The position numbers and the translations under genes were made by a program. A stretch of 64,000 nucleotides of DNA from Virgisporangium ochraceum (GTDB lineage: Bacteria > Actinomycetota > Actinomycetes > Mycobacteriales > Micromonosporaceae). Shown here piece after piece: positions 1 through 64,000 of this stretch (position 1 is its first letter; each line of letters starts with the position of its first letter). The stretch covers positions 1 through 64,000 of the forward strand of contig NZ_BOPH01000006.1 in the NCBI RefSeq assembly GCF_016863655.1, in the 5' to 3' direction. Below the pieces are notes generated by a model, which saw nothing but the letters and a program-made list of their open reading frames with translations, had not been told where the DNA came from and ran no database searches.

Positions 1-90
1 GCGCGGCCGTACCCGAAGGCGCGGCCGTACCCGAAGGCGCGGCCGTACCCGAAGGCGCGGCCGTACCCGAAGGCGCGGCCGTACCCGAAG
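1..90. repeat. 18-bp perfect tandem repeat, five copies
   Basis: The unit gcgcggccgtacccgaag is repeated five times without a mismatch and runs off the left edge, so the true copy number is unknown. All three forward frames stay open through it. The frame starting at position 3 reads as repeated A-A-V-P-E-G and ends at the TGA at 111-113. The frame starting at position 1 reads A-R-P-Y-P-K and is in phase with the sigma-factor gene downstream. A perfect 18-bp unit is a likely site of copy-number change by slippage. Confidence 0.95.
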
Positions 91-113
91 GCACGAAGGA
101 CAGCGGCCGGTGA
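3..113 (+). CDS. C-terminal end of an upstream protein with an AAVPEG repeat tail (partial)
   Basis: This frame is open from the window edge and ends (A-A-V-P-E-G)n followed by T-K-D-S-G-R and a TGA that sits inside a strong hairpin. ECF42-type sigma factors, like the one that follows, are usually preceded by a DGPF/YciI-type protein, so this could be the tail of such a gene. Nothing visible here belongs to that domain, so the identity is inference. Two other frames are also open through the repeat, so coding in this frame is only the most natural reading, supported by the stop coinciding with the hairpin. Confidence 0.35.
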   Translation, partial: AAVPEGAAVPEGAAVPEGAAVPEGAAVPEGTKDSGR

Positions 114-135
114 CCCCGTGGGTCACCGGCCGCTG
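101..135 (+). terminator. Perfect 15-bp hairpin between upstream frame and sigma gene
   Basis: Arms at 101-115 and 121-135 are perfectly complementary with a 5-nt loop. There is no T-tract, as is usual in very GC-rich actinomycetes. The hairpin encloses the TGA at 111-113 and ends 27 nt before the sigma-factor ATG at 163. It may therefore terminate or attenuate read-through into the sigma gene. Confidence 0.6.
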
Positions 136-162
136 CCGCGTAGAAGCGTGGTGAACTGTCGT

Positions 163-1404
163 ATGAGCGATCCGACGCGCACCGTCGAAGCCGTCTGGCG
201 CATCGAGTGCGCCCGCGTCGTCGGCGCGATCGCCCGCGTCGTCGGCGACGTGGGTCAGGCCGAGGAGTTCGCCCAGGACGCGCTCGTCGCGGCGCTCGAA
301 CAGTGGCCGGCGCGGGGCGTCCCCGACAATCCCGGCGCCTGGCTGGTGACCATCGCGAAGCGCCGGGCCATCGACCACATCCGCCGCCAGCAGACCTACC
401 AGCGCAAACTCACCGAGATCGGCCGCGGCCAGCAGGAAGAGTACGAAGAGACCGGCGAGGTCGACACGATCGAGGACGACATCCTCCGGCTCATGTTCGT
501 CTCATGTCACCCCACCCTGACGATGGACTCGCGCGTCGCATTGACGCTCAAGGTGGTCGGTGGGTTGCGCACAGATGAAATTGGACGCGCGTTCCTCGTG
601 CCCGAGGCCACTGTCGCGCAGCGGATCGTCCGGGCCAAACGCACCCTCGCCGATGCCCACGTGCCCTTCGAGGTGCCGGGGAAGGCCGAACGCGCCGACC
701 GGCTGGCCGCCGTCCTCGAAGCCATCTACCTCATCTTCAACGAGGGCTACGCGGCCACGACCGGCGGCGACTGGATGCGGCCCGAACTGTGCGACGAAGC
801 GACCCGCCTCGGCCGGATCCTCGCCGGGCTGATGCCCACGGAGCCGGAGGTGCACGGTCTCGTGGCGCTCATGGAGCTCCAGGCCTCGCGCGCCAACGCC
901 CGCACCGACCGCAACGGCGAACCGATCCGGCTGCTCGACCAGGACCGGTCGCGCTGGAACCAGCTCCTGATCCGGCGCGGGCTCGCCGCGCTCGCCAGGG
1001 GCGAGGAGGCCGCCGGCGACAAGCGCGGCCCCTACCTGGTCCAGGCGTCGATCGCCGCCTGCCACGCGCGGGCGCGCACGGCCGGGGACACCGACTGGGT
1101 GCGCATCGCCATCCACTACCGCGAGCTGATCGAGATCGACCCGAGCCCGATCGTCGAGCTGAACCGGGCCGTGGCCGTGGCGATGGCCTTCGGACCGCAG
1201 GCCGGGCTCGACATCGTCGACACGCTGACCGGCAACCCGCAGTTGAAGGACTACCACCTCCTGCCCAGCGTCCGCGGCGACCTGCTGGCCCGGCTCGGCC
1301 GGTCCGACGAGGCGAGCGCGGAGTTCACCCGCGCGGCCGGGATGACCCGCAACGACCGCGAGCGGGCGCTGCTGGAGGCACGAGCGAAGGACCCGCAACC
1401 GTGA
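163..1404 (+). CDS. ECF RNA polymerase sigma factor, ECF42-like with C-terminal TPR region
   Basis: A 413-residue sigma factor. Region 2 lies at about residues 10-85 (including AEEFAQDALVAALEQWP and the AKRRAIDHIRR helix) and region 4 at about 105-165. Then comes a DUF6596-type segment (EAIYLIFNEGYAAT) and TPR-like helices from about residue 300 to the end. Family knowledge: this is the ECF42 layout, in which the C-terminal extension rather than a separate anti-sigma factor is thought to control activity. The frame is open further upstream into the tandem repeat. I chose ATG 163 because homologues start just before region 2 and the hairpin at 101-135 would lie inside a longer gene. The stop overlaps the next start as GTGA. 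Confidence 0.9.
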   Translation: MSDPTRTVEAVWRIECARVVGAIARVVGDVGQAEEFAQDALVAALEQWPARGVPDNPGAWLVTIAKRRAIDHIRRQQTYQRKLTEIGRGQQEEYEETGEVDTIEDDILRLMFVSCHPTLTMDSRVALTLKVVGGLRTDEIGRAFLVPEATVAQRIVRAKRTLADAHVPFEVPGKAERADRLAAVLEAIYLIFNEGYAATTGGDWMRPELCDEATRLGRILAGLMPTEPEVHGLVALMELQASRANARTDRNGEPIRLLDQDRSRWNQLLIRRGLAALARGEEAAGDKRGPYLVQASIAACHARARTAGDTDWVRIAIHYRELIEIDPSPIVELNRAVAVAMAFGPQAGLDIVDTLTGNPQLKDYHLLPSVRGDLLARLGRSDEASAEFTRAAGMTRNDRERALLEARAKDPQP

Positions 1405-2327
1405 TCAGCGCAACCGGACAACGGATCGGCTGGGCCGACCTACCTGACAACATCCGCCAAGCCGTCCAGGACATCCTCGGCAGCCCCGTCGTCACCGCGA
1501 CGTCACAGCCGGGCGGCTTCTCCCCCGGCACCGCCGACCGGGTCGTCACCGCGTCCGGCCAGCGGGCGTTCGTCAAGGCCGTGAGCCCGGCGCAGAACCC
1601 GGTCTCGCCCGGCATGCACCGGAAGGAGGCCCGGATCACCGCCGCGCTCCCACCCGGCACGCCCGCACCGGCCCTGCTGGGCAGCGTCGACGACGGCGAG
1701 TGGATCGCGATGGTCCTCGCCGACGTCGACGGCCGCCACCCGCGGACCCCGTGGATCCGGCCCGAGGTCGACGCGGTCATGACCGCCCTCGACGCGATGG
1801 CCACGCTGCTGACGCCGCCGCCCATCGCCGACCTGCCCAGCGCGGCCGGGCACCTCGGCGGCGACTTCTCCGGCTGGCGGGACGTCGCCGAGGACCCGCC
1901 CGCCGACCTCCATCCCTGGGCCCGCGACCGGCTCCCGGACCTCATCGCCGCGTCCGAACGCGCCGCCGCGGCGGTCGCCGGTGACACCGTGGTGCACCTC
2001 GACGTCCGCTCCGACAACCTGCTGATCGGCCCGGACGGCGACGTCACGATCATCGACTGGCCGTGGGCCTGCCGCGGCGCGCGCTGGCTCGACCGGGTGA
2101 TCCTGCTGGTCAACGTGCGGCTCTACGGCGGCCTGGACTGCGAGGCCCTGCTGCGCACCATCGACGGCGACCTCGACGACATGCGGTCGGTGCTCATCGG
2201 AATCGCGGGCTTCTTCGTCAACGGATCGCGCCGACCGGCGCCGCCCGGGCTGCCGACGCTGCGTGCGTTCCAGAAGGCACAGGCCGACGCGCTCCTGGGC
2301 TGGTTGGCCGAGGCCGACGCGTGCTGA
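1401..2327 (+). CDS. Aminoglycoside phosphotransferase (APH)-fold kinase
   Basis: A 308-residue protein. The kinase catalytic loop (VVHLDVRSDNLLIG, about residues 196-209) is followed by the metal-binding IIDW at about 217. These match the Brenner-type HxDxxxxN and D motifs of the APH/choline-kinase-like family. The substrate cannot be told from sequence; resistance is only one of many roles in this family. The GTG start overlaps the sigma-factor stop (GTGA), so it is probably co-translated with that gene and may be a target or passenger of the ECF operon. Confidence 0.85.
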   Translation: MISATGQRIGWADLPDNIRQAVQDILGSPVVTATSQPGGFSPGTADRVVTASGQRAFVKAVSPAQNPVSPGMHRKEARITAALPPGTPAPALLGSVDDGEWIAMVLADVDGRHPRTPWIRPEVDAVMTALDAMATLLTPPPIADLPSAAGHLGGDFSGWRDVAEDPPADLHPWARDRLPDLIAASERAAAAVAGDTVVHLDVRSDNLLIGPDGDVTIIDWPWACRGARWLDRVILLVNVRLYGGLDCEALLRTIDGDLDDMRSVLIGIAGFFVNGSRRPAPPGLPTLRAFQKAQADALLGWLAEADAC

Positions 2328-2716
2328 GGGCGGGCACCAGGATCACCGCCGCCGTGGTGGCCGTGGTCATTCTGGTGGCCGGCCTCGGGGCGCGGGCGGT
2401 GTTCGACGGCGCCTTCGCCAAGTACGCCGGTGTCGCGCTGTACGCCGCGCTCGTCTACGCGCTCGTGCTCGTCGTGCTCCCGCGTGCCCGGGCCTGGCAC
2501 GCGGCGGCCGCCGCCGTCGCGTTCTGCTGGCTCGTCGAGTTCGCCCAGCTGACCCCGTACCCGGCCGACCTGTCGGACCGCAGCGTCCTCGCCCGGCTGG
2601 TGCTCGGCAGCACGTTCCACCCACCCGACCTCTTCTGGTACGTGGTGGGCGTGGCGGCTACAGCCGTTGCGCTAGAACCTGTCCGGGCCAGGCTCCGCCG
2701 GGAAGGTCCACGGTGA
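2321..2716 (+). CDS. DUF2809 family integral membrane protein
   Basis: A 131-residue protein, almost entirely hydrophobic, with about four membrane segments. It has the family's conserved 'FCWLVEFAQLT' and 'RLVLGSTFHPPDLFWYVVGV' stretches. The function of DUF2809 is unknown. The GTG start at 2321 lies inside the end of the preceding kinase gene. The 3' end overlaps the convergent acetyltransferase gene by 59 bp. Confidence 0.8.
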   Translation: MLRAGTRITAAVVAVVILVAGLGARAVFDGAFAKYAGVALYAALVYALVLVVLPRARAWHAAAAAVAFCWLVEFAQLTPYPADLSDRSVLARLVLGSTFHPPDLFWYVVGVAATAVALEPVRARLRREGPR

Positions 2717-3173
2717 ACGGCTCCGTCGACGTGAACCCCTGGCTCTCGTAGTAGCCCACGAGGGCCCGGTCGTCGCCGGCGTAGCAGTCGACCCGCAGCA
2801 GTCCCACTCCCCGCTCGCGCGCGATCGCGCGGGCCTTGTCGAGCAGCGCCGTGCCGATCCCGCTGCCCTTGCGCGACCGGTCGGTGAGCAGCAGGTTGAC
2901 GTACAGCTCCGGCTCAGCCGGTACCGACACGTAGTCGGGTGCGTCACCGACCGCCAGCGCACCCACCGCGACGCCGTCGATCTCGGCGACGTACAGGCTG
3001 CCCGACCGCGCCCACCCCGTCGCCTGCTCGTGCCGCCGCGGGTTGCCCGTCGCCGGTTCCGTGCCCCACTGCCCGGAGCGGCCGTGGGCCACCAGCCACA
3101 CGACCGCCTTGTCGAACAGACCCAGCAGGGCCGGCACGTCGTCGACGCCGCCGGGCCGGATCGTCAGCGTCAC
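2658..3173 (-). CDS. GNAT family N-acetyltransferase
   Basis: 171 residues with one GNAT domain. The acetyl-CoA pyrophosphate-binding motif appears as RKGSGIG at about residues 101-107, and the C-terminal YYESQGF is typical of the fold. The acceptor substrate is unknown. The GTG start overlaps the stop of the DUF4037 gene by 4 bp (GTGA), so the two are likely translated together. The 3' end overlaps the DUF2809 gene on the other strand. Confidence 0.85.
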   Translation of the reverse strand: MTLTIRPGGVDDVPALLGLFDKAVVWLVAHGRSGQWGTEPATGNPRRHEQATGWARSGSLYVAEIDGVAVGALAVGDAPDYVSVPAEPELYVNLLLTDRSRKGSGIGTALLDKARAIARERGVGLLRVDCYAGDDRALVGYYESQGFTSTEPFTVDLPGGAWPGQVLAQRL

Positions 3174-4201
3174 GGCCGGACTCCCAGCAGCGGTGCCACG
3201 CGTTCCCTGTTCACGGCGGACAGTATGTCAGTCGAGTCGACCGCCTGGTCCACCGTTCCGACGGGCCGCGCGAGCAGGGCCCGCACGTCGGGATCGGTGA
3301 TCGCCGCGGCGAGCGCTCCGGTGAGCCGCCCCGCGCCGAGCACGCGGATGTCGCGGTCGTGGAACGGCCGCGGGGTCGCCTCCACCGGCTCGCACAGGCG
3401 CAGGTCGTTGGTCGCGGCCGCGAGAACGCCCGCGGCCGCGACCAACGCGGCCTCGCGGTCGCGCCACCGGGACGCGCTGAGCACCGCCTCCAGTCCATTG
3501 TGGACACTGGCACCGAGCCGCAGGTCGCGGAACGCCCGACCGAACCACTTGCCGTACGGGGCCCACTCCCGCTCGATGAGGAACGCCAGCCGCATCAGGT
3601 CGCGCACGAGCCTGGTGGCGAGGATCCGCGAGCCGAGGTCGTCGCCGCGGGCGCCGGTGCGGCCCACGAACGGCTCCTCCTGGTCGACCCGCCACCATCC
3701 GGCGGCCAACGCGTACCGCCACACGTCGTCGGGGTACCACCCCAGGGCCTCGCGCCGGCGGGCCAGGTCGCCCGCCGGGTCGTGGAAGACGGCGCCGGCG
3801 GTGAGCGTGCGCAGCACCTGCGTCGGTGCCAGCACCCAGTCGGCCACCGCCATGCCGCCGGCCGGGTCGGTGCCCAGGTGACGCCGGAAGAACCGCCCGG
3901 GTGTCGTCACCTCGACGTGGTGGTCGACCACCTCGGGCGTCCGGCTCAGGCCGTACCGGACGGGGAAACCGGCGAACTCGGCGGGCAGCGCGTCGAGCCG
4001 CCCGGCCACCGGACCGACCTCGTCGGGCGCGGCCACGAAGACCTGCACGCGGGGGCCGAAGTCGTGGTCGGTGGACACGTCGTCGTCGAACCCCAGCACC
4101 TCGGAGCCCGGGCCCAGCAGCGCCGCGGCGTGCGGTACCCCGTCGAGCAACGGCGCGACGGCCTCCCGGTAGAACGCCTCCGCCAATCCCAACCCGCGCA
4201 T
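3170..4201 (-). CDS. DUF4037 domain protein, nucleotidyltransferase-like
   Basis: 343 residues. The N-terminal part carries a nucleotidyltransferase-like signature (GSEVLGFDDDVSTDHDF, about residues 32-48), followed by a helical DUF4037 region (for example EREWAPYGKWFGRAF). The family resembles minimal or kanamycin-type nucleotidyltransferases, but no substrate is established. It is the first gene of a two-gene unit with the acetyltransferase. Confidence 0.8.
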   Translation of the reverse strand: MRGLGLAEAFYREAVAPLLDGVPHAAALLGPGSEVLGFDDDVSTDHDFGPRVQVFVAAPDEVGPVAGRLDALPAEFAGFPVRYGLSRTPEVVDHHVEVTTPGRFFRRHLGTDPAGGMAVADWVLAPTQVLRTLTAGAVFHDPAGDLARRREALGWYPDDVWRYALAAGWWRVDQEEPFVGRTGARGDDLGSRILATRLVRDLMRLAFLIEREWAPYGKWFGRAFRDLRLGASVHNGLEAVLSASRWRDREAALVAAAGVLAAATNDLRLCEPVEATPRPFHDRDIRVLGAGRLTGALAAAITDPDVRALLARPVGTVDQAVDSTDILSAVNRERVAPLLGVRP

Positions 4202-4304
4202 GCGGCCTGTCTACCGGTCGCCGCCCGGTGCCGCACCCGGGTTTCAGCAGGTTGATACGCAAAGCTGAGCTACACGGTGGTCCGCGGCAGGTACCCTCGC
4301 CAGC

Positions 4305-4967
4305 GTGAGACGGGTACACCCGCCCGGCGGCGACGCGGAACTGCCGCCCGGGGTCGAGGTCTACTCGTTCCCGGCCGACGGCGCGGCGATTCGCCGCACT
4401 CGTGCCGGCGTGGCCGAACCCGACGGCTTTCTCCCGTTCATCGACTCGGGGCAGCGGGCCCGGTACTTCGTCGGCGACGCCTCCACCTCACCGGAGCGGC
4501 CGAGCAACGCCACGTACAAGCTCGGTGTCGTGCGGCCGCACAGCGCCTTCACCCCGCACGCCCACGGCGGCGAGCACTTCGTGCTGAGCCTCGGCTACGC
4601 CTCGTGCGGCCTGTACGACCAGCACGCCGAGCGCGCCGTACGGGTGTCCCTGACGCCCGGCACGCTGATCCGGATCCCGGCGCTGATGCCGCACTCGTTC
4701 GGCAACCGCGCCGGCAGCCCGCTGCTGATCCTCGCCGCCAACACCGGGTTCGGCATCGACCACGAGGACTACGCGATCACCGCGTCCGACGCCGAGGCGC
4801 GCGGCGCCGAACCCCGTGACGCCGGCGCTCCGGTCGACGACTTCCCCCGGCTGGCCAAGGCGCTGCGGGCACTGGAGTCGGCCAACGACCCGGGCGCGAT
4901 GACGTTGCGTGAGCGGCTTGCGAGCCGGCTGCGCCGGGCCGCGCACCGGTTGGAGGCACCACGATGA
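4305..4967 (+). CDS. Cupin domain protein, first gene of a five-gene operon
   Basis: 220 residues. A cupin barrel is indicated by PHAHGGEHFVLSLG at about residues 84-97, which has the His/Glu pattern of a metal site, and by a second strand set ending IPALMPHSFGNRAG. The C-terminal 50 residues are charged and helical and do not belong to the cupin. The GTG at 4305 is the start that gives a compact protein. The stop overlaps the next start as ATGA. No substrate can be assigned. Its place at the head of an operon ending in an amide-forming enzyme suggests a role in processing or sensing a small molecule (inference). Confidence 0.8.
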   Translation: MRRVHPPGGDAELPPGVEVYSFPADGAAIRRTRAGVAEPDGFLPFIDSGQRARYFVGDASTSPERPSNATYKLGVVRPHSAFTPHAHGGEHFVLSLGYASCGLYDQHAERAVRVSLTPGTLIRIPALMPHSFGNRAGSPLLILAANTGFGIDHEDYAITASDAEARGAEPRDAGAPVDDFPRLAKALRALESANDPGAMTLRERLASRLRRAAHRLEAPR

Positions 4968-5968
4968 TCTGTCCACACTGCCAACAGAACCTGAAGTACA
5001 AGGAACGCGGCGGGCAGACCTGCGGTTCCTGCCGCAAGCGGTTCGCCCTCGAGCCGCGGGACAACAAGATGCGCCTGCACGACGTCAAGCTGATGCGGTT
5101 GTCGCAGCAGCTCGGCGGCAACGGCGCCTACCGGTACACGGTCGGCCAGCTCCACTACAACGCGTCCCGCAAGAACGTCCGGAGCAAGGGCGAGTTCCCG
5201 CTGGGCTTCCTGATACTCAACGTGCTCGTCGCCATCGTGCTCGCCGTCGTCGCCGTGATCGGCGACATCCCGTTCCTGCTGATTCCGGCGGGGGTGTCGG
5301 TTCTGGGGTGGACGCTCTACATCGTGTACCGCGTCACCACGCGCCGAAGCCGGCGGATCGACCCGCCGCTGACCCGCGACCAGTTCCGGCAGCTCGCGGT
5401 CGACGGCTGGCGGAAGACGTACGGACAGGACCTGCCCGGGCTGGTCCGCGACCACGAGCTGTCGAACCTGCCCGAGCACTCCTCGACGCCGGTGCTCGCG
5501 GTGCTCGCGCCCGACCGGGGAGCGCTGGCCGCGCTGCGGGTGAACGACGTCGTGAACCGCGACCGGGTGACGCTCGTCCACTCGTTCGACCAGGTGCCGC
5601 CCGGTGTGCCGATCGCCCTGCTGCACGACATCAGCGTGGCCGGGTACGTCTACGCCGGCCGGGCCCGCGCGGAGTTCGGGTCGCGCGTGGTGGCCGACCT
5701 GACGCCGCGTCCCAAGGCCGCCCGCGGCGCGAAGGCCGCGCTGCGCCTGCTGCAGCCGTGGCCGCCGGACGAACAGGTTGCCTGGCTGCGGGCCAGCCGG
5801 CTGCTCGACGACGACGAGGTCGACTGGCTGTCCAAGGGCTGGTGGACGCCGATCGAGTCGGTGCGGTCCTCGAACGTGGTCGGCCGCCTGCGCGCGGTCC
5901 TGCGCCGCAACGCCGACCCCGACGAGCGTGCCGCCAGCGCGGTCGGGTTCATGAGCTGGCCGTCGTGA
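4964..5968 (+). CDS. Zinc-ribbon membrane protein of unknown function
   Basis: 334 residues. The N-terminus is a four-cysteine zinc ribbon (C3, C6, C20, C23). Two membrane helices follow at about 79-99 and 102-123, then a cytosolic-looking domain of about 200 residues. That domain contains a beta-strand/loop pattern PVLAVLAPDRG (about 176-186) and LLHDISVAGYV (about 219-229). A similar pattern occurs in the next gene (RVLVCQHRD and VYVLHDTG), suggesting that the two share a related nucleotide- or phosphate-binding fold (inference). It overlaps both neighbours by ATGA and TGATG. I do not recognise a named family. Confidence 0.75.
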   Translation: MICPHCQQNLKYKERGGQTCGSCRKRFALEPRDNKMRLHDVKLMRLSQQLGGNGAYRYTVGQLHYNASRKNVRSKGEFPLGFLILNVLVAIVLAVVAVIGDIPFLLIPAGVSVLGWTLYIVYRVTTRRSRRIDPPLTRDQFRQLAVDGWRKTYGQDLPGLVRDHELSNLPEHSSTPVLAVLAPDRGALAALRVNDVVNRDRVTLVHSFDQVPPGVPIALLHDISVAGYVYAGRARAEFGSRVVADLTPRPKAARGAKAALRLLQPWPPDEQVAWLRASRLLDDDEVDWLSKGWWTPIESVRSSNVVGRLRAVLRRNADPDERAASAVGFMSWPS

Positions 5969-6693
5969 TGCTCGAGAAAGCGTTGGGACGCGCGGTGCGC
6001 CGGGCCGGCGCGCCGGGCGGGATCCTGTTCACCGAGCGGCAGCTCTACTTCGAGCTGTGCCGCGGCCTGCAGCCGCTGACCCGCGTGCCACGCCGGCCGA
6101 GGTTCACCGTGCCGGCCCCGATCGGGTACGCCCGGTTCGAGCGCCTGCTGGGCCGCTGGAACGGCGAGGTGCCCGGCCTGCTCACCGCACCGCGCCGGCC
6201 GGCACCGGCGCCGTCGCCGGAGGTGTTCGGGTACGGCCTGCCCCGGGTGCTCGTGTGCCAGCACCGCGACATCGCCGACATGCTGCTCGCCAACGGCCTG
6301 CACATGGAGTCGGTCTGCCCCGTGTTCGCGGTCGACGACCTGCCGCTCGACCCGCGGCTGCGCGCCGCGGTGGAGGCCGCCGCCGGCCGGGTGTACGTGC
6401 TGCACGACACCGGCCCGGCCGAGGCCGCCACCGTCGACGCCGTCACGGCGTGGGCCGACGGGGTTCCCGTGGTGCCGCTCGGCCTGCGCCCGGTGCACGC
6501 GCGGGCGCTGCACCTGCCCCGGGTCGGCGCCACGGCGGAGGTCGCCGCGGTCAACCCGGCCCGCCTGCTGCGCACCGTCCACCGGCTCGTCCGGGAGCAG
6601 TACCGTCCGCGCCGGTCGCTGACCCGGCTGCCCCGGTTGCGCAGCCTCGCCGCCACCGGTTACCTCAGCTGGCCCGATCCCGGAGCGCTCTAA
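5968..6693 (+). CDS. Unknown soluble protein, possibly with a degenerate Toprim-like fold
   Basis: 241 residues, no membrane segment. The N-terminal FTERQLYFELCRGL (about 21-34) has the look of a small winged helix. The middle reads RVLVCQHRDIADMLLANGL (about 93-111), then VYVLHDTGPAEAATVDAV. This order resembles topoisomerase VI-A/Toprim proteins, but the acidic catalytic residues expected of Toprim are not in place. The comparison is therefore tentative and any nuclease role is doubtful. The start is ATG 5968 (TGATG overlap); a GTG one codon upstream is equally possible. The stop TAA directly abuts the next ATG. Confidence 0.7.
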   Translation: MLEKALGRAVRRAGAPGGILFTERQLYFELCRGLQPLTRVPRRPRFTVPAPIGYARFERLLGRWNGEVPGLLTAPRRPAPAPSPEVFGYGLPRVLVCQHRDIADMLLANGLHMESVCPVFAVDDLPLDPRLRAAVEAAAGRVYVLHDTGPAEAATVDAVTAWADGVPVVPLGLRPVHARALHLPRVGATAEVAAVNPARLLRTVHRLVREQYRPRRSLTRLPRLRSLAATGYLSWPDPGAL

Positions 6694-7182
6694 ATGTCCT
6701 ATCGCGACGTGACGTTCACCGACGAACTGCTGTCCGACGGCAGCGTGCACCGCCGGTTCTCCGACGGCCGCGAGGAGTGGCGGTGGCGCGGCCAGAACCG
6801 GCAGGTGCTCTGGCGTGACAACACCGGAGCCACCGGTGCCGACGAACTGCTGGGCGCCCGCATCATCAAGCGCACCTTCGCCGACGGGCGGGTGCTCTAC
6901 GGCCGCGACCAGGGCTACGGCCGCACGGCCTGGGGCGACCGGACCCTCACGGTGAACCGCACCTCGTTCGGCGGCCGCGCCGGGCGGCTGCTCGCGGCGG
7001 CCGGCGTCGGCTTCGCGCTGGGCGCGATCGTCGCGCCGCCGCTGGCGATGTCGTTCGCGGAGGAGGAGGAACTGCGCCAGCAGGCGCAGCAGGCCAGCCA
7101 GTCGAGCGGCGACAGCGGTGGCGGCGACGACGGCGATTCGTGGAGCGACGACGGCGGCGGCTCCGACGACGACTTCGGGTGA
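6694..7182 (+). CDS. Small single-span membrane protein with Gly/Ser/Asp tail
   Basis: 162 residues. The first 90 residues are soluble and carry loosely repeated 'DG(S/R)V' elements. One membrane helix lies at about 97-119. Then comes a Gln-rich EEE-linker and a low-complexity acidic tail (about residues 138-162) of Gly, Ser and Asp ending FG. Such a tail next to an ATP-dependent amide-forming enzyme could be a substrate or scaffold (inference). Low-complexity acidic tails are also common in ordinary membrane proteins. The ATG follows the preceding stop with no gap. Confidence 0.7.
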   Translation: MSYRDVTFTDELLSDGSVHRRFSDGREEWRWRGQNRQVLWRDNTGATGADELLGARIIKRTFADGRVLYGRDQGYGRTAWGDRTLTVNRTSFGGRAGRLLAAAGVGFALGAIVAPPLAMSFAEEEELRQQAQQASQSSGDSGGGDDGDSWSDDGGGSDDDFG

Positions 7183-7192
7183 GGGGCTGACG

Positions 7193-8824
7193 ATGCCACG
7201 GTTGTGGGCCGACGGGTCGGGGCTGCGGTTGCTGGAGGGCGTGCCGGGCAACGCCCACGGGCCGGTGCGCGTCGGCGGGCTGACGGCCGTCGGCGAGGTC
7301 ACCCTCCACAATGGACGCACGTTGCGCGCGGCCCTCGGCGCCGACGTGCCCGACGGCTGTTCCGACACCGAACTCCTCCTCCGGGTGTGGGCGACGCTCG
7401 GCACCGCCGGCCTGAGGCTGGCCGACGGCATGTTCGTGCTCGCGATCGCCGACGGCGAGGACCTCGTGCTGATCCGCGACCACGTGGGCGCCCGCACGCT
7501 GTTCTACGGGCACGGCACGGCGGGCTGGTGCGTGTCCACCAGCCTGCTGGCGCTGCGACGCGCGCCGAACCTGCGCACGGGCCTGAACCTCGACGCGGTC
7601 CGCTCGTTCCTCACGTTCGCCTACCTCCCCGGCGACGAGACCCTCGTCGCCGGGGTGCGCGAGGTGCTGCCGGGACGCGTGCTGCGCCTGCGACCCGACG
7701 GCGCGGAGGCCGACGAGGTGTTCTGGGAGCCCGAGGAGCGCATCGTCGACGCCGACGACCATCCGCGGCGGCTGCGGGCGCTGCTGGAGGAGGCGACCGC
7801 GGCGCGGCTGCCCGCCGGCGAGCAGGTGGGGGTGCTGCTGTCCGGCGGCATCGACAGCAGCCTCGTCACCGCGCTGGCCGCCAAGCTGCACGACCAGACC
7901 GTGCGGACCTACTCGATCAGCTTCGGCTCCGACCTGCCCAACGAGCTGGCCTACTCGGGCCTGGTGGCGACGCACTGCCACACGACCCACTCGGTGCTGA
8001 ACGTACCGGGCGAGACGATCGCGGCCCGGCTCGCCGAGACGGTCGCGCTGCTCGACAGCCCGGTCGGCGACCCGCTCACCGTGCCCAACCTCCTGCTCGC
8101 CGAGGCCGCCGCGGCCGACGGGCTCAGCGTCGTGCTGAACGGCGAGGGCGGCGACCCGGTCTTCGGCGGCCCGAAGAACCTGCCGATGCTCATCTTCGAA
8201 CTGCACCGGGAGGACAGCGCGCCGCTCGCCCGCGCGACGGCGTACCTGCGCTCGTACCGCAAGTGCTACGAGGACCTGCCGGTGCTCCTCACCCCGGCCG
8301 CCCGCGAGGCGTCGGCGCCACTGGAACGGTTCGTGCAGCCCTACCTCGACGGCCCGATGGACTCGCTGCTGAACCGGTTGCTGCACTGCAACCTGCGCAC
8401 CAAGGGCGCACACCACATCCTCACCAAGGTCGAGCGGCTCACCGCCGCCCGCGGGCTGCGGGGCCTGGCACCGCTGTTCGCGCCGGCGGTGATCGACCAC
8501 GCGTTCGCGGTTCCGCCGCGCCTGAAGCTCGCCGGCACCTCCGAGAAGTGGGTGCTCAAGGAGGCGGTGCGCGACCTGCTCCCCCGCACGATCGTCGACC
8601 GGCCGAAGAGCGGGATGCGGGTGCCGGTGCAGCAGTGGCTCAGCGGTCCACTTCGGACACTCACGCAGGAGGTACTGCTCGACCGGCGGTCGCACCCGCT
8701 CTTCGACGTGCGCACGGTGCGGTCGTGGCTGCGCGGCGAGGGCGCGTTGCTGCCGCGCCAGGGCGGGAAGCTGTGGCTGGTCCTCACCCTCGAGCTGTGG
8801 CTGCGGGCCTACGACCTGGTCTGA
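7193..8824 (+). CDS. Asparagine synthetase-like protein lacking the glutaminase cysteine
   Basis: 543 residues. The N-terminal half has the Ntn-type glutaminase-like fold of class II asparagine synthetases, but the mature Cys that must follow Met1 is absent (it begins M-P-R-L). It should therefore not release ammonia from glutamine. The C-terminal domain has an intact ATP-pyrophosphatase loop, LLSGGIDSSLVTALA, at about 215-229. Family knowledge: cysteine-less members include beta-lactam synthetase and lasso-peptide cyclase, which make an amide from a bound amine and an adenylated carboxylate. Such a ligase role is inferred here. The ATG at 7193 has an upstream GAGGGG, and the preceding gene ends 10 nt before. 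Confidence 0.85.
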   Translation: MPRLWADGSGLRLLEGVPGNAHGPVRVGGLTAVGEVTLHNGRTLRAALGADVPDGCSDTELLLRVWATLGTAGLRLADGMFVLAIADGEDLVLIRDHVGARTLFYGHGTAGWCVSTSLLALRRAPNLRTGLNLDAVRSFLTFAYLPGDETLVAGVREVLPGRVLRLRPDGAEADEVFWEPEERIVDADDHPRRLRALLEEATAARLPAGEQVGVLLSGGIDSSLVTALAAKLHDQTVRTYSISFGSDLPNELAYSGLVATHCHTTHSVLNVPGETIAARLAETVALLDSPVGDPLTVPNLLLAEAAAADGLSVVLNGEGGDPVFGGPKNLPMLIFELHREDSAPLARATAYLRSYRKCYEDLPVLLTPAAREASAPLERFVQPYLDGPMDSLLNRLLHCNLRTKGAHHILTKVERLTAARGLRGLAPLFAPAVIDHAFAVPPRLKLAGTSEKWVLKEAVRDLLPRTIVDRPKSGMRVPVQQWLSGPLRTLTQEVLLDRRSHPLFDVRTVRSWLRGEGALLPRQGGKLWLVLTLELWLRAYDLV

Positions 8825-9573
8825 ACGAGCGCCTCCACGCCGTCCAACAGCCTTTCCAACCCGAACGCGAACGTGCGTTGCGGCGCCGACGCGGCCTGGA
8901 ACTCCTCGCCGGCCGCCGCACCGACGCGGCTGGCGGTCGGGAACCGTTCGGCGTCGAACACCTTGGCGAGCAGCGGCTGGAACTTCTCCCACCACTCGAG
9001 CTCGCTCATGCCGGTGTGCTCCTGGGCCTGCGCCTGGTTGAGCGCCGCCCGCACCGACCCGTGCACGAAGTCGCCGAGGAGCGCGACCACCATGTCCATC
9101 TCGACGTCGGTGAGCCCGAGCCCGTCGACCGCCCGCAGCTCGTAGTCGTACTTGGCGATCAGGTTCGGGCCGAGCACCGGACGGTTGGTCGCCACCTGGA
9201 GCAGCCACGGGTGGCGCCGGTAGAGCTCCCAGTTCTCGCGGGCGATGCCGGTGAGCCGCTCGCGCCACGACCGCCCGTCGTGCTCCGGCCGGGCGGTCTC
9301 CGCGCAGACCGCGTCGGTCATCAGGTCGAGCAGCTCGCCCTTGCCCGGCACGTAGGTGTACAGCGACATCGCGGTGACCCCGAGCTCCTCGGCCAGCCGC
9401 CGCATCGACAGCGCGGCCAGCCCGTCGCGGTCGGCGAGCGCGACCGCCGTCCGGACGACGTCGGGCATGCGCAGCTTCGGCCGGGGGCCGCGCCTGACGG
9501 TCTCGTCGGCGGTGCCCCACAGCAGCTCCATGCTGCGGATGGGGTCGCCGGTGCCGGTGTACTCGGTTGCCAC
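8809..9573 (-). CDS. TetR/AcrR family regulator
   Basis: 254 residues. A TetR helix-turn-helix lies in the first third (LSMRRLAEELGVTAMSLYTYVPGKGELLDLM), followed by a TetR_C-type ligand-binding region. The start is GTG 9573, because AAGGAG (minus strand, 9583-9588) stands at ideal spacing before it, although the frame is open further. It is divergent from the ABC exporter across a 33-bp palindrome. Repression of the exporter and itself, relieved by an exported compound, is the expected arrangement. The 3' end overlaps the end of the asparagine-synthetase-like gene by 16 bp. Confidence 0.9.
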   Translation of the reverse strand: MATEYTGTGDPIRSMELLWGTADETVRRGPRPKLRMPDVVRTAVALADRDGLAALSMRRLAEELGVTAMSLYTYVPGKGELLDLMTDAVCAETARPEHDGRSWRERLTGIARENWELYRRHPWLLQVATNRPVLGPNLIAKYDYELRAVDGLGLTDVEMDMVVALLGDFVHGSVRAALNQAQAQEHTGMSELEWWEKFQPLLAKVFDAERFPTASRVGAAAGEEFQAASAPQRTFAFGLERLLDGVEALVQTRS

Positions 9574-9582
9574 GGGGTCATT

Positions 9583-9588
9583 CTCCTT
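9583..9588 (-). promoter_or_regulatory. Ribosome binding site AAGGAG fixing the TetR start
   Basis: The minus strand reads AAGGAG nine bases before GTG 9573. This decides between that GTG and an open frame extending to about 9606, which would run into the operator. Confidence 0.75.
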
Positions 9589-9596
9589 GGCATCAA

Positions 9597-9629
9597 CTCC
9601 ATACACTGTATAAAGTACATCGTATGGAG
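9597..9629. promoter_or_regulatory. 33-bp palindromic operator shared by tetR and the ABC exporter
   Basis: The outer arms CTCCATAC (9597-9604) and GTATGGAG (9622-9629) are perfect inverted repeats. Inner arms TGTA (9607-9610) and TACA (9616-9619) share the same centre at 9613. The AT-rich middle (TATAAAG) probably overlaps a promoter. The palindrome includes the ATG of the exporter ATPase at 9624, so that gene may be transcribed as a leaderless mRNA. Its position between divergent tetR and transporter genes makes it the likely TetR binding site. Confidence 0.85.
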
Positions 9630-10553
9630 ATCCTGGTGGCCGACGGCCTGCGCAAGCGGTACGGGGACACCCACGCGCTGGACGGGTTCGACCTCACGGT
9701 CACCGCCGGCACCGTGTGCGCGCTGCTCGGTCCGAACGGCGCCGGCAAGACCACGGCGGTGCGCATCCTGTCGACGCTGCTGCGCCTCGACGGCGGCCGG
9801 GCCGTCGTCGCCGGATACGACGTCGCCCGCCAGCCGGCCGAGGTGCGGCGGCGCATCGGTCTGGTCGGCCAGCACGCGGCCGTCGACGAGGTGCTCAGCG
9901 GGCGCCAGAACCTGGTGATGTTCGGCCGCCTGTACCACCTCGGCAGAGCCGCCGCGCGGGCCCGCGCCGACGAGCTGCTCACCCGGTTCGGCCTCGCCGA
10001 CACCGGCACCAGAGCGGTCCGGACGTACTCCGGCGGCATGCGCCGGCGCCTCGACCTCGCCGCGGGCCTCGTCCTCGCCCCGTCGGTGCTGTTCCTCGAC
10101 GAGCCGACCACGGGGCTCGACCCGAGGGGACGGGCGGAGGTATGGGACGCGGTGCGCGACCTCGTCGCGGCCGGTACCACGGTGCTGCTCACCACCCAGT
10201 ACCTCGACGAGGCCGACCAGCTGGCCGACTCCGTCTGCCTCGTCGACGCCGGCCGCGTCGTCACCACCGGCACGCCCGACGCGCTGAAGGCGGCCCTCGG
10301 CGGCGACCGCGTCGACGTCGTCCTGCGCCGGCCCGACGACGTCGACCGGGCGGCCGAGGTGCTCGGCACCGCGCTCGGTGCCCCGGCCCGGGTCGAGCCG
10401 GAGCTGCGCCGCGTGAGCGTGGCGGTGGACGACCGTATGGCGGCGCTCGTCGAGACGCTGCGGGTCCTCGGCGACGCGCGGCTGGAGGCCGCCGACATCA
10501 ACCTGCGCCGGCCGACGCTCGACGAGGTGTTCCTGGAGGTGCTGAAGGCATGA
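9624..10553 (+). CDS. ABC transporter ATP-binding protein, DrrA-type multidrug exporter
   Basis: 309 residues. Walker A GPNGAGKT at about 36-43, signature [12 protein letters not shown], Walker [11 protein letters not shown], and the C-terminal region typical of the daunorubicin-resistance DrrA subfamily (for example [12 protein letters not shown]). It energises the permease encoded next, with which it overlaps by ATGA. ATG 9624 is inside the operator; upstream in-frame extension is possible but would cross it. Probably controlled by the divergent TetR protein. Confidence 0.93.
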
Positions 10554-11338
10554 CCACGCTGAGATGGGCCGTCGCCGACGGCTGGACCGTCACCCTGCGC
10601 AGCCTGAACCGCTGGGCGCGCGAGCCCGGGGTGCTCCTGCTCGGGCTGTTCTTCCCGGTGCTCATGATGGTGATGTTCGGGTACCTGCTCGGCGGCGCGA
10701 TGGCGGTGCCGGGCGGCGACTACTTCGACTTCCTCATGCCGGGGATGTTCGCGTTGGCGATGCTGTTCGGCATCGAGTCCACGACGATCGCGGTCGCCAC
10801 CGACGCCGCGCGCGGCATCACCGACCGCTTCCGCTCGATGCCGATGGCGCCGTCGGCGGTGGTGGTCGGTCGCAGCGTCGCCGACATGCTCAACTCGGCC
10901 GCCGGGCTCGGCGTGCTGATCGTCGGCGGTCTGCTGGTCGGCTGGCGGGCACACGGGTCGGCGGTGGAGACGCTGCTGGCCATCGGCCTGCTCCTGCTGC
11001 TGCGCTTCGCGTTCCTGTGGATAGGTGTGTACCTCGGGCTGGTGATCGGAAGGCCGGAGGGCGCGGTCGCGGTGCAGATCCTGGTGTGGCCGTTCGCGTT
11101 CGTCTCCAGCACGTTCGCGGCCCCCGACACCATGCCGGGCTGGCTGGGTGCCATCGCCGAGTGGAACCCCATGTCGGCCACCGCGGCCGCGTGCCGGGAC
11201 CTGTTCGGCAACCCGGCGTGGGGCGAACCGACCTGGGCCACCGAGCACGCGCTGCTCCTCGCGCTCGCGTGGCCGGCCGCGCTGGTGGCGGTGTTCGCGC
11301 CGCTGTCGGTGCGCCGGTTCCAGCGGCTCAGCCGCTGA
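10550..11338 (+). CDS. ABC-2 type permease, DrrB-like
   Basis: 262 residues with about six membrane helices and the ABC-2 permease signature region ([25 protein letters not shown]). It forms the membrane channel of the exporter with the preceding ATPase (ATGA overlap). The substrate is unknown; members export anthracyclines and other hydrophobic compounds. The 3' end overlaps the convergent metallo-hydrolase gene by 11 bp. Confidence 0.92.
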
Positions 11339-11954
11339 CCTCCAGCGACTCGCGGGGCGCCAGGTAGCGGTAGCCGTGGTCGGTGTGGGCGGCGAGGTGG
11401 TGGTTCAGGGCGTCGAGGCCGCGCTCGTTCACCTGCGCCTCGTGGATCGGCACCGTGCGGCGCGGGTCGACGGCGTGCACGAAGTCGATCGCCTCCGCGG
11501 CCTTCAGCCACGACGCCTGCAGCGGCACGAACAACGTGTCGAGGTCGGCGTCGGGCACGTGCAGCGAGTCACCCGGGTGGTAGACGGACCCGTCGACCAC
11601 GTAGCCCAGGTTGGCGCAGTCGGGCCGGCCGGCGTACACGGTCGCGTGCCGTCCGCCCACGGCCCGTACGGAGAACCCGGCGACGTCGACCGCGTCGCCG
11701 GGTTCGAGGCGGGCGAGGTCGAACGCGCGCACCCGGTCGAGCCCGGGCAGGTCGGCACCCGCCGGCGCGAACACCGGTGCGCCGATGCCGGCCAGCCGCA
11801 CCGGGTCGACGTGGTCGACGTGCTCGTGGGTCACGAGAACCGCGTCGGCGCCCAGCAGCGCGCCCGCTTCGCTCCACGTTCCCGGATCGATCACGAGCAC
11901 CCGGCCCGCCTTTTCCAGGCGCACGCACGAATGGGTGAACTTGGTGATCAGCAC
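11328..11954 (-). CDS. MBL-fold metallo-hydrolase
   Basis: 208 residues. The dinuclear metal motif HxHxDH is present as THEHVDHVD at about 42-50. Further ligands lie in the second half (YHPGDSLHV and PIHEAQ). Small stand-alone members such as this are UlaG-like or hydrolyse lactone or phosphoester substrates; the actual substrate is unknown. ATG 11954 begins directly at the first beta strand of the fold ([10 protein letters not shown]). Confidence 0.85.
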
Positions 11955-12032
11955 AGGTCGATCGTAGACGGCCGCCGAGGTGAGCTGATTGAGTGATTGT
12001 CAACTCGCGCGATCACATTCCGGAGTAGCACT

Positions 12033-12050
12033 ATCTGCGATATGGCAGAT
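12033..12050. promoter_or_regulatory. 18-bp palindrome upstream of the DUF6232 gene
   Basis: ATCTGC and GCAGAT flank a 6-nt AT-rich spacer, about 90 nt before the DUF6232 start and about 80 nt from the divergent metallo-hydrolase start. The spacing is that of a regulator binding site rather than an RNA hairpin. The regulator is unknown. Confidence 0.5.
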
Positions 12051-12136
12051 TGGGTTCTAGCCATCCGAGTGGTCGCATCGCATACTGGCGGCAGCCCCCA
12101 CACCACCGGTCACAAAACGTGAACGGAGGCACCACC

Positions 12137-12562
12137 ATGACCGTCTTCTACCGAAGCAGGGATCTGGTGATCAGCGAGAGCGAGTTCGTGGCGCTTCTCG
12201 CAACAGAACGATTCGCGCTGGAGGACCTGCGCGGAATTCACATCGTGCGCGGGAACCCCGATCCGCGGCGTCGCAGTATCACCCACACCTTTGCGGGAGC
12301 GTTGATTCTGGCCGTGGCGATCGGCCCCATTCTCGACTCACCGGCGGCCTGGGCAGTGGCGGCCCTGGCGCTCGTCGGATCGGCCGGGTTCGGCGGCGCG
12401 TCCATCGTCGCCAGGAGGCCGCGTTGGCAGCTCAACGCCGAGCACCTCGGCTCGGCGATCTGCCTGTACTCGACCACCGACGAACTCACGTTCGGCCAGG
12501 TCAGGCGGGGACTGCTGCGCGCGCTCGAAGCCGGCGGCCACGTTCACGCGGTCGCCCGGTAG
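12137..12562 (+). CDS. DUF6232 family protein with two membrane helices
   Basis: 141 residues. A short N-terminal domain (FYRSRDLVISESEFVAL, then YALEDLRGIHIVRG-like text) is followed by two hydrophobic helices at about 55-95 and a soluble C-terminal part. This is the layout of DUF6232 proteins, common and uncharacterised in actinomycetes. The start ATG 12137 is supported by GGAGG at 12125-12129. Confidence 0.75.
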   Translation: MTVFYRSRDLVISESEFVALLATERFALEDLRGIHIVRGNPDPRRRSITHTFAGALILAVAIGPILDSPAAWAVAALALVGSAGFGGASIVARRPRWQLNAEHLGSAICLYSTTDELTFGQVRRGLLRALEAGGHVHAVAR

Positions 12563-12702
12563 GCGAATCCGGGTCACGTCTGGGGCATCGCCGGCCGGCT
12601 CGCGCGAGTAACCTACGTTCACCCGCTCGGTCAGGCATACTCCGGAGAGCGAACTCGCTGTCTGCACGTCACGCAAGGCCGTCCGTCACGGTTGAGAGGG
12701 CT

Positions 12703-13668
12703 ATGACCTCGCAGGAGTCCCCCGCAGGCGCGCGTAGACGCGTCCGGTTGGCATTGCGCGAGGCGCGTGAACGGCTGGGATTCACGCAGGCCCAGGTGGC
12801 CGAGGAAATGGAGTGGTCCACCAGCAAGGTCATCCGGATCGAAAGTGGCGAGGTCACAATCTCGCCGAACGACCTGCGACCATTGCTCGCGTATTTGAAG
12901 ATCACCGAAAAGGACGAGGTCGACCGGCATCTCCAGGACGCGCGAATCTCGCGCCGGCGGCAGATGTGGTGGGACGAGCCGACCGTGCGGAACCACCTGA
13001 CCGGGCCGTCGCGACAGCTGATCCAGTACGAGCACGAATCGACGGCGATCAGGCACTTCACCAGCTTCATCATCCCGGGCCCGCTGCAGACACCCGCCTA
13101 TGCCAGAGCCACCCTGAACGGCCACATCGGCGAGCTGGCCGACGAGGACATCGAGGTGCGGCTGCAGACCCGCATGCGCCGGCGTACCGAGCTGTTCGCC
13201 CGGCGCGACTTCCCCCAGATCCTCCTGCTGCTCGACGAGTCGGTGCTCAAGCGGCGTGCGGGCGACGCGCGCACCACCGGCGAGCAGCTGCTCGACCTGT
13301 TGCGCGTGGCCCGGGAGCGGCCCGAGATCCTGGTGCGCGTCCTGCCCTACACGGCCGACGCGCCGCTGCCGATGTTCGGCCAGTACGACATCCTCACGCT
13401 TCCCGGCGACAGGCCGGGCGAGAACGCGGTCCTGTACCGCGAGAGCTACCTCAACGACGAACTGGTCGAGGACCCGTGGAACATCTCCCGCCACCGCGAG
13501 ATCTTCGACAAGTACTGGGAGGCATCGCTGAACGAGCCGGCCTCCGCCGGGCTGATCACGGAGAGCGCAGCGGACCTTCTTGATTCGGCGCCACCCGCGG
13601 CCACACCGCCGGCGGGGGCGAGCAGGACGTCGGCACCGTCACGGCCCCGACGGCGGCGGACGTCCTAG
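12703..13668 (+). CDS. XRE-family regulator with DUF5753 (Scr1-like) domain
   Basis: 321 residues. An N-terminal helix-turn-helix (LGFTQAQVAEEMEWSTSKVIRIESG) is followed by a DUF5753 domain (HFTSFIIPGPLQTPAYARA, then the E-rich C-terminal part). This architecture is widespread in streptomycete-like bacteria and is nearly always paired with DUF397 genes, as here, with two. Known members (BldB-, WhiJ- and Scr1-related systems) affect development and antibiotic production. GAGAGGG precedes ATG 12703. The Ala/Pro-rich C-terminal 35 residues are probably disordered. Confidence 0.9.
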   Translation: MTSQESPAGARRRVRLALREARERLGFTQAQVAEEMEWSTSKVIRIESGEVTISPNDLRPLLAYLKITEKDEVDRHLQDARISRRRQMWWDEPTVRNHLTGPSRQLIQYEHESTAIRHFTSFIIPGPLQTPAYARATLNGHIGELADEDIEVRLQTRMRRRTELFARRDFPQILLLLDESVLKRRAGDARTTGEQLLDLLRVARERPEILVRVLPYTADAPLPMFGQYDILTLPGDRPGENAVLYRESYLNDELVEDPWNISRHREIFDKYWEASLNEPASAGLITESAADLLDSAPPAATPPAGASRTSAPSRPRRRRTS

Positions 13669-13677
13669 GTGATGCCC

Positions 13678-13699
13678 CTCACCTCGAGCCCGAGGTGAG
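13678..13699 (+). promoter_or_regulatory. Intercistronic 9-bp hairpin between the XRE and DUF397 genes
   Basis: CTCACCTCG and CGAGGTGAG pair around a 4-nt loop, 10 nt after the XRE stop and 28 nt before the DUF397 start. It could reduce read-through so that the small protein and regulator are made at different levels, or stabilise a processed mRNA. Confidence 0.5.
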
Positions 13700-13726
13700 A
13701 CCCAGAGGGAGAAGAGGAAATCGACA

Positions 13727-13927
13727 GTGGAACGAGACGAAGCGCAGGGGCAGTGGCGGCGTAGCAGCTTCTGCTCCACGGGGGCCTGCGTCGAGGTGGC
13801 GGAAGGGAGTGATGCCGTTCTGGTCCGCGATTCGAAGAAGCCCGAAGGGGGCAGTCTCCGGATCAGCCACGTCGCCTGGATGGCCTTCATCGCCGCGGTC
13901 GCCGTCGGCGAGATCGGCAACAGTTAG
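13727..13927 (+). CDS. DUF397 domain protein (first of two)
   Basis: 66 residues. The family core WRRSSFCSTGACVEVA and VLVRDSKKPEGGSLRIS is intact, followed by a short hydrophobic helix and IGNS. Family knowledge: DUF397 proteins act as small partners of XRE/DUF5753 regulators and resemble antitoxin-like or anti-regulator proteins. The GTG start follows AGAGGA at normal spacing. Confidence 0.85.
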   Translation: MERDEAQGQWRRSSFCSTGACVEVAEGSDAVLVRDSKKPEGGSLRISHVAWMAFIAAVAVGEIGNS

Positions 13928-14111
13928 GACGGGTCCTGTACCCGGGGGCATCTGACAGACGTCGACGGGCATCGTGAAAGGTGCCCCCACCCAGAAGATA
14001 GCCGGTTTCGCATTTATCCTCCTTTATGTATCCGAAAGTGCCCGCTTGACGGTTTGTTCTCCCTCCGATGTCGCTTACTGTGGGCGAACGACTTCGGTAG
14101 GGAGGGCATCC

Positions 14112-14345
14112 ATGTGCGAAAAACGCCCACATGTCGTGTGGCAACGAAGTACCCGATGTTCCAGCGCCCAGTGCGTCGAGGTGGCCCGTGTCGAGGCGGC
14201 CAGGGTCGGCACCACGAGAACCGTGAGCGAGGTTCGCGTGCGCGACTCGAAGGATCCACGCAGCCCCGAGCTCGCGTTCGGCCCGGCGGCCTGGCACACG
14301 TTCATCGAAGGGGTCAAGCACGGCGATCTTGACCACCGCCGGTAA
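14112..14345 (+). CDS. DUF397 domain protein (second, diverged)
   Basis: 77 residues. The DUF397 pattern is recognisable but stretched: VVWQRSTRCSSAQCVEVARVE, then VRVRDSKDPRSPELAFGPAAWHTFIEGVK. An insertion of about ten residues separates the two halves compared with the first copy. AGGGAGGG precedes ATG 14112. The 184-nt gap before it is unusually AT-rich for this window and probably holds its own promoter, so this copy may be expressed independently of the XRE operon. Confidence 0.75.
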   Translation: MCEKRPHVVWQRSTRCSSAQCVEVARVEAARVGTTRTVSEVRVRDSKDPRSPELAFGPAAWHTFIEGVKHGDLDHRR

Positions 14346-14449
14346 ACGGCAGAAGAACAGACATTCCCCCCAGCCACCGGTTCGAGTCGGTGGAAGTGTC
14401 ACCCCTCCTGGGTACGGTCGAATGCAGGACCGACCCCAGGGAGGGATCG

Positions 14450-15661
14450 ATGACCATCACGGTCGACGGCACCGCCGTCGTCAACTCGGTGGCCGACGCG
14501 GAGGGCTACATAGCCCGGGTCTGTTTCAAGACGGGCCCTCCGGAGAGCACCGGCGTCGAACTGGAGTGGACCGTCCACCATCGCGACGACCCGGCCCGGC
14601 CACTCGACATCTCCGCACTGCGGGCCGCACTCGGCCCACACGCACCACTCAGCATTGACAGAGACAGCCCGGCAGCACCCCTTCCCGGGGGCAGCCCCGT
14701 CACCGTCGAGCCCGGCGGTCAGGTGGAGATCTCCACCCCGCCCGCGGCGTCACCGGCCACCCTGTACCAGCGGGTCGAAGCCGACATCGCCGCCCTGCAA
14801 GGGCTCCTCGCCAGGCACGGCCTGGTACTCGGCCGCAACGGCATCGACCCGCACCGGCCACCGGCAATCGTCGTACAGACCCCGCGCTACGCGGCGATGA
14901 CGCACGCGTTCCAGCCCTACCGGCCGTACGGCGACGCCATGATGCGCAGCACCGCCGGCCTGCAGGTCTGCGTCGACGCGGGCGTCGACCCCACCGAACG
15001 GTGGCGGGCGCTGCACACGCTCGGTCCGGCGCTGCTGGCCGCGTTCGCCACCTCGCGTCGTCACGCCGGACACGACACCGGGTGGGCGTCGGCGCGGATG
15101 CGCGCGTGGCTGCGGCTCGACCCGAGGCGCACCGCGCCCGTGTACGCACAAGGCGGATCCGTGACGGCCGACGCCTGGGTGCGGTACGCGATGTCGGCGC
15201 CGCTGCTGTGCGTGCGGCGCGACGGCGACCGCTGGAAGGCACCGCCGGATTCCACGTTCGCCGACTGGATCGGCGGCGCGCTCGACACCCCGCCGACGCA
15301 CGACGACCTGTCCTACCACCTCACGACGCTGTTCCCGCCGGTCCGTCCGCGGGGCTACCTGGAGGTGCGCTACCTCGACACCCAGCCACCGGGCGAGTGG
15401 ATCGCTCCGGTCGCCGTCGTCATGTCCCTGCTGTCCAGCTCCGACACCATCGCCGAGGCCGAGAGACGCGCGGCTCCGGCGATCGACCGGTGGGAGGCCG
15501 CCGCCCGTCACGGCACGGCCGACCCGGCGATCGCCGACGCGGCCCGCGGGCTGCTCGCGCTCGCGCTGGAGAACCTGCCGGTCGACACGCCCGGCCAGGC
15601 CAGCGACCTCATCCGGCGACGTCTCGACAGCGCAAGAGGAACGGCAGGGGAAACGGCATGA
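14450..15661 (+). CDS. egtA: Ergothioneine biosynthesis glutamate-cysteine ligase EgtA
   Basis: 403 residues. The N-terminal VCFKTGPPESTGVELEWTVHH carries the ELEW active-site strand of GCS2-type ligases, and FQPYRPYGDAMMRSTAGLQVCVDAG matches EgtA. It makes gamma-glutamylcysteine, the sulfur donor used by EgtB. GGGAGGG just upstream fixes ATG 14450. The stop overlaps egtB by ATGA. First gene of the egtABCD operon. Confidence 0.93.
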   Translation: MTITVDGTAVVNSVADAEGYIARVCFKTGPPESTGVELEWTVHHRDDPARPLDISALRAALGPHAPLSIDRDSPAAPLPGGSPVTVEPGGQVEISTPPAASPATLYQRVEADIAALQGLLARHGLVLGRNGIDPHRPPAIVVQTPRYAAMTHAFQPYRPYGDAMMRSTAGLQVCVDAGVDPTERWRALHTLGPALLAAFATSRRHAGHDTGWASARMRAWLRLDPRRTAPVYAQGGSVTADAWVRYAMSAPLLCVRRDGDRWKAPPDSTFADWIGGALDTPPTHDDLSYHLTTLFPPVRPRGYLEVRYLDTQPPGEWIAPVAVVMSLLSSSDTIAEAERRAAPAIDRWEAAARHGTADPAIADAARGLLALALENLPVDTPGQASDLIRRRLDSARGTAGETA

Positions 15662-16965
15662 CCATCGACACCGAACGGCTGCGCTCGCGCGTCGCCGAGG
15701 AACTGATCCGCACCCGTGACCGCACCACGTACCTCACCGACGCCGTCGACGACGACGACCTGGTCCGGCAGCACTCGCCGCTGATGTCGCCGCTGGTCTG
15801 GGACCTGGCCCACGTCGGCAACCAGGAGGAGCTGTGGCTGGTGCGTGACGTCGGCGGTCGCGACCCGGTGCGCGCCGACATCGACGAGCTGTACGACGCG
15901 TTCAAGCACGCCCGGGTCAACCGTCCGGGCCTGCCTTTGCTGAGTCCGGCCGAGGCGCGGGGCTACGTCGGCCAGGTGCGGTCGAAGGTGCTCGACCTCG
16001 TCGACAGCGTGCCGCTGGAGGGCAGACGGCTCACCGAGAACGGCTTCGCGTTCGGCATGATCGTGCAGCACGAGCAGCAGCACGCCGAGACGATGCTCGC
16101 CACCCACCAGCTCCGGTCGGGTCCGGCGGTGCTCGCGGCGCCGCCACCTCCGGAGCCCGGCACCGCCGTGCGTGGCGAGGTGCTGGTAACCGGTGGCCCG
16201 TTCACGATGGGCACCTCCACCGACCCGTGGGCGCTCGACAACGAGGGCCCGGCACACGAGGTGCACCTGCCGCCGTACTTCATCGACGCGGCACCGGTCA
16301 CCAACGCGGAGTACCGGGCCTTCGTCGACGCCGGCGGCTACGACGACGAGCGCTGGTGGACCGCGGAAGGCTGGCGGCACCGCCGCGACGCCGACCTGAC
16401 AGCGCCGATGCACTGGAACAGGGACGGAACGTACACCCGGTTCGGCGTCACCGGGCCGGTGCGACCCGACGAGCCGGTGGTGCACGTCTGCTTCCACGAG
16501 GCGCAGGCGTACGCGCGCTGGGCCGGCAAGCGCCTGCCCACGGAGGCCGAGTGGGAGAAGGCGGCCCGGTACGACCCGGCCACCGGCCGCAGCCGGCGCA
16601 ACCCGTGGGGCGACGACGACTGGACGCCCGAACGCGCCAACCTGGGGCAGCGCCACCTGGCACCGGCGCCCGTCGGCGCGTACCCGCGGGGTGCGTCGCC
16701 GCTCGGCGTCCACCAGCTGATCGGCGACGTGTGGGAGTGGTGCGACACCGCGTTCCACGGCTACCCCGGGTTCACCGCGTTCCCGTACCGGGAGTACTCC
16801 GAGGTGTTCTTCGGGCGCGACTACCGCATCCTGCGCGGCGGCTCGTTCGGAACCGACGCGGCGGCCTGCCGCGGCACGTTCCGCAACTGGGACTACCCGA
16901 TCCGGCGCCAGATCTTCAGCGGCTTCCGCTGCGCCCGCGACGCCACGCCGGCCGAGGTCGCCTGA
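15658..16965 (+). CDS. egtB: Ergothioneine biosynthesis sulfoxide synthase EgtB
   Basis: 435 residues. The N-terminal DinB_2 domain carries the three iron-binding histidines (H52 in DLAHVGNQEE; H138 and H142 in HEQQHAET). The C-terminal FGE-sulfatase domain ends with the expected RGGSFGT and FSGFRCAR. The enzyme joins gamma-glutamylcysteine to hercynine using oxygen and non-haem iron. It starts within the egtA stop codon (ATGA), and egtC follows after 3 nt. Confidence 0.95.
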   Translation: MTIDTERLRSRVAEELIRTRDRTTYLTDAVDDDDLVRQHSPLMSPLVWDLAHVGNQEELWLVRDVGGRDPVRADIDELYDAFKHARVNRPGLPLLSPAEARGYVGQVRSKVLDLVDSVPLEGRRLTENGFAFGMIVQHEQQHAETMLATHQLRSGPAVLAAPPPPEPGTAVRGEVLVTGGPFTMGTSTDPWALDNEGPAHEVHLPPYFIDAAPVTNAEYRAFVDAGGYDDERWWTAEGWRHRRDADLTAPMHWNRDGTYTRFGVTGPVRPDEPVVHVCFHEAQAYARWAGKRLPTEAEWEKAARYDPATGRSRRNPWGDDDWTPERANLGQRHLAPAPVGAYPRGASPLGVHQLIGDVWEWCDTAFHGYPGFTAFPYREYSEVFFGRDYRILRGGSFGTDAAACRGTFRNWDYPIRRQIFSGFRCARDATPAEVA

Positions 16966-16968
16966 CGG

Positions 16969-17724
16969 ATGTGCCGGCACCTGGCCTACCTCGGGCCTCC
17001 GCTGCCGCTCGCCGCGCTGCTCCTCGACCCGCCCCACTCGCTCGCAAAGCAGAGCTGGGCGCCGAAGGACATGCGCCGCGGCGGTGTGGTCAACGCCGAC
17101 GGGTTCGGCGTCGGGTGGTACCCGCCCGGCGCCGACGCGCCCGTCCGGTACCGCCGTGACTGTCCTATCTGGACAGATGCGGCGCTTCCGGCGCTCGCCC
17201 GTGCGACGAGCGCCGGCGCGGTGCTCGCCGCGCTGCGCAACGCCACCGTGGGCATGCCCGTCATGGAGACGGCCGCCGCGCCGTTCACCGAAGGGCCGTG
17301 GCTGTTCAGCCACAACGGCGCCGTCGCGGGCTGGCCCGACTCGGTGGTCGGGCTCGCGGAGACGCTTCCGGTCCGCGACCTGCTGACCCTCGACGCGCCC
17401 ACCGACGCGGCGTTCCTGTGGGCACTGGTGCGCCACCGGCTCCGCGCGGGTACCGGCCTGGCGGAGTCCATTGTGGACACTCTCCACGAGATCGTGGCCG
17501 TGGCACCGGAGTCACGGCTCAACCTGCTGCTCACCGACGGCCGCACCGTCGTCGCCACCGCCTGGTGGCACGCGCTCTCGGTGCGGGTCGACCCCGGCAC
17601 GAGCACCCTGATCAGTTCCGAACCGCTCGACGACGACCCCGCCTGGCGGGCCGTTCCCGACCGGCACGTGGTCACCGCCACCGCCGGCGACGTCGACGTT
17701 CGTCCTCTGACCGAAGGAACCTGA
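16969..17724 (+). CDS. egtC: Ergothioneine biosynthesis amidohydrolase EgtC
   Basis: 251 residues. A class II glutamine amidotransferase-type domain with the catalytic Cys at position 2 (MCRHLAYLG) and [10 protein letters not shown]. It removes the gamma-glutamyl group from the EgtB product. The start is immediate after the egtB stop, and the stop overlaps egtD (TGATG). Confidence 0.95.
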
Positions 17725-18695
17725 TGACAGCCGAACCCCTGCTGTACCTCATTTCCGACGACGACATCACCCGGGCCCTGCGCGACGACGTGCGGTCCGG
17801 GCTCACCGCCAGTCCCAAGGTGCTGCCACCGCGCTGGTTCTACGACGCCCGCGGCAGCGAGCTCTTCGAGGAGATCACGCGCCTGCCGGAGTACTACCCG
17901 ACCCGCGCCGAGCGGGCCATCCTCACCGAGCGGGCCGCCGAGATCGCCACGGTCACGCGCGCGAAGACGTTGGTGGAGCTGGGATCCGGCTCGTCCGACA
18001 AGACCCGGCTGCTCCTCGACGCGCTGAGCCGCATCGGCGAACTCGGCGCGTTCGTTCCGCTCGACGTGTCGGCGAGCGCGCTGGAACAGTCCACAGTGGA
18101 CATCGCGGACGCCTATCAGGGCATCAGCGTGCGCGGCGTGGTCGGCGACTTCACGCGGCACCTGTCCGCGCTGCCGGCCGGGGGCAAGCGGCTCGTCGCG
18201 TTCCTCGGTGGCACCATCGGCAACCTGGTGCCCGACGAGCGGGCGTCGTTCCTGCACGCGCTGCGGGCCGAGCTCGACCCCGGCGAGTGGCTGCTCCTCG
18301 GCACCGACCTGGTGAAGTCGCCGCACGTGCTGGTGCCCGCCTACGACGACGCGCGAGGGGTCACGGCCGACTTCAACCGCAACGTGCTGCGGGTCATCAA
18401 CCGCGAGCTCGGCGCCGACTTCGACCCCGACGGCTTCCAGCACGTGGCGATCTGGGACGCCCGCCGCGGCTGGGTCGAGATGCGGCTCCGGGCGTCGAAG
18501 GCCTACCGGGTGACGGTGCCGGCGCTCGACCTCACCGTCGACTTCGCCGAGGGCGAGGAGCTGCGCACCGAGATCTCGGCGAAGTTCCACCCCGACGGCG
18601 TCAAGGCGGAACTGGCCGCGGCCGGGTTCACCGCCACCCGGCGGTGGACCGACAGCTACGGCCGGTTCCTCGTCACGCTGGCACAGGCCAGCTGA
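17724..18695 (+). CDS. egtD: L-histidine N-alpha-methyltransferase EgtD
   Basis: 323 residues. YYPTRAE near residue 55 (histidine-binding region), SAM-binding [12 protein letters not shown] and FLGGTIGNL are all present. It trimethylates histidine to hercynine, the first committed step. It is last in the operon; no egtE (PLP C-S lyase) follows, and the next gene is on the opposite strand with its stop one base after the egtD stop. Confidence 0.95.
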
Positions 18696-20501
18696 TCACC
18701 ACGTGATCGTGACGGCCACGGCCAGGTGGTCGGAGGCGGTGCTGCGGGGCGCGGAGACGTCCCGGGCCTGCGCACCGGCCACGAACACGTGGTCGATCTC
18801 CTGCCGGGGCGCGTCGGCCGGGCTGGTGTTCACCGGCCGGCGCGCCGCGAAGGCGTCGGTGAACCCGTTCGCCAGCAGCGCCTCGAACGGCTCCTCGCCG
18901 GGCCTGGTGTTGAAGTCGCCGCCCACGATCACCGGCCGGCCGGGTGCCTTCAGCCCCGCGGCGAACCGGTTGACCAGGCGGGCCTGCTCCAGCGGCGGCC
19001 GGTCCGGCGGCGGCTGCAGGTGCGTCGAGACCACCGCCACCGTCCCCGGCCCGCGTCGCAGCACCGCGCCCAGCACCTGCGCACCCGTCACCGCGCCGTA
19101 CGACGGCATCCGCTCGGCGTGCCACGACACCACCGGCAGGTTCGTCAGGATCGCGTCACCCCAGACGGCGTCGGCGGCCGGCGCGAACCCGTACCGCATC
19201 CCGAGGTCGCGGGCCAGCACCTGCACGTCGTCGTGGCCGCCGTTGAGCAGCCAGGCCCGGTCGACCTCGCTCAGGAACACGACGTCGGGCCGCTCGGCCC
19301 GGATGACATCGGCCAGCCGTTCGGCGGAGAACCGTCCGTCGAGGTCGAACGCCATGCGGATGTTGTAGGCGACGACCCGCAGCTCCGCCGGCCCACCACC
19401 GGACGCGGCGCGCGGCGGCACCCACCAGGCGCCCACCGACACCAGGAGCAGGACGGCGACCGGAACCGCGACGTACGCGGCACGCGGCAGGGCCACGGCC
19501 TCCGGTGCCCCGCCGGCCCGCACCGCGGCAACCGCCACCACCAGGGCGACCACCGGCGGCACCCACGCGTTCGGATAGCCGAGGTCGTAGGCGGCGTAGT
19601 AGGCGAACGCCGCGACCGAGAACACCAGCAGCCCCGCCGCGGCCGCGTACCCGCGCGGCGGGTCCGGGCGGTCGCCGGAGAAGGCCGCACCGGCGCAGCC
19701 GCCCAGCGCCGCGGCCATCACCGGCACCACCACCACGAACAACCAGCCGGGACCGTACGTGAACGCCGCCGCGCCCGCGACGAGCACCACGGCGCAGAGC
19801 ACTCGCGCCCGGGCCGTGGCCGGCGGCCGCAGGACCAGGTACACGAAGACCAGCACCGCGACCGTCGTCAGGGCCACGGTGGCGGCCGCCGCACGAGGGC
19901 CACCGGACACCGCCACCTCGCCGCCGATGGCGTAGGAGACGCCCGTCGTCACCACCGCCGGGGACAGTCCGACCTGCAGGGCGAGGAACATGACCGGTCC
20001 CACCAGAAACCATCCGGTAGCAGGCCCGCGCTCACGTGCGTCACCCTGCTTGAGCAGCAGCAGGACGAACCCGGCCGCTGTCGCGACGGCCAGGAACCCA
20101 CCGACCACGCCGCGCCATATGAGCGCGTGCTCGACCGCGGCGGCGGCCACACCGACCGCGACCCACCGCGGCGACGTGCCGCGCGTCGCGAGCGAGACCA
20201 GCCAGCACAGACCGGCCAGCAACCCGACGGACGCCACGTACAGGTGCACCTGGCCGGCCGTGAACAGCACCGCGACCCGGCAGCCCGCCATGACGAGGCC
20301 GGCCACCAGCGGGAACCGCGGCAGGCCGGCCACCAACGGCGCGCCGAGCGCGAGCACGAACCAGAACAGGGCGAACGCGCCCATCAGCTCCGCCGGCGTC
20401 GACGCCGCCTGGCCGAACACCGTGATGATCGTCGGCAGCCACGTGCGGACGATGTCGACGAACAGCACGACACCGAGCGCTACAAGCACCTTCCGCGTCA
20501 C
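18696..20501 (-). CDS. Endonuclease/exonuclease/phosphatase family protein with polytopic membrane N-terminus
   Basis: 601 residues. The first 360 residues form about ten membrane helices. The C-terminal EEP domain has all core motifs: VVAYNIRM, FLSEVDRAW, VVSTHLQ, VIVGGDFNTRPGE, EIDHVFV and SDHLAVAV. The catalytic domain probably lies on one membrane face and may cleave a lipid or nucleotide phosphodiester; the substrate is unknown. GTG 20501 was chosen because it overlaps the stop of the upstream gene (GTGA) and begins at the first membrane helix; the open frame extends further but is Arg/Gly-rich. Confidence 0.85.
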   Translation of the reverse strand: MTRKVLVALGVVLFVDIVRTWLPTIITVFGQAASTPAELMGAFALFWFVLALGAPLVAGLPRFPLVAGLVMAGCRVAVLFTAGQVHLYVASVGLLAGLCWLVSLATRGTSPRWVAVGVAAAAVEHALIWRGVVGGFLAVATAAGFVLLLLKQGDARERGPATGWFLVGPVMFLALQVGLSPAVVTTGVSYAIGGEVAVSGGPRAAAATVALTTVAVLVFVYLVLRPPATARARVLCAVVLVAGAAAFTYGPGWLFVVVVPVMAAALGGCAGAAFSGDRPDPPRGYAAAAGLLVFSVAAFAYYAAYDLGYPNAWVPPVVALVVAVAAVRAGGAPEAVALPRAAYVAVPVAVLLLVSVGAWWVPPRAASGGGPAELRVVAYNIRMAFDLDGRFSAERLADVIRAERPDVVFLSEVDRAWLLNGGHDDVQVLARDLGMRYGFAPAADAVWGDAILTNLPVVSWHAERMPSYGAVTGAQVLGAVLRRGPGTVAVVSTHLQPPPDRPPLEQARLVNRFAAGLKAPGRPVIVGGDFNTRPGEEPFEALLANGFTDAFAARRPVNTSPADAPRQEIDHVFVAGAQARDVSAPRSTASDHLAVAVTITW

Positions 20502-21583
20502 CGGAGCACCACCGCGGACGCGTCGATCGACGCGATCGTCGGGCGGCCGATCAGCGCCATCACCCGTTCCAGCTCCGTGCGGAGCAGCCCGAGGACCCGC
20601 GCGACCCCCTCCGCGCCACCGACCGCGAGGCCCCACAGCACCGGCCGGCCGACGAGCACCGCGTCGGCGCCCAGCGCCAGCGCGACCGCGACGTCGTGAC
20701 CGGTACGCACCCCGCCGTCGAACAGCACCGGGCAGCGGCCGTCGACCGCGGCGACCACCTCGGCCAGCACGTCGAGCGCGCCGATCGGGTTGTCGAGCTG
20801 GCGCCCGCCGTGGTTCGACACCGCGATGGCCGCCACGCCGTAGTCGAGGGCGAGCCGCGCGTCCTCGGCGGTGACGATGCCCTTGAGGATCAACGGCAGC
20901 CGGGACCGCTCGCGCAGCCAGGCCAGGTCGTCCCAGGTGATCGACGCGTCGAAGGCCTGCACCGCCTGCGCCGACACGGCCGAGCTGTTCTCGGTGCGGG
21001 TGGTCAGCAGCGTCGGCGCGGCCGTCAGGTTGGCCGGGATGGTCTCCGGGTCGAGCGAGAGCGAGTTGCGCGCGTCACGCAGCCGGAGCCCGAGCACCGG
21101 GGTGTCGACGGTGAGCACCAGCGCCTCGTAGCCGGCGCCGGCCGCCCGCTCGACCACGTCGCCGAACAGCCCCCGGTCGTGCAGCCAGTACAGCTGGAGC
21201 CAGCGCGGCGCGTCCGGCGCCGCCGCCGAGATGTCCTCCATCGTGTGGTTGGAGAAGAAGCTGGTGATGTACAGGGCGCCGGCGTCCGCCGCGCCCCGGG
21301 CCGTGGCGAGCTCGCCGTCGGGATGCGACATCCGGTGGTAGGCCGTCGGCGCGATGGCGACGGGACCGGCGAGGTCGCGGCCCAGCAGCGTGGTCGCGGT
21401 GCTCACGGTCGAGACGTCGACCAGAATCCGGGGACGCAGGGCAGCCCGCTCGAACGCGGTTCGGTTGGCCGCGAGGGCCCGTTCGGAGCCGGCGCCGCCA
21501 GCGATGTAGTCCCAGTACTCGGCGCGGACCCTCGCATGGGCCAGCGCTTCGAAGTCATCGACGCAGAGGGGTTCGTCGGCCAT
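20498..21583 (-). CDS. FMN-dependent alpha-hydroxy-acid oxidase/dehydrogenase
   Basis: 361 residues, full length for the lactate/mandelate/glycolate oxidase family. YWDYIAGGAGSE at the N-terminus, LKGIVTAEDA (lysine), the catalytic histidine in VSNHGGRQLDN, and the FMN-phosphate region [27 protein letters not shown] are all present. It oxidises a 2-hydroxy acid to a 2-oxo acid; hydroxymandelate-type members feed nonproteinogenic amino-acid synthesis, but the substrate here is open. It overlaps the next gene by GTGA. Confidence 0.9.
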   Translation of the reverse strand: MADEPLCVDDFEALAHARVRAEYWDYIAGGAGSERALAANRTAFERAALRPRILVDVSTVSTATTLLGRDLAGPVAIAPTAYHRMSHPDGELATARGAADAGALYITSFFSNHTMEDISAAAPDAPRWLQLYWLHDRGLFGDVVERAAGAGYEALVLTVDTPVLGLRLRDARNSLSLDPETIPANLTAAPTLLTTRTENSSAVSAQAVQAFDASITWDDLAWLRERSRLPLILKGIVTAEDARLALDYGVAAIAVSNHGGRQLDNPIGALDVLAEVVAAVDGRCPVLFDGGVRTGHDVAVALALGADAVLVGRPVLWGLAVGGAEGVARVLGLLRTELERVMALIGRPTIASIDASAVVLR

Positions 21584-21597
21584 GCCGACAGCTTGAC

Positions 21598-22266
21598 CTA
21601 CGCGACCCGCCTGCGGCAGGTCCGGGCACGGGCCAGCAGTTCGAGCATGCGGCTCGGTGCGTCCTCGACGGTTCGGACCGGCTGACCGAACGGGAGCCGG
21701 ACATCGCGGTCGCGGCTCGGGAACTCCAGCCGCAGCACGATGCCGAACCGGTCGAGGTGCAGCGGATGCACCCGCGTGACCCCGTGCAGCCGCTCGACCG
21801 GCACCAGCCGGCTGAGCCAGCTGACCAGGTCGGCGTGGGCGTCGACGAGGTGGCAGAGCAGCGCCGCCTCGCGGGTCGCGAGCAGGTCGGGCGCGGCGGC
21901 GACGAACTCGGCCGGCGAGACGTGCGTCGTGACGCCGCGCTCGGTGAGGTCGGCCGCGGCGAGATCGAAGTGCGTCGTTGTTCCGGTGGTGGACCGGAGC
22001 CCGCCGGCGAAGGTCGCCCGGGCCCGGATCCGGTTACGCATCGCAACCGGCGACACGTCGGTGATCTCGACGATGGCCGGCAACGGACCCTCGGCGAGCT
22101 CCAGCGCCAGTGCGCTGTCGGCCGGCACCTCGATGGTCAGCCGGCCGTCGGCGTCGACGGCGTGACCGTCGAGCAGCGACACGCGCCGGCCGGCCGCGAC
22201 GATGTCGAGCGAGGAGGCGGAGCAGAGCAGCGAGCGCAGCCGTTCCGCGGGCGAGGGTTCGTTCAT
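21598..22266 (-). CDS. DUF2470 domain protein, haem/iron-linked
   Basis: 222 residues. The DUF2470 region lies in the C-terminal half (EAALLCHLVDAHADLVSWL, then GVTRVHPLHLDRFGIVLRL), resembling the C-terminal domain of HugZ/HutZ haem-utilisation proteins without an obvious flavin-split-barrel catalytic domain. The start ATG 22266 is preceded by GGAGG at ideal spacing; a GTG two codons upstream overlaps the Shine-Dalgarno. An IdeR-like box directly upstream suggests repression by iron. It ends 14 nt before the oxidase gene. Confidence 0.8.
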   Translation of the reverse strand: MNEPSPAERLRSLLCSASSLDIVAAGRRVSLLDGHAVDADGRLTIEVPADSALALELAEGPLPAIVEITDVSPVAMRNRIRARATFAGGLRSTTGTTTHFDLAAADLTERGVTTHVSPAEFVAAAPDLLATREAALLCHLVDAHADLVSWLSRLVPVERLHGVTRVHPLHLDRFGIVLRLEFPSRDRDVRLPFGQPVRTVEDAPSRMLELLARARTCRRRVA

Positions 22267-22276
22267 GTCCACCTCC

Positions 22277-22295
22277 GTAGGTAAGGCTTACCTTA
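22277..22295. promoter_or_regulatory. IdeR/DtxR-like iron box
   Basis: The site holds AGGTAAG-G-CTTACCT, a perfect 7+1+7 palindrome, and matches the IdeR consensus TTAGGTTAGGCTAACCTAA at about 15 of 19 positions. It lies just before the start of the DUF2470 gene (minus strand), where a bound iron-loaded repressor would block transcription. Confidence 0.8.
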
Positions 22296-22389
22296 GTGCA
22301 GGCCCGGGATCCAGCAAAACGTTCACTCCCCGTCTCCTCGACGCTGGCTACCGGTAGTAATCGCACCGGAAGGGTGCAGCCCGGTCGTG

Positions 22390-22585
22390 ATGTTGGCTAA
22401 TCTGTCGCTCGGCTACTGCCAGGCGGCGCCCCCCGGTGCCGGTGGTGGCTGCCGCCTAATCGCTCATGAGCGAGCCGGGGACCCACGCACCATTGGGGTG
22501 AATCCGCGAAAGCGGTAGGGGCACCACTGTTCCGTCCCGAACCCGTCAGCTAACCCGGTCGGCGGCCGACGGAAGGAACAGTTCC
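22390..22585 (+). ncRNA. c-di-AMP riboswitch (ydaO/yuaA type)
   Basis: The leader contains the recognisable core of this RNA: the hairpin CGCTCATGAGCG, GAGCCGGGGACCCA, TTGGGGTGAATC, CGCGAAAGCGGTAGGGGCA and CGAACCCGTCAGCTAACC. A closing helix is formed by CTGTTCCGTC and GACGGAAGGAACAG. An upstream stem AGGCGGC...GCCGCCT precedes it. It directly precedes a secreted coiled-coil protein gene, the usual target class (cell-wall remodelling proteins) in actinobacteria. The exact 5' boundary is uncertain by about 20 nt. Confidence 0.88.
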
Positions 22586-22591
22586 ACGCCC

Positions 22592-23605
22592 ATGGTGACC
22601 GACAACCACAGTCGGCGATGGTGGCTGGTCGCGGTCCTGTCCGCGCTTCTCGCGATACTCGTCGCGAACCCCGCCGCCGCCGAACCCGGTGAAGACGGTG
22701 CAGCACCGAAGACCCTGAAGGACGAACTGGAAGCGGCCAACCGCGGGTTCCTCGAAGCGAAAGGGCTGCTCGACGCCTCCCGCGCGCGGCAGGCCGACCT
22801 CAACACGAAGATCGCCGACCTTCAGGCCCGGATCGACGCCACCAGGGAGGCCACCACCGGCCTCCTCCTGATGGCGTACCGCAACAACGGCCTCACCACC
22901 GCGGCCGCCCTGCTGGGCAGTGCCACGTCGGAGGACTTCGTCGACAAGGCCTCCACCGCGAACGGGATGGCGCTGCGCAACGACAAGAAGCTGAAGGAGT
23001 TCAACCAGCTCAACCGCGAACTCGCCGAGACCAAGAAGCAGATCGACGCCGAGGTCGCGGTACAGGAAGCGCAGTTCGCGGCGATGGAGAAGAAAAAGAA
23101 GGACGCCGAGAAGGCCGTGGCGAACGTCGGCGGCGTCAACTCGGCCGGCTTCGTCAGCGCCAACTCGCCGGCCGCTCAGCCGGCGCCGCGCAACTCCGAC
23201 GGCTCCTGGCCGAAGGAGTCGTGCAACGTCGACGATCCGACGACCAGCGGCTGCCTGACCCCGCGCACCCTGCACGCGTACAACCAGACCAAGGCGGCGG
23301 GGTTCACCCGGTTCGTCGGGTGCTACCGGCCCGGCGAGGACGGTGGCGAACATCCCCGGGGACGCGCGTGCGACTGGGCCTCCGACGAGAAGACCTTCGG
23401 CGGGGTCGCCACGGGTGCGGCGCGGACGTACGGCAACAACCTGGCGGGCTTCTACATCGCCAACGCCGACCGCCTCGGTGTGCTGTACGTGATCTGGTTC
23501 AAGCAGATCTGGCAGACCGCCACCAGAAGCTGGAAGACCTACGGCGGCCAGTGCGGCAGCCCGGCGTGCGACCACACGAACCACGTGCACCTGTCGATCG
23601 TGTGA
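22592..23605 (+). CDS. Secreted coiled-coil protein with ARB_07466-like C-terminal domain
   Basis: 337 residues. A signal peptide (WWLVAVLSALLAILVANPAAAEP, cleavage near residue 31-33) is followed by a long coiled coil (about 38-190) resembling the N-terminal regions of NlpC/P60 and FtsX-linked wall hydrolases. The C-terminal domain starts near residue 205 with four to six cysteines and ends in DHTNHVHLSIV, as in ARB_07466-like domains. A cell-envelope role, controlled by c-di-AMP through the riboswitch, fits. It is unclear whether the C-terminal domain is enzymatic. Confidence 0.85.
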   Translation: MVTDNHSRRWWLVAVLSALLAILVANPAAAEPGEDGAAPKTLKDELEAANRGFLEAKGLLDASRARQADLNTKIADLQARIDATREATTGLLLMAYRNNGLTTAAALLGSATSEDFVDKASTANGMALRNDKKLKEFNQLNRELAETKKQIDAEVAVQEAQFAAMEKKKKDAEKAVANVGGVNSAGFVSANSPAAQPAPRNSDGSWPKESCNVDDPTTSGCLTPRTLHAYNQTKAAGFTRFVGCYRPGEDGGEHPRGRACDWASDEKTFGGVATGAARTYGNNLAGFYIANADRLGVLYVIWFKQIWQTATRSWKTYGGQCGSPACDHTNHVHLSIV

Positions 23606-23630
23606 CCGTCCTCTTCACGGGCGAATTCGA

Positions 23631-23670
23631 GCGGCCCCGGGATTCGACGCCCGGGGCCGCTTCGCGTTTT
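23631..23670 (+). terminator. Intrinsic terminator after the coiled-coil gene
   Basis: A perfect 11-bp GC stem (23631-23641 with 23650-23660), 8-nt loop, then TTCGCGTTTT. One of the few terminators here with a real T-run. It separates the riboswitch gene from the next. Confidence 0.85.
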
Positions 23671-23686
23671 CGGTAGAGTTCGATGC

Positions 23687-24316
23687 GTGACGTGGTCGGA
23701 CTACGCCCGGGCGGCTCAGGAACTGGCCGAGTTGCGCAGAGCCGAGGAGGCCGCCGCCGCCGACCGGGCCGCGGTCAGCCGGACGGCCGCCGACGACCTC
23801 GACAAGCTCACCAGGCATCTCGACGCGCAGCGTGAGCTGCTGAACAACCTCGCCACCACGCTCAAGCTGCCCGAGCCCTGGACGGGCAAGGCCGACCGCA
23901 GCTCCGTCACCGACGTGGCGCAGGCCCTGCACCTGGCCGCCGACGCCGCCAACGCCGCCGACGTGCAGGCGCGCCGGGCCGAGCAGATCGGCGCCAACCC
24001 GATCCTGCTTCCCGACGCCTCCCCCACGGCGCGCAACGCGCTCATCTACGGCGCCTGGGCGGCCGTCGGGTGGCTGGTGCAGTGCGGGCTGGTGACGGTC
24101 AGCCAGGAGACCGACTTCGGGGTGCTGGCGTGGTCGCTGTGCGGGCTGCCGGCGCTGGCCTTCTTCGCCGGCTACCTCACGGTGGCGACGGTGGGCCAGC
24201 CGCGGGTGGGCGCCGGACTGCCGAAGCAGGCCCGCCTCGGCGGGGCGATCTGTTTCGTGGGGATGCCGCTGGCCTGGATCGCCCTGATCGCCGCGTTCAG
24301 CTTCCTCCGCGGCTGA
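23687..24316 (+). CDS. Unknown protein with coiled-coil N-terminus and three membrane helices
   Basis: 209 residues. The first about 110 residues are helical and charged with a coiled-coil character (AQELAELRRAEEAAAADRAAV). The second half has three hydrophobic segments (around 123-140, 145-168 and 185-207). No family recognised. GTG 23687 starts 17 nt after a terminator T-run, so the promoter must overlap or the mRNA be nearly leaderless, or expression depends on read-through. Confidence 0.65.
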   Translation: MTWSDYARAAQELAELRRAEEAAAADRAAVSRTAADDLDKLTRHLDAQRELLNNLATTLKLPEPWTGKADRSSVTDVAQALHLAADAANAADVQARRAEQIGANPILLPDASPTARNALIYGAWAAVGWLVQCGLVTVSQETDFGVLAWSLCGLPALAFFAGYLTVATVGQPRVGAGLPKQARLGGAICFVGMPLAWIALIAAFSFLRG

Positions 24317-24321
24317 CACGA

Positions 24322-24352
24322 CCGGGGCCGCCCCTTCGCGAGGCGACCCCGG
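24322..24352. terminator. Bidirectional hairpin between convergent genes
   Basis: Arms 24322-24332 and 24342-24352 pair with one mismatch around a 9-nt loop. It lies between the convergent ends of the three-helix protein gene (24316) and the first LPVTG protein gene (24368), so it can serve both strands. Confidence 0.7.
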
Positions 24353-24367
24353 GTTGCGTGTGTGTGC

Positions 24368-25408
24368 TTACGCCGCGAAGCGGATGCGGCGCCGGCGGGC
24401 CAGGAAGAACAGGCCGCCGCCACCCGCGACCAGCACCAGGGCGGTACCGGCGAGCAGGCCGGCGTTCGCGCCGGTCACCGGCAGGCCGGGGTCGCAGCCG
24501 GCCGGCTTGGCCCAGGCGAAGTCCGTGGCCTTGCCGTCGACGGTCAGCTTGGCGACCAGGCCGTCGACGCCGTCGAGGGACAGGCTCCCCTCCTTGCCGG
24601 GCTGGATCTCCGTGGTCCTGGACGTGGAACCGACCGCAACCGTGGCCTTGATGGGCTTGGCGCCGGTGTTCTTCACCGTGATGACCAGGTCTTCACAGGT
24701 GGACTTCGAGGTGGCCTCGAAGCACGCGTCGGGCCTGACCCAGGAGAAGGACTTCTCGCTCCAGCCGCCGTCGGACTGGTCGCTGGCCCGCTTGGACCGG
24801 ACCTTCACCTCGCCGGCGTGCTCCTGGGGGGCCATCACGACGTCCCAGACCTGTCCGGGCGCCAGGATCCTGCTCTGCGTGGTGCCGCCCTTGGGCACGA
24901 CCTCGTACAGCTTCGGCTGGGCACCGACATTCTGGATCTTCACGGTGAGCAGGCCGTTGCAGTCGCTGACGGCCGCGCTCTCCTCGGGACCGCAGTCGAA
25001 CCGGTTCCAGCGGGCGGTGTTCGCGACGCCCTTCTCCTGGGTGGTGCCGGGCCACTTGACCGTGGCGGTCAGCGTCTGCGCGCCGGCGTCGGTCGCGAAC
25101 TCCCTGGACCCGACCAGCGTCGACTCCTTCGACGCCAGCTGGGCGCCGTTCTGGATCTGGCCGACCCCGCCCGGCGTCCTGTTGAGGACGACGTCGCTGA
25201 CGTCGGCACGCTTGTCCATGTCGTGGGTGAGCTTCCACGTGACCTTGACGGTGTTCGGCTTGCCCTCGACACAGGCGACGGTCGAGGTGAGCGAGGCCGC
25301 GTGGGCGCTCGCCGGCGCGGTGGCGAAGGCGACGGCGCCGACGGCGCCGAGGAAGGTAGCGGCGGACAGGGCGAGGGTCCGGCGGGTAAGCCGGGTGATG
25401 CGACTCAA
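24368..25408 (-). CDS. LPVTG-anchored surface protein (copy 1)
   Basis: 346 residues from a TTG start. A signal peptide ends around ASAHA (residue 35). Two or three Ig-like/beta-rich repeats with paired cysteines follow (CVEGKPNTVKV, CNGLLTVKIQN, CFEATSKSTCEDL). The sorting signal LPVTG (about 309-313), a hydrophobic segment and an RRRR tail close the protein. Expected to be fixed to the wall by a sortase. The TTG at 25408 has GGGGAG at good spacing and aligns exactly with the TTG of the paralogue next door. The frame stays open upstream into the conserved leader, so a longer form cannot be excluded. Confidence 0.82.
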   Translation of the reverse strand: MSRITRLTRRTLALSAATFLGAVGAVAFATAPASAHAASLTSTVACVEGKPNTVKVTWKLTHDMDKRADVSDVVLNRTPGGVGQIQNGAQLASKESTLVGSREFATDAGAQTLTATVKWPGTTQEKGVANTARWNRFDCGPEESAAVSDCNGLLTVKIQNVGAQPKLYEVVPKGGTTQSRILAPGQVWDVVMAPQEHAGEVKVRSKRASDQSDGGWSEKSFSWVRPDACFEATSKSTCEDLVITVKNTGAKPIKATVAVGSTSRTTEIQPGKEGSLSLDGVDGLVAKLTVDGKATDFAWAKPAGCDPGLPVTGANAGLLAGTALVLVAGGGGLFFLARRRRIRFAA

Positions 25409-25515
25409 GACGAGCTCCCCAGGTCGATCGCCCGTCGATGGGCGCGCCGCAGCCGCCTCACCGGGCCGGGTCGGTCGAGGGAAACCCTTGCGCGGTAAGG
25501 CTCGTCGTAAGGCGG

Positions 25516-25575
25516 GCGCCATCGGGAACGGGCGTCTCAATCGATGACCGGAGGATCATAAAGGCTGATCAAAGC
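25516..25575 (-). repeat. Duplicated leader block, copy 1
   Basis: About 55 of 60 positions are identical to 26834-26893. The block lies about 107 nt upstream of the TTG start of LPVTG gene 1, as the other copy does for gene 2. The conserved core on the minus strand is GACGCCCGTTCCCGATGGCGC. It probably holds the promoter and 5' untranslated region. Confidence 0.85.
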
Positions 25576-25690
25576 CGGCCGAAAGTCCACGACAAGCATA
25601 AATTCGGTTTATTTCACGGTATCGATGCATACAGCAGCCGGGGCCGGCCCTGGAGAGGGCCGACCCCGGCTGCGGGTGGTTCAGGTCAGA

Positions 25691-26728
25691 TCAGGCAGCG
25701 AAGCGGACGCGCCGCCGGCGGGCCAGGAAGAACAGGCCGCCGCCACCGGACACGAGCACCAGCGCGACGCCGGCGAGCAGACCGGCGTTGGCACCGGTCA
25801 CCGGCAGAGGGCCGCCGGAGCAGTCGGCGGGCTTGGCCCACGCGAAGTCCTTGGAGTAGTCACCGGTGACGACCAGCTTGGCCACCAGGCCGTCGACGGC
25901 GTCGATCGCGATCTCGGCGCTCTTGCCGGGCTCGATCTCCACCTGCTTCGCCTCGTCGCCGACGGTGACCTCGGCCTTGATCGCCATCTTCCCCGTGTTG
26001 GCGACGGCGATCGTCAGGTCCTCACAGGTCGACTTCGTGGTGACGTCGAAGCACGCCTCGGGCTGGGCCCAGTTGAACTTCTCGTCGCCTTCCCACCCGC
26101 CGTCGGTGTCGTCGTTCTCCTTGGCGGTCTTCCACTTGACCCTGACCGTTCCGGCGTGGGCCTTGGGCACCACGTGCTCCCACTTCTCACCGGGCTGGAG
26201 GTTCCTGCGCTCGTTGTACTCGCCCTCGCCGTTGATGGCGATCCGGCGCGCCTTGTCGTCGGCGTTCGTGACCACCACCGTCAGGGTGCCGTCGCAGTTG
26301 CTCGTGGCGGTGCGGGTCGGCTCCTTGGCCGGCTCGCAGTCGAGCTTGCTGAGATCGACGGTCGACGAGATCGGCTCCTCGAAGCCCTGCCACTTCATGA
26401 TGAAGCTGAAGCTCGCGTCGGTCGCCGGAAGCGTGACCGTCTCCGACCCCTCGACGGAGCCCTTCGCGGGCACCGCGGTGTCGTTGCGGAGCCCGTCGAT
26501 CGGCCGGGACGCCCGCCGGATGGTGGCCGCCTTGGTGTCGTGGGTGTTGGTGACCGTCCAGGTGACCACCGCGGTGCCGGGCCGCTCGCCGCAGACGACG
26601 TCGTGCGTCAGGGTCGCGTGATGAGCGCTGGCCGGTGCGGCGGAGAAGGCGACGGCGCCGACGGCACCGAGGAACGTGGCGGCGGATACGGCCAGGATCC
26701 GGCTGGGAAGCCGAGCGAAGCGGCGCAA
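25691..26728 (-). CDS. LPVTG-anchored surface protein (copy 2)
   Basis: 345 residues from TTG 26728, or 353 if the GTG at 26752 is used. It has the same layout as copy 1: signal peptide ending ASAHH, beta-rich repeats with cysteines (CGERPGTAVVTW, CDGTLTVVVTN, CFDVTTKSTCEDL), LPVTG 38 residues from the end, a hydrophobic segment and an R-rich tail. The last 38 residues are nearly identical to copy 1, while the outer domains have diverged. That is the pattern of a tandem duplication with selection on the anchor. Confidence 0.82.
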   Translation of the reverse strand: MRRFARLPSRILAVSAATFLGAVGAVAFSAAPASAHHATLTHDVVCGERPGTAVVTWTVTNTHDTKAATIRRASRPIDGLRNDTAVPAKGSVEGSETVTLPATDASFSFIMKWQGFEEPISSTVDLSKLDCEPAKEPTRTATSNCDGTLTVVVTNADDKARRIAINGEGEYNERRNLQPGEKWEHVVPKAHAGTVRVKWKTAKENDDTDGGWEGDEKFNWAQPEACFDVTTKSTCEDLTIAVANTGKMAIKAEVTVGDEAKQVEIEPGKSAEIAIDAVDGLVAKLVVTGDYSKDFAWAKPADCSGGPLPVTGANAGLLAGVALVLVSGGGGLFFLARRRRVRFAA

Positions 26729-26833
26729 ACGAGCCCCCAAGGTCTCATTCACCCGTCCATGGGCACGCCGGAGCAGCCTCGCTCGGCAGGGGTTCTCGGG
26801 AACCGCTGCGAAGAAAGGCTTCTCGTCACTCTG

Positions 26834-26893
26834 GCGCCATCGGGAACGGGCGTCTCATTCGATGACCGGTGGAGCATAAAGGCCGATCAAAGG
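26834..26893 (-). repeat. Duplicated leader block, copy 2
   Basis: Matches copy 1 at about 55 of 60 positions and keeps the same distance to the TTG start. In this copy the minus strand also contains a 10-codon open frame (ATG at 26858 to TGA at 26826, MRRPFPMAPE). In copy 1 the same frame begins with TTG and has no stop. Confidence 0.85.
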
Positions 26894-27200
26894 CTGCGAA
26901 AAGGCCGTGACGAGCGTGAATCTCAAACTGCAATCGAACGGTCACTCTGCATGAGCGGGAACGCCGACGTTTTCGTTCAAACCGGACCCGGTGGAGATCG
27001 AGTGTTACTGAGTCGTTATTGGTCGACACGCCGGGACACCCCACCGGACCGAATCTCAAGCACCCGTCGGGTGACCCCGAAAGGCCCACCTGACCAGGAC
27101 GATCAGGTGAAGCGGTCCACCGGATCGGCGGCGCGCGGCGGCGGCTCGGCGCCGAGATGAAGCTGCCGGTCGCGCTCGTGCTGCCACTCGGCCCGGAGCG
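26894..27200. other. Intergenic region without a supported gene
   Basis: Together with the leader block this is a 470-nt stretch between LPVTG gene 2 and the XRE-cupin gene. It contains two small inverted repeats: CACCCG-T-CGGGTG (27061-27073) and CACCTGA...TCAGGTG (27087-27109). The part near 26900-26960 is relatively AT-rich and may carry the promoter of the LPVTG gene. No frame has a coherent protein. Confidence 0.6.
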
Positions 27201-27758
27201 TCACACGTGCTCCATGACCAGCACCGCGGCCGTGCCGGCGACGAGCGCCTCGTACCGGTGGGAGACATCGCCGGCGAACATCACGTAGTCACCGGGGTCG
27301 AGGTCGACCAGGTGGTCGGGCAGCCCGGCGCGGAGCCGGCCGGAGATCACCACGACGTGCTCGATGCTGCCCGGCAGGTGCGCGTCGGCCTCGCGGGCCG
27401 GGCCGGGCTCGGCCGTGATCAGGTAGATGTCGCGCCTGGCACCCGGCGGGCAGGCCGACAGCAGCGTGCCGAAGTAGTTGGCCTCGCTGGCCGGCACCGT
27501 CGGCCCCTCGCCGGCCCGGATCACGATCATCGGCGCGGACCGCGGCTCGACGAGCCGGCTGAACGGGACGTCGAGCGCCACCCCGAGCGCCCAGAGCGTC
27601 TCCACGCTGGGGTTGCCGGTACCCGCCTCGAGCTGCGACAGCGTCGACTTGGCCACACCGGCCCGCTTCGCCAGCTCGCTCAGGGACAGCCCCACCCGCT
27701 CGCGCTCGCGCCGGATCGCGGCCGCGATGGTGTCGATGGGCGCGCGTCGCTGGTCCAT
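27201..27758 (-). CDS. XRE-family regulator with C-terminal cupin domain
   Basis: 185 residues. The helix-turn-helix (LSLSELAKRAGVAKSTLSQLEAGTGNPSVETLWALGVALDVPFS) is followed by a cupin sensor domain (GSIEHVVVISGRLRAG...LDPGDYVMFAGDVSHRYEA). Family knowledge: such regulators control neighbouring amino-acid transport or metabolism genes. Here azlCD is divergent and an inverted repeat fills the gap. GGGAGA stands before ATG 27758. Confidence 0.9.
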   Translation of the reverse strand: MDQRRAPIDTIAAAIRRERERVGLSLSELAKRAGVAKSTLSQLEAGTGNPSVETLWALGVALDVPFSRLVEPRSAPMIVIRAGEGPTVPASEANYFGTLLSACPPGARRDIYLITAEPGPAREADAHLPGSIEHVVVISGRLRAGLPDHLVDLDPGDYVMFAGDVSHRYEALVAGTAAVLVMEHV

Positions 27759-27779
27759 GTTCGGTCTCCCGTACAGGAA

Positions 27780-27841
27780 TTCGGTTTGACGAACGCAGGT
27801 TGAGCGGTTCATGGTAGAGAACATGCGTTCGTTTCTCCGAA
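27780..27841. promoter_or_regulatory. Long inverted repeat between xre-cupin and azlC
   Basis: The left arm 27780-27797 and right arm 27824-27841 share TTCGGnnnnACGAACGCA in opposite orientation (14 of 18 matches, with GAACGCA/TGCGTTC perfect). The right arm overlaps the first codons of azlC. It is placed for binding by the XRE-cupin protein and repression of both genes. Confidence 0.75.
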
Positions 27842-28506
27842 CACTACCGCCGGGGCTGGCCCGCGACGTCACCGCCCTCGCCGCCGCCGCGTTCGTGATC
27901 GGCATCTCCTTCGGCGCGATCGCGGTCGCATCCGGCCTGTCCGGGGCGAAAGCGGTCGCCATGTCGGTGTTCGTGTTCGCCGGCGGCGCCCAGTTCCTGG
28001 CCGTGGGTGTCGCCGGTGCCGGCGGCACCGCGGTGGCCGCGGTGCTCGGCGGCCTCGTACTGAACGCCCGTCACCTGCCATTCGGCCTGGCCATGGGCGA
28101 CGCTCTCGGCCGGCACCGGCTCCTCGGAAGCCACCTGATCATCGACGAGGCGGTCGCGTTCACGCTCGCCCGCACCGGTGACAGAGCCCGTCGCCAGGCG
28201 TTCTGGCTCGCGGGCGGCGCGTTGTTCGTCGTGTGGAACGTCGGGACCGTCGTGGGCGTCGTCGCCGGCGGCGCGGTCGGCGACCCGGACGCGTTCGGCG
28301 TCGACGCCGCCTTCCCGGCCGGCATGCTGGCGCTGCTGCTGCCCTCGCTCAAGGAGCGGCCGGCGTTGCGGGTGGCGCTCGGCGCGGCCGCGGTGGCCCT
28401 GGTCGCCACGCCGTTCCTGCCGCCCGGCCTGCCCGTGCTCGTCGCGCTGCTCGGACTCGTGTTCGCGCTCCCGGTCCCGACGCAGGAAAAGAGCGACCAC
28501 CGATGA
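27811..28506 (+). CDS. azlC: AzlC family branched-chain amino-acid exporter subunit
   Basis: 231 residues, about seven membrane helices. AzlC features are clear (FVIGISFGAIAVASGLS, FVFAGGAQFLAVGV, LNARHLPFGLAM). With AzlD it exports branched-chain amino acids or analogues. The ATG at 27811 lies between the arms of the inverted repeat; ATG 27823 is an alternative. It overlaps azlD by ATGA. Confidence 0.92.
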   Translation: MVENMRSFLRTLPPGLARDVTALAAAAFVIGISFGAIAVASGLSGAKAVAMSVFVFAGGAQFLAVGVAGAGGTAVAAVLGGLVLNARHLPFGLAMGDALGRHRLLGSHLIIDEAVAFTLARTGDRARRQAFWLAGGALFVVWNVGTVVGVVAGGAVGDPDAFGVDAAFPAGMLALLLPSLKERPALRVALGAAAVALVATPFLPPGLPVLVALLGLVFALPVPTQEKSDHR

Positions 28507-28811
28507 CCTGGCTGGCAATCGCGGCCCTGGCCGCCGGAACCTACGCCCTGCGGCTCGCCGGGCCGCTGTTGCGCAGGCGCCTGCGCCTTCCGGCGGCGGT
28601 ACAGACCTACCTCGCGCACTCCGCGGTGGCGCTGCTCGCCGCGCTGATCGCGACCGCGGCACTGTTCGCCGGCTCCGAGTTCGCCGGGTGGGCGCGGCCC
28701 GCGGGCGTCGTCGCGGGTGCCGTCGCCGCGTGGCGGAAGCTGCCGTTCGTGGTCGTCGTGATCGTCGCGGCGGGGACCACCGCGCTGCTCAGGCTCGCCG
28801 GGGTGCGCTGA
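28503..28811 (+). CDS. azlD: AzlD family small subunit
   Basis: 102 residues, three to four membrane helices, with TYALRLAGPLLRRRLRLPAAVQTYLAHSAVALLAAL typical of AzlD. It is the obligate partner of AzlC. It starts inside the azlC stop codon and ends 24 nt before the convergent LysR gene. Confidence 0.9.
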   Translation: MTWLAIAALAAGTYALRLAGPLLRRRLRLPAAVQTYLAHSAVALLAALIATAALFAGSEFAGWARPAGVVAGAVAAWRKLPFVVVVIVAAGTTALLRLAGVR

Positions 28812-28835
28812 TCGGCCGGGGGTGCGAGGGTCCTG

Positions 28836-29804
28836 TCAGGCGGCCTGGGCGTCGCCCACCAGGCCGGGGTTGCGGGCGAGCCAGTCGGCGTAGCGGGTGG
28901 TGCGCCGGACCGCCTCCGCGTGGCCCTGGTTGGCGTTCCACGCCAGTTCCGGACCCAGGGCGGCGACCCGCCCATCCTGATGCCAGCCGAGGAGGTGACG
29001 CCAGCGCAGCGGCCCGTGGGCCAGCGGGACCACCTCCACACCGGCCGGCGTGCGGATCGTCGGCTTGCAGAGCGCGACAGCGCGACCGGCGGCCACCAGG
29101 TCGACCGCGCCGAAGTGGTCGACCTCCTGCATCGGCCGCGGCGTGAACCCGACCCGGGCACACGCCTTCGCGAAGCACTCGGCGAAGCACCCGTCGCCGG
29201 GCAGGGCGATCCAGTCGGCGTCGGCGAGCTCCGCCAGCTCCACCTCGCACAGCGACGCGCACGGATGGGTGACCGGCAGCAGCACCGCCACCGCCTCGAC
29301 CGCGACCTCACGCCAGACCATCCCGGGCGCGACCGGTGGACCCGCGTTGCCGCAGACCCCGACCAGGGCGAGGTCGAGCCGACCGGCGAGCACCATCGAG
29401 GTCAGCTCGTCGGCGTAGTGCGAGGTGTAGGTGGTGAGCTGCACGTCCGGGCGTTCGACGGCGAGCCGGTCGACCAGCCCGCCGAGGATCGGCCCGCCGA
29501 CCGTTCCGATCTTGAACCGCAGCTCCGACGTGCCGGCGCCGGCCATACGGGCCGCCTCGTCGCGTAATCCGTCGACCGCCGGCAGCACCACCCGGGCCCG
29601 GTTGAGCACCAGCTCACCGAGAGCCGTCGGACGGGCACCCCGCCGGTCACGTTCGAAGAGCGCCCCGCCGAGAGTGCGCTCGATCCGCTGCAACTGGGCC
29701 GTCAGCGCCGGTTGGGCGAGACCCAGCGCGGAGGCAGCCTTCGTGACGCTGCCAAGCTCCGCTATCGCGCACACCACTTTGAGGTGGCGCAACTCCAGTT
29801 CCAT
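28836..29804 (-). CDS. LysR family transcriptional regulator
   Basis: 322 residues. The N-terminal winged helix (LRHLKVVCAIAELGSVTKAASALGLAQPALTAQLQRIE) is followed by a LysR substrate-binding domain. No divergent gene faces it: the gene upstream is on the same strand, so its target cannot be read from position. It is convergent with azlD, so a role in azlCD control is unlikely. Confidence 0.9.
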   Translation of the reverse strand: MELELRHLKVVCAIAELGSVTKAASALGLAQPALTAQLQRIERTLGGALFERDRRGARPTALGELVLNRARVVLPAVDGLRDEAARMAGAGTSELRFKIGTVGGPILGGLVDRLAVERPDVQLTTYTSHYADELTSMVLAGRLDLALVGVCGNAGPPVAPGMVWREVAVEAVAVLLPVTHPCASLCEVELAELADADWIALPGDGCFAECFAKACARVGFTPRPMQEVDHFGAVDLVAAGRAVALCKPTIRTPAGVEVVPLAHGPLRWRHLLGWHQDGRVAALGPELAWNANQGHAEAVRRTTRYADWLARNPGLVGDAQAA

Positions 29805-29872
29805 ATTGCCGACGGTAGGCCGAACGGAGGATGCAAGGAAGCCCTACGTCCCTCCATCGTTCCCTCGAACGT

Positions 29873-31009
29873 TCAGTCGTCGGCGGTCAGACCGACCCGG
29901 AGACGGGCCAGCGTGCGGGTCAAAAGCCGGGATACGTGCATCTGGGATATTCCGATGCGCTCGGCGATCTGGGCCTGCGTCAGGTTGCCGAAGAACCGCA
30001 TCGCCAGGATGTCCTTCTCGCGCTCCGGCAGCGCCGCGAGCAACGGCTTGAGCGACTCGTGCGCGTCGACCGCCGCGATCGAGGAGTCCTCGGAGCCCAG
30101 CAGGTCGATCAAGGTGCTGCCCTCGTCGCCGCCCACCGGGGTGAACAGCGAGGTGGCCCGGTACCCGCCGGCCGCGGTCATCGCCTCGATGATCTGTTCC
30201 TCGTCGACCTCGAGCCGGCGGGCGAGGTCGGCGACCGTGGGCGACCGGTTCAGCTCCTGGGTGAGGTCGTTGCGCACCCGGTTGATGTCGAGCCGCAGTT
30301 CCTGCAGGCGGCGCGGGACGCGCACGGCCCAGCCACGGTCGCGGAAGTGCCGCTTCAGCTCCCCGACGATCGTGGGGGTGGCGTACGCGGCGAAGTCGGT
30401 ACCCATGCCCGGGTCGTACCGGTCGACGGCCTTGAGCAGGCCGAGCGCGGCGACCTGGCCGAGGTCGGCGGAGGCCTCGCCGAGCCCGGAGAACCGCCGG
30501 GCGAGCCGTTCGGCGAATGGCAGGCACAGCGTGATCACCTGTTCCCGGAGCGACGCCCGGGCCGCCGAACCCTCCGGCTCGGCGCACATGCGGCCGATCT
30601 TCTCGTTGACCTGATCGCCCCACTGCCCGTGCCGGCTGCCGGCGGGCGCGGCGACCGCGGTGTCGGCCGACGGGTCGGAGAGCCGCTCGGGCAATGGGTC
30701 GTAGGCGCCCAGCTGCTTCGCCACACCGGCGATCTCCAGCACCTGGAGCACCAGGCCGGAGGCTCCCCGGGCCATCAGCGACCCGTCCTCCTCGGCGAGC
30801 CGCTCGCGCACGCGGAGCAGAACGTTGACCGTGCTGGCGTCGATCAGCCGGACCCGCGACAGGTCGACGGCGATGTGCCGGGCACCCGCGTCGAGCCGGC
30901 CGAACAGGGTGAGCCGTAAACGTACGGTGGCCACCAGATCGAGTACGCCCTCGACCCGAACCACATCGACGTCATCGACCCGCCAGATGTCGAACGTGGT
31001 CTCGTCCAC
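29873..31009 (-). CDS. STAS domain fused to a SigB/SigF-type sigma factor
   Basis: 378 residues. Residues about 1-105 form a STAS anti-anti-sigma-like domain with strand HIAVDLSRVRLIDASTVNVLL and possible phospho-sites S59/T60. After a linker, residues about 145-378 form a SigB/SigF-type sigma factor: region 2 (FSGLGEASADLGQVAALGLLKAVDRYDPGMGTDFAAYATPTIVGELKRHFRD), region 3, and region 4 ending ISQMHVSRLLTRTLARL. Joining the antagonist and sigma in one chain is unusual. It could capture the anti-sigma kinase in cis. Last gene of the minus-strand signalling run. Confidence 0.9.
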   Translation of the reverse strand: MDETTFDIWRVDDVDVVRVEGVLDLVATVRLRLTLFGRLDAGARHIAVDLSRVRLIDASTVNVLLRVRERLAEEDGSLMARGASGLVLQVLEIAGVAKQLGAYDPLPERLSDPSADTAVAAPAGSRHGQWGDQVNEKIGRMCAEPEGSAARASLREQVITLCLPFAERLARRFSGLGEASADLGQVAALGLLKAVDRYDPGMGTDFAAYATPTIVGELKRHFRDRGWAVRVPRRLQELRLDINRVRNDLTQELNRSPTVADLARRLEVDEEQIIEAMTAAGGYRATSLFTPVGGDEGSTLIDLLGSEDSSIAAVDAHESLKPLLAALPEREKDILAMRFFGNLTQAQIAERIGISQMHVSRLLTRTLARLRVGLTADD

Positions 31010-31104
31010 GCCACCTCCAAGGGGCTAGGACTGTCGTCGTACCACGAGGCACAGTGACCAAACGAGCTGCGTCGTTTCTCATCGTGCCGGTGCGACGGGA
31101 AATG

Positions 31105-32943
31105 TCACACGACGGGCTCCACCGACTCCATGATCAGGATGACGCCGGGGGTGCCATCGCCGTCGCGCCGGAGAGGCGTCCCCATCACCTTAACCTCGAT
31201 CTGCCGGCCGCGCCTGTTGACCGAGGCCAGGCGGATCTCCTGGCTGCCGTCGTCGGAGCCGAGCAGCTTGCGGATCATCGGCCGCAGCTGGTCGGTGGGC
31301 AGCCCGATGTCGAGGTTCAGGAAGTGCCGCCCCACCGCCTCCTCGGCGCGCAGACCCCACAGGTCCTCGCAGCGGCGGTTCCACACCCGCACCTGGAGAT
31401 CCTGGTTGATCACCACGACGCCGGCCTTCAGGCTCACGAACACCGTCTCCAGGAACGCGTTCACCGAGTCCCGCTCCGCCGTGCGGTCCCGCAGCTCGTC
31501 GTTGATGGCCTGGAGCTCGTCGTTGGCCGACTGGAGCTCCTCGTTCATCGTCTCGAGTTCCTCGTTGGTCGACTGGAGCTCCTCGTTGGTGGTCTCCAGC
31601 TCCTCGACCGTCGACTGGAGCTCCTCGTTGGTGGTCTCCAGCTCCTCGTTGGTGGACTGCAGTTCCTCGTACGCCGTCTCGAGCTGGCGGTTGGCGTGTT
31701 CCAGCTCGTCCCGGAGCCGCCGGCCGGCCGTGACGTCGAGGAACACGAGCACCACGCCGAGCAGCCGGGACTCGCTGTCCACCAACGGGTTCACCTGAAC
31801 CTCCAGGTGCAGCACGTCGTCAGGACCGCGCCCGTACTCGATCCCGGTCACCCGCTGCGGACGTCGCTCGACCTGTGCCTGCTCGATGTAGCCGCGCAGC
31901 TCGACCGGCCGGTACGACAGCTCGAGGTCACGGAACGGCCGGCCCACGTCGCGGGCCGACACCCCGAACATCATCTCGGCCTGCCGGTTGGTGAGCGCGA
32001 CGAGGCCGTCACCGGTGACCACGACCTGCGCCACGGGGCTGGCGAGGAACGCCTCCGTCCGAACCCGGTCGAGCCCCGACAGTTCCTCGGCCGGCCGGCT
32101 CGGCACCGGCTGGATGTGGAACGGCCCGTTCGCGGGAAGGTGCCGCGGGACCTTCCGGAAGATGCGCCGCTTCAGATCGGCCGGCACGAACAGATCGCCG
32201 TGACTGAGCAGCATCTCCGCCTTGCCGAGGAAGAGCACCCCGTTGTCGGACAGCGCGAAGTGGAACCGGGCCAGGATGCGCGACTGCGCCTCGGCGTTGA
32301 AGTACATGAGTGCGTTTCGGCACACCAGCAGGTCGATGCGGGAGATCGGCGCGTCCTGGATGAGGTCGTTCCGTCCGAAGATGACCGATCGGCGCAGGTC
32401 GCTGCGGAACGTGAAGCGACTGCGGTTGGTGTCGAAGTACCGCTCGACGATGTCCTGCGGCAGGCCGGCCATCTCCCGCTCGGTGTACGAGGCCTGGCGG
32501 GCCTGGGTGAGCCCGTCCTCGTCGACGTCGGTGGCGTAGATCTTCACCCGCTGGCGGAACGTCTCGACGCCGAGAGCCTCGGCGAACGCGATCGCGAGGG
32601 TGTACGCCTCCTGGCCGCTGGCGCAGCCGGCGCTCCACACCCGGATCGGGCCGGACCCGCGGACCAACATCGGCAGGATCTCGGCGCGTAGGTGGTCCCA
32701 GGCCTCCGGGTCCCGGAAGAAGCCCGTGACATTGATCAGGATCGTATTGAACAGCGCCGTGAACTCGTCCGGATGGACCTGCAGGTAGTCGAGATACTCG
32801 GGGTACGTCTCGAACCCCGCCTGGCTCATCCGGCGGCCCACCCGGCGCATCAGGCTGGACCGTTTGTACCCCGTGAAGTCGAAGCCGCGCGATTCCTTCA
32901 GATAGATCAGCAGCGCCTCGAACTGCGGATCGGGCTGGGTCAC
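31105..32943 (-). CDS. cheR: CheR-type methyltransferase with PAS domains and long coiled coil
   Basis: 612 residues. CheR_N at about 10-60. The CheR methyltransferase domain at about 75-275 has the SAM motif VWSAGCASGQEAY at 102-114 and TDVDEDGL. A first PAS domain lies around 295-420. A coiled coil of 14-residue units (ELQSTNEELETTNE) spans about 430-495, and a second PAS domain covers the C-terminus. This is the CheR-PAS layout of sensory methyltransferases outside classical chemotaxis. No chemoreceptor gene is in the window. It sits between the kinase gene and the sigma gene in one run. Confidence 0.9.
   Translation of the reverse strand: MTQPDPQFEALLIYLKESRGFDFTGYKRSSLMRRVGRRMSQAGFETYPEYLDYLQVHPDEFTALFNTILINVTGFFRDPEAWDHLRAEILPMLVRGSGPIRVWSAGCASGQEAYTLAIAFAEALGVETFRQRVKIYATDVDEDGLTQARQASYTEREMAGLPQDIVERYFDTNRSRFTFRSDLRRSVIFGRNDLIQDAPISRIDLLVCRNALMYFNAEAQSRILARFHFALSDNGVLFLGKAEMLLSHGDLFVPADLKRRIFRKVPRHLPANGPFHIQPVPSRPAEELSGLDRVRTEAFLASPVAQVVVTGDGLVALTNRQAEMMFGVSARDVGRPFRDLELSYRPVELRGYIEQAQVERRPQRVTGIEYGRGPDDVLHLEVQVNPLVDSESRLLGVVLVFLDVTAGRRLRDELEHANRQLETAYEELQSTNEELETTNEELQSTVEELETTNEELQSTNEELETMNEELQSANDELQAINDELRDRTAERDSVNAFLETVFVSLKAGVVVINQDLQVRVWNRRCEDLWGLRAEEAVGRHFLNLDIGLPTDQLRPMIRKLLGSDDGSQEIRLASVNRRGRQIEVKVMGTPLRRDGDGTPGVILIMESVEPVV
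31540..31700 (-). repeat. Repeats encoding coiled-coil heptads in cheR
   Basis: Near-identical 21- and 42-nt units encode alternating ELQSTNE and ELETTNE heptads. The DNA similarity between units makes the length of this linker prone to change by recombination. Similar heptads occur in many CheR/PAS hybrid proteins. Confidence 0.8.
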
Positions 32944-32988
32944 GGCCTCACCGTAGCGCGCCGGTGACGCGGGTCACGCACCACACCG

Positions 32989-33702
32989 TCAGGCCAGGCG
33001 TAGGGTCGCCCAGACCACCTTGCCGTCGGCCACGTCGGTGCAGCCCCACCCGTTGGTCAACGCGTCGACAAGCAGCAGCCCGCGGCCACCGTTGTGACCG
33101 ATCCGGGCCGGCTCGAAGGACCGGTCCCGGACGGACAGGTGCAGGTAACGCTGCCGCAGGGCCACCGAGACCTCCACCCCGCCGCGAGCGTGCCGGACCG
33201 CGTTGCTGGCGAGCTCGGACATGACCAGCTCGGCGGTGTCGGCGATCTCCCGGTGGAGCCATCGCTCGCAGGCGTCACGGACGATCGAACGAGCCGTCGC
33301 CACGGCCTGCGGGCCGGTCGACAGAGCCTCGGTGATGCGACGCGGCGGGGTGCTGTCGACGGCACGGCAGGCCGCCACGACCGTCGAGATGACCGGGACG
33401 TACCGCATCACCGCTGTGCGTTCGAGCGCCGCCACGAGGTCCCTGCTCGGCGCGGCCAGCACCAGCGGGATCCCCGGCCAGGCCGCGGCGTGGCGCGCGA
33501 TCGCGGGAAACAGGGTGAGCGAGACGTCGTCGGGCACCATCAGGTCCGTGACGTCGACCACCACCACGACCGGCTGGGCGGCCACCGCCTTCAACAGGCT
33601 GACCCGGGCATCCGGCGCGGTGTCGAACGTCAGCGCGCCGGCCAGCCGGACGACGGCCGCCCGACCGGCCGGCCCGTCGACCTCGGTGAGATCGGAGATC
33701 AT
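32989..33702 (-). CDS. STAS plus HATPase_c protein, anti-sigma kinase-like
   Basis: 237 residues. An N-terminal STAS-like domain (about 1-105; VVVVVDVTDLMVPDDVSLTLF) is joined to a GHKL/HATPase_c domain with the N box ELVMSELASNAVRHARG and the G box GHNGGRGLLLVDAL. Family knowledge: RsbW/SpoIIAB-like kinases bind sigma or phosphorylate STAS antagonists. Having both in one chain is compact. Its ATG overlaps the end of the cheB remnant (ATGA). Confidence 0.85.
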   Translation of the reverse strand: MISDLTEVDGPAGRAAVVRLAGALTFDTAPDARVSLLKAVAAQPVVVVVDVTDLMVPDDVSLTLFPAIARHAAAWPGIPLVLAAPSRDLVAALERTAVMRYVPVISTVVAACRAVDSTPPRRITEALSTGPQAVATARSIVRDACERWLHREIADTAELVMSELASNAVRHARGGVEVSVALRQRYLHLSVRDRSFEPARIGHNGGRGLLLVDALTNGWGCTDVADGKVVWATLRLA

Positions 33703-34070
33703 CGGTCGTCGTCCGGATCGGGCGCCATCTGGTCGACGAGCCGCCTGATCAGCCGACTCGCCTGCAGGTTGTCGGCACCCGCCGCGTCGTACCGCTCGGC
33801 CGCGAGCCCGCTGCCCCGCTGGCGGGCCGCCTCGGCCATCTGGTGGCTGAGCGCCGCCTTCTCCTCGAGGCCGCGCAACGCCATCCACACCGCGCCCTCC
33901 ATGGCGGCACCCTGCTCGTCGAGGAGGGTGCCACCCGTCCAGGCGTGACCGACACGGCACCGGAGCCGTGGAGCGGGCTCACCGGGGATCTCGAACAGGG
34001 CCCCATGGCAGTGCGGACAGCCGAAGCCCGCCGGCCGGGCATTCGACTCGTCGATGGTCACGTCAGCCAT
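33699..34070 (-). CDS. Zinc-ribbon CheB C-terminal module, possible separate product
   Basis: 123 residues from ATG 34070: [11 protein letters not shown] and RCRVGHAWT form the ribbon, followed by helices ([25 protein letters not shown]). In intact relatives this is the C-terminus of CheB. If the upstream frameshifts are real, this frame could still be translated on its own, as it overlaps the next gene by ATGA. More likely it is the last fragment of the broken gene. Confidence 0.45.
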
Positions 34071-34641
34071 GATCGCGATCGCCGTCTCCCGTGCCAAGAG
34101 GTCGTCCCGCCCGTCCGCGCCACGGCAGCCGTGACGTGCTCCTCCACCGACCGCGGCATCGACGGGTGCAATGCCTCCCCGGAGTCCTGGACGAAGACGG
34201 TGCCGCCCGCGTCGGCGATCGCGATGGCTCCCGACGTCCCGTCGTTACGGCTGCCCGACAACACGATGCCGACCGCCCGGTCACGCCACGCGCGCGCGAC
34301 CGACCGGAACAGCGGGTCGACGGCCGGCCGGTGGCCGTTCCCGGTCGGCCCGCGCGAGAGGCGGACGCGCCATCGGAGACGATCAGGTGATGGTCGGGCG
34401 GCGCGACGAGTACCCGCCCGAACATCAGGTGCTCACCGTCGACCGCGTGGCTCACCGGCAACGGTCCGCACCGGCTCAGGATCGCCGGCAACGCGCTCGA
34501 ACTGTCACGGGGAACGTGCAGCACGATCAGCACGGCGGCGTCGAGATCTGCCGGAAGGCCGGCCACGAGCGCCCGCAACGGCTCGACCCCACCGGCTGAT
34601 GCGCCCGCCACGACCACGACGGCCGGGCCGGTGGCTGTCAT
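33699..34641 (-). pseudogene. cheB: cheB methylesterase gene broken by two 1-base frameshifts
   Basis: Three frames together spell one CheB with the zinc-ribbon tail found in many CheB proteins. Frame A (from ATG 34641) holds the serine motif AGASAGGVEPLRALV and HVPRDSSS. It goes out of frame near 34361-34370 after IVSDG. Frame B then reads [25 protein letters not shown] and the aspartate motif [18 protein letters not shown], ending [10 protein letters not shown] near 34103-34112. Frame C continues [19 protein letters not shown] and the zinc ribbon. Each break is repaired by one added base in a GC run. Either a true pseudogene or two sequencing indels. Confidence 0.85.
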
Positions 34642-34657
34642 TTATCTCACCCGATTG

Positions 34658-35056
34658 TCAGATTGAAGGCCCGCCTGGACGACGGTCACCTGGTTCACGC
34701 TCGCTACCCGACCCTGGCGATGCTGAAACAGCCGCGTCGACCGAGTCGTGCACCACCAGGATGGTGGTGAGGTTCGTGATGTCAAGGACGCGCCGCACCA
34801 GAGACCGGGCGCGGGCCAGCCGGAACGCCCCGCCAGCCGCGGTGACCTGACGGTACGCGTCTACGAGCAACTGCAGCCCGCTGGAGTCGCACACGGTGAC
34901 CTCGTGCAGATCCACGACGATCTTCGGCTGGTGCCCGGCCATCGCTTCCTTCAGCGCCCGGCTCAGCGGTTCGTGCGTGTCGAACAGGATCTTCCCGCGC
35001 ACGACGAGAACCGTCCAACCCGGACGGGTGTCGATACCGACCCGCAGTTCCGTCAC
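34658..35056 (-). CDS. STAS domain anti-sigma factor antagonist
   Basis: 132 residues. A single STAS domain with IVVDLHEVTVCDSSGLQLLVDAYR; the serine pair in CDSSG is the expected phosphorylation site for an HATPase kinase. The C-terminal 20 residues are charged and low-complexity. GTG 35056 overlaps the phosphatase stop (GTGA). It is the probable direct substrate of both the SpoIIE phosphatase upstream and the kinase downstream. Confidence 0.9.
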   Translation of the reverse strand: MTELRVGIDTRPGWTVLVVRGKILFDTHEPLSRALKEAMAGHQPKIVVDLHEVTVCDSSGLQLLVDAYRQVTAAGGAFRLARARSLVRRVLDITNLTTILVVHDSVDAAVSASPGSGSEREPGDRRPGGPSI

Positions 35057-36252
35057 GGCGCCAGCCGCCCGACGGCGTCGCCTGCCCACTCCACAAGAAG
35101 TAGCGTAGCGTCGTCTGCCGGCGGACCGTCATATTGCGCGAGCACGTCGTGGTTCATTCGACGCAGGGTCTCCGGTGCCGGCAGCCCGTCGGCGGCGTGC
35201 CGGGCCGCCAGCTCCGTCAGCCGGTCGATGCCGAACGGGGCGCCGTCGCGGGCCAGCGCCTCGATCACGCCGTCGGAGTAGGCGAGCAGGCGGTCACCCG
35301 TCTCCAACCGCACCTCCGCCGGCTCCTCGGCGGCCGCGATGCCGCCGAGCCCGAGCGGCAGCCGCCGACCGCCGTCCAGGGTCGCCACGATCTCGTTCTT
35401 GCGGAGCACCAGCGGCGGCGGGTGGCCGGCGTTCACGTACCGCACCGCGCCGCTCGCCAGGTCGATGGTGGCCAGTACCGCCGTGGTGAACCGGGAGTCG
35501 CCGAACTCGCTGGCCAGGGCCTCGTCGGCGGCCCGCGCCTGTGCCATCAGGCCACCGCCGGCCCGACGGACGGCCCGGGTGGCCGAGAGCGTCACCGCAG
35601 TGGTGAGCCCGGCCCGGAGGTGGTGCCCGGTCGAGTCGAAGATGCCCAGGTGCAGCGTCGAGTCGAACACGCCGTAGTCGAAGGCGTCGCCGCCCATCGT
35701 GTACACCGGCTGCAGGATCGCGGAGATCACGAAGTTGTCGGCCCCGTAGGTCAGCGGCGGCAGCATCTGCCACACCAGTTCCGCGGCGGCCGACATCGGC
35801 TCGCTGCGCCTGATCCGCTCGAACGCGTCGCCGTACGCCGACATCACCGCGATCAGGTGCCCCACCAGCGCCACGAACCGGTCGACCTCGGCCCGCACGG
35901 CGGCATCGGATCGGTCGGCCGCCGCGGCCTCCAGCCTGAGCACCCCCAGCCGCTCCGTGCCGTCGAGCAGCGGGTACCACAGCCAGCCGCCCTCGCGCTC
36001 CGGGCTGGTGGTACGGAACGCCATACCGGCCGGCGAGGCGTCGATCCGGAACGGGTCGCCGACGGCGGGGAACGGGCGCAGCCGGCGCTGCTCGTGGTCG
36101 CCGAGATACATGCGCGTGGTGGTGCCGGCCTTTCCGGCCGCCTCCGCCACCGCCGCCGGCAGCCGGCTCGGCGTGATGAACCGGGTGCGCGCCAGCAGCT
36201 CCGTGGTCGCGGTCCGCCACGCCCAGGCCGAGTCACTGCTCGCTTCGGACAT
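35053..36252 (-). CDS. SpoIIE/RsbU-type PP2C phosphatase with GAF-like sensor
   Basis: 399 residues. The N-terminal about 150 residues look like a GAF sensor (DPFRIDASPAGMAFRTTSPE...LLDGTERLGVLRLE). The SpoIIE domain (about 165-390) has GGDAFDYG, GIFDSTGHHLRA, VNAGHPPPLVLR, LLAYSDGVIEA and DDATLLLVEW, covering the metal-binding aspartates. It would dephosphorylate STAS antagonists and so release the sigma factor. First gene of the minus-strand run. Confidence 0.9.
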   Translation of the reverse strand: MSEASSDSAWAWRTATTELLARTRFITPSRLPAAVAEAAGKAGTTTRMYLGDHEQRRLRPFPAVGDPFRIDASPAGMAFRTTSPEREGGWLWYPLLDGTERLGVLRLEAAAADRSDAAVRAEVDRFVALVGHLIAVMSAYGDAFERIRRSEPMSAAAELVWQMLPPLTYGADNFVISAILQPVYTMGGDAFDYGVFDSTLHLGIFDSTGHHLRAGLTTAVTLSATRAVRRAGGGLMAQARAADEALASEFGDSRFTTAVLATIDLASGAVRYVNAGHPPPLVLRKNEIVATLDGGRRLPLGLGGIAAAEEPAEVRLETGDRLLAYSDGVIEALARDGAPFGIDRLTELAARHAADGLPAPETLRRMNHDVLAQYDGPPADDATLLLVEWAGDAVGRLAP

Positions 36253-36281
36253 GAGGGTGACGCTACCGGCCCGCCGGCCCG

Positions 36282-38855
36282 ATGGAACGGTTCAGGTCTC
36301 CCGAGGATCGGCCGACAACCCAGGGTGAAGAGACGAGCGGACGGGAGCTGGAGTTGAGCGCGCGCTGGTGGTCCCACCCGGGTAACCGGGTCGTCGCGCT
36401 GAGCACAGTTCTCGCCGCGGCGATCGTGGCCGCCCAGGGCCTGCACCTGCTGTGGGGCGGCCCGCCCGACGTGGCCGGCCAGGTGGCCGCCGCGGTCGTG
36501 CTCGCGACGATCTTCTTCGTCACCGAGGGGTTCGTGATCCACCTGCGGGTCCGCCGCGGCGGGCACGCGATGAGCGTCAGCGAGCTCCCGGTGGTGCTCG
36601 GGATCTTCGCCGTCGACCCGGTCGTGCTGCTGGTCGCCCGCGTGGTCGGCGGCGGCCTGGGCCTGGCGGTACTGCGCCGCCAGCGCGGCGGCAAGCTCGG
36701 GTTCAACGTCGCGTTGATCGGTCTGCAGGCGACCGTGACCGCGCTGGTCTTCGCCGCGCTGGTCGGTCGGCCCACCGACGTGGGTCCGCGCGAATGGCTC
36801 GCCACCTACGTGGCGGTGTTCGTCTCCGACGCCCTGGCCGCGGCGCTGATCACCGTGGTCATCGCCCTGCACGACGACCCGGGCGAGCTGCGTCGCCTCA
36901 CCCAGGCCTTCCACGGGCTGCCGCTGGTGGCGGTCACCGCGACCATCGCGTTGATCGGTGCGGTGGCGATCCGGCACGACGCCCGGGCCCTCGCGCTCCT
37001 CGGCGTCGCAGGCGCGGTCACGTACATCGGCTACCGCGCCTACGTGCGGCAGAGCCAGGGGCACACCCAGGTCGAGGACCTGTACGCCTTCACCCGCGAG
37101 CTCGACGGCTCCCGCGACAGTTCGGAGGTGGCCCGGATCGTACTGACGCAGATCCGCGACCAGCTCCGGGCCGCGTCGGCCGAGCTGATCGTGCCCGACA
37201 CCCACAATCGCGGTCTCCTGCACACCCGGCTGACCGGCGCCGACGATCTGACCAGCGTCTGGATACCGGCCGACGGGCCGGAGCGCTGGTGGACGCCGGC
37301 CGCCACGGGTACCCCGGTGCTCCTGTCCCCGCTGCCCGACCGCCAGCCGCACGACGGCATCGCGGTCCCGCTGCCCATGGGCGACGGGACCGGCGTGCTC
37401 ACGGTGACCGACAGCCTCTCCGACCGCCCCACCTTCACCTCCGAGCACCTGAAGCTCTTCCAGGCGCTGGCGAACCACGCGAGCGTCGCGCTGACCAACG
37501 CGGCCCTGGTCGACCGGCTGCGCCACGAGGTCACCGAGAAGGAGCACCTGGCTCAGCACGACCCGCTGACCGGGCTGCCCAACCGCACGCGGTTCAACGA
37601 ACTGGTGCAGGAGGCCGTCGACGGCGACCGGCCGGCCGCCGTGGTGCTGATGGACCTCGACCGGTTCAAGGAGGTCAACGACGCGCTCGGCCACGACATC
37701 GGCGACGCGTTGCTGTGCGAGATCGGCAACCGCCTCAAGAGCCAGCTCGACGGGCGCGGCGTGGTCGCCCGGCTCGGCGGCGACGAGTTCGCCGTGCTGC
37801 TGCCCGGCGCCGGCACCGAGGACGCGGCGGCGGCCGTCACGGCCGAGCTCACCGCCGCGCTGGAACGGCCGCTCCCGGTGGGCTCACTGCGTCTCACCAC
37901 CCGCACCAGCGCCGGCATCGCGCTGGCACCCGGGCACGGCACCGACGCGCGCACGCTGCTCCAGCGCGCCGACGTCGCCATGTACTCGGCGAAGGACACC
38001 CGCTCCGGCGAGCGGGTCTACCACCCGTCGCAGGACCGGAACACACCGACGCGGCTGGCCCTGATCGGCGACCTCGGCCAGGCCATCGACCACCGCGACC
38101 TGCAGGTGGTGTTCCAGCCGAAGGTCGACCCGGCCACCGGCCACGTGACGGGCGCCGAAGCGCTGGCCCGCTGGCACCACCCGGAGCAGGGGTTCATCCC
38201 GCCCGACCAGTTCATCCCGCTGGCCGAGCAATCCGGGCTGATCCGTCCGCTGACCCTGCACGTGCTCGACGTCGCGTTGCGCCGGTGCGCGTCCTGGCGC
38301 CGCACCGGCCACGACCTGGGCGTCGCGGTGAACCTGTCACCGAACAGCCTGCTCGACACCGACCTGCCCGACGTCGTGGCCCGGCTGCTGCGCGAGACCG
38401 GCGTCCCGCCGCACGCGCTGACCCTGGAGATCACCGAGAGCAGCATCATGGCCGACCCGACCCGCAGCCTGCGGACCCTCGACCGGCTGCACACGCTCGG
38501 CGTCAAGCTGGCGATCGACGACTTCGGCACCGGCTACTCGTCGCTGGGCCGGCTCCGCGACCTGCCGATCGACGAGGTGAAGATCGACAAGTCGTTCGTG
38601 CAGCGCATGGCGGTCGACCGGCGCGACCGCGCGCTCGTCACGAGCGCCGTGCAGCTCGGCCACGCGCTCGACCTGGAGGTGGTGGCCGAGGGCGTGGAGG
38701 ACCTCGACACCTACACCCACCTCACCCGTGAGGGCTGCAACCTGATCCAGGGCTACTACGTCTCCCGTCCCCTACCGGCCGACGCCTTCGCCACCTGGCT
38801 CCGCGACCACGAAGTCATACCGGCCAGTCGTGCACCGGAACGTTCTCGTGCATGA
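36282..38855 (+). CDS. Membrane GGDEF-EAL protein with GAF domain
   Basis: 857 residues. About seven membrane helices (residues 35-240), a GAF-like domain (about 255-410), a GGDEF domain with an intact RLGGDEFAVLLPG, and an EAL domain with EALARW, VAVNLSPNSLL, ITESSIM, DDFGTGYSSLGRLRDLPIDEVKIDKSFV and EGVED. Both c-di-GMP synthesis and breakdown motifs look complete, so the balance is presumably set by the sensor part. It is divergent from the phosphatase with only 29 bp between starts, and overlaps the convergent ligase gene by 41 bp. Confidence 0.93.
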   Translation: MERFRSPEDRPTTQGEETSGRELELSARWWSHPGNRVVALSTVLAAAIVAAQGLHLLWGGPPDVAGQVAAAVVLATIFFVTEGFVIHLRVRRGGHAMSVSELPVVLGIFAVDPVVLLVARVVGGGLGLAVLRRQRGGKLGFNVALIGLQATVTALVFAALVGRPTDVGPREWLATYVAVFVSDALAAALITVVIALHDDPGELRRLTQAFHGLPLVAVTATIALIGAVAIRHDARALALLGVAGAVTYIGYRAYVRQSQGHTQVEDLYAFTRELDGSRDSSEVARIVLTQIRDQLRAASAELIVPDTHNRGLLHTRLTGADDLTSVWIPADGPERWWTPAATGTPVLLSPLPDRQPHDGIAVPLPMGDGTGVLTVTDSLSDRPTFTSEHLKLFQALANHASVALTNAALVDRLRHEVTEKEHLAQHDPLTGLPNRTRFNELVQEAVDGDRPAAVVLMDLDRFKEVNDALGHDIGDALLCEIGNRLKSQLDGRGVVARLGGDEFAVLLPGAGTEDAAAAVTAELTAALERPLPVGSLRLTTRTSAGIALAPGHGTDARTLLQRADVAMYSAKDTRSGERVYHPSQDRNTPTRLALIGDLGQAIDHRDLQVVFQPKVDPATGHVTGAEALARWHHPEQGFIPPDQFIPLAEQSGLIRPLTLHVLDVALRRCASWRRTGHDLGVAVNLSPNSLLDTDLPDVVARLLRETGVPPHALTLEITESSIMADPTRSLRTLDRLHTLGVKLAIDDFGTGYSSLGRLRDLPIDEVKIDKSFVQRMAVDRRDRALVTSAVQLGHALDLEVVAEGVEDLDTYTHLTREGCNLIQGYYVSRPLPADAFATWLRDHEVIPASRAPERSRA

Positions 38856-40266
38856 GTGACCGGTACTCCGTCAGCATCCCGGCCAGCGTCGCCCCCGGGC
38901 GGGAGGCCGCGTCGACCTGCCACGAGGCGCCGTTGCGCGCCACCACGCAGCGGCGCTCGATCACCCCGAGCAGCCGTTCGCGGTGACCCCGGTCGACCCC
39001 GCACTGCTCCAACCCCTGGTGGGCCAGCGGCAGGAGCCGGCGCAGCACCAGCTCGGTGGCCGGCACGGTGCCCATACCGGGCCAGAACAGGAACGCGTCG
39101 ATGCCGTCGCGGGCGCCGGCGTGGAAGTTCTCCTCGGCCGCGTTGAAGGACATCTGCGTCCACACCGGACGGTCGGCCTCGGCCAGCATGCGCACCAGCC
39201 CGAAGTAGAACGCCGCGTTCGCCATGATGTCGACCACGGTCGGACCGGCCGGCAGCACCCGGTTCTCCACCCGCAGGTGCGGCCGCCCGTCCACCACCGC
39301 GTACACCGGCCGGTTCCAGCGGTAGATCGTGCCGTTGTGCAGCGTCAGCTCGCCGAGCTTCGGCACGCCGCCGGCGTCGAGCACCGCCAGCGGGTCCTCG
39401 TCCTCGCAGATCGGCAGCAGCGACGGGAAGTACCGGACGTTCTCCTCGAACAGGTCGAAGATCGAGGTGATCCAGCGCTCTCCGAACCACACGCGCGGCC
39501 GTACCCCCTGGATCTTCAGTTCATCGGACCGCGTGTCGGTGGCCTGTTCGAAGAGCGGGATCCGGGTCTCCCGCCACAGCTGCCGGCCGAACAGGTACGG
39601 CGAGTTGGCGCCCAGCGCCAGCTGGACGCCGGCGATGCACTGCGCGGCGTTCCAGTAGATCGCGAAGTTCGACGGCGCGACCTGCAGGTGCAGCTGGGCG
39701 CTGGTGCAGGCCGCCTCCGGCGCGATCGAGTCGGTGCGGGTCACCAGGCGTTCCACGCCGTCGATGTCGATGAGCATGTCCTCGCCGCGCGCGGTGAAGA
39801 TCTGCTCGTTGAGCAGCTCGTACCGCGGGTTGTCGCTGAGCGCGCCCAGATGGAGGTGGTGCTCCTGCAGGGTCGGCAGGATCCCGATCATGAGGGTGTG
39901 CGTGCCGAGCGCGGCCGAGTGGCCCTCGGCGGCGTTGAGGCTGCCGCGGATGCGTTTCTCGAACCGGGCGAGCCCGTCGCCCTCCAGCACGTCGGGCGGC
40001 ACGTTGATCTCGATGTTGAACTGGCCGAGCTCCGTGACGAAGTCCGGATCGGCGACCGCTTCCAACACCTCGGCGTTGCGCATGGCCGGCTCGGCCTGCT
40101 CGTCGACGAGGTTCAGCTCGATCTCCAGGCCGGTGAGCGGCCGGTCGCACTCGAACTGGGTCTCGGCGAGCATCCGGGTCAGGGCGTCGAGGTTCGTACG
40201 GACCTTCTCCCGGTACCGCATGCGGTCTTCGCGGCTGAACTCGCGGCGCTCCACATCCTTGCCCAC
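38815..40266 (-). CDS. GCS2-family carboxylate-amine ligase (glutamate-cysteine ligase-like)
   Basis: 483 residues from GTG 40266, giving the start VGKDVERREFSREDR that is usual in this family. The ligase core has LTGLEIELNLVDE, GQFNIEINVPP and LLNEQIFTARGEDMLIDIDG. It differs from EgtA earlier in the window. Annotated members are called glutamate-cysteine ligases, but actinomycetes making mycothiol rarely need glutathione, so the true amine substrate is open. Confidence 0.85.
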   Translation of the reverse strand: MGKDVERREFSREDRMRYREKVRTNLDALTRMLAETQFECDRPLTGLEIELNLVDEQAEPAMRNAEVLEAVADPDFVTELGQFNIEINVPPDVLEGDGLARFEKRIRGSLNAAEGHSAALGTHTLMIGILPTLQEHHLHLGALSDNPRYELLNEQIFTARGEDMLIDIDGVERLVTRTDSIAPEAACTSAQLHLQVAPSNFAIYWNAAQCIAGVQLALGANSPYLFGRQLWRETRIPLFEQATDTRSDELKIQGVRPRVWFGERWITSIFDLFEENVRYFPSLLPICEDEDPLAVLDAGGVPKLGELTLHNGTIYRWNRPVYAVVDGRPHLRVENRVLPAGPTVVDIMANAAFYFGLVRMLAEADRPVWTQMSFNAAEENFHAGARDGIDAFLFWPGMGTVPATELVLRRLLPLAHQGLEQCGVDRGHRERLLGVIERRCVVARNGASWQVDAASRPGATLAGMLTEYRSLMHENVPVHDWPV

Positions 40267-40386
40267 GCCGTCACCGTGACACACCTGCAACCGCCCCGCC
40301 ACCGTCCTCCCACACTCCGTTTCGGCGAGTTGCAGATCGGTGGATCAAAAAGTGCTTGGGAGTTGCTCCCTGGGTAAGGGGGTGCC

Positions 40387-40743
40387 ATGCCCCCATACGG
40401 TCTTCACATGACGCACTCAGCCCGGGTTCTCACCGCCCACGCCGTCCTCGACCAGCTCATGGCCAGCGTCGGTGTCGACGGTCTCGTCGCCGCCCTGCGC
40501 AACCCCGGCCTGCAGGCCGCCGTCGACCAGCACGCCGCCGCCGTCCGCGAGACGCTGCGCGCCTCCGACCGCGCCGTCGACCTGGTGTCGCTGGCCGGGT
40601 ACGCCCGCTCCGTGCTCGCTCTGCTCAACCGGCACGGCTACACCATCCCCGAGCCCGACGCCATCGACTGGAACACCGCCAACGGGCACGTGCTCCGCCT
40701 GGTCGCGATCTGTGCGCTCGCCGAGACCGCCGGCCTCCTCTAG
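40387..40743 (+). CDS. DUF6401 family small protein
   Basis: 118 residues, helical and Ala/Leu-rich, with ALRNPGLQAAVDQHAAAVRETL and the C-terminal IDWNTANGHVLRLVAICALAE typical of DUF6401 proteins linked to natural-product regions. AGGGGG four bases before ATG 40387 favours this start over the ATG seven codons later. Its C-terminus meets the MFS pseudogene end on the other strand. Confidence 0.7.
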   Translation: MPPYGLHMTHSARVLTAHAVLDQLMASVGVDGLVAALRNPGLQAAVDQHAAAVRETLRASDRAVDLVSLAGYARSVLALLNRHGYTIPEPDAIDWNTANGHVLRLVAICALAETAGLL

Positions 40744-41812
40744 CCCGGTACCCCGCCAGGCTGCCGTGCCCACCGGCGAGAACACCAGCCAGAGCACCGG
40801 CAGCCCCAGCCCGACGGCGACGATCCACATCGTCGTCCGGAGCCCCAGAGCGGTGCCCAGCACTCCACCCAGCAGGCCACCCACGGGCATCGGGCCCCAC
40901 ATCACGAACCGCATGGTCGCGTTCATCCGGCCGAGCAGACGGTCGGGGCATATCGTCTGCCGGTAGCTCAACTGCACGATGTTGAAGGCCACGATGAACC
41001 CCTGCATCACCATCGTGCCGACCACGAAGAACCCCAACCGCCAGCCGGTACCGGTCAACGGCGGAAGCAGCGCGCACGACGTCGCCACCAGGACGTAACC
41101 GATCATGGCGCGGGCCTGCCCGATCCGGCGGGTCAACGGGGCCGACAGAACGGCACCGGCCACCGCGCCGAGGCTGCCGAGCGAGAACAACACACCCATG
41201 GTGCCGGCGGTCAACCCGACCGTCCGCACCAGGAACGGCGGCAGCACCGCCTGCTGGGCACCGAGAAACAGCACCGCGGTCATGCCCTGCAGGGCGATCG
41301 CCCGCAGCACCGGCTGGCCGAACACAAACCGCAGGCCCTCGGCGATCTCCGCCCGCACTTCGTGGTCTCGAGCCGGCTGTTGCCCTCCACCAGGTGTTCG
41401 CGCCCGACCAGGGCCGGCACGTACGACAGGTGTGCCACGTCGAAGAACACCGTCGCCACGCCGTGCCCGACCACCACCAGGTACAGGTGCGGCAGCGTGA
41501 GGGAGTCGAGCAGTGCCGCCGCCGGAATCGTCAGCAGCAGCACCGCCCGCACGACGTCGGCCGTGACGAGCACCGGCCGGCGGCGCATCCGGTCACTCCA
41601 GGCCCCCGCCGGGAGCCCGATGACCAGAAACGCCGCCGACTGCAGTGCGACGAGCAGGCCGACCTGGAACGTGGTGGCGTGAAGCGTGGTGATCGCCACC
41701 AGCGGGATCGCGAGGACCCCGATCTGCGAGCCGAGTTGGCTCAGGGTGTCGCCGGCCCAGAGCCGGCGGAAGTCCCTGTGCTGCCAGAGGCTTTGCTTCA
41801 GCGCTTGTCCAT
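40744..41812 (-). pseudogene. MFS transporter remnant with internal deletion and frameshift
   Basis: One frame (from about 41812 down to about 41355) reads HRDFRRLWAGDTLSQLGSQ, then membrane helices to VEGNSRLETT. At about 41358 the reading continues only in another frame as HEVRAEIAEGLRFVFGQPVLRAIAL. Complete relatives have about 55-60 residues (two helices) between these blocks, so roughly 170-180 bp and the frame are lost. The start codon is also unclear: the 5' frame runs into the end of gltA without ATG or GTG. The 3' frame has no natural stop until it lies antisense to the DUF6401 gene. Confidence 0.8.
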
Positions 41813-43081
41813 CGCGACGAAGCTGCGTTCACCCGCCCCCGTGTAGACCTGCCGCGGGCGGCCGATCTTCGTGTCGGGGTCCTGGATCATCTCGCGCCAC
41901 TGCGCGATCCACCCGGGCAGCCGGCCCAGGGCGAACAGCACGGTGAACATCTTCGTGGGGAAGCCCATCGCCTTGTAGATGAGCCCGGTGTAGAAGTCGA
42001 CGTTCGGGTACAGCTTGCGCGATACGAAGAAGTCGTCGGCGAGCGCGATCTCCTCGAGTTTCATCGCCACGTCGAGCAGCGGATCGGGCTCCGGCATGCG
42101 GGCGATGACGTCCTGGGCGGCCTTCTTCACGATCGCCGCCCGCGGGTCGTAGTTCTTGTAGACCCGGTGGCCGAATCCCATCAGCCGGACGCCGGCCTCC
42201 TTGTTCTTCACCTTGTCGACGAAGGTGTCGACGTTGCCACCGTCGTCGCAGATCTGCTGGAGCATCTCCAGCACCGCCTGGTTCGCCCCGCCGTGGAGCG
42301 GACCGAACAGGGCGTTCACCCCGGCGGAGACCGACGCGAACAGGTTGGCCTGGCTCGAGCCGACCAGCCGCACCGTCGACGTGGAGCAGTTCTGCTCGTG
42401 GTCGGCGTGCAGCACGAACAGCATGTCGAGCACCTTGGCGATCACCGGGTCGACCTCGTACGGCATGGCCGGCACGCCGAACGTCATGCGCAGGAAGTTC
42501 TCGACGTATCCGAGCGAGTTGTCCGGGTACAGGAACGGCTGTCCGATCGACTTCTTGTACGCGTACGACGCGATCGTGGGCACCTTGGCCAGCAGGCGGA
42601 CGGTGGAGATCTCCACCTGGTCACGGTCGAACGGGTTCAGGCTGTCCTGGTAGAACGTCGACAGCGCGCTCACCGCCGACGACAGCACCGGCATGGGGTG
42701 GGCGTCGCTCGGGAAACCGGCGAAGAACCCCTTCATCTCCTCGTGCAGCATCGTGTGCCGCCGCACCTTGTCGCTGAACGCCTCGAGCTCGGCCGCCGTC
42801 GGCAGCTCACCGTAGATGAGCAGGTAGGTGACCTCGAGGAACGACGCGTTCTCCGCCAACTGGTCGATCGGGTAGCCCCGGTAGCGCAGGATGCCGGCGT
42901 CACCGTCGATGTACGTGATGTCGGACCGGCACGACGCGGTGTTCACAAAGCCCGGGTCATATGTGACCGAACCGGTCTCTTTGAGCAGTTTGGTGATCTC
43001 GATACCGGCCGGGCCTTCTTCCGCCTCGTGGACGGAGAGAGCAAGCGTTCCGCCCGGGTGTTCCAGGCTGAAGTCGGTCAT
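41798..43081 (-). CDS. gltA: Citrate synthase, type II hexameric-like
   Basis: 427 residues. Catalytic histidines in FGPLHGGANQAV and [15 protein letters not shown], and the aspartate in LYPNVDFYTGLIY, are all present; the N-terminal small domain (YDPGFVNTASCRSDITYIDGDAGILRYRGYPI) is complete. It forms citrate from oxaloacetate and acetyl-CoA. It starts at ATG 43081 with GGAGCG upstream. A second citrate synthase gene occurs at 57.7 kb. Confidence 0.96.
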   Translation of the reverse strand: MTDFSLEHPGGTLALSVHEAEEGPAGIEITKLLKETGSVTYDPGFVNTASCRSDITYIDGDAGILRYRGYPIDQLAENASFLEVTYLLIYGELPTAAELEAFSDKVRRHTMLHEEMKGFFAGFPSDAHPMPVLSSAVSALSTFYQDSLNPFDRDQVEISTVRLLAKVPTIASYAYKKSIGQPFLYPDNSLGYVENFLRMTFGVPAMPYEVDPVIAKVLDMLFVLHADHEQNCSTSTVRLVGSSQANLFASVSAGVNALFGPLHGGANQAVLEMLQQICDDGGNVDTFVDKVKNKEAGVRLMGFGHRVYKNYDPRAAIVKKAAQDVIARMPEPDPLLDVAMKLEEIALADDFFVSRKLYPNVDFYTGLIYKAMGFPTKMFTVLFALGRLPGWIAQWREMIQDPDTKIGRPRQVYTGAGERSFVAMDKR

Positions 43082-43163
43082 GAGAGGCGCTCCGTTCGGA
43101 TGTAGCTGGCGGGCCTAACGTCCATTGTCACCCGCACGACTGATTGCCACACCGGCAGGCACC

Positions 43164-43808
43164 ATGGGACGGGTGCACTTCCGCCCGATCACCCCCGCGG
43201 CCCTGTCCGAGGCGCTCGCCGACGACCTCGCCGCACGCGGTCCCGACGGGTACCTGAGCGTGGCCGTCGACGGACCGCCACCGGCGCGACCGGACCGGCT
43301 GGCGACGAGCCTCGTCGATCCGCTCCGGGCCCGCGGCAGGGCCGCTCTGACGGTCGCGACCAGCGGTTTCCTGCGTCCGGCGTCGATCCGGTTCGAGCGC
43401 GGACGCACGAACCCGGACTCGTTCTACGAGAACTGGTTCGACCTACCGGCGCTCGCCCGGGAGGTGCTCGGGGAACTGGGGACCACCGGCCGGGTGCTGC
43501 CGGACCTGTGGGACCCGGCGACCGACCGGGCCACCCGCAGCCCGTACGTCGACCTGCCGCCGGGCGGGGTGCTGCTGCTCCACGGTCCCCTCCTCCTCGG
43601 CACGGGGTTGGCCGTCGACTACACCGTCCACCTGCTCATGACCCCGGCGGCGCTGGAGCGGCGCACGGAGCCCGCCGACCGGTGGACGCTGCCCGCCTAC
43701 GACCGGTACGCCGACGAGGTGAGCCCGGCCGACTGGGCCGACGTGGTGGTCAGGTCCGACGACCCGGACCATCCCGCGATTTCCATGATCGGGTCAATGC
43801 GTTCATGA
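43164..43808 (+). CDS. Uridine kinase-like protein with altered P-loop
   Basis: 214 residues. It matches the actinomycete uridine kinase-like family along its length: FLRPASIRFERGRTNPDSFYENWFD, LPDLWDPATDRATRSPYVDLPPGGVLLLHGPLLLG, and WTLPAYDRY. The expected GxxxxGK(S/T) loop near residue 40 reads VDGPPPARPDR, without the lysine. ATP binding in the usual way is therefore doubtful. Divergent from gltA; ATG 43164 and GTG 43173 are both possible starts. Confidence 0.75.
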   Translation: MGRVHFRPITPAALSEALADDLAARGPDGYLSVAVDGPPPARPDRLATSLVDPLRARGRAALTVATSGFLRPASIRFERGRTNPDSFYENWFDLPALAREVLGELGTTGRVLPDLWDPATDRATRSPYVDLPPGGVLLLHGPLLLGTGLAVDYTVHLLMTPAALERRTEPADRWTLPAYDRYADEVSPADWADVVVRSDDPDHPAISMIGSMRS

Positions 43809-43815
43809 TGTCGCG

Positions 43816-44487
43816 GTGACGCGTACAACCGCGGTTTACGGGACCCGTCGCCGTGGGCCGCACGCCCTCGTTCTCGTCGCGCTGGCCGTGCTGCTCGTCG
43901 GCGTGCTGACCGGCATCGCGCTGGCGTTCCAGGCCATGAACGACGCCGAACCCGTCGGCTCGGCGCGGGCCGCCGCCAGCGCGCCACCCAGCGCCGCACC
44001 GGTGTCGAGCCGGCCGGTGCCGAGCAGCGCGCCGCCCAGCAGCGCACCACCGTCGAGCGCTCCCCCGCAGCCGCAGCAGTTCGGCGCGGTACGCAACCAG
44101 GCCACGAACCTCTGCCTGGACCTGCAGCCCGACCAACCGGGCGCCGGCGGACTGCTGCTGATGCTCCCGTGCGCGGCGGGCGCCCCGAACCAGCGGTGGC
44201 AGCGCACGCCCACCGGGATGATGGTCAACGGCGCCACCGGCCTGTGCCTCACCGTCGCCGGTGCCGCCGCGGAGGACCGCGCCCGGGTGCAGCAGGAGCC
44301 CTGCGGCGACGCGCCCCACCAGCACTGGACGATGTTCATGGACGCCGACGGCACGGTGACCTTCGGCGCGCAGCACAGCAGCCGCTGCCTCGACGTGCAG
44401 GACAACAACCCGGCACCCGGAACGCCGGTGCAGCAGTACGTCTGCAACGGCACCTCGGCCCAGCGCTGGGTCCTCCAGCCGGCCTGA
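43816..44487 (+). CDS. RICIN-type beta-trefoil lectin domain protein, membrane-anchored
   Basis: 223 residues. One N-terminal membrane helix (LVLVALAVLLVGVLTGIALAF), a Ser/Pro/Ala-rich stalk with SSAPP repeats (about 50-85), and a ricin B-type trefoil with NLCLDLQP, GLCLTVAG and SRCLDVQDNN plus QRW repeats. It probably displays a carbohydrate-binding domain outside the cell. Starts 8 nt after the preceding gene. Confidence 0.85.
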   Translation: MTRTTAVYGTRRRGPHALVLVALAVLLVGVLTGIALAFQAMNDAEPVGSARAAASAPPSAAPVSSRPVPSSAPPSSAPPSSAPPQPQQFGAVRNQATNLCLDLQPDQPGAGGLLLMLPCAAGAPNQRWQRTPTGMMVNGATGLCLTVAGAAAEDRARVQQEPCGDAPHQHWTMFMDADGTVTFGAQHSSRCLDVQDNNPAPGTPVQQYVCNGTSAQRWVLQPA

Positions 44488-44489
44488 TG

Positions 44490-44505
44490 TGTCGCCCAGG
44501 CGACA
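44490..44505. promoter_or_regulatory. 16-bp palindrome TGTCGCC-CA-GGCGACA
   Basis: Perfect 7-bp arms around 2 nt, directly after the RICIN gene stop and about 95 nt before the lipoprotein gene. The loop is too short for a stable RNA hairpin, which favours a protein-binding operator for the downstream gene. Confidence 0.4.
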
Positions 44506-44599
44506 GAGTATGCGCAGGTCACGTGGCACGAAGCCGTGATCAGTCGCCGCCGCGGAACCCATAACGTCTTTCGCAACGAGGAACAACGCGGAGGCGGAA

Positions 44600-45187
44600 A
44601 TGAGCAAGGCGGTTCGGGTCGGCGCGGTGGCGCTGGGAGGTCTGGTCGCTGTCCTGTCGATGACGGGCTGCGATGTCTCCTTCGGGAACAAGAAGGCCGA
44701 CGCCCCGTCGGTGCCGACTCCGGTGGCGGCATCCGCCTCGGCGTCGGAGTCGGCCGACGCCGGCAAGAAGGGTGGCCCGACCAAGAGCGCGAGCGCCAGC
44801 GCGCCGGGTAGCAAGACCGGCAACGGCAACGGCAACGGCGGCCACAACGGCGGCGGCGCGCAGATCGTCAGCTTCGAGATCGTGCAGCAGCCGCGCTGCG
44901 CCAGCGGCACCACGGCCTACGAGACCCCGGCCGTCCCGCTGAAGATCAAGTGGAAGGTCACCGGCGCCACCGGCGTCGCGCTGTCGGTCGACGACCCGCA
45001 CCGGGTCGGCTCGTACGGCACGTACGGCCCCGAGGAGACGATGGAGTTCACGTTCAGCTGCGGCGGCGCCGTCGGCTCGACCGAGACCCACAAGTACACG
45101 ATCTACACGACCGGCGGCTCGGGTGAGCCGAAGTCGAAGACCCTCACCGTCTCCACCAAGGTCCTGGAGAAGGGCACCAAGGTCTGA
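44600..45187 (+). CDS. Secreted lipoprotein of unknown function
   Basis: 195 residues. A lipobox LSMTGC follows a short signal segment (cysteine near residue 24). A long low-complexity Ser/Ala/Lys linker and a GNGNGNGGHNGGG stretch lead to a beta-rich domain (IVSFEIVQQPRCASGTT...VALSVDDP...FTFSCGG) with two cysteines that could pair. GGAGG at 44590-44594 fixes ATG 44600. Confidence 0.8.
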   Translation: MSKAVRVGAVALGGLVAVLSMTGCDVSFGNKKADAPSVPTPVAASASASESADAGKKGGPTKSASASAPGSKTGNGNGNGGHNGGGAQIVSFEIVQQPRCASGTTAYETPAVPLKIKWKVTGATGVALSVDDPHRVGSYGTYGPEETMEFTFSCGGAVGSTETHKYTIYTTGGSGEPKSKTLTVSTKVLEKGTKV

Positions 45188-45233
45188 GGTACCGCTGAAG
45201 GCACCACGGTTGAGAGCACCACCACATAGAAGT

Positions 45234-45269
45234 GAGCAGGCCGGTCCCCCGTCAGGGACCGGCCTGCTC
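45234..45269. terminator. Perfect 15-bp hairpin between convergent genes
   Basis: Arms 45234-45248 and 45255-45269 pair perfectly around a 6-nt loop. It follows the lipoprotein gene and overlaps the last codons of the convergent membrane-protein gene, so it can act on both strands. Confidence 0.8.
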
Positions 45270-45845
45270 CGCTTGTTCGTCGAGCCGGCGGCCGTGCTCG
45301 ACCAGCCACCGCGCCCGGTCGCCGTGCACCGTGTCGGCGGTGGCCTTGAGCACCCGCTCGACCGACCGCAGTTGCTCCACCAGCTCCTGCTCGGCGCTGC
45401 GGCCGGTGCCCGGCAGCTGGCGGCGGCCGGCGTACCAGCGCGGCAGGTTCAGGTACGCCTCGAACGAGGCCGGCAGGTCGGTGCGCACGGCCGAGTCGAC
45501 GGCCAGCCACGCGTCGGGATGCGCGGCCAGTTCAGCGGGACGCGCGAGCAGCCCGTCGACCAGCACCTCGATGCGGCGCAGCCGCACCAGCACCAGCGTC
45601 GGCACCTTCTCCTTGCGCGCCCGGCGGACCAGCCGGTCGAACGCCGCCCTCAGGTCCTGCGGACCGGTGCCGACCAGCCGGACCCGCTGACCGGGCGTCA
45701 CCACCACACCCAGCAGGTACAGCCCGACCATCACCAGCGGCCAGAACCGACCGGCGACCCCGACGAGGTGCAGCCCGAGCCCGACCAGCGCCAGCGCGCA
45801 CCCGACGAGGTTCCGGTTCGAGACCAGATATCTACTGATAGCCAC
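45252..45845 (-). CDS. Unknown membrane protein, last gene of an envelope operon
   Basis: 197 residues with two membrane helices at about 12-50 and a cytosolic helical domain (DLRAAFDRLVRRARKEKVPTLVLVRLRRIEVLVDGLLARPAEL). No family recognised. It overlaps the end of the vWA gene by 14 bp. Confidence 0.7.
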   Translation of the reverse strand: MAISRYLVSNRNLVGCALALVGLGLHLVGVAGRFWPLVMVGLYLLGVVVTPGQRVRLVGTGPQDLRAAFDRLVRRARKEKVPTLVLVRLRRIEVLVDGLLARPAELAAHPDAWLAVDSAVRTDLPASFEAYLNLPRWYAGRRQLPGTGRSAEQELVEQLRSVERVLKATADTVHGDRARWLVEHGRRLDEQAEQAGP

Positions 45846-47418
45846 GGATCTCCTTGAACACGTCCTGCAGCGACCCGCTGCGACCGTCGAACACCCGCCC
45901 GCCGGTCATCCGCGCGACCTCGTCCATCTCCGCGACCACCGACTCGCCGAACAGCACGGGAAAGACCGGGATCGGCGACCCGCCCACCACCGACCGGAAG
46001 GCCTCCAGGTCGCGCCCCGTCGTACGGACCCCGTCGGTGAGCAGCACGATCGTGGTGAACCGCGACGGGTCGGCCGCGATCAGCTTCCGCGCCTCGGCGT
46101 AGGCGGTCGCCAGTCCCTCGTAGATGGCCGTGTCGCCGCCGACCTTCAGCGCCTCGACCGCGGCGCGGATCCGGGCGAGCTCCGCCTCCGGACCTTCCGC
46201 GGGCACGTCGTACCGCTGCACCGCCATCGGCCGGGTGCTGAACGGCACCAGCAGCACCTGCTCGCGGTTGGCGAACCGGGAGAACCGGCCGGAGAGGCTG
46301 GTGTCGGCGCCGGTCAGCGCGGTCATCGCGGCCTTCAGCTTCGCGATGCGCTCACCGGCCATCGATCCGGAGAGGTCGAGGACGTACAGCGTGCGGGGCG
46401 CCCGCCGGAGGTTGTTCAGGTACGCGGCGATCAGCGCGTCGGCGATGTCGAGCCGCACCGGGAACGGCAGTTCCACGAGGGGACCCACGAACCGGTCGGC
46501 CGGTGCCGCGGCGGCCACCACCGGCCGGCGGTTGGTGCGCTCGACGATCCCGCGCTGCACGTCGTCGGTGCGCAGGTAGTCGACGACCCGCTGGTACCGG
46601 TCGCGGACCTCGGTGGAAACGCCGGCCAGCAGCGTCAGCGGGTAGTCGGCGGTGACGACGCCGTCGCTCGGGTGCACGAGCGTGATGTCGGCCCCCTTCG
46701 CCTTCATCGACAGCAGCACGGACTCGTAGTTGATCAGCCCGGAGACGTCGGTGCGTCGCGTGAACGCGTCGGCCAGCCACCCCGAGGAGCCGGCCGTGAG
46801 CGCCTGTCCCTTGAAGAACGCGGCCAGCCGCGGACCCACCTCGCGCACCTGGTCGCCGGTGATCGCCGAACCCGCGTCCGCCAAGGCGGAGGCCGCGGCC
46901 ACCAGCGCCGAGAACCCCGAGTTGGACGCGGCGGGGTTGGTCATCCCGTACGTGAACCGGCCCGCGGCACCCGCCTCGGCGATCTCCTTCCAGGTCGGGC
47001 GGCGCGTGTCCCAGCCCAGCTCGGCCGCCTGCGCCGTACGCACCCCGAGCACCACCGGTGACGCCATCACCTTGGTCTGCGTGGAGGTCCTGCCGACGGC
47101 GTCGCCGTGCAGCTCCAGGTACCGGTTCGACGAGAACCAGATCGCGTCGGCCTCCTTGGCCGCGGCTCCCGTGTAGACGCGCTCGACGCCGTCGAGGGTG
47201 CCGGTGTAGGTCAGCTCCAGCGACACCCCGGTGGCCCGCTGGATCTCGCCGAGCATCGGTTCGAGGTCCTGCAGCTCACTGCCGGCGAGGACGCGCAGGG
47301 TGCCGGCCGGCCCCGCGGCCGCGCGTCCCGGGTCACCCTGCTTCGGAACCTCCGGCTCCGACGTGCACGCGCCGACGGCCAGGACCACGACGGCGGCCAG
47401 CGCTACCAGCTTCCTCAT
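45832..47418 (-). CDS. Lipoprotein with solute-binding and von Willebrand A domains
   Basis: 528 residues. A signal peptide with lipobox LAVGAC, a type II periplasmic binding-like domain (TLRVLAGSELQDLEPMLGEIQRATGVSLELTYTG, then TNPAASNSGFSALVAA), and a vWA domain with the MIDAS DLSGSM motif and TIVLLTDGVRTTGRD. The fusion suggests metal-dependent protein binding tied to ligand capture at the cell surface. ATG 47418 overlaps the upstream stop by one base. Confidence 0.85.
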   Translation of the reverse strand: MRKLVALAAVVVLAVGACTSEPEVPKQGDPGRAAAGPAGTLRVLAGSELQDLEPMLGEIQRATGVSLELTYTGTLDGVERVYTGAAAKEADAIWFSSNRYLELHGDAVGRTSTQTKVMASPVVLGVRTAQAAELGWDTRRPTWKEIAEAGAAGRFTYGMTNPAASNSGFSALVAAASALADAGSAITGDQVREVGPRLAAFFKGQALTAGSSGWLADAFTRRTDVSGLINYESVLLSMKAKGADITLVHPSDGVVTADYPLTLLAGVSTEVRDRYQRVVDYLRTDDVQRGIVERTNRRPVVAAAAPADRFVGPLVELPFPVRLDIADALIAAYLNNLRRAPRTLYVLDLSGSMAGERIAKLKAAMTALTGADTSLSGRFSRFANREQVLLVPFSTRPMAVQRYDVPAEGPEAELARIRAAVEALKVGGDTAIYEGLATAYAEARKLIAADPSRFTTIVLLTDGVRTTGRDLEAFRSVVGGSPIPVFPVLFGESVVAEMDEVARMTGGRVFDGRSGSLQDVFKEIRGYQ

Positions 47419-48515
47419 CACTTGTACCGCCTCGCGATCTCGTCGAGCATGGCCTCCTGCATCTCGAACGCCGGTGGATCGACGCTGTTGGGCACCGTGT
47501 CGGGCGCCTTCTCCCCCACCACGGCGCTGAACGCCGTCGTGCGGAACCCGTGCTTCGCGGCCAGCCGCTGCAGCTCCGGGTCCTCGGTGAGCAACCGGCC
47601 CAGCCGGTCGCCGCCGTCGGTGAGCGGCACGAGCGTGTGCTTCGACAGCACCGTCGGCGACGGGTAGATCAGCTCCGAGTCGGGCCGCACGCCGCCCTTG
47701 AGCAGGCGGCCCACGTACTGCGCCTCGTAGACCCACACCAGCGGCTTGAAGTTGAGCCCGGTGGCGAGGTAGCTCTCCCACGGGCCCTCGGTGCTCGTCT
47801 CCAGGTAGCCCTGCGCCAGGAACAGGCCCACGACCCGTTCCAGTACCCGTGCCAGCTGGGCCTGGTCGCGCACCACGTTCTGGTCGTTGAGGACGTACGA
47901 GACGACCGCCGCGAACATCGCCGCCGAGTTGGAGTCGCGCGGATGGGTGGTCGTGATCGCCACCACCTGGCTGGCCGGGTACGCCGTGTTGTTCGGGATC
48001 GCGTTCCAGCGCAGCTGGCGCCCGGCCGCCGCGACGAACGCCCGGACGTCCAGCACCCGGTAGGTGCCGTCGCGGCGGACCAGCCCCTGCGCCTCCAGCA
48101 CGTCGGCGACCGGTGTGAACGTGGCGACCGCCATGGGCGAGTAGAACGGCGACCACGACTTCTGGATGTTCTTCGTACGCTGGATCTTCTCCGCCGACGG
48201 CAGGCTCGACGGGAACGCGAAGTCGACCCCGGCGAGGTCCAGTTCGGCGATGCGCCGGGACCCCGCCTGGTCGACCGTCACCGTGAGCCCGTGCTTCGCC
48301 AACGCGCGGGCGAACTCGGGGTCGTCGAAGAGCGTGCGCTTCTCCGACCCGATCACGCCGCGGAGCTCGGTGAGCCCGGTGCCCGTGTCGGCCCCGCTCT
48401 CCGACTCGCGGCCGAAGTAGATCGCGGCGGCCACTCCACCGAGGAGGGCCACCGCGAGAAGGATGCTCAATGCTCGTCGCACGGCCTCACGGTGGCGCCC
48501 CTGCGGGGCGCCCAC
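47418..48515 (-). CDS. Membrane-anchored solute-binding-like protein
   Basis: 365 residues. An N-terminal helix (ALSILLAVALLGGVAAAIYFG) anchors a periplasmic-binding-like domain (GVIGSEKRTLFDDPEFARALAKHGLTVTVDQAGSRRIAEL...VAITTTHPRDSNSAAMFAA). The T-x-P-x-x-SNS element recurs in the next gene, so the two proteins are probably distant paralogues. A GTG at 48482 is a possible shorter start. No permease gene is nearby. Confidence 0.75.
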   Translation of the reverse strand: MGAPQGRHREAVRRALSILLAVALLGGVAAAIYFGRESESGADTGTGLTELRGVIGSEKRTLFDDPEFARALAKHGLTVTVDQAGSRRIAELDLAGVDFAFPSSLPSAEKIQRTKNIQKSWSPFYSPMAVATFTPVADVLEAQGLVRRDGTYRVLDVRAFVAAAGRQLRWNAIPNNTAYPASQVVAITTTHPRDSNSAAMFAAVVSYVLNDQNVVRDQAQLARVLERVVGLFLAQGYLETSTEGPWESYLATGLNFKPLVWVYEAQYVGRLLKGGVRPDSELIYPSPTVLSKHTLVPLTDGGDRLGRLLTEDPELQRLAAKHGFRTTAFSAVVGEKAPDTVPNSVDPPAFEMQEAMLDEIARRYK

Positions 48516-48591
48516 GGAAGACGTATCGAGAAGCCTCGACGAACTCCGGGTTAACCCCCGGGGTGCGTTAACTTGATCTTGCTAGGGGTCC

Positions 48592-49650
48592 TCAGAACAG
48601 GTCGCCGAGCGTCTTGACGATGTCGACGTAGAAGTTGCCGTCGATGCGCCTGAAGAGCGCGAAGTCGCGGTCGGGGTCGCCGAAGAAGGGACGCAGCGTC
48701 CAGGCGAGCTGGGTTCCCACGAAGCCGAACAGCAGGATCCACACGTACAGCAGGCCCATGCTGGCCTGCTTCTCCGGCGGCGCCGGCGAGCCCCACTCCT
48801 CCTGGAACATCCTGAGCCCTTCGGCCGGCCGGCCGTTCGGAGCCGGCGGCGCCATCGTCGCGACTGCTCCGGCGGGCACGAGCGCGGTGCCCGGGACGCC
48901 GCCGACCGGCACCGGCGGGCCGACGACCGGCATCGGGGCGCCGGCGACCGGTACGGGGGCGCCACCGACCGGCGCGGGCGGCCCGTCGACCGGCACCAGG
49001 CCCCCGGTCTCGCCGCCCTTCTCCTCGGCGGGCTTGTCGAGGGCCTTCTCCGCCGACTCGATCGCCTTGCGCTCCGATTCCTGTGCGGCCTCCTGCGCCG
49101 CCCGCTCGGCCAGCGCGGCCGCCTTCGCCGCCTCGGCCCGAGCCTTGTCGCGTGCCTCGTTGTGGCTGTTCAGCGACGCCATGCCCGCGGTGAGGAAGCG
49201 CAGGCCCACGATCGCCGCGAGCGTGAGGATCGCGACGTTCAGCAGCTTGTAGAACGAGTACTCGTTCGCCGTGATCAGGAAGAACAGGCTGATCGGCGCG
49301 AACGCGAACGCCAACATCGACATGACCGTGATCGCGACCATCACCAGCGCGAGCGCCTGCTTCACCTGCAGCCGGGCCCCGAAGACGAGGTTGAACAGGT
49401 AGAGCGTCGGCAGGCAGATCGCCAGCGTCACGAGGAACAGCAGCGGCAGCTTGATCGCGGAGATCGGCGCCTGCAGCAGCGCGGTGTCGCTGAACGAGCC
49501 GAGCACCGCCCCGTAGCAGGCGAGCGCGAGCGCGGAGCTGACGAGCATGTCGCGGATCAGCCGGCCGAGGTCACGCTCCTCGCCGATCTGGCGCCAGATG
49601 CTGTCACGGTCGCGGAGGATCCGTTCGATCACGAGCAGGCCCGAGGCCAT
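48592..49650 (-). CDS. Unknown multi-span membrane protein with coiled coil and Pro-rich linker
   Basis: 352 residues. Four to five membrane helices in the first half, a charged coiled coil (KARAEAAKAAALAERAAQEAAQESERKAIESAEKALDK), a Pro/Val/Gly linker with repeated PVGG-type units, and a final membrane helix near residue 300. First gene of the four-gene envelope run; ATG 49650 has GGGAG upstream. Function unknown. Confidence 0.7.
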   Translation of the reverse strand: MASGLLVIERILRDRDSIWRQIGEERDLGRLIRDMLVSSALALACYGAVLGSFSDTALLQAPISAIKLPLLFLVTLAICLPTLYLFNLVFGARLQVKQALALVMVAITVMSMLAFAFAPISLFFLITANEYSFYKLLNVAILTLAAIVGLRFLTAGMASLNSHNEARDKARAEAAKAAALAERAAQEAAQESERKAIESAEKALDKPAEEKGGETGGLVPVDGPPAPVGGAPVPVAGAPMPVVGPPVPVGGVPGTALVPAGAVATMAPPAPNGRPAEGLRMFQEEWGSPAPPEKQASMGLLYVWILLFGFVGTQLAWTLRPFFGDPDRDFALFRRIDGNFYVDIVKTLGDLF

Positions 49651-49728
49651 GGGCACTCCCGGTCGGTAGGTGGCGAGGGTCACACATTAAACGCCGTGGC
49701 GACCCCGGAAAGTTCGCAGCTGTGCTCT

Positions 49729-49841
49729 TTGCGCCCGCCTTCGCGGGCGCGGGCTCCGGGCCCGTTGGGGCGCCGCCTTCCCTCGTCGCTCGGTCGCTTC
49801 GCTCCCTCGCTCCTCAGTCCAGGCGCCGCCGGCCCGGAGCC
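49729..49841. terminator. Hairpin cluster between the envelope operon and the ABC ATPase gene
   Basis: GCGCCCGC-CTTC-GCGGGCGC (49729-49748) is a compact perfect stem with a stable tetraloop. It is followed by long-range arms GGCTCCGGGCC (49752-49762) and GGCCCGGAGCC (49831-49841). Between the long arms is a run of degenerate CGCTC/CTTCG units. The last arm reaches the stop codon of the ATPase gene. Transcription of the minus-strand ATPase gene could end here. Confidence 0.65.
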
Positions 49842-51130
49842 TACCTATGACCGACGTCGATCCGCGCGCCGCTCTCCTCGAAGAAGTGGAGGGCGTCGGT
49901 CCGCACGGCGACCGCGAGCGGGTGACCCGCGTTGACGCCCGGATACGGAGCCAGCCGCACGACCAGCTCGGCGGGCTTGCGGCTGTGCCGGCCCCCGCTG
50001 CCGGAACCGTCGAAGACGCTGCTGTCGCCGTTGTCGCGGTGTCCGTCGGGCATGGCGGGCGACCCGACCAGGCGGTCGATGAACCGCCGCAGCCCCCGCG
50101 TGGCCGGCGCCTTGCCGTTGGTCGGCGTCGACATCTCGTCGACCACCACGGCCGTCGCACCGACGTCGACGAACGCGAGCGACTCGTGCCCGTGGTGCTC
50201 CATGTGCCGGATCCGCCCGCGCAGCACGTCGCCGGGCGAGTCCATCGGTACCGGAAGCAGCGCCTCCGGCCGCACACCGACCACGATGCGCTCGCCGTGG
50301 TACCGCGCGACCGCCCGGGCCCGCAGGTCCTTCCACGGGATGTGCAGCTCCTGGTCGCCCAGCCGCAGCGCGACGTAGCGGTCGAGCACGACCTTGACGG
50401 TGGCCTCCATGAGGCTCATCCGCGGACTGCCGAGGAACGCCGCGACGTACAGGGTCGCCGGGCGCCCGTACACCTCGGTCGGGGTGCCGACGTCCTGGAG
50501 CACGCCGCGGCGCATGATCGCGACCCGGTCGGCCATCGTCAGGGCCTCGGCCTGGTCGTGCGTCACGTACACGCAGGTGACCCCGAGCTCGCGCACCAGC
50601 CCGGAGATCTCCGCCCGCAGCTCGCCACGGAGCTGGCTGTCGAGGTTCGACAGCGGCTCGTCCATGAGGAACAGGCGCGGCCGCCGCACGATCGCCCGGC
50701 CCATCGCCACCCGCTGCCGCTGGCCGCCGGACAGCTGACCGGGCCGCCGGGCCAGGACGTCGCCGATGCCGAGGGCGCCCGCGACCTCGGACACCTGGTC
50801 CTGCCGGTCGGTCTGGCCCGACACCTTGAGCGGGAAGCCGATGTTGTCGCCGACCGTCATATGGGGATACAGCGCGAAGTCCTGGAAGACCATCGCCACC
50901 CCCCGCTCGCGCGGGGTCAGCGTCGCCGCCGGCTCCCCGTCGAGCAGGACCTCGCCGCTGCTCGGATCCTCAAGGCCCGCAATCATGCGCAAAATGGTGG
51001 ATTTACCGCAGCCGGATGGGCCGAGTAGCACCAGGAACTCGCCGTCGCCGATATCCAGGTTCACCCCGTCGACTGCGACAGTGCCGTCAGGAAAGACCTT
51101 GGACACGTCGCGCAGCCCGACCGTAGACAC
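49841..51130 (-). CDS. ABC transporter ATP-binding protein, MsmK/UgpC type
   Basis: 429 residues. Walker A GPSGCGKST, Q-loop FQDFALYPHMTV, signature LSGGQRQRV, Walker B LFLMDEPLSNLD, then OB-fold (TOBE) regulatory repeats. The TOBE part is longer than usual, with an insertion rich in Gly/Ser around residues 350-385. Such ATPases can serve several sugar importers encoded elsewhere. GTG 51130 has GGAGG upstream; the open frame upstream is rejected. Confidence 0.9.
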   Translation of the reverse strand: MSTVGLRDVSKVFPDGTVAVDGVNLDIGDGEFLVLLGPSGCGKSTILRMIAGLEDPSSGEVLLDGEPAATLTPRERGVAMVFQDFALYPHMTVGDNIGFPLKVSGQTDRQDQVSEVAGALGIGDVLARRPGQLSGGQRQRVAMGRAIVRRPRLFLMDEPLSNLDSQLRGELRAEISGLVRELGVTCVYVTHDQAEALTMADRVAIMRRGVLQDVGTPTEVYGRPATLYVAAFLGSPRMSLMEATVKVVLDRYVALRLGDQELHIPWKDLRARAVARYHGERIVVGVRPEALLPVPMDSPGDVLRGRIRHMEHHGHESLAFVDVGATAVVVDEMSTPTNGKAPATRGLRRFIDRLVGSPAMPDGHRDNGDSSVFDGSGSGGRHSRKPAELVVRLAPYPGVNAGHPLAVAVRTDALHFFEESGARIDVGHR

Positions 51131-51257
51131 GTCGCCTCCGCATGTGTATCCGCTGCGATCTGTGACTGTGACGAACCCCACGGACCATGAGCCATCGGGT
51201 AAACGGCCCATGTACCGCGTGTGATCAGTGCACTACACGGCAGCGGGACCGCAGCAC

Positions 51258-51289
51258 CGCGCCCCGGCCAAGGGGTGAGCCGGGGCGCG
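51258..51289. terminator. GC hairpin downstream of the DUF4230 gene
   Basis: Perfect 11-bp arms 51258-51268 and 51279-51289. It lies 18 nt beyond the stop of the minus-strand DUF4230 gene and about 130 nt upstream of the ATPase start. Confidence 0.7.
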
Positions 51290-51306
51290 GAAGCTACGAA
51301 TGGGAA

Positions 51307-52077
51307 CTACGGCGCCTTGTAGGCGATGGTGATCACCTGGTAGCCGAGCGACCGCAGCAGCCCTTCCAACATCTTCTTCGTGTTCTCCTTGGCGCGCTCG
51401 CCCATCGTGCTGGCCTTCGCCGCCTCGCTGATCCGCTCCTCGGCCAGCTTGTAGACCTCGGCCATCCGGTTCGGGTCGTTCGAGAACGCGTCCTTGATCC
51501 GGTTCAGGAGGCCCCGCTGCTGCGAGAACACCCGCGAGTTCTCCGGGTCGAGGTTCGGCTTGCCCAGCTGCGGCTCGGGCAGCGTCACCTCGACCGTACG
51601 CCGGTCCTCCGACGCCTTGATCGCGCCCTCACCGATGTTGCTGAAGTCGACGTACGCCTCGACGGTGCCCGCCGCGACGAACAGCACCCGGTCGTTGACC
51701 AGGAAGTCCGGGACGTACTTCTGGTTCTCCTGCACGTCGATGATGACCTGGAAGTTGCCCTCGGCCGCGACGTAGCGGCTGAGGTCCTGGATCGAGTTGA
51801 GCAGCGGCGGCTGGCTGCGGTCCTCCCGCTGCGTGGCGAACGGGTTCTTGAACTCCGGCAACCACCCGACCGACTGGGCACCGACGATCATGGCCATGAC
51901 CAGCCCGATCGACGCGATCACCCAGAACAGGCCGCGGAGGAAACGGTTGGAGCTGACACTCGTCGCGGGAGCCGGTTCCGACCGGTCCGGAATCCGCTCG
52001 GTCTGCCGCTCGCTGACCTCGGGATACTCGGCGGTCGGCGGGTCGCGCCTGACCTCGGCTTCAGTACTCTCGGCCAT
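51307..52077 (-). CDS. DUF4230 domain membrane protein
   Basis: 256 residues. A charged N-terminus, one membrane helix (about 60-82), and a DUF4230 domain (LLNSIQDLSRYVAAEGNFQVIIDVQENQKYVPDFL...VEVTLPEPQLGKPNLDPENSRVF). Function unknown. The start ATG 52077 sits after GAGGGTG; an ATG 12 codons upstream is open but less likely. Confidence 0.82.
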   Translation of the reverse strand: MAESTEAEVRRDPPTAEYPEVSERQTERIPDRSEPAPATSVSSNRFLRGLFWVIASIGLVMAMIVGAQSVGWLPEFKNPFATQREDRSQPPLLNSIQDLSRYVAAEGNFQVIIDVQENQKYVPDFLVNDRVLFVAAGTVEAYVDFSNIGEGAIKASEDRRTVEVTLPEPQLGKPNLDPENSRVFSQQRGLLNRIKDAFSNDPNRMAEVYKLAEERISEAAKASTMGERAKENTKKMLEGLLRSLGYQVITIAYKAP

Positions 52078-52130
52078 CCTGTCACCACCCTCGTGTGACT
52101 CCATTGTTCCCACGAGGCGTCAACGGCGAA

Positions 52131-52157
52131 ACGCCCCCGGGGAATCCCCGGGGGCGT
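52131..52157 (-). terminator. Strong 12-bp hairpin terminator after the UDP-glucose dehydrogenase gene
   Basis: Arms 52131-52142 and 52146-52157 are perfectly complementary with a 3-nt AAT loop. Located 17 nt after the stop of the minus-strand gene. Confidence 0.8.
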
Positions 52158-52173
52158 CACGGTTCAGCGGCGG

Positions 52174-53496
52174 TTACGGGCGGCCCAGCGCCCGGTACTC
52201 CCAGCCGGCCGCGCGCCAGCTCACCGGGTCGAGGGCGTGCCGGCCGTCGACGATGCGCTTCTGGTTGACGATCTCGCCCATCGCGGCCGGGTCGAGCTCG
52301 CGGAACTCGGCCCACTCGGTGAGCAGCACCACGACGTCGGCGTCGCGCGCCACGTCGATGGCGCTCTCGCCGTAGGACAGCTGCGGGTACGCCTTGCGGG
52401 CGTTGTCCATCGCGGCCGGGTCGAACACGTGCACCACCGCGCCCGCCTTCTGCAGCGTGGTGGCCACGTCGAGGGCCGGCGCGTCACGGATGTCGTCGGA
52501 GTTCGGCTTGAACGACGCGCCCAGCGCGGCCACGCGGACCCCGTTCAGGTCGCCACCGGCGAGCTCGCGCACCAGGTCGACGGTGCGGGCCCGGCGGCGG
52601 CGGTTGATGCCGTCGACCTCGCGCAGGAACGCCACGGCCTGCCCGACGCCCAGCTCACCGGCCCGGTGCGTGAACGCCCGGATGTCCTTCGGCAGGCAGC
52701 CGCCGCCGAAGCCGAGGCCCGGCTTCAGGAACTTGCCGCCGATGCGGTCGTCGTAGGCCAGCGCCTCGGCCAGGTCGTGCACATCGGCACCGGTGGCCTC
52801 ACAGACCTCGGCCATCGCGTTGATGTAGGAGATCTTGGTGGCGAGGAACGAGTTCGCCGCGACCTTCACCAGCTCCGCGGTCTGCAGGTCGGTGACCTTC
52901 ACCGGCGTGCCGCCGCCGATCACCGGCGCGAACGCGGCCCGCAGCTGCTGCTCGGCCCACTCCGACTGCACACCGAACACGAGCCGGTCGGGGTGCATCG
53001 TGTCGTCGACGGCGAAGCCCTCGCGCAGGAACTCGGGGTTCCAGGCCAGCTCCACCTCGTCGCCGGCCGGAGCGAGCTCCTTGACCAGCGCGGTGAGGCG
53101 CGCCGCGGTGCCCACCGGCACGGTCGACTTGCCCACCACGAGCGTCTTGCGGGTCAGGTGCTTCGCCAGCGTCGAGAACGCCGCGTCGACGTACGTCATG
53201 TCGGCCGCGTCGGACCCGGCCTGCTGCGGGGTGCCGACACACACGAAGTGCACGTCACCGAACTCGGCCGCCTCCTCGTAGGAGGTCGTGAACCGCAGCC
53301 GGCCCGACTCCAGTGCCTTGACCAGAAGCTCCGGCAGCCCTGGCTCGAAGAAGGGGACCTCGCCCGACGTGAGACTGGCCACCTTCCGCTCATCGATCTC
53401 GACACCGAGCACCTCGAAGCCCAGCGCGGCCATGCAGACCGCGTGGGTGGCTCCGAGGTAACCGGTGCCGATGACGGTGAGACGAGGGTTCTGCAT
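52174..53496 (-). CDS. UDP-glucose 6-dehydrogenase
   Basis: 440 residues. The N-terminal Rossmann motif (LTVIGTGYLGATHAVCMAALGFEVLGVEID), central dimerisation domain and catalytic cysteine in GFGGGCLPKDIRAF are present. It oxidises UDP-glucose to UDP-glucuronate, a precursor for wall polymers. GGAGG five bases before ATG 53496 sets the start. Monocistronic between its own promoter and a strong terminator. Confidence 0.93.
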   Translation of the reverse strand: MQNPRLTVIGTGYLGATHAVCMAALGFEVLGVEIDERKVASLTSGEVPFFEPGLPELLVKALESGRLRFTTSYEEAAEFGDVHFVCVGTPQQAGSDAADMTYVDAAFSTLAKHLTRKTLVVGKSTVPVGTAARLTALVKELAPAGDEVELAWNPEFLREGFAVDDTMHPDRLVFGVQSEWAEQQLRAAFAPVIGGGTPVKVTDLQTAELVKVAANSFLATKISYINAMAEVCEATGADVHDLAEALAYDDRIGGKFLKPGLGFGGGCLPKDIRAFTHRAGELGVGQAVAFLREVDGINRRRRARTVDLVRELAGGDLNGVRVAALGASFKPNSDDIRDAPALDVATTLQKAGAVVHVFDPAAMDNARKAYPQLSYGESAIDVARDADVVVLLTEWAEFRELDPAAMGEIVNQKRIVDGRHALDPVSWRAAGWEYRALGRP

Positions 53497-53704
53497 CGAT
53501 ACCTCCAGTACTGCTGGGTCAGCCGCAGGGCACATTACTCGATCCCTTCGCGGCGCCTGTCACCTTGTTGTCGCATGTGGCCCGGTTGTCCGGACGGACA
53601 CGCCACCCTCGGTCCGATCACAGGACCGCTGTCGCTCCGAACGTCGGCCCCGCGTGGTTCGGGCGGCCGATGCCCAGCGAATGATAGATCGCTTCGGGAG
53701 TCGA

Positions 53705-54016
53705 TCAGGACGATGCGGGTTCGCGGGGCAGCACGAGCACCCGGGCATGGATCGAGGTGCGTTGCTGGAGCGCCCAGCGCAACGCGCGGTGCAGGCCGTC
53801 TTCCAGGTACATCGCGCCCTGCCACTCGACCACGTGCGGGAACAGGTCGCCGTAGAACGTCGAGTCCTCGGCGAGCAGCCGGTCGAGAGCAAGCTCACGC
53901 TTGGTGGTGATGAGCTGGTCGAGGCGCACCTGGCGGGGCGGGATCTGGGACCAGTCCTTGATCGTCGTTCCGTGATCCGGGTAGGGCCGGCCATCCCGGA
54001 CAGCTTTGAAGATCAA
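53705..54016 (-). CDS. Conserved actinobacterial small protein, ParB-nuclease-like outline
   Basis: 103 residues: MIFKAVRDGRPYPDHG, RQVRLDQLITTKRELALDRLLAEDSTFYGDLFPHVVEWQGAMYLEDGLHRALRWALQQ. The order (a 'Q-V-x-L-D-x-L' strand, then DGLHRALRA) resembles the ParB-type nucleotide-binding motif 'DG-H-R', but no function is known to me. Stand-alone gene between the dehydrogenase promoter region and the nitroreductase gene. Confidence 0.75.
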   Translation of the reverse strand: MIFKAVRDGRPYPDHGTTIKDWSQIPPRQVRLDQLITTKRELALDRLLAEDSTFYGDLFPHVVEWQGAMYLEDGLHRALRWALQQRTSIHARVLVLPREPASS

Positions 54017-54113
54017 GTTCCGGCACCTCCCTCTCGTGGACCAGCAGGCACTGTTACACAGGCGCGGTGATCAGCGTACCGACCGCGCCCGACATTTGAC
54101 CGATTCGCAACGG

Positions 54114-54719
54114 TCAGTACGCCGTACCCCACCGTCCGCGATGGACGACCTCGTCCACCGGCTTCCGACCCCGGGCCAACGACGGCGACCGGCGGTCGGG
54201 CGCCGGGTACCCGATGGTGATCGCGCCGATCGGTGTGAACTCCGCCGGGACGCCGAACGCGCCGCGGTACGACCCGAACCGGTCGGGCGGGATGCCGAAG
54301 AAGCATGCCCCGAGCTCGGCGTCGACCACGCCGAGCAGGATGAGGAGACTGGCGAACCCGGCGTCGATGTCCCAGTACGGCACCGGCCAGCGGGCCTCGT
54401 CTCGGTCGGTCCAGCCCTTGTCCTTCTCCGCGTACCGGGACAGGTACGTGTCGCGGTTGGAGTGCGGCACCACGATCAGCGGCGCCCGGCGCATGCCGTC
54501 GATCCACGAGGTGGTGTCCTCCGGCGACGTGGCCGCCCAGAACCGCTCCCGGTCGGCCGGGGTGTCGAGGACCAGGAACCCCCAGCCCTGCGAGAACCCG
54601 GCCGACGGCGCGCGGATCGCGTAGTCGAGCAGGCGGTCGACGACCTCCGACGGCACCGGCCGGTCGGGGTCGTAGTCGCGGACCATCCGGCGGCGCCTGA
54701 TGACGCGGTCGAGCTCCAT
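54114..54719 (-). CDS. Nitroreductase family protein
   Basis: 201 residues. FMN-binding RRRRMVRDY at the N-terminus, APSAGFSQGW and the C-terminal IGYPAPDRRSPSLARGRKPVDEVVHRGRW match cob(II)yrinate-reductase/BluB-like or general nitroreductases. The ATG overlaps the stop of the epimerase gene by one base (TGATG). Substrate unknown. Confidence 0.88.
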   Translation of the reverse strand: MELDRVIRRRRMVRDYDPDRPVPSEVVDRLLDYAIRAPSAGFSQGWGFLVLDTPADRERFWAATSPEDTTSWIDGMRRAPLIVVPHSNRDTYLSRYAEKDKGWTDRDEARWPVPYWDIDAGFASLLILLGVVDAELGACFFGIPPDRFGSYRGAFGVPAEFTPIGAITIGYPAPDRRSPSLARGRKPVDEVVHRGRWGTAY

Positions 54720-55648
54720 CAGAGGGGTGTGACTCCCCACACCCCGCGCCAGGTCTCGCCCGGCTGGAGGGTGATGACGTCCTTGCCCGAGCGCAGGGCG
54801 TCGGGCGGACAGGTCATCGGCTCGACCGCGATCGACCGGCGGTGCCGCTCGCCGTGCAGCGTGTCGCCGGTGAACACCTGCCACCAGTGGAAGGCGTCGT
54901 CGGCCCAGACCGCGACGCCCCTGCCGTCGGGACCGCGCAACGTGACCACGCTGCGGCCGTTCTCGCTGTCGGTGAGCTCACCGAACGCGGTGTCGAGGAC
55001 GGCCGGGCCGACCCGCCGGCCGGTGGTGAAGTCGTACTCGGTGCCGGCGACCTTCGCCGTGCCGATCGGAAGCAGCCGGCCGTCGACCAGCACACGGCTC
55101 TGGCACGGCAGCTCGAGCACGATGTCGTCGACAGCCACGCCCGGCACCTGCAGGTACGGGTGGGTCGCCAGCCCGAACGGCACCGGCTTCACACCCGTGT
55201 TGGTGGCCTCGTGGGTGGCTGTGAGCCCCTCGGAACCCACCTGCCACGTGGTGCGCAGCAGCAGCGGCCACGGGTACCCGGGCTGCGGCACCAGCTCGTG
55301 CTCCAGGGTCACCGAGTCGGGCGCGACCGCGGTGGCCGTCCAGCGGACCCAGTTCACCAGCCCGTGAATCGCGGTGTGCCGGGCCACCTCGGTGATCGGC
55401 AGCTGCAGGTTCGCCTCGTCGAACGTGTACCGGCCGTCGCGGATGCGGTTCGGCCACGGCGCCATCACCTTGCCCGCGGAACCGGGACACAGCTCACCGG
55501 GCTCGTACCCGTCGACGAGGTCGTCCGTGCCGTGCCGGTAGGCCCGCAGCCCACCGCCCACCTCGACCACGACGGCCTCATGGCCGTCGGACGAGATCAC
55601 CCACTCGGTGCCGGACAGTGACGGGACGGTTTCAGCAGCGGCGTCCAT
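54719..55648 (-). CDS. Aldose 1-epimerase family protein
   Basis: 309 residues. The galactose-mutarotase fold is recognised from GKVMAPWPNRIRDGRYTFD, the histidine in RHTAIHGLVNWVRW, FGLATHPYLQVPG and SIAVEPMTCPPDAL. It interconverts sugar anomers. First gene of a two-gene unit with the nitroreductase. Confidence 0.9.
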   Translation of the reverse strand: MDAAAETVPSLSGTEWVISSDGHEAVVVEVGGGLRAYRHGTDDLVDGYEPGELCPGSAGKVMAPWPNRIRDGRYTFDEANLQLPITEVARHTAIHGLVNWVRWTATAVAPDSVTLEHELVPQPGYPWPLLLRTTWQVGSEGLTATHEATNTGVKPVPFGLATHPYLQVPGVAVDDIVLELPCQSRVLVDGRLLPIGTAKVAGTEYDFTTGRRVGPAVLDTAFGELTDSENGRSVVTLRGPDGRGVAVWADDAFHWWQVFTGDTLHGERHRRSIAVEPMTCPPDALRSGKDVITLQPGETWRGVWGVTPL

Positions 55649-55659
55649 GACACGGCACC

Positions 55660-56913
55660 CTACCGTTCGGTCTCGCGCACGGTGTAGCGGAGCAGCACCG
55701 GGTACGCCACAGCGAGCAGCACCGCGACGATCGCCGCGGCGATGCCGCCGCTCACCCAGGCCACGGTGGCGCCGGTGGCCGCCGCCATCGCGCCGACCCG
55801 CAGGTCACCCAGCCGCGGCCCACCCGCCACGACCGCGATGAACGCGCCCTGCATGCGGCCGCGCATCTCGTCGGGCGCGTGGGTGAGCAGGATCGTCTGC
55901 CGGAATGCGGCGCTGACGAGGTCGGCCGCACCCGCGACCGCGAGCCCGAGCACGGCCAGCCACAGCGCCGGCGCCAGACCGGCCACCGCCACCGCGAGGC
56001 CCCACCCGACCACCGCGGCCACGATCACCACGCCCTGGCGGCGCACCCGGCTCACCCAGCCCGAGCCCAGCCCGGCCACGACCGCGCCGATCGCGATCGC
56101 GCTGTAGAGCCAGCCCACCGCCCGGTCGCCGCCGAACTTCTCGGCCGCCACCTCGGGGAACACCGCGCGCGGCATCGCCAGCACCATCGCGGCGATGTCG
56201 ATCGCGAACGTGAGCAGCAGCACCGGCTGGGCGCGCAGGTACCGCATGCTGTCGACCAGGTCACCGATCCGGCTGCGCGGCGCGTCGGCGGCGCGTTCGG
56301 CCGGCGGCATCGCCGGCAGCCGTAGCGCCGCCCACATCGCGACCGTGAACAGCGCCGCGTCGACGCCGTACGCCAGCGCGAAGTCGCCGTGGGCCAGGAT
56401 CAGACCGGCGCCCAGCGGCCCGAGCACCTGCCCGATGTTGCCGAACGTGAAGCCCAGCGTCGCCGCCGCCGGCACCAGCTCCTCCGGCACCAGCCGGGGC
56501 ATGATCGCCGACCGCGTGGGCGAGCTGACCGCGAACGCCGCCGACTGCACCCCCACCAGGCCGAGCAGCACGTGCGGGCTGTCGAGACCGCTGAGCGCGT
56601 GCGCCAGCAGGGCCAGCGTGGCGAACCACATCAACGCGGAGCTGGCCAGGAGCACGAGGCGGCGGTCGCGCACGTCGGCGACCGCACCGCCCCAGAGCGA
56701 GAAGATCAGCAGCGGGACGAGCCCCGCGACGCCGATCAGGCCGACCCACAGCGACGAGCGCGTGATGTCGTACATCTGCACCGGCACGGCCACGGCCGTG
56801 AACTGGAACCCGACGAACGACACGGAGTTGCCGATGAACAGGCGCCGGAACGCCGGAAAACGCAGTGCCCGGACGTCGATCGCGTGCTTTTTGACGAAGC
56901 CCAGAAGGCTCAC
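55660..56913 (-). CDS. MFS transporter
   Basis: 417 residues, twelve predicted helices, complete: RLFIGNSVSFVGFQFTAVAVPVQMYDITRSSLWVGLIGVAGLVPLL and later FRQTILLTHAPDEMRGRMQGAF are typical of the enterobactin-exporter-like MFS_3 group. GTG 56913 overlaps the pdxH stop (GTGA). Substrate unknown. Unlike the remnant at 41 kb, both halves are intact. Confidence 0.88.
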   Translation of the reverse strand: MSLLGFVKKHAIDVRALRFPAFRRLFIGNSVSFVGFQFTAVAVPVQMYDITRSSLWVGLIGVAGLVPLLIFSLWGGAVADVRDRRLVLLASSALMWFATLALLAHALSGLDSPHVLLGLVGVQSAAFAVSSPTRSAIMPRLVPEELVPAAATLGFTFGNIGQVLGPLGAGLILAHGDFALAYGVDAALFTVAMWAALRLPAMPPAERAADAPRSRIGDLVDSMRYLRAQPVLLLTFAIDIAAMVLAMPRAVFPEVAAEKFGGDRAVGWLYSAIAIGAVVAGLGSGWVSRVRRQGVVIVAAVVGWGLAVAVAGLAPALWLAVLGLAVAGAADLVSAAFRQTILLTHAPDEMRGRMQGAFIAVVAGGPRLGDLRVGAMAAATGATVAWVSGGIAAAIVAVLLAVAYPVLLRYTVRETER

Positions 56914-57572
56914 GGTGCTAAGCGCTCCACTTTCTGCTGTGCGAGGTCGAACCTGATCCTGTCGTGCATCCGGTCCTGCCGGCCCTGCCAGAACTCCACC
57001 GCCTCCGGCACCAGCCGGTAGCCGCCCCAGTGCGGGGGCGGCGGCAGCTCGTCGGTCCCCTCGAACCTCTCCTCGACGGCCGCGACCGCCGCGTCGAGCT
57101 CGGCCCGCGACCCGACGACGGCCGACTGCGGACTGGCCCAGGCGCCGACCTGCGAGCCGCGCGGCCGCAGCGCGAAGTACGCGGCGGTCTCGGGCCGGCC
57201 GACCGGCGCGCAGGTTCCCTCGACGCGCACCTGCCGCGACAGCGGCAGCCACAGGAACACCGCGCTCGCGTACGGGTTGGCGGCCAGCTCGACGCCCTTG
57301 CGGGACCGGTAGTTGGTGTAGAACACGAACCCCCGCTCGTCGTAGCCCTTGAGCAGCACCGTACGCGCGCTCGGACGGCCATGACCATCAGCTGTGGCGA
57401 GCACCATCGCGTTCGGTTCGGGCAGGTCGGCGGCCACCGCGTCGGAGAGCCAGGTGGAGAACAGCGTCGACCAACCGACCGTCACATCGTCTTCGGTCAA
57501 TGCGATGTCAGGCGTTGCCGGATACTCGCGACGCATCCGGGCGAGCGGATCTTCAGGTGTGCCATGTGTCAC
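56910..57572 (-). CDS. pdxH: Pyridoxamine 5'-phosphate oxidase
   Basis: 220 residues from GTG 57572, which has GGAAGG and GAGG upstream; a GTG two codons earlier is possible. FMN- and substrate-binding segments PNAMVLATADGHGRPSARTVLLKGYDERGFVFYTNYRSRKGVELAANPYA and the C-terminal YRLVPEAVEFWQGRQDRMHDRIRF are complete. It produces pyridoxal 5'-phosphate, which SerC in this window also uses. Divergent from the second citrate synthase gene. Confidence 0.94.
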   Translation of the reverse strand: MTHGTPEDPLARMRREYPATPDIALTEDDVTVGWSTLFSTWLSDAVAADLPEPNAMVLATADGHGRPSARTVLLKGYDERGFVFYTNYRSRKGVELAANPYASAVFLWLPLSRQVRVEGTCAPVGRPETAAYFALRPRGSQVGAWASPQSAVVGSRAELDAAVAAVEERFEGTDELPPPPHWGGYRLVPEAVEFWQGRQDRMHDRIRFDLAQQKVERLAP

Positions 57573-57681
57573 CCTCACATCCTTCCGTTACGTCGCCGAA
57601 ATACGTGAAGATGTGCGGAACTACATAGCGCTCGCCATAGAGTTGTCTCCGCCGCGCCGCCTTCGGACCCGGGAGTTCACG

Positions 57682-60001
<2,320 letters not shown>

Positions 60002-60111
60002 ACGCCGCGGCGCCGCGTGTCGCACCGCCCGCACGCTGTTCGGCCCGTACTGTGGGGTCCTGAGACAGCAGCCGTGCGGGCGGTGCAAGCTGCAGGGGCA
60101 GGAGGAACGCG

Positions 60112-61557
60112 ATGCGGCCGGTCCGGTTCGTCGCCCTCTCCGAGGACGGCCAGGCGTTCGTGCTCGCCGACGAGGTGGGCCGGCTCCTTGCCCTGCCCAT
60201 CGACGACCGTGTGTCCACCGCCCTACGCCTCGAACGCACCCCGGGCTCGGGCCCCGCACCCGTGCCCACCTCCGAGACCGGCGCGTCCTCGCTCTCCCCG
60301 CGCGACATCCAGGCCCGCATCCGGGCCGGCGAGTCCGCCGACGACGTGGCCCGCGTGGCCGGCGTGCCGGTCGACCGGGTGCTCCGCTATGCCGGTCCCG
60401 TGCTGCAGGAGCGGGCGATGCTCGCCCAGCACGCCCGCCGCACGAAGCTCCGCTCGTCGCCCAAGGGCGCCTCGCTCGCCGAGGTCGTCGACTCCCGGCT
60501 CGGACAGCACGGCATCGACTCCGAGAAGATCTCCTGGGACGCGTACCGCCGCGACGACGGCACCTGGCGGGTGATCGCCCGCTGGCCCAGTGGGAAGGCC
60601 ACCGCCCAGGCGGTGTGGGAGCTCGACAAGTCCCGGCAGCACGTCACCCCGCACGACGACATGGCCCAGTACCTGTGCGCCGAGCGGCCCGCACCCGGTT
60701 CCGCCGAGGCGGCGCCCGCGGTGCCCGGCCGGGGCGACCCCCGGTACGAGGCCACCCGCGGCGGCCACGACGTCATGCGCCCGTCGGCCGACACGGCCCG
60801 CCGCGACCGGCCCGGTCGTGGGCTCGGCCCGGCCGAGCCGGCCGCCCTCCGCCCCGACCGGCTGCGCCCGGACCCGCTGCGTCCCGACTCCCGCCGCCCC
60901 GACACGCTGCGCCCGGACCCGGCCCGTCCAGATTCGGGACGCCCAGACTCCGGACGCACAGACTCCGGACGCACAGACTCCGGACGCACAGATTCGGGCC
61001 GTCCGGACACGCTGCGCCCCGAGGGCCGGCCCGACCGCCTGCGCCCGGACCCGCTGCGCCCTGACGCCGCTCCCGACCGCCTGCGCCCTGACGCCCGCCC
61101 GGCCGCGGCTGGTCCCGGCGCGGAGCCGGCCACATCCGAGGAGCAGGCCGCCGGGCAGGGCCGCCCGCAGCTTCCCGCCGCCCTCGACCGGTCGCGGCCG
61201 GAGCGTCCCGACCCCATCCGCTCGGGGCGCGACGCGCTGCTCGCCTCGCTGGAGCGCCCGCTCGGCACGCCCCGCGACGCGGCGCCGGCCGAGCGTGCCG
61301 CGCCGCACGACCCGCCGCGCCGCGCCCGGGGTGCGGCCGCGCTGATCGGCGCTCCCGTACCCACGGCGTCGCCGTTCGAGGACGACCCCGACGGTCCGGT
61401 CGACGCGCCGTCGGTGCCGTCGCTGGCGGTGCTCCGCCCGCGGCTGAAGTCGCAGCCCGAGGGCCCCGCCCGCGGGGGCGACGACAAGCCCCGCAAGCGG
61501 CTCCCGAGCTGGGACGACGTCCTCTTCGGCAGCGCGCCCGCGCGCGAGTCCTCCTAG
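60112..61557 (+). CDS. sepH: Cell division protein SepH
   Basis: 481 residues. The N-terminal DUF3071 domain (RFVALSEDGQAFVLADEVGRLLALPIDDRV...LSPRDIQARIRAGESADDVARVAGVPVDRVLRYAGPVLQERAMLAQHARR) includes the helix-turn-helix that binds FtsZ. A long, Pro/Arg/Asp-rich low-complexity middle (about 240-330) carries repeats of LRPD and DSGRTDSGR. The conserved C-terminal KRLPSWDDVLFGS motif is present. GGAGG precedes ATG 60112. It stimulates FtsZ assembly in sporulation septa. Confidence 0.93.
   Translation: MRPVRFVALSEDGQAFVLADEVGRLLALPIDDRVSTALRLERTPGSGPAPVPTSETGASSLSPRDIQARIRAGESADDVARVAGVPVDRVLRYAGPVLQERAMLAQHARRTKLRSSPKGASLAEVVDSRLGQHGIDSEKISWDAYRRDDGTWRVIARWPSGKATAQAVWELDKSRQHVTPHDDMAQYLCAERPAPGSAEAAPAVPGRGDPRYEATRGGHDVMRPSADTARRDRPGRGLGPAEPAALRPDRLRPDPLRPDSRRPDTLRPDPARPDSGRPDSGRTDSGRTDSGRTDSGRPDTLRPEGRPDRLRPDPLRPDAAPDRLRPDARPAAAGPGAEPATSEEQAAGQGRPQLPAALDRSRPERPDPIRSGRDALLASLERPLGTPRDAAPAERAAPHDPPRRARGAAALIGAPVPTASPFEDDPDGPVDAPSVPSLAVLRPRLKSQPEGPARGGDDKPRKRLPSWDDVLFGSAPARESS
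60846..61094 (+). repeat. Tandem repeats in the SepH linker
   Basis: Repeated 12- to 15-nt units encode R-P-D-(S/P/T)-(L/G/R)-R blocks, with a run of near-identical GACTCCGGACGCACA units around 60940-60990 encoding DSGRT. The repeats keep the frame. They are a likely source of length variation between strains. Confidence 0.85.
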
Positions 61558-61596
61558 CAAGTGTCCTGAGTCGTTGACTCGTGTGCCGTCAGATCC

Positions 61597-61648
61597 GGTG
61601 GCGACTTTTTGTTGTTTCGCCCGCGCCAGCACCGCGAAAGTCGCCACC
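61597..61648. terminator. 12-bp inverted repeat between convergent sepH and ABC-F genes
   Basis: GGTGGCGACTTT (61597-61608) and AAAGTCGCCACC (61637-61648) are perfect arms with a 28-nt spacer; the left arm is followed by TTTGTTGTTT. It is positioned to end transcription from both sides, though the long spacer is atypical. Confidence 0.55.
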
Positions 61649-61706
61649 ACTTTCGATCATGAACGTCGAACCGTGGCCAGCATGAACCCCTTGCAGGGGG
61701 CCAGCG

Positions 61707-63335
<1,629 letters not shown>

Positions 63336-63389
63336 GGGCACAGTCTTACGCGACAGCAACATGATCAGCGACCGATTTAGGGTTGGGCC

Positions 63390-64000
63390 ATGGAATACAC
63401 GAATCTTGGTCGTACCGGGCTGAGCGTCTCCCGGCTGTGCCTCGGCACGATGAACTTCGGGCCGAAGACGACGGAGCCCGACAGCTTCCAGATCATGGAC
63501 AAGGCGCTGGAGCTGGGCTTCAACTTCTACGACACCGCCAACGTCTACGGCTGGAAGACCGGCGAGGGCATCACCGAGAAGATCATCGGCAACTGGTTCG
63601 CCCAGGGCGACGGCCGACGCGACAAGGTCGTGCTGGCCACCAAGGTCTACGGGAAGATGGGCGACGGCCCGAACGACCAGGGCCTGTCGGCCCGGCACAT
63701 CATCCAGGCGTGCGAGGCGTCGCTGCGCCGGCTGCAGACCGACCGGATCGACCTGTACCAGATGCACCACATCTCCCGTACCACGCCGTGGGAGGAGATC
63801 TGGCAGGCGATGGAGACCCTGGTCGCCCAGGGCAAGGTGATCTACGTCGGCTCGTCGAACTTCGCCGGCTGGCACCTGGTGCAGGCGCAGGAGGCGGCGG
63901 CCCGCCGCAACTTCCTCGGCCTGGTGTCGGAGCAGCCGATCTACAACCTGCTCACCCGGCACATCGAGCTGGAGGTGCTCCCGGCGGCCGAGCGGTACGG
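63390..64000 (+). CDS. Aldo/keto reductase (truncated by window end)
   Basis: The first 203 residues are present with no stop before the window edge. MEYTNLGRTGLSVSRLCLGTMNFGP, the active-site FYDTANVYG (Asp and Tyr), KVVLATKVYGKMG (Lys) and LYQMHHI (His) show a complete catalytic tetrad. NADPH-dependent reductase of aldehydes or ketones; substrate unknown. Divergent from the ABC-F gene with a 54-nt gap. Confidence 0.9.
   Translation, partial: MEYTNLGRTGLSVSRLCLGTMNFGPKTTEPDSFQIMDKALELGFNFYDTANVYGWKTGEGITEKIIGNWFAQGDGRRDKVVLATKVYGKMGDGPNDQGLSARHIIQACEASLRRLQTDRIDLYQMHHISRTTPWEEIWQAMETLVAQGKVIYVGSSNFAGWHLVQAQEAAARRNFLGLVSEQPIYNLLTRHIELEVLPAAERY

Follow-up and report, generated by a model that had tools for sequence, protein, structure and literature searches.

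A tightly packed operon of five genes, A to E, lies on the plus strand at positions 4305-8824 of the window (the whole 64,000-nucleotide stretch of Virgisporangium ochraceum DNA that was analysed) and belongs to a four-to-six-gene module that is conserved in distant genera of soil actinobacteria. Three of the protein families in this module (B, C and D) are without a curated model, which points to an undescribed biochemical process. We regard the system as new in the sense that the libraries and open-access papers covered here contained neither a described system that matched it nor a description of the gene set; the word does not imply proof of a mechanism. The operon would act as one functional module around E, a putative ATP-dependent amide-bond ligase whose own ammonia source appears to be lost. 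The reading that we place first, with a probability of about 40%, is that E may adenylate the tail of D and join this tail to an amine. The features of the operon are:

4305..4967, plus strand: gene A, a single-domain cupin of 220 aa with metal-ligand residues that are invariant in relatives
4964..5968, plus strand: gene B, with an N-terminal zinc ribbon (CxxC...CxxC), a QL-Y helix and a hydrophobic membrane segment
within 4964..5968, plus strand: C-terminal part of gene B, a putative Toprim-like domain with the terminus GF-WP
5968..6693, plus strand: gene C, a soluble relative of B of 241 aa with a predicted Toprim-like fold and a degenerate catalytic motif
6694..7182, plus strand: gene D, with an all-beta N-terminal domain (residues 4-88), a hydrophobic stretch, a helix and a disordered Gly/Asp/Ser tail
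within 6694..7182, plus strand: landmarks of D, namely Trp150 in the tail, the invariant C-terminal Asp160-Phe161-Gly162 and one conserved lysine, Lys59
7168..7182, plus strand: codons of the D-D-F-G-stop tip of D, a terminus covered by the genome-wide pattern search
7193..8824, plus strand: gene E, an AsnB-like ligase of 543 aa with a cysteine-less glutaminase remnant, an SGGIDSS ATP loop and invariant Glu318 and Lys472

A and B overlap by ATGA at 4964-4967 and B and C by TGATG at 5966-5970; the TAA stop of C is followed directly by the ATG of D at 6694, and a 10-nt gap separates the stop of D at 7182 from the ATG of E at 7193. All five reading frames and their junctions were recovered exactly as the sequence-only reading of this DNA had given them. 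The minus-strand genes flanking the operon, coding for a DUF4037 protein and a TetR regulator, look unrelated. The DUF4037 protein (3170-4201, minus strand) and a DUF6232 protein further downstream (12050-12562, plus strand) are both of unknown function. At 14390-18695 the window also holds EgtA-, EgtB-, EgtC- and EgtD-like open reading frames in a row, a putative ergothioneine cluster.

Scanning species genomes with E yielded 62 loci at about 60-87% identity as well as two remote AsnB relatives; the closest named relative came from Virgisporangium aurantiacum with 87% identity. The order B-C-D-E was kept in about 60 loci, nearly all of those not truncated at a contig edge, with representatives in Streptomyces, Kitasatospora, Actinacidiphila, Nocardia, Rhodococcus, Gordonia, Prauserella, Pseudonocardia, Actinophytocola and Virgisporangium, and also in one Chloroflexota MAG, the locus of which has a GC content of 50%. 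D and E were adjacent and in this order in the recovered loci. Among 394 genomes sampled from the class, B, D and E were each present in exactly the same six; of 246 Streptomyces genomes, 15 carried D, and E was found in precisely these 15. The distribution is patchy, with about 6% of Streptomyces carrying the module, and no sampled genome had E without D and B. Gene order and identical presence patterns thus amount to more than chance. The sequence-only reading had taken the operon for an unrecognised system, had suggested looking for the same gene order in other actinomycetes and had held that homologues occurring alone would speak against it. The order was found in many genera, and the identical presence of B, D and E in the 394 genomes, and of D and E in the 246 Streptomyces, means that homologues standing alone were not observed. 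This all-or-none occurrence, the order kept in distant genera, the lack of a library family for B, C and D and the absence of a paper among those searched together give that proposal strong support. Such patchiness would be seen if the module is acquired and lost as a whole. Co-occurrence of the linked genes is then expected as well, hence it shows a module and not a reaction. Patchiness alone is not evidence for a defence role either; a defence system was considered and rejected, as the PADLOC component models were unmatched but for a marginal QueC match of E (E-value 0.045). Frame breaks in D, E or B were seen in three operon copies (L103 from Streptomyces genome G594, L067 and L062) and possibly reflect decay or sequencing errors. 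One copy comes from an annotated plasmid, for which the record has no gene table.

E matched the Asn_synthase profile with 229.9 bits over positions 2-354 of 354 and thereby shows the full domain that, together with an SGGxDSS loop, marks the superfamily; its SGGIDSS ATP loop is conserved in 60 of 60 relatives. The GATase domain aligned only from profile position 24, the N-terminal cysteine region being missing, and no conserved N-terminal Cys was found among the 60 relatives. E does not have the glutaminase cysteine by which AsnB is recognized, in agreement with its earlier description as an AsnB-like enzyme with an intact ATP loop and without this residue. Glu318 is invariant and aligned with a Glu of the hydroxyamidotransferase 7ylz and a Tyr of the beta-lactam synthetase 1jgt; Lys472, in an RPKSGM motif, is likewise invariant. 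Because of the known chemistry of the asparagine-synthase superfamily, E appears competent to adenylate a substrate and to form an amide, with an amine that it must draw from elsewhere. Among the proteins closest to E in sequence are N-acetylglutaminylglutamine amidotransferase and a hydroxyamidotransferase, and E scored below the cut-off of every NCBIfam equivalog that it resembled. Four further full-length asparagine-synthase-domain genes are present in its own genome.

In the structure model of D, residues 4-88 are all-beta and of high confidence, followed by the hydrophobic stretch at low confidence and then by a helix and a disordered tail. The fold of the beta domain could not be named, since the best VIA matches, with a Z of 7.4 (designed barrels, the anti-sigma factor RsfG and lipocalin-like proteins), were too weak. 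D had been described as a one-span protein with a Gly/Ser/Asp tail. Both the hydrophobic stretch and the tail were found; the span itself is plausible, the stretch being weak, with values below 1.6, in 10 of 61 relatives. The linker of the tail measures 4-75 residues and is hypervariable, consisting mostly of Gly, Asp and Ser, and yet the C-terminus reads Asp-Phe-Gly in all 59 aligned copies. Of 71 distinct translations, 69 have this end, and the other two are frame-broken copies. Lys59 is invariant and is the sole lysine in 42 of 61 proteins. When the pattern [D/E/G]-D-F-G-stop was searched throughout the genome of V. ochraceum (11.4 Mb), it was found only in D, in a divergent paralogue, D', and in one 80-codon frame that is apparently spurious. 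D' occurs in two Virgisporangium genomes, and its tail is rewritten, with the Gly/Ser character gone and the DDFG end kept. It is encoded in a D'-B'-B'' locus without A, C and E, both in the genome studied here (L078:6215-8258, genome C20) and in V. aurantiacum (L102:3962-6062), and only in genomes that also carry E. Judging from these alignments, the invariance of Asp-Phe-Gly despite the hypervariable tail and the retention of DDFG in D' indicate that the tip is under strong selection. The tail is probably the target of E or a docking tag.

The four ribbon cysteines of B (Cys3, Cys6, Cys20 and Cys23) are invariant and its hydrophobic stretch is strong, which bears out its assignment as a zinc-ribbon membrane protein; other loci often carry two copies of B. 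For B, C and D no usable match came from Pfam, NCBIfam, PADLOC or PHROGs, and B had only weak Zn-ribbon matches. Profile comparison with hhalign showed that B and C are homologous (probability 99.8), C having neither the zinc ribbon nor the membrane segment. C had been taken for an unknown soluble protein: it does belong to no library family, yet this profile match makes it a relative of B. The top VIA matches of the AlphaFold model for C (pLDDT 85.7) were TopoVI-A 9o0g (Z 9.5, 136 residues aligned, rmsd 3.4) and the small Toprim protein 2i5r (Z 8.2); there was no sequence-profile match to Toprim, and a Toprim-like fold is predicted for C from this model. Foldseek on C and D returned no E-value below 0.001, and a Topo VI-A family search of the V. 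ochraceum genome returned nothing. The motif HDxSPxG of C, which we take to be the equivalent of the Toprim DxDPxG, allows its catalytic positions to be compared by motif reading: Cys97 occupies the position of the Toprim Glu in 55 of 56 sequences, Asp147 of the DxD is kept, and position 149 is Ser, Gly or Thr in nearly all. By this motif reading the catalytic Glu and the complete DxD of Toprim enzymes are not found in C. With Cys97 in place of the Glu and Ser or Gly in place of the second Asp, classical Mg-dependent nucleic-acid chemistry appears unlikely. Within the Toprim-like motif of B, the codon at 5507-5509 (residue 182) specifies Ala in the window copy versus Cys in 63 of 67 relatives.

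A scored 19.4 bits against Pfam Cupin_2, below the curated cut-off of 27.2. It was nevertheless rightly called a cupin, since the His and Glu metal ligands of the two cupin motifs are present and H85, H87, E90 and H130 (HxHxxEH plus a later His ligand) are invariant in relatives. A was found in 29 of the 62 loci and another gene, F, in 28, with no locus holding both. F (L009:9708-10439 and 27 other loci) belongs to no known family, gave no Pfam or PDB match and stands beside the operon only where A is absent; it adjoins the operon in Nocardia, Gordonia and Rhodococcus, and also in Prauserella, where it lies upstream and on the opposite strand. Its motifs HxH and PRGxxH suggest a putative cupin. 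No homology between A and F was detectable by profile comparison of the small alignments, and weak F matches in A-type loci (59-74 bits) were discounted as the query reading frames run into the 3' end of E. The A/F split largely follows lineage, so that a replacement of one cupin by the other is conjectural. In 26 loci, nearly all from Streptomycetaceae, an aldehyde dehydrogenase gene directly follows E (L007:9625-10956 and 25 others, including most Streptomyces loci and V. aliadipatigenens). The closest NCBIfam model is that of aminobutyraldehyde dehydrogenase, with a score below its cut-off. PDB 9ju5 is a solved close relative, on which no paper was found. The dehydrogenase is missing after E in the window and in all F-type loci, and its best relative in the V. 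ochraceum genome reaches only 47% identity. A, F and the dehydrogenase are lineage-specific accessory genes. The cupin and the dehydrogenase suggest a small amine or aldehyde, compatible with D as a substrate of E and with D as a docking partner, and they leave room for a small molecule; the natural-product role hinted at in the sequence-only reading is possible.

If D is the substrate, E would bind ATP via its PP-loop and adenylate a carboxylate in the acidic tip, either the terminal carboxyl or the Asp side chain of Asp-Phe-Gly, and the activated tip would be joined to an amine other than glutamine-derived ammonia, either a lysine or some small amine. As Toprim-like proteins without the catalytic motif, B and C could keep D and E in contact at the inner membrane face or present the amine partner, which the cupin, be it A or F, and in certain lineages the aldehyde dehydrogenase could make or process; we infer these roles and the nature of the amine. 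There is precedent in the lasso-peptide cyclases, asparagine-synthetase homologues that couple the side chain of Asp or Glu with an amine (PMC10368454). This reading is placed slightly ahead because E has no ammonia source of its own, is always adjacent to D and was never found without it. The earlier suggestion that D serves as acceptor or scaffold gains support from the invariant Asp-Phe-Gly; a chemical link of E to D is conjectural. Against D as a substrate, the tail would be extracellular, away from the cytosolic E, if the hydrophobic stretch spans the membrane in the usual orientation, and an invariant C-terminus of Phe-Gly would suit a binding tip no less than a substrate. It is quite conceivable, and a close second, that the tip is a docking peptide through which a scaffold D recruits B/C and/or E, with E amidating something else. 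The variable disordered linker and the invariant acidic-aromatic tip resemble those of SSB, although SSB tips terminate in Phe and the tip of D in Gly. D' retains the tip next to two B-like genes and has no E in its vicinity, an arrangement that speaks for docking of the tip to B; against this, D' is confined to E-carrying genomes, so E could act in trans. For SSB, docking of partners onto the C-terminal tip is described in PMC10164576.

The cupin and the aldehyde dehydrogenase also speak for a small-molecule pathway, in which E would condense a free carboxylic acid and an amine to a metabolite or osmolyte, these two enzymes would prepare the building blocks, and B, C and D would serve in membrane-linked export, sensing or assembly. 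The mutually exclusive A and F, the dehydrogenase next to E with its aminobutyraldehyde dehydrogenase-like sequence and the amidotransferases among the relatives of E are all in line with it. We consider it unlikely: the flanks show no further classical biosynthetic genes that recur from locus to locus, neither the window nor any F-type locus contains the dehydrogenase, and the strict retention of D with its invariant tip is left unexplained. An ammonia-using asparagine (or similar amide) synthetase, for which the operon is merely convenient housing, would agree with the intact synthetase domain and the Glu at the AsnB position but is highly improbable, given the four other asparagine-synthase-domain genes in the genome and an E that is not found apart from D and B. 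As for D as the substrate of E, the system lends itself to a direct test, having an invariant tripeptide and only one ligase, and if E modifies the tail, the chemistry known from asparagine synthetases would come to include the tagging of proteins at the C-terminus. The more far-reaching claim of a new protein-conjugation system, in which D would be a membrane-associated carrier whose Asp-Phe-Gly tail is activated by E and coupled to a metabolite amine or a protein lysine with the assistance of Toprim-fold pseudo-enzymes, appears doubtful to us; if true, it would constitute a non-ubiquitin, non-Pup route to tagging by way of a protein tail.

Among known systems, the lasso-peptide macrolactam cyclases share with the action proposed for E an AsnB-derived ligase that works on a ribosomal product and joins an activated carboxylate to an amine. 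However, E scored 81.3 bits against a cut-off of 525 for NF033535 and 89.4 against 300 for NF033561 (lasso/albusnodin), D has about 160 aa with a folded domain, and no lasso leader peptidase or recognition element was found among the operon proteins or the recurrent flank clusters covered by a non-exhaustive search. The E. coli peptide-polyamine ligases YgiC and YjfC also place an amine on a peptide carboxyl, a possible parallel in function only, as these are ATP-grasp enzymes (PMC12568646) whereas E is of the PP-loop type. Beta-lactam synthetase and carbapenam synthetase have the AsnB fold, have lost the glutaminase cysteine and share with E the Lys of the RPK motif; the Tyr of the catalytic dyad of beta-lactam synthetase (Tyr348) is replaced in E by the invariant Glu318, at the position of the AsnB general base, and no clavam or carbapenem genes were seen near the operon. 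N-acetylglutaminylglutamine amidotransferase (TIGR03104) is the best NCBIfam match of E, yet with 228.7 bits against a cut-off of 570.1. C resembles topoisomerase VI subunit A and small Toprim proteins in its predicted fold (Z 9.5 and 8.2) and differs from Toprim enzymes at Cys97 and at the second Asp of the DxD, as read from the motifs. Finally, although no sequence relation to bacterial SSB was seen, the tip of D reading DFG and its beta domain being without an identified fold, D shares with SSB a disordered linker that ends in a short acidic-aromatic tip.

What the first reader, a model, noticed from the sequence alone, without database searches (positions are those of the whole stretch)
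29873..36252. Partner-switching sigma circuit merged with CheB/CheR in one gene run
In transcription order: SpoIIE phosphatase, STAS, cheB, STAS-HATPase, CheR-PAS, STAS-sigma, with overlaps among the first four and gaps under 100 nt after. No chemoreceptor or CheA is present. This suggests that methyl-type signalling feeds a stress sigma factor rather than motility. The combination of a sigma fused to STAS and a kinase fused to STAS is, to my knowledge, not a described standard layout.
Basis: partly seen in the sequence, partly recalled or inferred. Interest (0 to 1): 0.75.

Follow-up and report, generated by a model that had tools for sequence, protein, structure and literature searches.

The report
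Methylation-linked stress sigma gene module
A soil actinobacterium carries, in one gene run, a stress-gene switch whose sigma factor and its inhibitor each have an extra 'STAS' domain, together with methylation enzymes borrowed from the chemotaxis toolkit; the inhibitor and the methylation enzyme sit side by side in dozens of related bacteria, including many with no chemotaxis genes, which suggests that protein methylation tunes a stress response.

Summary
The six genes and their order are real; the window is from a Virgisporangium-type actinobacterium (Micromonosporaceae). One correction: cheB is broken here by two frame changes, while relatives have intact copies. The claim of an undescribed layout is only partly right: a STAS-ATPase inhibitor (SipA) and a STAS-bearing sigma factor (sigma-SsdA) were described in Actinoplanes missouriensis in 2023. 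There STAS is C-terminal on the sigma; here it is N-terminal. I identified that species' locus: the gene directly upstream of sipA is the same cheR-PAS, which the paper's main text does not mention. A STAS-ATPase gene lies within 2.5 kb of cheR-PAS in 69 of 71 actinobacterial loci (0 of 9 outside) and in 11 of 13 same-order genomes drawn without regard to context. Eleven genomes carrying cheR-PAS have no chemoreceptor and no CheW domain over cut-off, so there it cannot serve chemotaxis. Best reading: a partner-switching sigma module whose STAS-ATPase anti-sigma is tuned by a PAS-bearing CheR, probably through glutamate methylation, as RsbM tunes sigma-B in Bacillus cereus. The physical link and the methylation target are inferred.

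The parts
35053..36252 (-). SpoIIE-type protein phosphatase, 399 aa (RsbU-like)
   Evidence: Pfam SpoIIE E=3.4e-42; one of 23 SpoIIE matches in the genome
34658..35056 (-). single STAS protein (anti-sigma antagonist type) with phosphorylatable DSSGL; start overlaps the SpoIIE stop
   Evidence: TIGR00377 above cut-off, Pfam STAS, junction
33699..34641 (-). cheB-type methylesterase gene without receiver domain, broken by two frame changes (near 34354-34366 and 34097-34130)
   Evidence: CheB_methylest halves in two frames; intact in L056
32989..33702 (-). STAS-HATPase, SipA-like anti-sigma, 237 aa; ATG overlaps the cheB stop
   Evidence: Pfam STAS and HATPase_c_2; invariant E, N, D, G of the kinase site; model pLDDT 93.2, pTM 0.85
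31105..32943 (-). CheR-PAS-coil-PAS methyltransferase, 612 aa
   Evidence: Pfam CheR E=2.7e-51, CheR_N, two PAS; invariant SAM-site residues
31462..31722 (-). coiled coil of CheR-PAS (about residues 408-494) with tandem EExx(S/T)(S/T) heptads; candidate methyl-accepting helix
   Evidence: most conserved part of the protein, 0.85
29873..31009 (-). STAS-sigma fusion, SigB/F/G family, 378 aa, N-terminal STAS with DAST at the phospho-site position
   Evidence: STAS_2 17-96, Sigma70 r2/r3/r4; TIGR02980 above cut-off
34705..34729 (-). SigB/SsdA-type promoter-like sequence GTTT-N15-CGGGTA before cheB
   Evidence: only such match in 64 kb; boxes kept in V. aurantiacum
31039..31063 (-). weaker SigB-type promoter-like sequence GTTT-N16-GGTAC before the sigma gene (pattern chosen after seeing it)

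Best explanation
A partner-switching sigma-factor module with a CheR/CheB input. The STAS-HATPase protein is the anti-sigma. Its HATPase domain holds the sigma factor through the STAS domain fused to the sigma (shown for the A. missouriensis relatives, inferred here), while its own mostly non-phosphorylatable STAS domain packs beside the HATPase. The SpoIIE phosphatase keeps the single STAS protein dephosphorylated; that protein competes for the HATPase and frees the sigma factor (inferred from RsbU/RsbV/RsbW). The CheR-PAS protein senses a signal through its PAS domains and methylates glutamates on a helix of the module, most likely its own coiled coil, with CheB reversing this where cheB is intact; the methylation state sets how tightly the STAS-HATPase holds the sigma. 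The freed sigma factor transcribes stress genes and, through SigB-type promoters, its own module. Shown: genes, conserved pairing, conserved catalytic residues, absence of MCP and CheW in many carriers, promoter-like sequences. Inferred: every protein contact and the methylation target.
For: STAS-HATPase within 2.5 kb of cheR-PAS in 69/71 actinobacterial loci, 0/9 in other phyla; 11/13 same-order genomes and 0/7 of other orders in an evenly drawn class sample. In A. missouriensis the gene directly upstream of the characterised sipA is cheR-PAS; the locus was identified by SipA 243 aa/Ser229 and SsdA 379 aa/D68, F91, S100, L372 (PMC10733313). SipA's HATPase binds the STAS, not the sigma part, of SsdA. 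Kinase residues invariant in 106/106 STAS-HATPases; SAM-site residues nearly invariant in 95 CheR. No MCP or CheW over cut-off in 11 carriers, so no chemotaxis substrate there. CheB lacks a receiver domain, so CheA has no evident way to drive it. SsdA-type promoter matches before module genes: 61 against about 7.6 expected (some overlap, and the species are related). Precedent for methylation feeding a stress sigma: RsbM/RsbK.
Against: No contact or methylation was measured here. cheB is broken in this genome and absent near cheR in 9/71 loci, so reversible methylation is not universal. The sigma gene is near in only 31/71 loci, and many STAS-sigma/STAS-HATPase pairs have no cheR nearby. The model of STAS-sigma gives no defined packing between its halves (pTM 0.38). 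In A. missouriensis the deletion phenotypes of sipA and ssdA were explained without CheR. The SpoIIE and single STAS genes are missing from most related loci.
Confidence: 0.6

Rival explanations
1. CheR-PAS methylates the STAS-HATPase or the STAS of the sigma factor directly, not its own coil; the coil is only a dimerising signal helix.
For: The STAS-HATPase is the constant neighbour. CheR can act outside receptors: it methylates paired acidic residues of PhoP in Salmonella (PMC8546571, abstract seen).
Against: No shared EE-type site was looked for or seen in the STAS-HATPase family, whose STAS half is poorly conserved, whereas the coil is the most conserved part of CheR-PAS.
Confidence: 0.2
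2. The CheR domain has become a scaffold: CheR-PAS is a PAS sensor that binds the STAS-HATPase, and methylation does not matter.
For: cheB is broken here, truncated in A. missouriensis and missing near cheR in 9/71 loci, so reversal is dispensable.
Against: SAM-site and CRNxLMYF residues are invariant or nearly so across 95 proteins, and the CheB triad is intact in 73/73 complete copies, which argues for catalysis. RsbM works without a partner methylesterase.
Confidence: 0.12
3. CheB and CheR serve the genome's chemoreceptors and only happen to lie among partner-switching genes.
For: This genome has 16 MCP-signal and 11 CheW matches.
Against: Three other cheB/cheR pairs lie in the genome, CheW matches lie on the same contigs as those, and eleven genomes carrying cheR-PAS lack MCP and CheW; the pairing with STAS-HATPase is conserved.
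Confidence: 0.05
4. Two units that merely adjoin: SpoIIE-STAS as one, and cheB/STAS-HATPase/cheR/STAS-sigma as the other, with separate promoters and no functional tie between them.
For: A SigB-type promoter-like site lies before cheB; SpoIIE-STAS is missing at the head of the cluster in Dactylosporangium and most loci.
Against: SpoIIE and STAS also head the cluster in Kutzneria (L109), a different family; gaps are short and all genes point the same way.
Confidence: 0.25

Closest known systems
SipA / sigma-SsdA of Actinoplanes missouriensis (PMC10733313, 2023)
   Same: STAS + RsbW-like HATPase protein paired with a SigB/F/G sigma fused to STAS; same cheR-PAS next door; SsdA-type promoter sequence nearby.
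   Different: In SsdA the STAS is C-terminal, and its phospho-site position is Ala in all 25 readable relatives; here STAS is N-terminal with Ser kept. The sigma domains fall in separate parts of the tree. SpoIIE and a single STAS head the cluster here. The paper's main text does not mention CheB/CheR.
RsbM-RsbK-RsbY-RsbV/W-sigma-B of Bacillus cereus (PMC4574943, PMC12848376)
   Same: CheR-like methyltransferase encoded with a stress-sigma partner-switching module; methylation of a signalling helix (precedent for the mechanism).
   Different: There the methyl acceptor is a hybrid histidine kinase and there is no partner methylesterase; here no histidine kinase is in the run, the candidate helix is in the CheR protein itself, and a cheB is usually present in relatives.
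RsbU/RsbV/RsbW/sigma-B and SpoIIE/SpoIIAA/SpoIIAB/sigma-F partner switching
   Same: Phosphatase, STAS antagonist, HATPase anti-sigma and SigB/F/G sigma.
   Different: Here both anti-sigma and sigma carry an added STAS domain, and CheB/CheR-type enzymes are in the run.
Chemosensory adaptation enzymes CheB/CheR
   Same: Catalytic domains and residues; solved CheR structures match.
   Different: CheB has no receiver domain, CheR carries PAS-coil-PAS, and cheR-PAS occurs in genomes without MCP or CheW.

Membership tests
SipA/sigma-SsdA system | anti-sigma with N-terminal STAS and C-terminal RsbW-like HATPase | tested here: met
   Pfam STAS 14-111, HATPase_c_2 131-233; model
SipA/sigma-SsdA system | sigma factor with a STAS domain at its C-terminus | tested here: not met
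   STAS is N-terminal (residues 11-100), sigma regions 161-371; sigma domain outside the main sigma-STAS group. It works like SsdA but is not filed as an SsdA orthologue
SipA/sigma-SsdA system | HATPase binds the sigma's STAS, not its sigma domain | not testable with these tools
   two-hybrid result for A. missouriensis only
SipA/sigma-SsdA system | sigma recognises GnTT-n14-CGGGTA | tested here: inconclusive
   one GTTT-N15-CGGGTA before cheB, spacer one base longer; other SigB-type sigmas read such sites too
Canonical RsbU/V/W partner switching | SpoIIE-type phosphatase plus single STAS with phosphorylatable Ser | tested here: met
   DSSGL motif
Canonical RsbU/V/W partner switching | anti-sigma and sigma are single-domain partners without STAS | tested here: not met
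   both carry STAS
RsbM/RsbK-type methyl control of sigma-B | CheR-type methyltransferase gene in the sigma module | tested here: met
RsbM/RsbK-type methyl control of sigma-B | methyl acceptor is the signalling helix of a sensor histidine kinase encoded beside it | tested here: not met
   no histidine kinase in the run; the only long helix is in CheR-PAS
Chemosensory (MCP/CheA/CheW) system | works with MCP and CheA/CheW | tested here: not met
   0 of 11 non-chemotactic carriers have MCP or CheW over cut-off; none in the run here
Chemosensory (MCP/CheA/CheW) system | CheB carries a receiver domain driven by CheA | tested here: not met
   methylesterase domain begins at the N-terminus in the window and in V. 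aurantiacum

The most novel reading that the evidence does not exclude
The CheR-PAS protein is a self-contained methylation sensor: its own coiled coil, with tandem EExx(S/T)T heptads, is the methyl-accepting helix, written by its CheR domain and erased by CheB, and it outputs directly to a STAS-HATPase anti-sigma without any chemoreceptor or CheA, an adaptation circuit for transcription instead of motility.
Probability: 0.25. Interest if true: 0.85.

Novelty: new variant of a known kind. Interest (0 to 1): 0.6.

Why it matters
What controls SipA, the inhibitor of the STAS-bearing sigma factor, was left open by its discoverers, who suggested post-translational modification or other molecules. 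This work names a concrete candidate, the neighbouring CheR-PAS (and CheB), conserved across the order and present in organisms without chemotaxis genes, so the question becomes directly testable by deletion and by mass spectrometry. If right, protein methylation would join phosphorylation as an input to partner switching in a large group of actinobacteria.

Tried and rejected
Gene order shared with V. aurantiacum was set aside as proof, because 18 kb around it is syntenic. Chemotaxis as the role was rejected for carriers lacking MCP and CheW. Weak sub-threshold MCP-signal matches (E 3e-5 to 8e-4) appear in six MCP-free genomes; in the three whose coordinates I worked out, they fall on the CheR-PAS coil. 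I do not use this as evidence, since many coil families match that region. A cis-inhibition model for STAS-sigma found no support (pTM 0.38). Mycobacterial RsbW3 was considered as a STAS-HATPase precedent and dropped, since the text describes it as highly homologous to RsbW1 and acting by dimerising with it. Paper searches on CheB/CheR with partner switching gave no account of this pairing; the library lacks most subscription journals, so this is weak evidence of novelty.

Full report
What is there. The run at 36252-29873 (minus strand) encodes, in order, a SpoIIE phosphatase, a single STAS protein, a CheB-type methylesterase, a STAS-HATPase, a CheR-PAS-coil-PAS protein and a STAS-sigma factor of the SigB/F/G kind. 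The window lies on contig C6 of an 11.4 Mb draft genome. Its nearest named relative at this locus is Virgisporangium aurantiacum, whose contig (231,242 bases) has the same length as that of the same-genus genome G001. cheB is broken: its parts lie in three frames, while the V. aurantiacum copy is one frame. The cheB pieces still show dN/dS of 0.21-0.36 against V. aurantiacum, like the neighbouring module genes, so the breaks are recent or are assembly errors; I cannot tell which.

Is the combination more than chance? V. aurantiacum keeps all six genes in order, but 18 kb around them is syntenic, so I looked further. A scan of 84,980 species genomes with a CheR-PAS alignment returned 80 loci. 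A second sample, drawn evenly from the class without regard to context, gave 11 of 13 cheR-PAS loci in the same order with a STAS-HATPase next to them and 0 of 7 in other orders. This genome has only three full-length STAS-HATPase genes at E<=1e-6. The constant pair is therefore STAS-HATPase plus CheR-PAS; cheB, the sigma gene, SpoIIE and the single STAS come and go.

Known relatives. Tezuka and colleagues described SipA (STAS + HATPase) and sigma-SsdA (sigma + C-terminal STAS) in A. missouriensis (PMC10733313). SipA's HATPase binds the STAS of SsdA and not its sigma part; loss of SipA blocks sporangium dehiscence through SsdA, and SsdA protects zoospores from oxidative stress. I recognised that locus in G183 (contig of 8,773,466 bases): the sigma-STAS protein is 379 aa with D68, F91, S100 and L372, and the STAS-HATPase from its ATG is 243 aa with Ser229, all as published. 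Directly upstream of sipA is cheR-PAS, preceded by a truncated cheB and a second STAS-HATPase. The paper's main text mentions neither CheB nor CheR and lists sipA/ssdA orthologues only in Actinoplanes, Pseudosporangium, Couchioplanes, Micromonospora and one Nonomuraea.

Two domain orders. In Virgisporangium, Dactylosporangium and others the STAS is N-terminal on the sigma (22 distinct cases); in Actinoplanes and relatives it is C-terminal (26 cases, 25 with the site readable). A maximum-likelihood tree of the sigma domains puts 31 of 32 sigma-STAS rows in one starred group apart from the STAS-sigma rows, which lie with the sigma factors without STAS. One odd row (L085) and open forks leave the number of fusion events unsure. 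The position of the phosphorylatable serine is Ala in 25 of 25 sigma-STAS and Ser/Thr in 9 of 22 STAS-sigma proteins, while the STAS of the STAS-HATPase has mostly lost it. Binding rather than phosphorylation of the sigma's STAS therefore looks like the shared property. The kinase residues of the HATPase are invariant in 106 of 106, so phosphorylation of the single STAS (DSSGL here) remains plausible, with SpoIIE as the counter-enzyme.

The methylation arm. CheR SAM-site residues are invariant or nearly so in 95 proteins, and the CheB triad is intact in 73 of 73 complete copies, with no receiver domain. Eleven genomes carrying cheR-PAS (Lentzea, Amycolatopsis, Prauserella, Nocardia, Saccharothrix, Kutzneria, Rhizocola) have no MCP-signal and no CheW match over cut-off; ten of them have the STAS-HATPase beside cheR-PAS, the exception being Rhizocola, which has only cheB-cheR. 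The same search finds 13-34 MCP-signal matches in Actinokineospora, Actinoplanes and Dactylosporangium. The coil between the PAS domains is the most conserved part of the protein (0.85 against 0.78 for the SAM domain and 0.64-0.68 for the PAS domains) and consists of heptads EELQST/EELETT, which resemble the Glu-Glu-x-x-Ala/Ser/Thr sites of chemoreceptors (general knowledge, not tested). In B. cereus, RsbM methylates a signalling helix of RsbK and keeps sigma-B off, with no partner methylesterase. This makes methylation of a helix within the module the most likely input. It is an inference; nothing here shows methyl transfer or a contact between CheR-PAS and the STAS-HATPase.

Expression. The published SsdA motif GnTT-n14-CGGGTA has one near match in the 64 kb window (spacer 15), before cheB on the right strand, kept in V. 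aurantiacum with a diverged spacer. Across the loci, such sites lie before module genes 61 times against about 7.6 expected; this count includes overlapping matches and related species, but spacers differ while boxes stay. In Actinoplanes the site lies between cheR and sipA. The module therefore probably feeds back on itself, and the six genes need not form one transcript.

Structures. The STAS-HATPase model is confident (pLDDT 93.2, pTM 0.85) and its halves match RsbV/RsbW and SpoIIAA/SpoIIAB structures. The STAS-sigma model shows no fixed packing of its halves (pTM 0.38).

Verdict. A real, conserved module. It is a variant of the SipA/SsdA kind of partner switching, with swapped domain order and a CheR-PAS/CheB arm that I found nowhere described in the papers available.

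Noticed in passing
window 36282-38855 (+): A GGDEF-EAL protein with a hydrophobic N-terminal region starts 29 nt from the SpoIIE gene on the opposite strand; the region is syntenic in V. aurantiacum. A c-di-GMP link to the module is possible but untested.
   Followed up: no
G000:C69:28567-29283: A second full-length STAS-HATPase gene lies about 7 kb from a CheW/CheB/CheR cluster in the same genome.
   Followed up: partly
L056:4725-5741 and relatives: The module's CheB carries a conserved C-terminal CPxC...RCRVGHxW tail that looks like a zinc-binding ribbon, in about 70 of 73 copies.
   Followed up: partly
L141 and L196 (V. aliadipatigenens): cheR-PAS ends early in the coil (478-aa frame) with the rest in another frame, so this gene may also be broken in a congener.
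   Followed up: no
L183:7311-8063 (A. missouriensis): A second STAS-HATPase sits upstream of the truncated cheB and cheR-PAS; many Actinoplanes loci likewise have two, one on each side.
   Followed up: partly
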